From a virus: a stretch of 25,936 nt of DNA. The notes under the pieces are model-generated. The model was not told where the DNA came from. It made no database searches and saw only the letters and a program-made list of their open reading frames with translations. Numbering within the stretch: position 1 is the stretch's first letter; each line of letters opens with the position of its first letter. Shown piece after piece: positions 1 through 25,936 of the stretch. The stretch spans positions 1 through 25,936 of IMG/VR virus record IMGVR_UViG_3300024518_002956. One strand, 5' to 3'. Position numbers and translations under genes: made by a program.

Positions 1-297
1 CCAGATTACGCTAATATATGCAACCACCTGATACCTGTAGAAGGTTGGCGCAATCTCAAGTGCATCTGGCACAGCAAACCACTGGATCTCACCCAAGAAG
101 AAGCGTTGAACATGAGCCTGGATGACTGGAAGCAACTTGAGCGTGGCGATATAGACGTTCAACTGCGCTTCTCATTCATGCCTGATGCGCTGGTGATGCT
201 TCGGCATGACGGGATACCTGACCCGGAAGAGATCCGTATCCTCAGAAAGCCAACAACCCCAACGCTCAGTATGTGCGAACCAGACTGTAGCCGGTAA
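1..297 (+). CDS. Partial hypothetical protein, 5' end outside window
   Basis: The frame is open from base 1 and ends with a stop at 297, giving about 98 residues of a C-terminal portion. The reading is protein-like, with several Trp and many charged residues (for example SLDDWKQLERGD followed by RFSFMPDALVML). I do not recognise the family. It is the only credible plus-strand gene and converges on the long minus-strand cluster, with a GC-rich hairpin just after its stop. A TTG at 106 and an ATG at 112 could start a shorter protein, but the upstream residues look equally coding, so I treat it as truncated by the window edge. It may belong to a neighbouring phage module or to flanking host DNA. 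Confidence 0.5.
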   Translation, partial: PDYANICNHLIPVEGWRNLKCIWHSKPLDLTQEEALNMSLDDWKQLERGDIDVQLRFSFMPDALVMLRHDGIPDPEEIRILRKPTTPTLSMCEPDCSR

Positions 298-303
298 CAA
301 CAC

Positions 304-324
304 GGGGCGCGGCCTTCGCGCCTC
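304..324 (+). terminator. GC-rich hairpin after the plus-strand gene, weak intrinsic terminator candidate
   Basis: GGGGCGCG (304-311) pairs with CGCGCCTC (317-324) around a 5-base loop. The one non-Watson-Crick pair is G-U in plus-strand RNA but would be A-C in minus-strand RNA, which favours a plus-strand transcript. The following bases are only moderately T-rich, so termination strength is uncertain. It lies 7 bases past the stop of the plus-strand gene and overlaps by 2 bases the stop of the convergent lysis gene. Confidence 0.45.
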
Positions 325-592
325 ACTTCATGTTCTTGATTATATACCACAGTATAAGAGCCAACGAAGGAACGCCACCTACCCCTCCCCAAACGGCACC
401 CTTTACCTTGCCCTCGACTTTTTGTTGAGCCTTTAGCGTTGCCAACTCAACCTTCAGATCCACCACATCTGCTTCTAATGCCTTGATGCAAGCAGCCTGT
501 GTTTTGAAAGATTCTTCAATCCATTTTGCTGCCTTGCTGTAGCCGTTGTTTTCCGACAAGATGTTCCGCCTCTCTCGCACCACTTCCATCAT
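323..592 (-). CDS. XhlA/holin-like small membrane protein, lysis candidate
   Basis: 89 residues. The N-terminal two thirds is a charged helix with heptad-like spacing (residues about 30-60, with LEADVVDLKVELATLKAQQ), a likely coiled coil. The C-terminal part holds one membrane segment (about 68-85, GAVWGGVGGVPSLALILWYI) and a short basic tail. This coiled coil plus C-terminal membrane anchor is the layout of XhlA-type haemolysin/holin-associated phage proteins. Its place at the downstream end of the structural operon fits a lysis role. I see no endolysin beside it, so the lysin would lie outside the window. The start ATG-ATG at 592 has no good ribosome binding site, and the gene overlaps the preceding small frame by 77 bases. 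It may therefore be translationally coupled, or the C-terminal part of a frame-disrupted gene. Confidence 0.6.
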   Translation of the reverse strand: MMEVVRERRNILSENNGYSKAAKWIEESFKTQAACIKALEADVVDLKVELATLKAQQKVEGKVKGAVWGGVGGVPSLALILWYIIKNMK

Positions 593-728
593 CCCGCGAC
601 AGAATATCTAACGCTTCTTTTAGCTTGGCCTCATCAAGCCCAGGATAACATACATAACGCCTTCGCACCCAATACCCAATAAACAGTCGCACCCAATACC
701 CAATAAACAGTCTGATAATTCTAGTCAT
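516..728 (-). CDS. Small hypothetical protein with duplicated RLFIGYWV segment
   Basis: 70 residues. The start ATG lies 4 bases after the LamG gene's stop, with a GGGAGAGAG ribosome binding site inside the end of that gene, so initiation is credible. The N-terminus is hydrophobic and repeats the octapeptide RLFIGYWV twice because of a 24-bp DNA duplication. It continues with a short helical region (LDEAKLKEALDILSRD) and then a polar tail that looks less protein-like. The last 77 bases overlap the XhlA-like frame in the +1 register. The natural product may be the N-terminal half only, or the N-terminus of a longer protein continuing into the XhlA-like frame. Function unknown; the position suggests the lysis cassette. 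Confidence 0.45.
   Translation of the reverse strand: MTRIIRLFIGYWVRLFIGYWVRRRYVCYPGLDEAKLKEALDILSRDDGSGAREAEHLVGKQRLQQGSKMD
664..711 (-). repeat. Exact 24-bp tandem duplication
   Basis: Two identical 24-base units, 664-687 and 688-711, each beginning CGCACCCAATACCC on the plus strand. The unit is a multiple of three, so it adds eight residues to the overlapping minus-strand gene without shifting its frame. Confidence 0.95.
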
Positions 729-732
729 GCCA

Positions 733-3354
733 TTACTCTCTCCCTGGATTCAATGGGTTACGCTTCGGATAGAAGCCTGGTGTTTTGGTCGCTGTATTAG
801 CCGCCCGCGTGTCTAAGCGGGTCAGCGTTACGTCGTCTATCCAACTTGATTGATCAGCGGCTCCACTGGTGAACTTAATCGTCAGTGTAGTTGTGGCAGC
901 CTTGAATGTGAAGCTATGTTCTGTCCAGCTATTATCGCCCGTGATGTCTATAGTAGTGACCGCAGCGCCCGAAAGAACTGCGTTTATATCTTGCGCGTTG
1001 TTCTTCTCCCAGAAACTGAACGTGTAATAGTTATCAACTACAACCGTCACGTCCTGAGTCACGCCTTCATTAGCGTCGCAATTATTCAGCAAAATACTCG
1101 ACGCGCCGCTATGCTTTTCCGCGGTATCAGTCTGCGTCTCGTCAGCATCCGGTGTTCCTGTATCTGACCACCCTGTCGGAAGCGCATTGCCATCAGCGGC
1201 TTCACACCCTGGCTGCGTTACTAACTGGGCCAGCACTTCACCCTCGTCCACATACACAGTAGCTGAGTTAGTGCCCGCGCCTGCGCCTGTTATTCTCAAG
1301 TTCAACGTGATAGCCGCCTGGTCAGCCTCGAAAGCCATCTCGTAATACTTCCAGTTCAGCACCGCAAAGGTGTCAGTATTCGCGCTTGCTGTCAGATCGT
1401 TTACGCCTAAGTTATCTGCCACTACAGTATCAGCGGCATTATCATTGCACAGATATATTCCCTCTGCGTTAGGCCACTGGCTAGGATCACCGGGGTTGTT
1501 ATACAGATTAGCTATCTCTCCAGCCGCGCCCATTTCGTTGGCTGCCATTATGTCGGCGGGGTAGGCTATCCCGACATCTCTCATTTCGCCATTGAAAGTG
1601 ATCGCCGTGTCGTCCTGCCTTCTGCCCAAATAAAAATTGCCTGCATTGGACGCTGTGCCTGTAGAATCACCTGTATCAGTTATTATCGTGGTATCGTCAA
1701 CGCCATCAACAAATACCTTCGAGCCGCCAATGTTATCTCTATCCAAATATCCTGCAACAAAATGCCATTTGTTATCCCGTAGATCTATCGCCCCCCTGAC
1801 CGCTGAATCACTAGTGCCGTCTCCGTCGGTTAGCCGAATGTTAGGCCGGCCATTACCGTCAGTGAAGAAATACCAACCTGGCGTATTAAGACTACTGTTC
1901 CATTTCCCTAGAATAACTCCGGTGCCACTATCTGTATCTATTTTTACCCAAGCCCAAACCCCAACATCGTTGGTTCCTATATTGTGAATATTACCACCAT
2001 CGGCCTGCGCCGTCGCATCCAGATCAAACGCCCGCGCAAAATTGCCGCGGTCATCAAGCGACTTCCCTATCTCACGACTCAGTATAGGCGTTGCGCTGCC
2101 GTCATAGTCTGCCCATATCGTTGAATCGTCGTGCATCTGATCAGGACGTAGCCATAGGCGTGATGTGTAGTCGCCCCCACTAACAAGCGTCATTGTGGCA
2201 AGCGTTGACTCGTCGTTGTCGTCAGCGGCGGCCCATACATCCTTCAAGGACTGGCCGTCGAACTTGACAACGCTGGTGTCTTTGGTTATCGTCTGATTTG
2301 CCCCGGCAGATACATTGTCTGTGCTGGAACTCTCTTGGTCGCCATCCACCCATAAATTACGAGTGATCGTCTTGTTGGTTCCTGATACAGCGGCGCATGA
2401 GTCGTCAACGGTGACGGTCACTCCTGATACAGTAGCAACGGCTGTATATACCACGTTAGCGGGATCGTCGTCATCATAAACGACTACTTCTTCACCAGCT
2501 ACCAACTTCGTATCAGCGGCTTGAGTCAGCGTCAACGTCACTGTTGATATGGACGATATAGCTAGTTGACCAGGGTGATAGACGATACCTGTGCCTTCTT
2601 GCGAAAAATCTCCCAACATTATCGTATCTGGCGATACCACGAAAGGTGTGCCTGATCCAGAATCATAATCCGCAAGGATCTCCGAATCGTCCCAACTTCG
2701 TTTTGACACCAAAATTGTAAGTGCGCCGTTGAGTTGGCTTGCGCCGTTATTATCCGCCCCAATATGAACAGTGGTTCCGAGATCATCCATGCTATCATTA
2801 GAGAGTGCATTATCGGGTACGGCATCACGGCTTACCCCGTCCGTATAGAGTTCAATTTCATCATTTTTGAAGTCTAAGCGACAAGCTATCTGATGCCATT
2901 CACTAGCAGACCAGCCGGTTATATCAAACTCGACTTTATGCTGTGTACTATCTTTATCTAAAATTAAAAATTCCAACAGTCCCGCAGTGTCAACATGAAT
3001 AAAGAACCTATTGGAACCGGCAGACTTACGAGTCTCAAGTATATAGCGATCTATACCATCTCCAGGGGAGAAGTTCAATCTCACCCAACAGAGGATAGTC
3101 ATCTGGTTAGCGTTCCAGTTCTCCGCCACCACCGCGCTGTTCAACGACGCGCTGCCGGCTTCTTCTTGCAAGTCGTCATTATTAGCTCCACCAACATAAG
3201 GCAGTATATGGATAGCCTTCTCATCCGTAAGATCAGTAGGTGTTAGATCTATAAACCGCCATTCCTTCTCAAGCAGAATCTGACCATCTGCCGCGCCAAA
3301 GACACACAGGAAAGCTAGAAAGAACGCTATGGATATTGTAAATCGGTATCTCAT
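733..3354 (-). CDS. Large LamG-domain protein with signal peptide, putative virion appendage/adhesin
   Basis: 873 residues from ATG 3354 (AGGG 8 bases upstream; a GTG at 3360 is an alternative). Residues 1-24 form a Sec-type signal: basic MRYR, a hydrophobic core FTISIAFFLAFLCVFG, then AADG. Two concanavalin/LamG-like jelly rolls follow, at about 73-233 (WVRLNFSPGDG, WHQIACRLDF, ELYTDG) and 438-603 (VWAWVKIDTDSGTG, WHFVAGYLDRD, KVFVDGVDD). The C-terminal region, about 716-846, resembles a CBM4/9-type carbohydrate-binding beta-sandwich (YYTFSFWEKN, WTEHSFTF, WIDDVTLTRL). LamG domains are common in phage fibres and decoration proteins, where they bind glycans or assist attachment. It lies downstream of head genes with no gap, so a host-recognition appendage is the best inference. 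The signal peptide is odd for a virion protein assembled in the cytoplasm; a secreted or surface adhesin is the alternative. Confidence 0.75.
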   Translation of the reverse strand: MRYRFTISIAFFLAFLCVFGAADGQILLEKEWRFIDLTPTDLTDEKAIHILPYVGGANNDDLQEEAGSASLNSAVVAENWNANQMTILCWVRLNFSPGDGIDRYILETRKSAGSNRFFIHVDTAGLLEFLILDKDSTQHKVEFDITGWSASEWHQIACRLDFKNDEIELYTDGVSRDAVPDNALSNDSMDDLGTTVHIGADNNGASQLNGALTILVSKRSWDDSEILADYDSGSGTPFVVSPDTIMLGDFSQEGTGIVYHPGQLAISSISTVTLTLTQAADTKLVAGEEVVVYDDDDPANVVYTAVATVSGVTVTVDDSCAAVSGTNKTITRNLWVDGDQESSSTDNVSAGANQTITKDTSVVKFDGQSLKDVWAAADDNDESTLATMTLVSGGDYTSRLWLRPDQMHDDSTIWADYDGSATPILSREIGKSLDDRGNFARAFDLDATAQADGGNIHNIGTNDVGVWAWVKIDTDSGTGVILGKWNSSLNTPGWYFFTDGNGRPNIRLTDGDGTSDSAVRGAIDLRDNKWHFVAGYLDRDNIGGSKVFVDGVDDTTIITDTGDSTGTASNAGNFYLGRRQDDTAITFNGEMRDVGIAYPADIMAANEMGAAGEIANLYNNPGDPSQWPNAEGIYLCNDNAADTVVADNLGVNDLTASANTDTFAVLNWKYYEMAFEADQAAITLNLRITGAGAGTNSATVYVDEGEVLAQLVTQPGCEAADGNALPTGWSDTGTPDADETQTDTAEKHSGASSILLNNCDANEGVTQDVTVVVDNYYTFSFWEKNNAQDINAVLSGAAVTTIDITGDNSWTEHSFTFKAATTTLTIKFTSGAADQSSWIDDVTLTRLDTRAANTATKTPGFYPKRNPLNPGRE

Positions 3355-3364
3355 ATTCACAGCC

Positions 3365-4102
3365 CTATGGTACGTTTATAGTGAGCGTAACCACTTGAAC
3401 GCCCTGATCACCGGTGAACGTCACTGTCGCCTCGTAATCACCAGCGGGAACGCCAGATCTATCAACTGTTATGGTTATGGTGACGGGATCGCCGGCGGCA
3501 AGTATCTGGCCTTCAGCAGGATCAACGTCTATCTTTGATGCCATGTTTTCAGGCGATACAGCGGTAGACCAATTCAACCTTGCATCGCCATCGTTACCTA
3601 TATCCAGAGTCAATTCAGTTGTAGAACTTCCGAAATCAAGGCTTGCTTCTGTGAGCGTCATGTCGGATGTGCCTATATTAAGCACAGAATCGGCATAGAC
3701 AAGATCAAGCGCCGCCCTTGCTTCTAACGCTGCGGAATGAGAGACAAACGCCGCCGCTAACGTTGCCTTGAAAGCCGTTAAAGATATATAAAGCCTTCCG
3801 ACCGGCATCCATTGACCATCAACAAGCGCCTCGTGGCTCTCCACTACATTCCCGTCAACTAAGTCTCTGTTCGTTCTCGTATCTTCTATAATATTATTCG
3901 GGACTATGGTATCACCTGTGAAGGGTGGCCAGGGAACTGACCCAAGCCGCTCCTGCATATAGTCGTATATCTCCTGCGGAGCGTAGTAAACCAGGTCGCC
4001 AGCCTTCCATGCTGTGTCTACTTGATTGATCGTCATCGAGTAAATGCTGCCAACTAGCAACACTACACCCAATATAATTGCAAGGATTATCTTACGCATC
4101 AT
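3365..4102 (-). CDS. Signal-peptide protein with C-terminal BACON/Ig-like domain
   Basis: 245 residues; GGAG 4 bases before ATG 4102. An N-terminal signal or anchor (MMRK, then IILAIILGVVLLVG, then SIYS) is followed by about 120 residues rich in Ala and acidic residues with a helical stretch (LTAFKATLAAAF). The last 90 residues form a beta-sandwich reminiscent of BACON or related Ig-like domains: LDIGNDGDARLNWS, VDPAEGQILAAGD, TITVDRSGVPAGDYEATVTF, VVTLTINVP. BACON domains occur in Bacteroidota glycan-binding proteins and in crAss-like phages. It sits between the LamG protein and another signal-peptide protein, suggesting that all are parts of one appendage. I judge the Ig-like fold likely and the BACON assignment probable. 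Confidence 0.6.
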   Translation of the reverse strand: MMRKIILAIILGVVLLVGSIYSMTINQVDTAWKAGDLVYYAPQEIYDYMQERLGSVPWPPFTGDTIVPNNIIEDTRTNRDLVDGNVVESHEALVDGQWMPVGRLYISLTAFKATLAAAFVSHSAALEARAALDLVYADSVLNIGTSDMTLTEASLDFGSSTTELTLDIGNDGDARLNWSTAVSPENMASKIDVDPAEGQILAAGDPVTITITVDRSGVPAGDYEATVTFTGDQGVQVVTLTINVP

Positions 4103-4111
4103 TACACTCCT

Positions 4112-4795
4112 TTAATTATTCGTCAGATATGAAATCTGCACATCGGTTGCCAGCCAGCTAGTATCGTTAGCATCTGCATTAGTGGCTGTAAATATCAATC
4201 GTATAGTCTCGCCAGGAGTAACAGCAGATCCAGGTTCCAAAGTCGTCTCTGCCCAGGTATTATCAGATCCAGGAGCGATGTCGCTACCGGAGATAGTGGC
4301 GTCAATATTCCCAGAGCCATCTTCCATCGTTACCACAAACGTACAGTTTGCGAAGTCGGAACTCCGTGTCCAGATGGAGATGCTATTCGCTCCAGTCCAT
4401 GCGACCCAGAAATCAGGAACGATATACTCAAATACTATAACACCAGCTTCCGCCCCTGACCCTGAACTGACTTGTAAGTAAGACTTATTCCCTGTCCCAT
4501 CATGGTCTGCAATGACAGTTACTGCGCCGCTGGCAGAACTATCAGCTTGCTTCGATACCAGGTTAGTGAAATATCTGGTTACCGATGGCGTTGACAGCGT
4601 GATCGTATTATCGCCATTATCAGTAACAGTAATCTGATCCGCTGTCCCTATCACAGCAGATCCGAGGTCGCCCAGAAGACTTGCGATGTTCCTGAATCCG
4701 CGTGGATTCTGTAAGGTGGATCCAACAGCGAGGCCTATTGGTAACGACAGGATTATCAATATTTTCAATAGCTTCTTTATAGTTGGCCTCATCAT
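4112..4795 (-). CDS. Signal-peptide beta-rich protein, putative virion or surface protein
   Basis: 227 residues; GGGAGG 5 bases before ATG 4795, start overlapping the preceding stop as ATGA. The N-terminus MMRPTIKKLLK plus ILIILSLPIGLAV plus GS fits a signal peptide of about 25 residues. A short linker (NPRGFRNIASLLGDLG) leads to beta-strand-rich sequence with Thr/Ser/Asp/Gly turns (QITVTDNGDNTITLS) and a likely jelly-roll half at about 110-225 (VVTMEDGSGNIDATISG, WAETTLEPGSAVTPGE, IRLIFTATNADANDTSW) like carbohydrate-binding sandwich folds. No catalytic motif is visible. The neighbours are the connector-like gene upstream and the BACON-like gene downstream, so a tail or fibre component is inferred. 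Family not recognised. Confidence 0.55.
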   Translation of the reverse strand: MMRPTIKKLLKILIILSLPIGLAVGSTLQNPRGFRNIASLLGDLGSAVIGTADQITVTDNGDNTITLSTPSVTRYFTNLVSKQADSSASGAVTVIADHDGTGNKSYLQVSSGSGAEAGVIVFEYIVPDFWVAWTGANSISIWTRSSDFANCTFVVTMEDGSGNIDATISGSDIAPGSDNTWAETTLEPGSAVTPGETIRLIFTATNADANDTSWLATDVQISYLTNN

Positions 4796-5325
4796 ACTAG
4801 CCTCCCTTTATCTGTCCCTGATGAATGTCTAAATCTTTTAGCCATGTCCAGCAAGCTCGCGTATGTATAACTTACGCCGCCGCGCGACCATTGTTCGGCT
4901 CTAGTCGGATCTCCCGCAAGTTGCTCATAAGCCTCAGCCATCGCCCCCGACACATTGTAGCTCATGGCGTCCAAATAATACGGCTGTTGGTTCTGCTCAG
5001 AGTCAAACTTGAACGTACCTGATACCAGATTATAACTCGTAGGTGTCTTGAACGTAGCATCGCGACCTGGCCGATCCCAGATGTTGATCACTTCTTCCGG
5101 GTCGCCCGTTCCTGTCCATGTATCAGTAGCGCCCTCAAGCATAGTGAATCTAGCCTCAAATACTTGCCAGTCCTGATCAACATCCAAACTGACACGGTAA
5201 AGCCTCCGCCTGTGGATATCTAGATATACCTGCAGCTCATCGTCATCCGTCCAGATAGAAGACCCCGAATCGTTTAACTTGAGCCGCAGATGCGCTAGGA
5301 TGTGAGCCATTGTAGTTCGTGCCAT
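4792..5325 (-). CDS. Putative head-tail connector/adaptor protein
   Basis: 177 residues; AAGGA 5 bases before ATG 5325. The N-terminal helical part (AHILAHLRLKLNDSGSSIWTD, then DDELQVYLDIHRRRL) resembles the opening of phage head-tail adaptors and connectors of the HK97 gp6/SPP1 gp15 kind, which stack on the portal ring after packaging. The central part is beta-rich, and the C-terminal part is helical again (AMAEAYEQLAGD, YASLLDMAKRFRH). It has no signal peptide, unlike the genes on both sides, which fits a protein that assembles on the capsid in the cytoplasm. The assignment rests on pattern and position, not on a diagnostic motif. Confidence 0.55.
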   Translation of the reverse strand: MARTTMAHILAHLRLKLNDSGSSIWTDDDELQVYLDIHRRRLYRVSLDVDQDWQVFEARFTMLEGATDTWTGTGDPEEVINIWDRPGRDATFKTPTSYNLVSGTFKFDSEQNQQPYYLDAMSYNVSGAMAEAYEQLAGDPTRAEQWSRGGVSYTYASLLDMAKRFRHSSGTDKGRLV

Positions 5326-5333
5326 GTCGTTCC

Positions 5334-5804
5334 TTAATGCGTGCTTTCACTCAATACTATGGACATTGACGTGCCAGTGCCTGATCCCAAAGCTTTGGCG
5401 CTCACCCTAACCTCGTAATACGAGACAGGAATATCTATTACATAATCGTCTGTTATCGTCTTCGTGTATTCAGCGGGTGTAAGTGTGACCAGTCCCGCCG
5501 CGCTAACTGATGCGACCTGTGTTTGAAACCACGTATCTGAATCTTCGTATCGCACCTCTGCAATGATTTTGGATCCCGTCGAACTGCCAACAGTAAACGA
5601 TACCAGCAAGTTAAGCTGATTGCGATCATCGATCCGTATAGGTGAACTGGCGACGTAACCAGTCGTCAATATAGCAGCAGATCGAATAGTGCTGGATCTC
5701 ACGTCTATATTAGCCTTGCCGTAGGCATAAGCCCCAGGCACTGTATACCCGAACATCAATACCAAGACAATCAGTATTGCAAGTAGTTTGTTTAGTCTTT
5801 TCAT
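5334..5804 (-). CDS. Signal-peptide beta-sandwich protein, putative virion component
   Basis: 156 residues; AAGGA 7 bases before ATG 5804. This has the clearest signal peptide of the group: MKRLNK, hydrophobic LLAILIVLVLMFGY, then TVPGAYA with an AxA cleavage site before YGKANID. There is no lipobox Cys, so it is not a lipoprotein. The mature part is beta-rich with regular strands (NQLNLLVSFTVGSSTGS, IIAEVRYEDSDTWFQTQ, YYEVRVSAKALGSGTGTSM), like small phage decoration or tail proteins. The start overlaps the stop of the 51-residue gene upstream (ATGA), so it is translated from the same message as the capsid genes. The family is not recognised. Confidence 0.6.
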   Translation of the reverse strand: MKRLNKLLAILIVLVLMFGYTVPGAYAYGKANIDVRSSTIRSAAILTTGYVASSPIRIDDRNQLNLLVSFTVGSSTGSKIIAEVRYEDSDTWFQTQVASVSAAGLVTLTPAEYTKTITDDYVIDIPVSYYEVRVSAKALGSGTGTSMSIVLSESTH

Positions 5805-5956
5805 AGTATCATCCTTCTATGTGATTTAGTAAGCAGAAACCCAGTTGCTCGTTCCCTGAATACTTGCATCGCCAAATAATCAGGCATGACGTGATTATAG
5901 ATCTTGAATTCTATGCTTTTTGATCGGTCTATCTTCCATAACGCTTCAGGCCTCAT
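5801..5956 (-). CDS. Small 51-residue hypothetical protein
   Basis: Found by reading the gap between 5804 and 6021. It starts at ATG 5956 with AGGTG 6 bases upstream and ends in a TGA that overlaps the next gene's ATG (ATGA), a coupling common in this operon. The product begins MRPEALWKIDRSKS and is basic and mixed alpha/beta in character, with no membrane segment or metal motif. Function unknown. Its place between the beta-helix gene and the signal-peptide genes suggests a minor structural or assembly role. Confidence 0.6.
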   Translation of the reverse strand: MRPEALWKIDRSKSIEFKIYNHVMPDYLAMQVFRERATGFLLTKSHRRMIL

Positions 5957-5973
5957 ACTAATCACCTGGATTT

Positions 5974-6006
5974 ATGGGCGGTACGAGATATTACCATACC
6001 GCCCAT
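5974..6006 (-). repeat. Perfect 10-bp inverted repeat between genes
   Basis: ATGGGCGGTA (5974-5983) and TACCGCCCAT (5997-6006) are exact inverted copies around a 13-base loop. The hairpin lies after the stop of the 58-residue gene and just before the ribosome binding site of the 51-residue gene. No T-run follows on either strand, so it is not a standard intrinsic terminator. It could stabilise or allow processing of the message, or bind a protein. Confidence 0.7.
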
Positions 6007-6020
6007 CTCTGGTTGACGTC

Positions 6021-6197
6021 TTAGGACGCCCTTTCCCGTGAAAGTTCCATCGCTGCGCTATCACCCAATCTGCGTAGCTTTGCGACCAGGGCGTTGTCGT
6101 TGGTTTCCAGAATATCACCATCAAGGTCGCCCTTCTTGACTCCTGCTGCCTTATAGTCCTTGATGCGGTATTCGATGATCCTTCTTCTTTTTGCCAT
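6021..6197 (-). CDS. Small basic protein of 58 residues, capsid-region
   Basis: GGAGG lies 5 bases before ATG 6197, which selects this start over an in-frame ATG four codons earlier. The sequence begins MAKRRRIIEYRIKDYKAAG and continues with KKGDLDGDILETND and a helical C-terminus (LVAKLRRLGDSAAMELSRE). It is highly charged and without a recognised domain. It sits between the beta-helix protein and the 51-residue gene in the structural operon. The function is unknown. Confidence 0.65.
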   Translation of the reverse strand: MAKRRRIIEYRIKDYKAAGVKKGDLDGDILETNDNALVAKLRRLGDSAAMELSRERAS

Positions 6198-6236
6198 AAT
6201 ACCCTCCATAGTATCTACGTTGTCCTGCTTCAGTAT

Positions 6237-7079
6237 TTACGGCAGGATAAGCTCACCTGTGATTGAGCCAGCGATGTCGTCGCCATCAAGAGCGGCGAAA
6301 GTCGTGCCTGTCAGTGAGAAGCAACTCATGGTCGTTACCAGGGTCGCTGCATTGCCACCAGTGACCCCAGCGTGCTTCACGACGCAGTCTCTCAAGCGCA
6401 AAGTAGCTGCAATAGCTCCAGCGCCGACCACGATGCCGCCCATGAGGTATGCCTGCTCCACATAGAGTCTGTCGCCTGCGTTCCCAACGTTCCAGGCTAT
6501 GCGACCATCGACCTCACCGTTGCGCGGGCCTCCCCAATAGATACGAATGGCGTTATCCGTATCAGTATGAGTTAGCGTGATAAATGAATCGCTATCAGAA
6601 TCGGCGTCTCCGCCAACAGCATCCAGATAGGCGTTGAGTTTCTTGGTCATTGACGTATTATTGAGCAGTATCCCGTCAAGCCCCGCCTCGTCATGGTTGA
6701 TCCGGAGATTCATTATCGTTAGCTCGAAAGTGGAGGTCTGGACGCCAGGAGCGACGTTGATCACCTGATCAGCGCCGTGCCCTGAAGCGAGAGCGATCTC
6801 AGTCGTCCACTTGGGATGATCACCGATGAGTTTCACGCCGCTGATCGTCGGCCACGTCAAGCCAGCAGCCTCCTCGTAGACTCCAGGCCCTACGCGGATG
6901 GTCTTCTTTGCGGCGGTTACAGCAGCAAACGCGGCGGTGATTGTGAGCAACGGAGCTATTCTGGATCCGCCGTTGCTGTCGTTACCTGTTTTCGATACAT
7001 GGATTTGATCCGTTTCGTAGCCGGTCTTCAAAGTTGATGCAAGCCCGGCGTCAAGAGTGCCATTAAATTCCTCAGCCAT
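6237..7079 (-). CDS. Right-handed beta-helix (pectin-lyase-like) virion protein
   Basis: 280 residues; AGAGGTG 8 bases before ATG 7079. After a short N-terminal region comes a segment typical of parallel beta-helix proteins (IHVSKTGNDSNGGS, TITAAFAAVTAAKKTIRVGPG, VYEEA), where a repeat unit of about 20-25 residues runs through VKLIGDHPKWTTEIAL, FELTIMNLRINHDEAGLDGI and ATLRLRDCVVKHAG. Beta-helix proteins in phages are usually trimeric tailspikes or capsid decoration. It comes after the capsid gene and a small protein, and has no signal peptide. No clear catalytic residue set can be assigned, so a structural or decoration role is as likely as a depolymerase. Confidence 0.65.
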   Translation of the reverse strand: MAEEFNGTLDAGLASTLKTGYETDQIHVSKTGNDSNGGSRIAPLLTITAAFAAVTAAKKTIRVGPGVYEEAAGLTWPTISGVKLIGDHPKWTTEIALASGHGADQVINVAPGVQTSTFELTIMNLRINHDEAGLDGILLNNTSMTKKLNAYLDAVGGDADSDSDSFITLTHTDTDNAIRIYWGGPRNGEVDGRIAWNVGNAGDRLYVEQAYLMGGIVVGAGAIAATLRLRDCVVKHAGVTGGNAATLVTTMSCFSLTGTTFAALDGDDIAGSITGELILP

Positions 7080-7100
7080 TACATCTACACCTCTTTCATA

Positions 7101-7373
7101 TTAGGAAGCGAGGGAGCGGAGCTTCAACCTTATATCGTTGGCTTTATCACCGCGCTTAAGCGTTACGCCGCGAACCTTTGCATGATGCCTGAGAGCGCCG
7201 ATCTTCATGTTGTCAATATCATCCAGCCCTCTGACTATGACATGACGCTGTGCGTTCATAGCTTCTGCAAATTCGCGATCATCAGTACGCTTGATCCCGC
7301 CTCTTCTCATGAAATATGGCCGCCCGTTGATAGAGAACTTACGGGAGACGCCATTGTTTTCTATTATAAACAT
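7101..7373 (-). CDS. Small protein with SAP/HeH-like C-terminal motif
   Basis: 90 residues; AGGTGAT just before ATG 7373. The N-terminal half is beta-like (MFIIENNGVSRKFSINGRPY) and the C-terminal half (about 55-85, DNMKIGALRHHAKVRGVTLK then ANDIRLKLR) resembles the helix-extended-loop-helix/SAP motif that often ends small phage proteins encoded after the capsid gene. SAP/HeH motifs bind nucleic acid in many proteins, but the role here is unproven. A head completion or accessory role is inferred from its place directly downstream of the major capsid protein. Confidence 0.6.
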   Translation of the reverse strand: MFIIENNGVSRKFSINGRPYFMRRGGIKRTDDREFAEAMNAQRHVIVRGLDDIDNMKIGALRHHAKVRGVTLKRGDKANDIRLKLRSLAS

Positions 7374-7404
7374 AAGATCACCTGTTACTGAATGTCAGCG
7401 ATTA

Positions 7405-8544
7405 CTACTGACTGAAATCAGCGTCATATACCACTCTCTTGAGTATTACAGCGGCAGCCACGTCCTCAACCTTTGCGTCAAACCTGATCGTATAAACGAT
7501 ATAGGTCTGCCTGTTGATGGCGTCCCGCTGAAGCTCTATCTTGATGTTGCGCTGCATACCCACTGCCAGGTTGACCGACGGGGTGTACAGGACAAAACTG
7601 TAAGTACCATTGGTAGCGTCGAAGTTATCCTTCGTGATGTTGCCGCTGGTAGCTTCCATAGTCAGTGGTATTGACGGCGTGGATACTATTGGCCTGTTAT
7701 GATACCGCATAACCTGGCCGCCCTGTATGGCGTCATCGCCAAACTTGGTCGCTCTGCTTTCCAGGGCCTCAACATAGATCGACTCTACTGTAGGCGCCAT
7801 GTACAGCTTCAGTTCGTTGAGTCCGAACTTTTGCAGGTACTTTGTTGGGAGGCTCCTGATCATCTTCGCCATCTTGAATTCCCAACGTCCGCTTGTATCG
7901 TCCTGTTCTGCAATGTTACCGGCAAGCTGATAATCGCCAGTATGGTCGCCATAGTTTCCGCCGTTGATTGTGTTTGAAGCATCAAGCATGACGGCTGATC
8001 CTGTGACGGTGTTGTTGTATGTCTCGGTGCCAGTAAGTTGGCTGTTGTCAAGCTGGCGGAACCAGCCGTCCATCTGCTTTCTTGCATCTCTGGCTCCGAA
8101 CCCACTGGCTGTTGAGGTGTCACCTATGAGCGCCACTTCCTCAAGCTCGTTGGAGATCTTCTTTGCAGCCATGTCCATGACGTGATCGAAATATCCCGGA
8201 CCTTCTGGCAGATCCTCAAGGTCAACGTCCTTGATGGGTATAATGCCTACAAGCTCTTTAGCAGCCAGGCCGATCAGATTCTCGGTCAGCGTTGTCACGT
8301 AGTCCGCCTGCTGGATTGTGCCAGCGAACAGAATCCGGTCATCAATACCCAGATGCCGGATGTTCTTCTCGTTCTTATTCATCCGAATGAAGTTGACGTT
8401 TTTCCATAGCACAGATTCATCATAGACTACATCTATGAAGGCGTTAGCTTCTTCGGCTTCAAGCGCTATATTGGGTAAAGACACGGTGCTTTTCAGCAGG
8501 TCGTCTTTACGCAAACCACGCAGGAGATTTTCATTTGATAGCAT
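7405..8544 (-). CDS. Major capsid protein, HK97-fold type
   Basis: 379 residues from ATG 8544, which has AGAGGTG 6 bases upstream; a GTG at 8553 overlaps that site and is less likely. The protein has an N-terminal helical region, a central part with long helices (DHVMDMAAKKISNELEEVALIGD) and an insertion rich in Thr/Gly/Asn, and a C-terminal beta part (YSFVLYTPSVNLAVGMQRN, IKIELQRDAINRQ, TIRFDAKVEDVAAAVILKRV). This matches the P-domain ending of HK97-like capsids, where the helix and beta strands before the C-terminus form capsomer contacts. It follows the scaffold gene, as in other phages of this type. Length and order are normal for the family. Confidence 0.85.
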   Translation of the reverse strand: MLSNENLLRGLRKDDLLKSTVSLPNIALEAEEANAFIDVVYDESVLWKNVNFIRMNKNEKNIRHLGIDDRILFAGTIQQADYVTTLTENLIGLAAKELVGIIPIKDVDLEDLPEGPGYFDHVMDMAAKKISNELEEVALIGDTSTASGFGARDARKQMDGWFRQLDNSQLTGTETYNNTVTGSAVMLDASNTINGGNYGDHTGDYQLAGNIAEQDDTSGRWEFKMAKMIRSLPTKYLQKFGLNELKLYMAPTVESIYVEALESRATKFGDDAIQGGQVMRYHNRPIVSTPSIPLTMEATSGNITKDNFDATNGTYSFVLYTPSVNLAVGMQRNIKIELQRDAINRQTYIVYTIRFDAKVEDVAAAVILKRVVYDADFSQ

Positions 8545-8588
8545 TTGATTCACCTCTTATTTATATTAAAACAGACGACAAAAGCCGC

Positions 8589-9536
8589 CTATTGACCTTC
8601 TAAATACTCCTTGAGATCGAAGCCCATGTTAGCCTGAGTTTTGCCGTAGAGTGTGCCGAACTTGGCCAATTTGTCTTCCTTAGTCAGCTTAGTGTATAGC
8701 TCCATTGGAGTCGGCGTCTCTTCGGCTTCTTCGTCTTCGTCATCAGTGACGCCGGTAGTCTTCTCTACCTTGACTAGCCTTTTCAGAATATCCGCCGCCG
8801 AATCTGGCGCAGCGTCTTTATCGGCAGGCTTCTGATCTTCGGTCTTGTTGATGCCAGCGATAGCGGCAAGGATAACATCCATTTTGTCCGGTTCCGCTGT
8901 CTTCAGTACAGACCTCTCGCCTTCAGGAAGCATCTCGTTAAGCTGCGTCATTGCAGACTTGATCTCCACGACCTTCTCCGGATCCATCTCTTCTGCAGTC
9001 TCATCAGCGGCTGGAGGCTCGCCTTCTGCTGGCGTTTCTTCCTTAACCAATGACGCCTTGATGATATTCAGCGCGCTTGCTGCATCTTCTGGCGGCATCA
9101 TGTTGACGAATTTCAGTAAAGACTCCACCTCGGCTGTACGTTCTTCGCTCAGACTGGCGGCGTCTACGTTAAGTGATTTCAATAATGCTCCGAGTGTGAT
9201 CTGTTTCATCGTGTTCATTCCTTTCTTCAGGTTAAACGTTGTCTCTTGATCAAACTCGGCTCCGTCCGTCTCCGATACGGTGTAGCTTCCCATCATCATG
9301 CCCTGATCGAAATCATCCGGGGGCCATAACGAAAACCAGAAAGCTTTGAGGTCGTCTGCCTCTTCACCGTTGACGGACAAGGTCGTACCATCGAAAGTGC
9401 CGTCAGTCTTGATCGTCAATTCAGTAACTTCGCCGTCTTCTCGCTTGATAAGCAGAAACTTGCGCTTGTTAGCAGGCCTGTCCACAAGACTGACCTCATC
9501 GATGTCCATATTTTTCAACTGCTTCTTTTTCTTCAT
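8589..9536 (-). CDS. Capsid scaffolding protein with XkdF-type N-terminal motif
   Basis: 315 residues from ATG 9536, with GCGGAGGT 5 bases upstream; an earlier in-frame start 20 codons before would lie inside the hairpin region. The N-terminus KNMDIDEVSLVDRPANKRKF matches the opening of phage prohead protease/scaffold proteins. Residues about 110-315 are acidic, helical and coiled-coil-like (LLKSLNVDAASLSEER, DPEKVVEIKSAMTQLNEML), as in scaffolds, with an Asp/Glu/Pro-rich linker and a C-terminal helix (YTKLTKEDKLAKFG). It lies between the XkdF protease and the capsid gene. An in-frame ATG at 9209, with AAAGGA 9 bases before it, could make a shorter 206-residue scaffold. A strong hairpin precedes the gene. 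Confidence 0.7.
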   Translation of the reverse strand: MKKKKQLKNMDIDEVSLVDRPANKRKFLLIKREDGEVTELTIKTDGTFDGTTLSVNGEEADDLKAFWFSLWPPDDFDQGMMMGSYTVSETDGAEFDQETTFNLKKGMNTMKQITLGALLKSLNVDAASLSEERTAEVESLLKFVNMMPPEDAASALNIIKASLVKEETPAEGEPPAADETAEEMDPEKVVEIKSAMTQLNEMLPEGERSVLKTAEPDKMDVILAAIAGINKTEDQKPADKDAAPDSAADILKRLVKVEKTTGVTDDEDEEAEETPTPMELYTKLTKEDKLAKFGTLYGKTQANMGFDLKEYLEGQ

Positions 9537-9579
9537 AATTACCTCCGCGCTCTTTAGCGTAAGGTTGCGAAAATCCAAC

Positions 9580-9640
9580 AAAAATAGGGCAGACACTCAA
9601 ACTGTTAGCTTCTAACTATCAGCTTGAGCATCCGCCCTAT
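9580..9640 (-). terminator. 21-bp intrinsic-terminator-like hairpin between protease and scaffold genes
   Basis: In minus-strand RNA the arm encoded at 9620-9640 pairs fully with the arm encoded at 9584-9604 around a 15-base loop. It forms 21 consecutive pairs, 17 Watson-Crick and 4 G-U, and is followed by UUUUU (9580-9584). The same four positions would be A-C mismatches in plus-strand RNA, so it is built for the leftward transcript. It sits inside the head operon, after the XkdF gene and before the scaffold ribosome binding site. Partial termination or message-end protection is likely. Confidence 0.85.
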
Positions 9641-9673
9641 AGCGATCTCAACTACAGCTTAGAACTTGCGGCT

Positions 9674-10378
9674 CTATACCCTGTCCCCGGTGCCGCCCAT
9701 CGAATATCCGGCCAGTTCGCCGGACTTTATATCAGCCCACATCTCCCCTTCGGGAATCCTGGACCCTAGCAGCCACGTTCCTTTCTTAACCGTCTCTTCC
9801 CCCATCTGGAACTCGACAGGAGCAAGATAGGACTCCAGGACGCATACAGGAACCGCAGCGCCTTTGTGCATAACGTGATACGTCTGGCCGTTCTCCATAA
9901 AACTATACGCGGCCTTCCGTATCTCTTCCGCTGTGGCGTAATCGCCCTGTGTGTCCTCTTCGTCCGGCTCGTAAACCACGCCGAACACTATCCGCTCATC
10001 ATCATCCGATTTGGATATGATACTTACGTCTACTGCTTCTTTCTCTATATCAGGAGCGTCCTGAATGACCTCCTCTTCCTCCGATTCGTTATCTTCGTCC
10101 GGGATACGCGGCTTCAATCCGACCGCTATCTGTGCGCGAAATAACTCCAGATCAATCTCTTGCGATTTCCAGACCAGCCCGCGATCTTTCATTTCCGCCG
10201 CCAGGAACGCATAACCGGGCAACATCATATCTGTAGGCTTATTCGCTCGCTCCCGTTTCTTGAATACCTGGCAGAACTTCAAGCGATACGTTAGCAGGTC
10301 AGCGGACTCGGCTTTCGTCACATCGTCCTGTGTTAGGTCTTCGATTGGTACTAATTCTTTGTCTTCGATGCGTTTCAT
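9674..10378 (-). CDS. XkdF-like prohead serine protease
   Basis: 234 residues; GAAGAGGA before ATG 10378. Residues 1-110 are charged and partly helical, with an acidic linker (DEDNESEEEE). Residues about 115-234 match the XkdF family (putative phage serine protease): RIVFGVVYEPDEEDTQGDYA, AEEIRKAAYSFM, HVMHKG (His168/171), ESYLAP and the C-terminal WADIKSGELAGYSMGG (Ser226). These His and Ser positions are the probable catalytic residues of a capsid-maturation protease, which processes scaffold and capsid. It is encoded between the MuF-type head protein and the scaffold, as in PBSX-like phages. The first part may act as a domain fused to the protease. Confidence 0.85.
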   Translation of the reverse strand: MKRIEDKELVPIEDLTQDDVTKAESADLLTYRLKFCQVFKKRERANKPTDMMLPGYAFLAAEMKDRGLVWKSQEIDLELFRAQIAVGLKPRIPDEDNESEEEEVIQDAPDIEKEAVDVSIISKSDDDERIVFGVVYEPDEEDTQGDYATAEEIRKAAYSFMENGQTYHVMHKGAAVPVCVLESYLAPVEFQMGEETVKKGTWLLGSRIPEGEMWADIKSGELAGYSMGGTGDRV

Positions 10379-10393
10379 CGCGATTCCTCTTCC

Positions 10394-12358
10394 TTATGCC
10401 GCTTCCAGCTTCGGTCCCTGGCTGGCAAACTTCTCTGTCAACCACATACACCGGCAGTTACTCCCCCAAACAACTTTACCGTTTCGCCTGGTCAGTATTG
10501 TATGGTTCTGGGCGACTTCAACGTCATAAACGTAATCATTATATTCGACCTTTTGTGTATTCATATTGGTGAACATCCTGTATTTACTCGTCAATTCATA
10601 TACTAACCAAATATCGTGATTGATCATATATGTACCATTCGCAAATTCTTGCATCCGACCAGCACGCGCTTCAAGACGATAACTGACTGCTTTACCGCTC
10701 TTTATAATCAATTCACCAAGATCATCCGCCATACGCTTTGATGAAGTACAGTATGAAGCGCTATCGGCAAACTTAGCGTCCTTCCAGTTCTTTCCTTTTC
10801 TAACCGTTCCGTCACCAAGCCTGTAAGCATCAAGAAATATTCTGATATATTGCGGAGCCAGTCGCTTGATTTCATCAGGAATAAATTTCTCGTGACTTTT
10901 CCCGAACTGCATAAGGTGTTCACCGAGTAAATTATCAGGAATGTAAATTTTGTTTTTCCCAAGCCAGAGCTTTCTAACCGGAAGATTCTTGAGATCATCC
11001 CACATCTCGAATAAGTGAGTTTGCTGGTGAATACTAATCTGATAGCGTCCCGATTCTCGTTGGACTACGCTCCCTTCGGATAGATAGTAGCCCATCAGAA
11101 CACAATATTCATCCGCCCTGAATTGAAGCCCGTTGACGGGGATTATCAGCGGATTATTGCCCTGCCATTGCGAAGATAGATAGAACGCGGACTCGCTGTC
11201 GAGGTTATGTATTCCGTCCACAACCCTCGGTTCTAGCCGCCTGGTTCCATCCTTTTGTACACGCTTATATATGAAAAATGGATGGTCTTCCGTAACCATC
11301 ATGTCAACCGAATGCTGCTGGTTGGTGATATGGTATAAATGGCTTTCGTGATGCGTGGTTGTCGCAACGACATCATGCCATTCGAGGTCTTTAGTTTCGG
11401 GATTAAGAGTTAATGCCGACGTTCCTTTTTCGACATCCTTAATGGGCTGCCATCCGTGTTCTGTATACATTTCAGTTAATTTATCATAGCATTGCACATG
11501 GAACGGAAGCACTCCTTGACTGGTGCGTATCGTAAACTCTTCCCCATCGTGCGGATCACATATAGGGCATCTGTCAAACAGAGCAAACCAAAACACCTTT
11601 TCAACACCAGCCTCAGCGAAGCCCTGTAGTTGTCCCGCGTTCATCGCCCTGGCGGATTCTGTCCTTGCTATGCTCTCATTACGGATACGGTGTAACTTAC
11701 GATCATAGGCGGCTATCTTCTTGTCAACTTGCGCTCGTGAAAAGCCATCTATCAAAAGCTTCTCTTCCCTATTTGCAGACCATCCGATCATCTGTTGTGA
11801 AAGCCCAACCTTCGGCCTGAGTTCCCTACCGATAGCTAATCTGCTTTTGCCCTGTTCGATACCCTTCCTGATAACCTGATTGATCGCTCGTTGAGTCTCG
11901 TCAGTAACAGCAGTCACCATATTGGAGCAGATTTCATCAACGAGAGCTGCGGAGGCTACCTTCAGCGGATCAAACGGGAACGGCACGAATCCCACCAGGT
12001 CAAAGGCTATATTCCCGCCAGCGCCAAATGCGTTCGATATAGCAGGCTTCGTGATAGCGATACCGCCTGCAACGGCAAGCTCCCAGTCAACCAGGCCCTC
12101 AACGAAGATGTCCACGCCATCAGCCTTGAATATCGTGGTATCTTCCGCTGTGTCGTAACCCTCCATCACCTGCTCAGTCAGTGCCTTCATCCATTTGTTC
12201 ACAGCCACGAGAAGTTCGCGCTCCGCCTCGATCATCTTCCGGCGGATCTTGCGCTTCAGGGCGCGCACCTCGTCGGATTCGCCCTTTTGCATGTGAAGCG
12301 GTAGAAGCACTGGGGCTGTCGGGTCTATAGTTTTATGTAGTGTTGCGTCCTGACACAT
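10394..12358 (-). CDS. MuF/SPP1 gp7-type minor head protein interrupted by a LAGLIDADG intein
   Basis: 654 residues from ATG 12358 (GAGGGA about 7 bases upstream; a GTG at 12373 lacks a site). The N-extein (residues 1-289) is a MuF-family head morphogenesis protein: helical N-terminus, RNESIARTESARAMNAGQLQ and the motif CPIC (264-267)...DG...PFH. The C-extein is 20 residues. Joined, they read PFHVQ-CRCMWLTEKF, restoring the family's H-x-x-x-C-R-C ending. Residues 290-634 are an intein, which must excise itself for a functional 309-residue protein. MuF proteins attach to the portal and act in head assembly and DNA ejection. The neighbours, portal and XkdF, agree. Splicing activity is inferred. 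Confidence 0.88.
   Translation of the reverse strand: MCQDATLHKTIDPTAPVLLPLHMQKGESDEVRALKRKIRRKMIEAERELLVAVNKWMKALTEQVMEGYDTAEDTTIFKADGVDIFVEGLVDWELAVAGGIAITKPAISNAFGAGGNIAFDLVGFVPFPFDPLKVASAALVDEICSNMVTAVTDETQRAINQVIRKGIEQGKSRLAIGRELRPKVGLSQQMIGWSANREEKLLIDGFSRAQVDKKIAAYDRKLHRIRNESIARTESARAMNAGQLQGFAEAGVEKVFWFALFDRCPICDPHDGEEFTIRTSQGVLPFHVQCYDKLTEMYTEHGWQPIKDVEKGTSALTLNPETKDLEWHDVVATTTHHESHLYHITNQQHSVDMMVTEDHPFFIYKRVQKDGTRRLEPRVVDGIHNLDSESAFYLSSQWQGNNPLIIPVNGLQFRADEYCVLMGYYLSEGSVVQRESGRYQISIHQQTHLFEMWDDLKNLPVRKLWLGKNKIYIPDNLLGEHLMQFGKSHEKFIPDEIKRLAPQYIRIFLDAYRLGDGTVRKGKNWKDAKFADSASYCTSSKRMADDLGELIIKSGKAVSYRLEARAGRMQEFANGTYMINHDIWLVYELTSKYRMFTNMNTQKVEYNDYVYDVEVAQNHTILTRRNGKVVWGSNCRCMWLTEKFASQGPKLEAA
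10457..11491 (-). mobile_element. LAGLIDADG homing-endonuclease intein (345 residues)
   Basis: Begins with nucleophile Cys (CYDKLTEMYTEHGWQPIKDV, residue 290 of the precursor) and ends ...VVWGSN before extein Cys635. Visible blocks: B TEDH (356-359), C LMGYYLSEGS (421-430), E FLDAYRLGDG (508-517), F VYDVEVAQNH (610-619) and G (terminal Asn634). Blocks C and E carry the acidic catalytic positions of a LAGLIDADG endonuclease (Glu428, Asp516), so it may spread to intein-free copies of the gene. The residue before the terminal Asn is Ser, where His is usual; this can slow Asn cyclisation in some inteins. Size is normal for a full intein with endonuclease. Confidence 0.92.
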
Positions 12359-12377
12359 TTGAAATTCCCTCACAGGG

Positions 12378-12650
12378 CTAAAGCGGTATCCGCCCTATTT
12401 CCTGCTCTGCTTTTAGATTCTTTCTCATCATTCGTAGTTTGATTTTGCCCAGATTACTATTCCGCATTTCTCGTAGTCGGACAGTTAAATCTTCAGCTAC
12501 TTCGTCGGATACTCTGCGACGTTTCAAATCACGATGAGCTAAATTGGATAGCGGCCCGTTACCTGAGGCTATGTTCCATACCTGATTGACATACATTGAT
12601 GCTATTATCGCTTTGTCACCATCTACTCTACGAGCATCTCTGATCATCAC
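12378..12650 (-). CDS. Small hypothetical protein between portal and MuF genes
   Basis: 90 residues, starting GTG 12650 or ATG 12647, four to seven bases after the portal stop; the GGGGGA of the portal end could serve as ribosome binding site. The product is strongly basic and helical (AHRDLKRRRVSDEVAEDLTV, RMMRKNLKAEQEIGR) with no known domain. Small genes in this position of PBSX-like clusters are often uncharacterised. Basic charge suggests nucleic-acid or portal contact, but that is a guess. Confidence 0.55.
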   Translation of the reverse strand: MMIRDARRVDGDKAIIASMYVNQVWNIASGNGPLSNLAHRDLKRRRVSDEVAEDLTVRLREMRNSNLGKIKLRMMRKNLKAEQEIGRIPL

Positions 12651-12653
12651 TTC

Positions 12654-14114
12654 TCATCCCCCCGATCCATCGGTAGAAGGCTCAACCTCACCCTCCTGAA
12701 TCAAATTCTCTTCAATATGGAATATATCTCCGGTTTCGTATGGCGCTAACTCCATCGGCGTCTTTTGCTCTAGGAGCATCCGGCCCTCGTTTGCTGTTAT
12801 AACGGCGGTGCGCCTCAGCCTGTCAATGTCCTGTGGCGTGATCTCGTCGCTAGCGTCCATCTCATTCAGGTCGAATCTGTATGACTCAACGCCCAGGCCT
12901 TCCCGCAGAACCATGTTGATCATCTCTTCGAGACTCATCTGCAACGGACTGACCACAGCGTTCTTGTATATCTTCGTAGCTGGTATTATGTTGGTACCGC
13001 CCAGCTTGCCTACCTCGGCAATCCCTATCCTATAGGGTGGCATGGAGTACGCGCTCAATACGTCTTCCTGAAGGCTTTTCTTGTATACGCGGAATGTGTT
13101 ACCTGTTTCTCCATACTTAACGGTCAGCGGCTCAAATGTTAATCCATTCCCTTCACCGCCAGGAACTTCCAAGACCAGGGTAGCGTAAGATTCCCCGCCT
13201 CGTAATACACCCTTATTCATAAACTCTTTGATCGCCTTGAGGACGTTAGACGAATCCCACTCGCCCTTTGCCTGTACCATATAAGCAGGGACTCCGTTAT
13301 TTCTGAGAAAGCCCAGATGGAAGTCTCGTATGCCTATCAGAGAAAGCACCTCGCCAAGCGATGTTATCGACTTCGGGACGCCATAGTATTTCGATTTGCG
13401 ATAGTAGTCGTGCATATAGATAATATCAGTCGCGCGCTGCTGGAATCCAATAGTTCCTTCATGGCCATTTTCCTGATTAACCTGGTTCTCATATCCGAAA
13501 CGCCTATACCATCGCTGGTTTACTTTCTGCTTGGTCTTCGTGAGCCTGGCATATTTATTCCCGTCCTTATGTACCCAGATATTATGCACAGGCAGATGTC
13601 GAATTTCCTGAACTTCGTCCTTAGCATTCCAAATAACTTCCAGAGCATAATTTCCAAGACAACCCCAGTCATCGGACAGCGCCTTTAGTATGTATCGCAA
13701 GGAAAGCCGTTCAGAGTTTGGCGTTTCCAGGAAGGCCTCTATTTTAGCGAGTTCAGCGGCGTTCTCGGATGCGTCAGTCTTGAGCGGTAGCGTATGACCC
13801 AATCCAGCAACGTCAGTTGCTATCTGCGCCACTATAGCTCCCAGAGTTACGTTTGACTCACACAATTCCATCAGCGGCGGCATATCGAAGGGGTGCGGTT
13901 TCAGTTCCAGACCCTTGAGCTTCATCTCCGTCTGACTGATTACCACGGGATCTACATTCAAGCCCGGAACTTTGAACTTCTCTATCTGGTACTTTTCCAG
14001 TTTCTCCAGAGATACAACATCATCGGTTGTCGTTATGACATACGCCTTGCCTTTTCGCCCATCCGTAACTGGCGGTAGAGTTTCTTGCGCTGCTTTCCTG
14101 AACAGAGATCTCAT
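12654..14114 (-). CDS. Portal protein, PBSX/XkdE-like
   Basis: 486 residues; its ATG overlaps the terminase stop (ATGA). The sequence has the portal features: YYGVPKSITSLGEVLSLIG, GFLRNNGVPAYMVQAKGEW and DVLSAYSMPPYRIGIAEVGK, then LQEDVL/ATKIYKNAVVSPLQ. The C-terminus is acidic and flexible. Portals form a dodecameric ring at one capsid vertex for DNA entry and exit and for attachment of terminase and connectors. The gene sits between large terminase and the MuF gene, as expected. Length is normal for this portal type. Confidence is high from motif pattern and order. Confidence 0.88.
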   Translation of the reverse strand: MRSLFRKAAQETLPPVTDGRKGKAYVITTTDDVVSLEKLEKYQIEKFKVPGLNVDPVVISQTEMKLKGLELKPHPFDMPPLMELCESNVTLGAIVAQIATDVAGLGHTLPLKTDASENAAELAKIEAFLETPNSERLSLRYILKALSDDWGCLGNYALEVIWNAKDEVQEIRHLPVHNIWVHKDGNKYARLTKTKQKVNQRWYRRFGYENQVNQENGHEGTIGFQQRATDIIYMHDYYRKSKYYGVPKSITSLGEVLSLIGIRDFHLGFLRNNGVPAYMVQAKGEWDSSNVLKAIKEFMNKGVLRGGESYATLVLEVPGGEGNGLTFEPLTVKYGETGNTFRVYKKSLQEDVLSAYSMPPYRIGIAEVGKLGGTNIIPATKIYKNAVVSPLQMSLEEMINMVLREGLGVESYRFDLNEMDASDEITPQDIDRLRRTAVITANEGRMLLEQKTPMELAPYETGDIFHIEENLIQEGEVEPSTDGSGG

Positions 14115-15538
14115 AGTCTATAGCCTTTGTATTCCTTCGTGTCGGGCGTTTTACCTTCTGCCGCCGGTATCAATGCCAATGCCGTCCCCACAGTAACATC
14201 GTCGCCGCGATTGCCATGCGTAACGTTAAAATCAGAATCACACTGCAAGCCCTGGAGTTCCCGCAGTAATTCATGAGTCGCCTGTTCCTGGCACACCATA
14301 TTTTGCGAACAATTCGTGCAGCTTTCCTTCCAACAGTCCAGCAAAGTATCGCTATAGATTGCAAGCCATCTGTTTTTTATAATTGGAAGTATATTCTGAA
14401 ACAGATGCTTCCTGCCGGTGCCTGTGAAATTATAGCCATCGACTTTATCTTTGCCCCACTTTTTCTGGAAACGTTGTATTGTGGCGACTGCCTGCCACTT
14501 GTCAAACAGTACCTTTTGAGTTTTCTTATCTCGCATTTCTTCGGCTGTGTCAGCGGCTTCATTCAGATCAACTGGTTCTGCCTTGCTCCCTCTAAATATC
14601 TTTATTCCATCCACGATATAGAGATCATCAGATGCTTTGGTGACTTTAGATATAGCACATTTGTCTTTCGTTAAGCCCCAGTCGCAGCCTATGAAGTTTC
14701 CAGCATACTTCAGATCGGTCGGTTTCTCCCAGACTGGCCGAATTATTGCCTCTATATCATCATCTGACAGAAACGACGCTCCTCGAATGACCAAGTTGCT
14801 GTAGTGCCTGGCGAATACAGCAGGCGGCATAATCTTTCTATCACGTTCGATCTGCGCTTTGTTGGTCAACGGGGATTTGAGTTCGGTAGTTTCGTAAAGG
14901 TAGGTTTCCTTTTCGGCTCCGTCCCTTCCGAGTTTCATGAAGTCGTTGAGCGGCCCCTCTTCAGCTTCGCCAACAGTGGAGGCTATTATCATCAGCGGCT
15001 GGGATCTGGCGGACTGAGAAGGTAGGAGCAAGTATACAAGATTCCACGAATGTTCAGGAAGTTGGGCCAGTTCATCCCATAAAAGCACATCGGCAGTGAT
15101 ACCAGGAGCCGACGCCTTATCAGATGTAAGGATGGTCCAGGTATTGCCGTTGGTTGGATTGGTCATCACATCTCTGGTAATCTTTATGTGATCTGATAGA
15201 TTACGATTGAATGCTATGGCTTTTTTGACCCGTTCAGGAACTAACGCAGCTTGATCTTTATCGCACGCTATGGAGTAGATGTTGAGGCCATAACCGCAAC
15301 ACACCAGCATATACAATCCAATACACTGGAGAATGAGCGACTTCCCCTGCTGCCTCGGTGTTGAAATTACTGCTCCTGTATACATGCGTTTGTCACCATC
15401 CATCGTTTGGAACAATTCACTTAGTATCTGTTTTTGCCATCCCCACTGAGCGAAGTTTATACGCTGTCTGCTATCTGGCACAAAGTATTCCTTCTCTAAA
15501 AACTCAATGATTCTAGCTTTCTTCGTAATAACTCCCAT
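14111..15538 (-). CDS. terL: Terminase large subunit (ATPase/nuclease)
   Basis: 475 residues. The ATPase half has Walker A STPRQQGKS (59-67) and Walker B VLLWDE (150-155 region) with a following coupling-like segment (IIASTV). The nuclease half has the acidic residues GCDWGLTKD (Asp286), LFDKW (Asp346) and HGNRGDDVTVGTALAL (Asp446/447), as in TerL RNase-H-like nucleases that cut the concatemer at packaging. Between them, residues 402-416 contain four Cys (402, 407, 410, 416), a C-x4-C-x2-C-x5-C cluster that might bind a metal and is not a general TerL feature that I know. It overlaps the small subunit by 26 bases. Confidence 0.92.
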   Translation of the reverse strand: MGVITKKARIIEFLEKEYFVPDSRQRINFAQWGWQKQILSELFQTMDGDKRMYTGAVISTPRQQGKSLILQCIGLYMLVCCGYGLNIYSIACDKDQAALVPERVKKAIAFNRNLSDHIKITRDVMTNPTNGNTWTILTSDKASAPGITADVLLWDELAQLPEHSWNLVYLLLPSQSARSQPLMIIASTVGEAEEGPLNDFMKLGRDGAEKETYLYETTELKSPLTNKAQIERDRKIMPPAVFARHYSNLVIRGASFLSDDDIEAIIRPVWEKPTDLKYAGNFIGCDWGLTKDKCAISKVTKASDDLYIVDGIKIFRGSKAEPVDLNEAADTAEEMRDKKTQKVLFDKWQAVATIQRFQKKWGKDKVDGYNFTGTGRKHLFQNILPIIKNRWLAIYSDTLLDCWKESCTNCSQNMVCQEQATHELLRELQGLQCDSDFNVTHGNRGDDVTVGTALALIPAAEGKTPDTKEYKGYRL

Positions 15539-16061
15539 TCATAATCGCCTGAGTAATGTTTACCGACCCGCTGTGTTCTGTGTGACTATCAGGTTCACCG
15601 ACTAATACCAGTGTCAGTTTAGCAAGATCTATTTCTGCCTTGATCATCCTTACCTGCATGTTTGACAGCCGTTCCATATCCTCTATGGAGTTGACCACTA
15701 TGGGATTCTCTGGCTCTGGATTATCATCGCTAGGAATCCTCTTGAAGGCAGTCCCGAAAACAGCGTTAATGTATGATGTCTTAGTTGCTATATCTTTAAC
15801 TCTAACGCTGCACAAATCCAGAATGCCGGAGATCAATTCCTTCGCGTCCAGCTTTTCCTCTTCCTCTAATTCCTCGACGGCTTCCTGTACGGGCTGCTTT
15901 GCGCGTTCTTTCCAATGGAGATCTTTTTCCCAACCGTAGGCGGTGGATTTCCCCTTTCCAAACTTTTGTTGGAATTTTCCAAGAAAGTCCAGATTGATGC
16001 CTCCATGCTCCATATACATCATATAGGCGTCAAGCGTTATGGCTGTCTCTAGTTTCGGCAT
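15513..16061 (-). CDS. terS: Terminase small subunit
   Basis: 182 residues. The N-terminal part reads as an HTH (DAYMMYMEHGGINLDFLGKF, then FGKGKSTAYGWEKDLHWKER), as in small terminases that recognise the packaging site. The central part is an oligomerisation helix (VQEAVEELEEEEKLDAKELI) and the C-terminal part contains NSIEDMERLSNMQVRMIKAE. It lies directly before TerL with a short overlap and begins inside a small preceding gene (GGGGCAGGA upstream). The call rests mainly on HTH shape and position. Confidence 0.75.
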   Translation of the reverse strand: MPKLETAITLDAYMMYMEHGGINLDFLGKFQQKFGKGKSTAYGWEKDLHWKERAKQPVQEAVEELEEEEKLDAKELISGILDLCSVRVKDIATKTSYINAVFGTAFKRIPSDDNPEPENPIVVNSIEDMERLSNMQVRMIKAEIDLAKLTLVLVGEPDSHTEHSGSVNITQAIMNGSYYEES

Positions 16062-16206
16062 CTGGTTCCTGCCCCAGTTCTTTCAAATGTCCTGCTGTTA
16101 TAAATCTATCTATCCAGAAATCAGCGTATGCTTTCTTACAGACATCAGGCATCTTTCTACCACAACCTGCTCTTGATTCCAGCCAATCTTTGCCTATGCC
16201 TGCCAT
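16030..16206 (-). CDS. Small 58-residue protein overlapping the small terminase start
   Basis: Found by reading the gap between methyltransferase and small terminase. ATG 16206 comes two bases past the methyltransferase stop with AAGGTGGGA just upstream. The product begins MAGIGKDWLESRAGCGRKMP and ends GQEPDAETRDSHNA; it has two Cys and a helical, aromatic middle (YADFWIDRFITAGHLKEL). Its last 32 bases overlap the terminase start. No family recognised. Codon sense and spacing make it a probable gene. Confidence 0.65.
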   Translation of the reverse strand: MAGIGKDWLESRAGCGRKMPDVCKKAYADFWIDRFITAGHLKELGQEPDAETRDSHNA

Positions 16207-16207
16207 A

Positions 16208-17575
16208 TCATCCCACCTTCAGCGGTTTACGCCCCGCTTCTTCCCATGATAGCGTCTTGCCGTTGCGCTGGACTGATACGCCAGCAGAATCGAATTTAGA
16301 ATGATTTATATATCGCTTGACAATGACGTCGCAATATTTCGGGGCGATCTCCAGACCATAGCAGATTCTGTCCAGTTGGGCTGCGGCTATGAGCGTTGTG
16401 CCTGAGCCACAAAAAGGCTCCCAGATAATATGCCCCGCTTCTGAATGGGCTTTGATTGCCCTTCCCGGTATGCCTACCGGGAAGGCTGCAACGTGCCTTG
16501 TTAGCGGCCTGTCATCAGTTGATTCGTTTCTGGTGTCCCACACAGCCCGAACGCTTATATCCCAATCATAAACTTGGTCCCCTTCTCCGCCAGGAAGTCG
16601 CCATGTCCATATATGCTCCCATTCTTGATGGTGCGGTATGCTGGTCTTGTATGTCCAGAATGGCTGCTGTAACCGATTGAACGGCTTATACCATATTCGC
16701 TGTGCGTATAAATCCATTCCGCGCTCTTCATGAAATATCTGCCAATAATCTTTTGAGGTTGGGTATAGGCATTGCCTGTTACTGCTGGTCATTGGCTTAC
16801 TATGAGATTGCGACGCAATCTCATCAAAGTTGACAAAGAAAAACCCCCCTGGTTTAATTGTTTCAAGCGAACAGTCTGCAACTTTCCGTAACATTCCAAG
16901 ATACTGGACAAACGATACCCCGGCTTCGTATTCCTTGCCTACACCATAAGGCGGTGAGGTCAAACCCATGTCCGCCTTCTCCCCTCCCATAACCCGCTCA
17001 ACGTCCTCACGCTTCGTAGAGTCCCCACATAACACCCTATGTTTTCCGAGACTCCACAGGTCACCATGCTGCGTCACTGGCTTGACTTCGTCAACCTCTG
17101 GCGGGTCGTCTTCAGTAACAGGCTTCGCTGGCTGCATGGCTGTTATCTCTTTCAGCGTATATCCCATACGCTCGATAGGCGTTTCCATCTTTTGCAAGGT
17201 CACGGAGATCGCCTTGAGCTTCACCCCGTCATTGGTAGACATATCCGAGAGAGCATTATCACGCGCCAAGAGCGCCAGCGTTTCTGCGTCTGTCAGGTCT
17301 TTGACCACGAAGTCTGCTTCTATACAGCCTAAAAGCAAGAGGGCCGCATAAACGCCATGCCCCTTATATAATTTATGTGTTGAGCGTTGTATACCCATAG
17401 ACCCCGCAATATAGCCATCCATGATGAGACTTTGTTCGATTGCTTTGATTTGTTCTGGAGAGTGAAGACGGGGATTATCAGGATGGGGTGAAACCTCGGA
17501 CAACGGGAGTCGCTCAATATCTAGCTCTGCGACTTCCAACGATTTATCGCCCGTTGTCGCTACGTCTGCACTCAT
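16208..17575 (-). CDS. ParB-domain/DNA methyltransferase fusion
   Basis: 455 residues; AAAGG 6 bases before ATG 17575. Residues about 18-110 form a ParB/Srx-like domain (LSEVSPHPDNPRLHSPEQIK, YKGHGVYAALLLLG, LARDNALSD). A linker with GDLWSLGKHRVLCGDST leads to an amino-methyltransferase with motif IV TSPPY (206-210) before motif I FCGSGTT (388-394), i.e. the beta-class order, and a HVAAFPV segment (361-367). Such fusions methylate N4-cytosine or N6-adenine and are common in phages, for host-restriction avoidance or to mark DNA. It leads the late operon before the terminase. Target sequence unknown. Confidence 0.9.
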   Translation of the reverse strand: MSADVATTGDKSLEVAELDIERLPLSEVSPHPDNPRLHSPEQIKAIEQSLIMDGYIAGSMGIQRSTHKLYKGHGVYAALLLLGCIEADFVVKDLTDAETLALLARDNALSDMSTNDGVKLKAISVTLQKMETPIERMGYTLKEITAMQPAKPVTEDDPPEVDEVKPVTQHGDLWSLGKHRVLCGDSTKREDVERVMGGEKADMGLTSPPYGVGKEYEAGVSFVQYLGMLRKVADCSLETIKPGGFFFVNFDEIASQSHSKPMTSSNRQCLYPTSKDYWQIFHEERGMDLYAQRIWYKPFNRLQQPFWTYKTSIPHHQEWEHIWTWRLPGGEGDQVYDWDISVRAVWDTRNESTDDRPLTRHVAAFPVGIPGRAIKAHSEAGHIIWEPFCGSGTTLIAAAQLDRICYGLEIAPKYCDVIVKRYINHSKFDSAGVSVQRNGKTLSWEEAGRKPLKVG

Positions 17576-17772
17576 ATTGCCTTTGGAAGTAAGGACGCGG
17601 TCGAATGGGTAGGGTATCTTCCGCGCCCCTTGTTAATCAGGATCGTCATGTCCTTTATCGATCCCGACATCTGCTGCAACCGTCTTTGAGTCTTCGCTAT
17701 CGTTTGTTTCTTTGGCTTCGTTGCGGTTGCTTATATCGTCGTCGCGTGGTTCTTGGTATTGTCGTATAATGG

Positions 17773-17822
17773 CCGACTCCTGACAAATTGTGCGGCTATG
17801 GGAGATAGAAGCCAGGAGCCGA
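17773..17822 (-). ncRNA. Leader RNA hairpin upstream of the methyltransferase
   Basis: In minus-strand RNA the arm encoded at 17813-17822 pairs with the arm encoded at 17773-17782. It forms ten pairs including two G-U, around a 30-base loop that contains a small GGCT/AGCC pairing. On the plus strand those two positions would be A-C mismatches. It lies about 30-80 bases after the predicted transcription start, so it would be in the 5' leader of the late operon. A regulatory role is inferred; no known riboswitch class is recognised. Confidence 0.55.
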
Positions 17823-17857
17823 CGATTATTTTACATGGAAAAACCAATTCTATCTCA

Positions 17858-17886
17858 ATATTATCATACTAGAGCCAATGAGTCAA
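17858..17886 (-). promoter_or_regulatory. Putative sigma70/sigmaA promoter for the late operon
   Basis: On the minus strand TTGACT (17881-17886) is followed after exactly 17 bases by TAATAT (17858-17863). The -35 matches five of six consensus bases; the -10 is weaker, matching four of six. The region lies just after the stop of the small membrane-protein gene and about 280 bases before the methyltransferase ATG, the only long gap in the minus-strand cluster. Confidence 0.6.
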
Positions 17887-17906
17887 GAGAATAATGACAA
17901 GCCGCG

Positions 17907-18053
17907 TCAATCTTCTGTTCGTGTCAAAGCCTTTTTCGTGTGCTGATAAATCTGCCGCCGCTTCCTTTTCTCCGCCTTGTATTTGAGCCATGCGAAGCCT
18001 ATAATCAAGACGCCAGCCAGTATCCCTATATCACCGATCAACTCTTTCATCAT
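17907..18053 (-). CDS. Small membrane protein, 48 residues
   Basis: Found by direct reading of the gap. ATG-ATG at 18053/18050 overlaps the preceding stop (ATGATGA), with GCGGGGA a few bases upstream. It begins MMKELIGD, has one membrane segment at about 9-23 (IGILAGVLIIGFAWL) and a very basic tail (KYKAEKRKRRQ) ending TRTED. Single-span proteins with a basic cytoplasmic tail occur among phage inhibitors, superinfection-exclusion and holin-like proteins, but no family is recognised. It is the last gene of the accessory block before the late promoter. Confidence 0.65.
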   Translation of the reverse strand: MMKELIGDIGILAGVLIIGFAWLKYKAEKRKRRQIYQHTKKALTRTED

Positions 18054-18541
18054 TCAATCCCCGCTTTCTTGAGCGCGGCTACAACAGCATCCCATTGGTG
18101 TTCATCGAAGTTGGCGGTTATCCTGCTCCCCACAATGACATATTTAGTAAGCAGCGCTTGATCTCTCACCATCTTCAACGCCCTATACGCATCAGGTGAC
18201 GCGGCGAACTCTCGCTCCCAGTTATCAGGGCAGACAACATAGGCGTCATCAACGCGATAGATCCCCTTCCCAACATAACTGCCCGACCCATCGTCATACC
18301 GCCAGTCCTCTTCCAGAATCCCCGACTCATGCTGCTCCGGTTCGTCGGCCGGCTCCAGCGGCTCGACTGAGACAACAGCAGCGTAATGATGCCAGGCGCC
18401 GTGGTTGACGCTCATAATGAAGTTTGCCGCATTAACCTCAATGACCGTTCCTTCCCTGGTACAGCCCTTAAATACCACCCTCACAGAGTACCCCAATTCA
18501 TACGCATGTTTTATCCACTTCTTGATTTCTTCTTGAGTCAT
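18050..18541 (-). CDS. Hypothetical protein with SH3-like N-terminal part
   Basis: 163 residues; GAGAGGTGA 3 bases before ATG 18541. The N-terminus is a helix (EEIKKWIKHAYELGYSV) followed by beta strands (VRVVFKGCTREGTVIEVNAA, WHHYAAVVSVEPLEP) like a small SH3-type barrel. An acidic linker leads to a C-terminal part with YVVCPDNWEREFAASPDAYR and a final helix (DAVVAALKKAG). No known family. It overlaps the membrane-protein gene by four bases and belongs to the accessory block. The function is unknown. Confidence 0.6.
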   Translation of the reverse strand: MTQEEIKKWIKHAYELGYSVRVVFKGCTREGTVIEVNAANFIMSVNHGAWHHYAAVVSVEPLEPADEPEQHESGILEEDWRYDDGSGSYVGKGIYRVDDAYVVCPDNWEREFAASPDAYRALKMVRDQALLTKYVIVGSRITANFDEHQWDAVVAALKKAGIE

Positions 18542-18593
18542 AAGTCACCTCTCATTCAGGATAACAAGTTTTGATCTCCGGCTTCTGCGGATC

Positions 18594-19349
18594 CTAGATG
18601 ATCTCGATCTCTTCACCTTTGACCGCTGGAGAGCGTCCGGGCTTTTCCAGAATCCGCTCGATTCCAGACTTGAGCCTTACGTCAGTAAACGTTCGCAACT
18701 CGTCTATAAGCCCTTGTAGCTCGTCTGGCGAAGGCTCTGGGAGTCCGTTCTTGCCGCTGTCCACGCCGATGTATACGATGTAGGGTGATGTGTCTTTTAT
18801 GTTATCCGCAAATATATGGCTAAATTTCATAACAGGCTCGATGCTAATCATTGTTTTAATACCTTGCTTGACCGCACCTAACCAATAGAGCCTATCTAAC
18901 CCAGACACAGGGACATCAGATACTGACGCCGTCACCATCGCTTTATCGGTCTCTACTGTCGTCCCGATAATACAATTTAGATACTGCAAGACAGTCCCCC
19001 ACGACCGATAACGAACAGGATCTTTAGTCAAGAACATATATTCATTATCTGGATACTTCTGGCAATGATCAAGTACGGCTTTGATCCATTCAGACTCCAC
19101 CCATTCGCCCCACATATCGCCAGAACTGCACACGAATATCTTGCGCCCAGACCCCAGGTTATCCTTCAGATAATTCTTCGTACCGTTCTCGCCATTCCTG
19201 AAAACCGGCGTGGTCATATCTTGAGTAGACCGCGCCTCTATCCGCTTGATACTGCAATAAGTACACGAATGCAAGCAACCGCCGATGGGATTCCAGCGCC
19301 ACCAGCCAGGATACATACGTCCGTTTTCTATCGGTTTCAATAAGCCCAT
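18594..19349 (-). CDS. DUF5131 (phage Gp37/Gp68) family, radical-SAM-like protein
   Basis: 251 residues from ATG 19349, chosen for GAGGTG 6 bases upstream over an ATG at 19385. Residues 20-36 (NPIGGCLHSCTYCSIKR) contain C25-x3-C29-x2-C32, the radical-SAM iron-sulfur motif. The rest follows the DUF5131 pattern: KIFVCSSGDMWGEWV, DNEYMFLTKDPVRYR, IIGTTVET, IKTMISIEPVM and YIVYIGVDSGKNG. The family is frequent in phages and mobile elements but its substrate is, to my knowledge, not established; a nucleic-acid or nucleotide modification is plausible. It sits in the accessory block, separate from the methyltransferase by two genes. Confidence 0.85.
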   Translation of the reverse strand: MGLLKPIENGRMYPGWWRWNPIGGCLHSCTYCSIKRIEARSTQDMTTPVFRNGENGTKNYLKDNLGSGRKIFVCSSGDMWGEWVESEWIKAVLDHCQKYPDNEYMFLTKDPVRYRSWGTVLQYLNCIIGTTVETDKAMVTASVSDVPVSGLDRLYWLGAVKQGIKTMISIEPVMKFSHIFADNIKDTSPYIVYIGVDSGKNGLPEPSPDELQGLIDELRTFTDVRLKSGIERILEKPGRSPAVKGEEIEII

Positions 19350-19469
19350 CCGGATCACCTCACATACGTTAAGTGTAGCCTTCATTGCGAGTTATCTAGT
19401 CCATTTCCTCAAAAACGGCCCTTACCTCCGACCCCACCCCTGCGACTATCATTTTCATTAGCGAGCAAG

Positions 19470-20012
19470 CTACCCTCTTCTATATAGCGCGGTAGTGGGG
19501 TATATACTCGTTTCTGGATCTGGATTATCAAACATCTCCGCCACTGCTTTCGTGCGCTCTTTCTGAAAATCTCCCAATATAGATCCGTCGTCCGCCGCCT
19601 CCACAGAAGCCATGTCGTGAGTAGTTAGATCCGCGTTATGCGCATCAACTATTTTCTGTGCGTCTTCTATTGTGCCCATATTCAATATCTCCAAAGCTAA
19701 TGGAGAACCCGTCTCTGGCATGACTGTCTCGTATTGATCATCAAGTATCCACAAATACACCAATTGGCCATCATGATATTTCGACCCCACATGCCATTTA
19801 TTATTGACAGACTTCTCTTCCTCTTCCACCTCCCCCACGGAGCGAATGTCGGTGATTTCCCTGTAAAAATACATCTTCCCGTTGATATAAACTTTCGTTG
19901 AATTCCATTGAGTAATGAACCCCGTCAAGGGATTCTCATCGGCCAACTCACAAGTAACCTCCAGATCCTTCGTCCACGCGTCCAGGACCTTCTCTTTGAT
20001 TGTTTTCCTCAC
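19470..20012 (-). CDS. Hypothetical protein, 180 residues
   Basis: Starts at GTG 20012 with GAGGAGG 5 bases upstream. The N-terminal third is beta-like, possibly a small barrel (TCELADENPLTGFITQWNST, KVYINGKMYFYREITDIRSV). The middle is an acidic loop and further beta strands (HVGSKYHDGQLVYLWILDDQ), and an AQKIVDAHNAD helix motif follows, which is often found in short phage proteins. The C-terminal 50 residues are acidic and flexible. I do not recognise a function. The preceding neighbour is a 51-residue basic protein. Confidence 0.6.
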   Translation of the reverse strand: MRKTIKEKVLDAWTKDLEVTCELADENPLTGFITQWNSTKVYINGKMYFYREITDIRSVGEVEEEEKSVNNKWHVGSKYHDGQLVYLWILDDQYETVMPETGSPLALEILNMGTIEDAQKIVDAHNADLTTHDMASVEAADDGSILGDFQKERTKAVAEMFDNPDPETSIYPTTALYRRG

Positions 20013-20022
20013 GATTACCTCC

Positions 20023-20178
20023 TCACAGCGGCCATTTCCAGATGTTTTTAAGCCGCTTGCCTATGTATTTATTCTTCACTCTATTCGCCATCTTCTTAGG
20101 ACGGCCTGAGCCTACAGCCTCGACGTCGCCCAGGATCCTCGCCATCTTGTAAAGGATTCCTCTTGTTTTGCTCATCAT
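20023..20178 (-). CDS. Small basic protein of 51 residues
   Basis: Found by reading the gap between 20012 and 20175. Two ATGs (20178, 20175) follow GGAGG by 2 and 5 bases, so 20175 is the better start. It overlaps the preceding stop (ATGATGA). The product, MMSKTRGILYKMARILGDVE then GSGRPKKMANRVKNKYIGKR, is basic and helical and resembles short, widespread phage-borne proteins that carry a KMAR-LGD-E and a PKK-A-R-KNK pattern. Function unknown; basic charge suggests nucleic-acid contact. Confidence 0.7.
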   Translation of the reverse strand: MMSKTRGILYKMARILGDVEAVGSGRPKKMANRVKNKYIGKRLKNIWKWPL

Positions 20179-20498
20179 GACCTCCAGTTCGCGATTATCA
20201 ACTCAGCGTCAACAGACCATTCAGGGACGCCCATCAGCATCAAGAGAGCCTCATCACTGGACACCACTTCTCGCCCGCCAGTAACCGACGCCCGCCAGTC
20301 TTTAAGTGGCTTCCATTCCACACCTTTGAAAACAGAATCGTCAGGGGCTATGGGCTGCTCTACAATCTTGATGCTCTCAGGAAGCAGCTCAGGGCATCGC
20401 TGAACATCCATCAGTATCGTATCCTGGACCACCCCACCAGAAAGGTTCCAATAGTGTTGCTTTCTGCCATCTACAGTTTCCCAAATCAACTCGAACAT
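20175..20498 (-). CDS. Hypothetical protein, 107 residues
   Basis: AAAGGAG lies 9 bases before ATG 20498. The sequence is mixed alpha/beta: FELIWETVDGRKQHYWNLSG at the N-terminus, an ESIKIVEQPIAPDDSVFKG middle and a C-terminal helix region (SSDEALLMLMGVPEW, AELIIANWRS). No domain is recognised. It lies between the XRE regulator and the small basic gene in the accessory block. Confidence 0.6.
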   Translation of the reverse strand: MFELIWETVDGRKQHYWNLSGGVVQDTILMDVQRCPELLPESIKIVEQPIAPDDSVFKGVEWKPLKDWRASVTGGREVVSSDEALLMLMGVPEWSVDAELIIANWRS

Positions 20499-20513
20499 CT
20501 TCTTCCGCTCCTT

Positions 20514-20771
20514 TCATTCCGTCCCGTATCCCCGCTCAAGCCACATGGCTTTGAGGTCTGCTGCCTGCTTTGCGTTGTCGAACGGGATCTCTGGGGGCGA
20601 ATAAGAGAAGCCCCGCGCATGTAACGCTTCGCGGATTCTCCATCTTGTAGCCTGGCCTGGCCGCCGCTGTCCTTTCTCGACTTGGCGGATATACTCAACT
20701 GACATACCGAGCCGGCTTGCAAGTTCCTTCTGCGTCAGCCCCGCCTCTTTCCTCATCTCTCTCAAGTTCAT
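20514..20771 (-). CDS. XRE-family DNA-binding protein (short)
   Basis: 85 residues; the start overlaps the preceding gene by four bases (ATGA). Residues 1-55 are a Cro/CI-type HTH: MNLREMRKEAGLTQKELASR, LGMSVEYIRQVEKGQRRPGQ. The rest (ALHARGFSYSPPEIPFDNAK) has no further domain. Such proteins bind operators as dimers. It is encoded in the accessory block rather than beside an early promoter, so it may control an accessory or late step. The DNA target is unknown. Confidence 0.85.
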   Translation of the reverse strand: MNLREMRKEAGLTQKELASRLGMSVEYIRQVEKGQRRPGQATRWRIREALHARGFSYSPPEIPFDNAKQAADLKAMWLERGYGTE

Positions 20772-21082
20772 TCCGCTTTCAGCCTTTCCAGCAATTCCAC
20801 CAAAACATCACCATGACACGGCTCAGGGGCACACCAACAGACAAGCATCTTACCGCGTAGCCCTTCAAACTCTTCCGCAACACCACTATGATGTTTTAAG
20901 CGAGCGGAAATCCACTTTTTGTATTTTTCAATTACCGTGTCCCTATCGCCATCAGCACCTATCTTGAATGGATTAGCAAAAGTCGATCCTCTCTGCCCGC
21001 GAAACCCACGCCCGATATACACCCCGCCTTCTGCCTTCCAGTTCTTATGATCCCGTATATTTACTACCTCTGTCTCTTCCAC
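20768..21082 (-). CDS. DUF4326 family protein
   Basis: 104 residues starting at GTG 21082, with GGGGAG and GAGGAA upstream. It matches DUF4326: YIGRGFRGQRGSTFANPFKI, GDRDTVIEKYKKWI, then LRGKMLVCWCAPEPCHGDVL, where the CWC-x3-PCHGDVL ending is the family signature and might bind a metal or a nucleotide. The domain is common as a single small gene in phages and bacteria, sometimes fused to other enzymes; activity unknown. It overlaps the XRE gene downstream by four bases. Confidence 0.85.
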   Translation of the reverse strand: MEETEVVNIRDHKNWKAEGGVYIGRGFRGQRGSTFANPFKIGADGDRDTVIEKYKKWISARLKHHSGVAEEFEGLRGKMLVCWCAPEPCHGDVLVELLERLKAE

Positions 21083-21118
21083 TTCCTCACTCCCCTTTCA
21101 AGTTCTCTTGATAATGAA

Positions 21119-21430
21119 CTATCCGTCGCAATCCCTATCACTCGCCAACAGCTTCAAACCATATTCCAGAATCGAAACCAACATAGCGGCATCGGCAGCG
21201 GCAGCGGCAGAGGCAGAGGCAGCGGCAGCGGCATAGGCCGCGGCCTTACGGGTTTCCACTGAATCATTTTCCAACCATGCTCTGGCTGCGTTTATCGCTT
21301 TTCTCGGCCGCTTATCCTCTGGATATTCCTTCTCGATATTGCACAAATACGCCCTGCCGCACCCAACCCGCCGCGCCAACTCAACTTGAGTTATCCCAAC
21401 TTTCTTTCGTACCTCTTTCAGGTTCACCAC
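21119..21430 (-). CDS. XRE-family protein with alanine-rich repeat tail
   Basis: 103 residues from GTG 21430 (GAGGAGG 4 bases upstream, inside the preceding gene's end). Residues 1-50 are a Cro/CI-like HTH (VNLKEVRKKVGITQVELARR, VGCGRAYLCNIEKEYPEDKR). Residues 64-81 are an X-Ala dipeptide tract (YA, AA, AA, SA, SA, AA, AA, DA) encoded by a hexanucleotide repeat, followed by a short amphipathic helix (MLVSILEYGLKLLAS). The Ala tract could be a helix linking the HTH to the tail. The repeat length could change in two-residue steps. Target and role unknown. Confidence 0.8.
   Translation of the reverse strand: MVNLKEVRKKVGITQVELARRVGCGRAYLCNIEKEYPEDKRPRKAINAARAWLENDSVETRKAAAYAAAAASASAAAAADAAMLVSILEYGLKLLASDRDCDG
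21188..21235 (-). repeat. Eight-unit hexanucleotide repeat in XRE gene
   Basis: Eight tandem 6-base units (plus strand: ggcatc, ggcagc twice, ggcaga twice, ggcagc twice, ggcata). Each unit encodes X-Ala in the minus-strand gene. The units differ only in bases 5 and 6, as expected for slippage followed by drift. Confidence 0.9.
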
Positions 21431-21431
21431 C

Positions 21432-21632
21432 TCACCTCCTCAATTCCTCACCACAAAACGGGCAATATCTGACACCTATATCCAGGCTATCAAAATCGCC
21501 AGCCCGTTCCCTTAACTCTAAACGCCAGCCGCCGCCATCTCTTCTGTCTATCTCGCGAATAGTTGTATTCGCGTGTATGGAATACAACTTCCGCCGCTCA
21601 TGTTGTTCGCATTCATGCGTAGTATCAGACAC
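21432..21632 (-). CDS. Small protein with C-terminal zinc-ribbon half
   Basis: 66 residues from GTG 21632, with GGAGGAGG 6 bases upstream. The C-terminus YCPFCGEELR has a CPxCG knuckle as in many small phage proteins (Lar-like and DUF-type), while the N-terminal half contains CEQHERRK, which could provide the other metal ligands. The middle reads beta-like (IREIDRRDGGGWRLELRERA). Function unknown; nucleic-acid or protein contact is usual for such knuckles. Confidence 0.65.
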   Translation of the reverse strand: MSDTTHECEQHERRKLYSIHANTTIREIDRRDGGGWRLELRERAGDFDSLDIGVRYCPFCGEELRR

Positions 21633-21658
21633 CTCACACCTCCTCCGCCACGCAGCGG

Positions 21659-21916
21659 CTAGTCGCGCAACGCCTCCATGACAGCTTCCATCATAGCATT
21701 GACACCCTCTGTGTCCGCCTGTATACCCTTTACAGCCTTCTCCCGCCCCTCTGTTGTGAGCGACACAGTCCTCAGCCCGGCCACGTCAATATGCTGAATA
21801 AGCCCAATTTGGTCCAAGCGCCATAATCCGTTGTGAATATCCGATGAGTTTCTCACCGGATATGGCGCCTTACCGTCACATTGCAATAAAATATGTAGCA
21901 ATTCCAGCAGCTTCAT
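21659..21916 (-). CDS. Small winged-helix-like protein
   Basis: 85 residues from ATG 21916, with GGAGG 6 bases upstream; an earlier in-frame ATG (21952) has a poorer site. It begins MKLLELLHILLQCDGKAPYP and continues SSDIHNGLWRLDQIGLIQHI and VSLTTEGREKAVKG, a wHTH-like alternation (helix, helix, recognition helix, beta wing with T-x-x-G). The C-terminal helix is acidic (VNAMMEAVMEALRD). A DNA-binding or regulatory role is likely; no family is recognised. Confidence 0.6.
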   Translation of the reverse strand: MKLLELLHILLQCDGKAPYPVRNSSDIHNGLWRLDQIGLIQHIDVAGLRTVSLTTEGREKAVKGIQADTEGVNAMMEAVMEALRD

Positions 21917-21973
21917 GCTTAACCTCCATCTAAAACGGCGGGTCCGCCTCATTCTCCGCCTTCACGCCGTCAG

Positions 21974-22102
21974 CTATAGTTGCCTCTCGAATCTTTCCAA
22001 CACCGCTATCAGCGCATCGTACATCTCTTGAGTTAGCGCCCCTTCTTCTAGCATCAACTTGAATAGCGGTCGCAACTCTCTCGGTCGTTCCTGTTCACCC
22101 AT
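21974..22102 (-). CDS. Small 42-residue helical protein
   Basis: Found by reading the gap after the nuclease gene. ATG 22102 lies inside the nuclease's last codons, with AAGGGGGC 8 bases upstream, and the frame ends in TAG. The product MGEQERPRELRPLFKLMLEE continuing GALTQEMYDALIAVLERFER is a plausible two-helix protein. Another frame over the same bases has no start. Function unknown. Confidence 0.5.
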   Translation of the reverse strand: MGEQERPRELRPLFKLMLEEGALTQEMYDALIAVLERFERQL

Positions 22103-22637
22103 AAATCACAGCCCCCTTTTCTCCATGCTCAAATCGCGCAGACCTAGCGGAATCATAAGCTCGATATATATTCGACATATCATATGCCTTGCACCTGTTA
22201 TCATCATCATAGCAACTACAAGATAATCTATGCGCCCACCCACCAAAGACAATGCCGAATCTGCCGCAACTAGGACATTGACCCATCTCATAGCCTTCAT
22301 CATATCCTATCCACTCGTCTCTAAAATACATATAATCTATCTGCGTTTCTTCATCAGGTATGTTGCCGTGAAATAAACATGCGTCATGCCCTGTCTCTGT
22401 AACTAACAGTTCCATTTTCCTAGTTTCCTCTTCTGATGGCTTTCCACCTTTTATTTCAACCCAAATCTTCTGATCGGGCAACCAGAAATCAGGAAGGTAT
22501 CTATTGCCATCGGTGAACTCATAGCCCTCTTTTTCGTATTCCCACGGAATTCCTAACGTATCAAAGAATACAGCCCAGCGCGCTTCTAGCCTGCTTCTAA
22601 AATAAACGCCTTTATATTTTGTCTGTATCACTGGCAT
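22095..22637 (-). CDS. PD-(D/E)XK-like nuclease with zinc-ribbon tail
   Basis: 180 residues from ATG 22637, chosen because GGGGAGG lies 6 bases before it; longer starts overlap the helicase gene more. The N-terminal part has the restriction-like nuclease layout: YKGVYFRSRLEARWAVFFD (Glu18), YLPDFWLPD (Asp50) and WVEIKGGKP (Glu61, Lys63). The C-terminal part holds a Cys pair CPSC and later Cys residues (SCSC, RC) in a zinc-ribbon arrangement. Related phage nucleases act in recombination or on replication branches; here the gene overlaps the primase-helicase by 26 bases, supporting a replication or recombination role. Confidence 0.75.
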   Translation of the reverse strand: MPVIQTKYKGVYFRSRLEARWAVFFDTLGIPWEYEKEGYEFTDGNRYLPDFWLPDQKIWVEIKGGKPSEEETRKMELLVTETGHDACLFHGNIPDEETQIDYMYFRDEWIGYDEGYEMGQCPSCGRFGIVFGGWAHRLSCSCYDDDNRCKAYDMSNIYRAYDSARSARFEHGEKGAVIYG

Positions 22638-24480
22638 CGTCATCCTCCCCTGTCGCAGAGACAAACTTGACTGACATGCCAAGCAAGCCCATCTTGTCTT
22701 TCATACCTGCGCCACCACGCCGGCCTTTTAACAGTTGAATCACCCGGATCTCTTTGTCCATATCGTCACACCACATCCCCATTATGAAATCGCCACCCTC
22801 TTCGATAGCTCCTGTGTCGCGGCCCATTGCCAGCGTGATCGGCTCCGTTCCATCACCACCAAGCCGGGACACCTGGGAGATCATCAATACGGCTGCGCCT
22901 GTTTCCTTCGCCAGTGGCTTCAACTGTCTGGCAACGTAGGACATGCGCTCATAAATCGTATTTCCTGGAGAACGTACCAGGCTCATATAGTCGATCACCA
23001 CCAAGCCTACTTCGCCTATGCCTTCCACCGTTTTCTGAATGTCTCCCAGAGACAGGTTGCCTTTGTCCACGATATAGACATCACGGAATAACGGCATTGT
23101 CTCAGTGATACGCTCGTGATCGTCTTTCCAATACATATCCTCAATATCGGTTGGACTCCACTTAGTCTCCATACTGGCGGCTCTCTCGAATACCTGCTCC
23201 GCTGGCATCTCTATTGAAAAGAACACACTGGGAATCTTCTGTTTCATGGCCACATCCTGGAGTATGGTCTGAGCCACAAGCGATTTTCCCACCCCTGGAC
23301 GCGCCATGATTATGGCTACCTCTTTTGGACGCAAGCCGCGCATCACGCCGTTGATTCTCGGCATACATGGGAATTGAATCTTTGTCTTGGCGGAGTTCTT
23401 TACATACTCTTTGTAGATCGGCTCCAATTCTTCCATCGTATACACTTTGATCGGTTCTTCCGCTACATCTTTCATCTTGAACAAATGACAGTCCTCATGA
23501 CAAAAGCTCTGGAGTATATGGTCATTGCATCCAAAGTCGTATTGCTTCCGCCCGTATGCGCTGGCAACCTTTTCGAGTACAACCTCAGTTGTCAGTGGCG
23601 GGACGTTGTGTTCATTCCACGCCTTCATGAGCGATACAGTAACGCTTACCGGCATCCCCTTTTTCTGGAAGTCAGACGCCAGGCGGAGCGCCGATTCATC
23701 TCTCATTCCTTCGCCAACGCCCTGCATCATGCGCCATAAACATATCTTCGTTCCGTGTAAGCTCTTCTTCCGTATGCGCGGTATGTCACCCACTGGCATA
23801 GACGGCGCGGACTCTTCTACCTCTTCCACCAGGTATGATAGCGCGCCTTCGTCTATCGCGTATTCAACACCAGCATCATCACGCGCTTCGCTTGCCCAGT
23901 CTCTTATTACTTCAATACTCCAACCTTCAAGTTGCGTATAGTCCAGAGGTACTTTATACAGCCCGGATTTCGTGTTGATAGTATTATTCAGCCGGAAGAT
24001 CCTCAGCTTGTCATATATGGCCAGGTCGATCTCTATATCGTCCGCCAATGACCGCGCTATAGCCTTAAACTGCGCCGGGAACTTCTCTGATGGACCCAGT
24101 CCGAAATACCGCGTGTTGATACCGATATGAAACCCCTTAGCCCCAGAGAAGTAGATCCTGAGCGTATTCCGGGACACTTCGTAAAGTTGCTCCAACCTGT
24201 TCGCCATGTATCGCGCTGTCTCAAGCGCGTCGTTCAAGTCTGGGCGGTCAATATCCAGCCATAGATAGTCAGAATAGCAGGGACCACTCCACCCGGATAC
24301 CGTGTGATTCTTCCGCACATACTGGCTGAATTCTACCGGGTGTCTGTAGTATGACCGATAGCAATCCCGCCCGGAACTGTTCGCCACAAGCCCTGATACT
24401 TCCGACAGTCCTACGACAGTATTGCGATTGGTTAATTTATCCATCACTAGCTCAACGTAACTGTATTCTTGATATATCAT
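22612..24480 (-). CDS. Primase-polymerase (AEP)/RecA-type replicative helicase fusion
   Basis: 622 residues from ATG 24480 (AGGAG 6 bases upstream). Numbering from the in-frame ATG 24486, residues about 70-200 are an archaeo-eukaryotic primase core: DYLWLDID (Asp78, Asp80), SGAKGFH (114-120) and LRIFRLNNTINTKSG (161-175). Residues about 245-340 resemble a PriCT-like domain (DESALRLASDFQKKG, WNEHNVPPL) ending in C320, C329 and C333, a possible metal or Fe-S site. Residues about 370-600 are a DnaB/RecA ATPase with Walker A ARPGVGKS (395-402) and Walker B LVVIDYMSLV (495-504), then MISQVSRLGG. One protein would both prime and unwind at the fork. It follows the replication protein gene. Confidence 0.88.
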   Translation of the reverse strand: MIYQEYSYVELVMDKLTNRNTVVGLSEVSGLVANSSGRDCYRSYYRHPVEFSQYVRKNHTVSGWSGPCYSDYLWLDIDRPDLNDALETARYMANRLEQLYEVSRNTLRIYFSGAKGFHIGINTRYFGLGPSEKFPAQFKAIARSLADDIEIDLAIYDKLRIFRLNNTINTKSGLYKVPLDYTQLEGWSIEVIRDWASEARDDAGVEYAIDEGALSYLVEEVEESAPSMPVGDIPRIRKKSLHGTKICLWRMMQGVGEGMRDESALRLASDFQKKGMPVSVTVSLMKAWNEHNVPPLTTEVVLEKVASAYGRKQYDFGCNDHILQSFCHEDCHLFKMKDVAEEPIKVYTMEELEPIYKEYVKNSAKTKIQFPCMPRINGVMRGLRPKEVAIIMARPGVGKSLVAQTILQDVAMKQKIPSVFFSIEMPAEQVFERAASMETKWSPTDIEDMYWKDDHERITETMPLFRDVYIVDKGNLSLGDIQKTVEGIGEVGLVVIDYMSLVRSPGNTIYERMSYVARQLKPLAKETGAAVLMISQVSRLGGDGTEPITLAMGRDTGAIEEGGDFIMGMWCDDMDKEIRVIQLLKGRRGGAGMKDKMGLLGMSVKFVSATGEDDDASDTDKI

Positions 24481-24489
24481 GACCATCTC

Positions 24490-25263
24490 CTAAAATAAAC
24501 TGATCTTGTTTTCTTTGGCCCAGTCCTTCCACATCGTCCGCCCGTACTCGATAACACTGTTAAGGCCGTTCTGCGGCGCTCCGTTCATTCTGTTTATCAC
24601 AGCAAACCAGAACTCTATTGGCGCATATTCTGGTGGGACAGGCGGCCGGGCGTCAGGCATCCCCCTGAAACTCCATAAAGCGGTCAGAAGTTTATTCACG
24701 TCCACATCGCTGATCTGGTATATGCCCCACTTGTTTTTTAGCGCCAACTTGATATTGGTATCACCAGGGATGCCTTTTTTTGGCGAAAGCGTTTTTGGGG
24801 CTTCTTCCTTCTCTTTTCTCTTCTCTTCTGATCTAAGAATGGTCAAGGGATCGTCCGTTGTTCGTCCGTGGTTTGTCCGTTGTTCGTCAATAATATTTGA
24901 CGGTTGCTCTGTAAACTCTCTATTAGCAACGCTTTCCCCGACTATCAAATTATAGTTTATTTGGTATTTTGCCGCTTTATTGTCTTTTCTACTGCCTGCC
25001 GTTATATGTATCAAGCTACGCCCGTCTATCTTGACTTTATTCAGTCGTTGCTGTTTATCCCATATTGCCTGTCGGGATACACCACCGCCTGCGGCTTGAG
25101 CCTGAGCGATGGTCAATGTAAATGGATTCTTGAAGCGCGGCTTGAATCTGTTACACGTCTGGATAATGCCCCAGAAGAACGTAAAACATGGCGGCGTCAG
25201 TATGGTGTGAAGCGATAGGTCAAACATGCCATTCTCGACATCTATTAGTGTGAATCCCGCCAT
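24490..25263 (-). CDS. Winged-helix replication protein, possible helicase loader/initiator
   Basis: 257 residues; GAGG 5 bases before ATG 25263. The N-terminal 110 residues read as a winged helix (NPFTLTIAQAQAAGGGVSRQ, AIWDKQQRLNKVKIDGRSLI, then KAAKYQINYNL wing), like DnaD/phage replication-initiation proteins that bind the origin. A charged hinge (SEEKRKEKEEAPK) links to a C-terminal helical part (VDVNKLLTALWSFRGM, PIEFWFAVINRMNG, EYGRTMWKDWAKEN). It sits directly before the primase-helicase. The loader/initiator role is inferred from position and fold, not from a diagnostic motif. Confidence 0.6.
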   Translation of the reverse strand: MAGFTLIDVENGMFDLSLHTILTPPCFTFFWGIIQTCNRFKPRFKNPFTLTIAQAQAAGGGVSRQAIWDKQQRLNKVKIDGRSLIHITAGSRKDNKAAKYQINYNLIVGESVANREFTEQPSNIIDEQRTNHGRTTDDPLTILRSEEKRKEKEEAPKTLSPKKGIPGDTNIKLALKNKWGIYQISDVDVNKLLTALWSFRGMPDARPPVPPEYAPIEFWFAVINRMNGAPQNGLNSVIEYGRTMWKDWAKENKISLF

Positions 25264-25270
25264 TCCGTCC

Positions 25271-25465
25271 TCATTTCAGAAGTTCCGCCGGTTCCACATC
25301 CAGGGCTTTTGCCAATTCGTCAAGGTTATCAGTAAAGATATTGCGGCGGTGTCCGTTCTCGATGTGCGATATACTCTGGACTGTCAACTCTGTGAGTTTG
25401 GACAACTGCAACTGCGTGATCTTCTTCCCGCGCCGTAATCGTCTTACAGCTTTTCCGTCAAGCAT
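25271..25465 (-). CDS. XRE-family transcriptional regulator
   Basis: 64 residues, almost entirely one Cro/CI HTH: GKAVRRLRRGKKITQLQLSK, LTELTVQSISHIENGHRRNI, then LDELAKALDVEPAELL. GGAGG is 5 bases before ATG 25465, and a strong promoter lies just upstream. First gene of the leftward early operon, so it is the natural candidate for control of its own promoter and of replication. Confidence 0.9.
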   Translation of the reverse strand: MLDGKAVRRLRRGKKITQLQLSKLTELTVQSISHIENGHRRNIFTDNLDELAKALDVEPAELLK

Positions 25466-25508
25466 CTGTGCCTCCTTCCGTCTATTGTTATCGGTTTTAA
25501 TACACTAT

Positions 25509-25537
25509 ATTATAACACGCAGGGCGGTAAAAGTCAA
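25509..25537 (-). promoter_or_regulatory. Strong sigma70/sigmaA promoter for the early operon
   Basis: On the minus strand TTGACT (25532-25537) and a perfect TATAAT (25509-25514) are separated by exactly 17 bases. The start would be near 25502, with a 37-base leader containing GGAAGGAGG before the XRE gene. A 6-bp inverted repeat (TGTTAT 25486-25491, ATAACA 25512-25517) overlaps the -10 and the start and could be an operator. Confidence 0.85.
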
Positions 25538-25554
25538 CAACTTTCGCGGAGTGC

Positions 25555-25890
25555 TTACTTGACACCGCCGTTATGTCCGCGGAAAAGATAAGCAAAGCCC
25601 ATTCTGCGGATCTCTCTCAAGGCTAATGTGTAATCTAATTGCGCTTGTTGAGATCGCCAAGTCCTGTTTTTATTTCTCCCTATAGTTTCCAATGCAGAAC
25701 ACAGCCTTCCCTGGCGTGTCCGCTTGCTACATATATCCGTCACTCTCTGGTATGACAAGCAGTATTTTAGAGCTACATCACTACGTGCCATCCCCGAACG
25801 GCGCAAGCTACGGATCGCAAGATCCCGCTCCACGAGCTTATATGATTTCACCCTCTCGCTACATTCATTTGAGCAAGTATCTGTTTTCAA
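25555..25890 (-). CDS. HTH-containing small protein, start uncertain
   Basis: 111 residues from TTG 25890, with no good ribosome binding site. Residues 22-55 look like a helix-turn-helix (RDLAIRSLRRSGMARSDVAL, KYCLSYQRVTDIC). The N-terminus has CSNECSER. In-frame codons upstream of the TTG read RPGCGKQFTRR before stops at 25924-25926, which resembles the start of a zinc ribbon (C-x2-C-G-K-x-F ... C-S-x-x-C-x-x-R) with its first Cys changed to Arg. The gene may be truncated, decayed or use an unusual start. A regulatory or replication role is inferred from the HTH and its place upstream of the early promoter. Confidence 0.55.
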   Translation of the reverse strand: MKTDTCSNECSERVKSYKLVERDLAIRSLRRSGMARSDVALKYCLSYQRVTDICSKRTRQGRLCSALETIGRNKNRTWRSQQAQLDYTLALREIRRMGFAYLFRGHNGGVK

Positions 25891-25936
25891 CCGTCTCGTA
25901 AATTGTTTGCCACATCCTGGGCGTTATTATCTCTCC

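Follow-up and report, generated by a model that had tools for sequence, protein, structure and literature searches.

A Class-1 Intein with a Predicted LAGLIDADG Homing Endonuclease at a Conserved Site in a Phage MuF-Type Head Protein

Discussions of phage inteins usually center on terminases, polymerases, and helicases. The 25,936-nucleotide stretch of viral DNA analyzed here (positions 1 to 25,936 of IMG/VR record IMGVR_UViG_3300024518_002956, referred to below as the window) raised the question of whether an intein instead occupies a structural gene, namely, that of a MuF-type head protein, and whether it belongs to a mobile lineage dedicated to this site. We conclude that the insert, located at a fixed site of the phage MuF head protein, is very probably a full-length intein of class 1 whose LAGLIDADG homing endonuclease is intact; its activities are predicted from its sequence.

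Organization of the interrupted gene

The gene of the MuF (PF04233) head protein (window positions 12358 to 10394, minus strand, ATG at 12358) encodes 654 residues. The N-extein (11492..12358, minus strand; residues 1 to 289) carries the PF04233 match, ends with LPFHVQ, and has its ATG in common with the empty allele described below. The intein (10457..11491, minus strand; 345 residues, positions 290 to 634 of the protein) runs from Cys1 to Asn345. The C-extein (10394..10456, minus strand) consists of 20 residues (CRCMWLTEKFASQGPKLEAA) followed by the stop codon, Cys+1 being the first cysteine of a C-x-C motif. An earlier reading of the window, made from the sequence only, had placed an intein between HVQ and CRC of a MuF protein, and its open reading frame, frame, boundaries, and lengths (654, 345, and 309 residues) proved exact to the residue. 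The identification of Cys+1 as the first cysteine of a conserved extein motif, H-x2-C-x-C, was likewise borne out, Cys+1 being present in 77 of the 77 family members analyzed below.

The comparison of the joined exteins with PF04233, proposed in the same reading, gave the expected result, since the score rose from 29.2 bits for the whole 654-residue protein to 39.6 bits for the 309 residues of the joined exteins (cut-off, 29.6), with a match reaching through CRC. PHROGs matches were likewise to head morphogenesis and minor head proteins. The joined exteins comprise the MuF domain with its C-x2-C and H-x2-C-x-C motifs, and it is plausible from the motif that H-x2-C-x-C binds zinc. The portal gene adjoins the MuF gene in a packaging and head cassette, and the neighbors also include the terminase subunits (the small one being a weak match), an XkdF-type protease, and a virion structural protein. 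The G+C content is 43% in the insert versus 52 to 56% in the exteins.

Two other features of the window were recorded. The profile of the XkdF-type head protease (phrog_3017; PF14550) is divided between two genes, with its parts in swapped order (8589 to 10378), the protease domain ending the upstream gene (10378 to 9674) and the N-terminal SLVDRPANKRKF motif starting the downstream gene (9596 to 8589). A DUF5131 (PF07505) gene of unknown function is located at 18594 to 19385.

A natural empty site

In a relative of the window (IMGVR_UViG_3300024520_004063, designated L003), the MuF gene is an uninterrupted open reading frame of 309 codons from which exactly the 1,035 bp of the intein are missing. 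The encoded protein ends with PFHVQCRCMWLTEKFASQGPKLAA or a similar sequence, and its gene displays 94% DNA identity with the N-extein of the window. The sequence-only reading had named, as evidence that would speak against an intein, MuF relatives keeping the 345 residues as part of the mature protein; this relative lacks exactly these residues. An intein-bearing copy was found in contig IMGVR_UViG_3300024520_000114 (48,780 b), whose sequence equals that of the window throughout the 12.9 kb compared. By coordinates, the window extends ~3.8 kb past the start of that contig. Taken alone, the pair formed by the window and L003 is compatible with either gain or loss of the intein.

Anatomy of the intein

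The insert displays the anatomy of a class-1 intein, with a Cys1 nucleophile, the TxxH of block B, a terminal Asn345, and Cys+1. Block B is TEDH (11282..11293, minus strand), with Thr67 found in 72 of the 77 relatives and His70 in all of them. The two LAGLIDADG motifs of the endonuclease, LMGYYLSEG (11072..11098, minus strand) and FLDAYRLGDG (10808..10837, minus strand; PF14528 match at 215 to 261), both retain their catalytic acid, namely, Glu139 (E or D in 77/77) and Asp227 (77/77). Block F, VYDVEVAQNHTILTRR (10484..10531, minus strand), contains Asp323 (D or C in 77/77) and His330 (64/77), and block G, GKVVWGSN (10457..10480, minus strand), ends with Ser344 and Asn345, the latter being present in 77/77. 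The penultimate histidine usual in class 1 is absent, since this position is occupied by Ser344 in the window intein and by G, S, or T in 51, 25, and 1 of the family members, respectively, and by His in none of the 77. That residue is usual, yet not required, among phage class-1 inteins, as those lacking it do splice (PMC5050341). A block F histidine can stand in for it, and introducing it into one such phage intein slowed splicing (PMC5050341).

In profile searches with residues 290 to 634, which the earlier reading had also proposed, LAGLIDADG_3 (E = 2.5e-4), Intein_splicing (E = 9e-4), and intein_Cterm (E = 0.02) matched at the expected positions, but each Pfam and NCBIfam match fell just under its curated cut-off. 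A family profile built from the window intein and three distant phage inteins matched solved inteins of the PDB, the best being PI-PkoII (E = 3e-12). A chance resemblance was rejected on these matches together with the gain in PF04233 score, the precise empty allele, and the difference in G+C content. An AlphaFold model obtained with an alignment of 57 relatives reached a pLDDT of 96.6 and was used in place of the single-sequence model (pLDDT of 32). The top Foldseek matches of this model were TliVMA, PI-PkoII, PI-PfuI, and PI-SceI, in keeping with a Hint fold into which a homing endonuclease is inserted.

A family of inteins at the same codon boundary

Relatives of the intein were surveyed by profile scans of IMG/VR and of GTDB genomes. 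Among the best viral relatives, 78 of 80 loci, including the contig identical to the window, carried the intein at the same MuF codon boundary (70 assigned by a MuF HMM and 8 by the flank motif alone), as did 19 of the 43 genome relatives (18 by HMM and one by motif), the HMM having been trained on ten members of the surveyed set. In an independent check, Pfam recognized PF04233 in 14 N-exteins out of 16, and none of the shuffled controls scored (best E = 1.7). The taxa of the genome hits include Acidobacteria, Paenibacillus, Bacteroidales, Prevotella, Treponema, Hydrogenothermaceae, Methanobrevibacter, and Archaeoglobus, each host assignment being tentative because the hits are mostly metagenome assembled; Paenibacillus oralis and Prevotella vespertina are the named strains. 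Used as the sole query against genome contigs, the window intein retrieved no relative, and a MuF alignment search for further viral relatives returned none that was new.

The survey afforded 77 nonredundant full-length members. At the insertion site, Cys+1 is invariant, and His-3 and Cys+3 are found in 71 and 54 members, respectively. The first intein residue is Cys in 65 members and Ser in 12. The terminal Asn, His70, the acid at position 139 (E or D), and Asp227 are invariant, the conservation of the endonuclease motifs being partly produced by searches that were built on these motifs and that would miss mini-inteins at the site. Among 301 genomes of one host family, a recognizable MuF was found in 40 and a MuF-site intein in one; thus, occupancy of the site is low in that family.

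Phylogeny and horizontal spread

When the MuF label was mapped on a 145-intein tree, 2 changes were needed, in comparison to 48 for shuffled labels. Holding all MuF inteins together improved the likelihood relative to the free quick tree, and monophyly of the MuF inteins was not rejected (p-AU = 0.85), which falls short of proof of one clade. The sole intruder in the MuF-site group, L153, resides in another gene. In this locus and in L154, the intein lies between GIEMRAS and CEGHSD, and an XkdF protease domain is located at the end of the C-extein. The L153 intein is possibly the result of a site jump.

The MuF-site inteins have spread horizontally. Mean pairwise identity is 38% for the inteins and 21% for the exteins, with a weak correlation between the two. 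The inteins of loci L174 and L175 are 97.9% identical in DNA sequence, whereas their flanks are 48 to 56% identical, the break being located at the intein edges, as expected for homing. The L174 intein (3001 to 4005) contains an in-frame stop, despite 98% DNA identity to the intact L175 copy, which reflects either a decaying copy or a sequencing error. The intein is under purifying selection in family members, as the dN/dS ratios between four pairs of related inteins were 0.05 to 0.17, two of these pairs having nearly saturated synonymous sites. On balance, we consider it probable that the inteins located between H-x2 and C-x-C of MuF form one actively homing lineage that has specialized on one codon boundary within a structural gene, that has spread through both bacterial and archaeal phages, and that awaits description as a family.

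Proposed mechanism and alternative explanations

The precursor would splice itself, Cys1 initiating an N-S acyl shift and Cys+1, the MuF motif cysteine, then accepting the N-extein. Asn345 would cyclize with the assistance of the block F residue His330, which would replace the missing penultimate histidine, and the products would be the 309-residue MuF protein and the free 345-residue intein. Where a MuF gene is empty, the released endonuclease would cleave it across the conserved HxxCxC codons, and the intein would be copied in during repair. Cutting of the empty allele is inferred from the spread pattern only. Homing, as put forward in the sequence-only reading, fits both this pattern and the natural empty allele.

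That reading had further proposed that splicing controls head assembly. Such a conditional switch, in which splicing through Cys+1 and a metal-binding motif would tie head assembly to the redox or zinc state, draws on the dual role of Cys+1 as the cysteine of H-x2-C-x-C in 77/77 members and on a mycobacterial DnaB intein reported to sense oxidative stress (PMC6195587); the regulation idea itself dates from 2004, when it was put forward for a Methylococcus prophage (PMC517821). However, no regulatory feature was seen in the sequence, the patchy presence of the intein is that of a mobile element rather than of a needed switch, and loss of the penultimate histidine may instead speed splicing (PMC5050341). 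We therefore regard the switch as speculative and improbable. Still less credence is given to a splicing-dead relic, i.e., a decaying copy that has lost endonuclease activity or splicing. The in-frame stop of L174 and the missing penultimate histidine could be read in this way, but the window copy is open with every catalytic residue present, the histidine is lacking family-wide, dN/dS is low in the relatives, and an unspliced copy would interrupt the head gene. The least probable explanation, a Hint-type autoprocessing or bacterial intein-like (BIL) domain cleaving without ligation, or else an additional domain that the mature head protein retains permanently, can invoke a weak sequence similarity to the BIL domain 2lwy (E = 0.044) and, again, the penultimate position, but cleavage without ligation was rejected on the conservation of Asn345 and Cys+1 (77/77) and the existence of the empty allele, and the LAGLIDADG endonuclease inside the insert, the continuous MuF gene of L003 lacking exactly the insert, and the completion of the conserved motif by the C-extein speak against these possibilities as well.

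A class-1 homing intein remains the preferred explanation, and in the survey a structural-gene site hosts a large lineage of endonuclease-bearing inteins. The probable reason is that the H-x2-C-x-C codons, which supply Cys+1, are conserved across very divergent phages. The empty allele and an intein-bearing copy originate from the same metagenome, and 98% identical inteins reside in ~50% identical genes, making homing between unrelated phages directly testable.

Comparison with known systems

The sequence-only reading had considered a minor head protein to be a less usual intein host. This view does not hold, as inteins in MuF or minor head proteins were reported in 2004 (PMC517821), 2020 (PMC7468147), and 2024 (PMC11162368), and the present survey adds 77 nonredundant full-length MuF inteins at one codon boundary. 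A description of a site-specific MuF intein family was not found in the open-licence literature. The phage inteins analyzed in PMC5050341, including that of a mycobacteriophage RDF, likewise combine class-1 anatomy with a penultimate residue other than His, but their hosts, unlike MuF, are chiefly proteins of DNA modification and nucleotide metabolism, with terminases foremost. The F protein (Mu gp30) of the Mu-like prophage of Methylococcus capsulatus is, as here, a MuF-type head protein, and splicing was already suggested as a possible regulator of head assembly in that paper; unlike the window intein, the F intein was described as lacking a recognizable endonuclease and as most similar to archaeal IF-2 inteins (PMC517821). 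The Mu-like cryoconite phage AB09 also contains an intein in its minor head protein, with a reported 0.8-kb homing endonuclease and a presence that varies between populations (PMC7468147). In coliphage vB-Eco-KMB36 (OR525703; PMC11162368), the intein again precedes a motif cysteine of a MuF-type minor head protein, but the site is at the first motif cysteine (between RTSTT and CRARDG), and there is no sequence similarity to the window intein. The KMB36 intein (L010, 2784 to 4754) being at the upstream motif cysteine, two unrelated inteins use the MuF motif. Beyond the published single cases, the present survey adds a widespread site-specific lineage.
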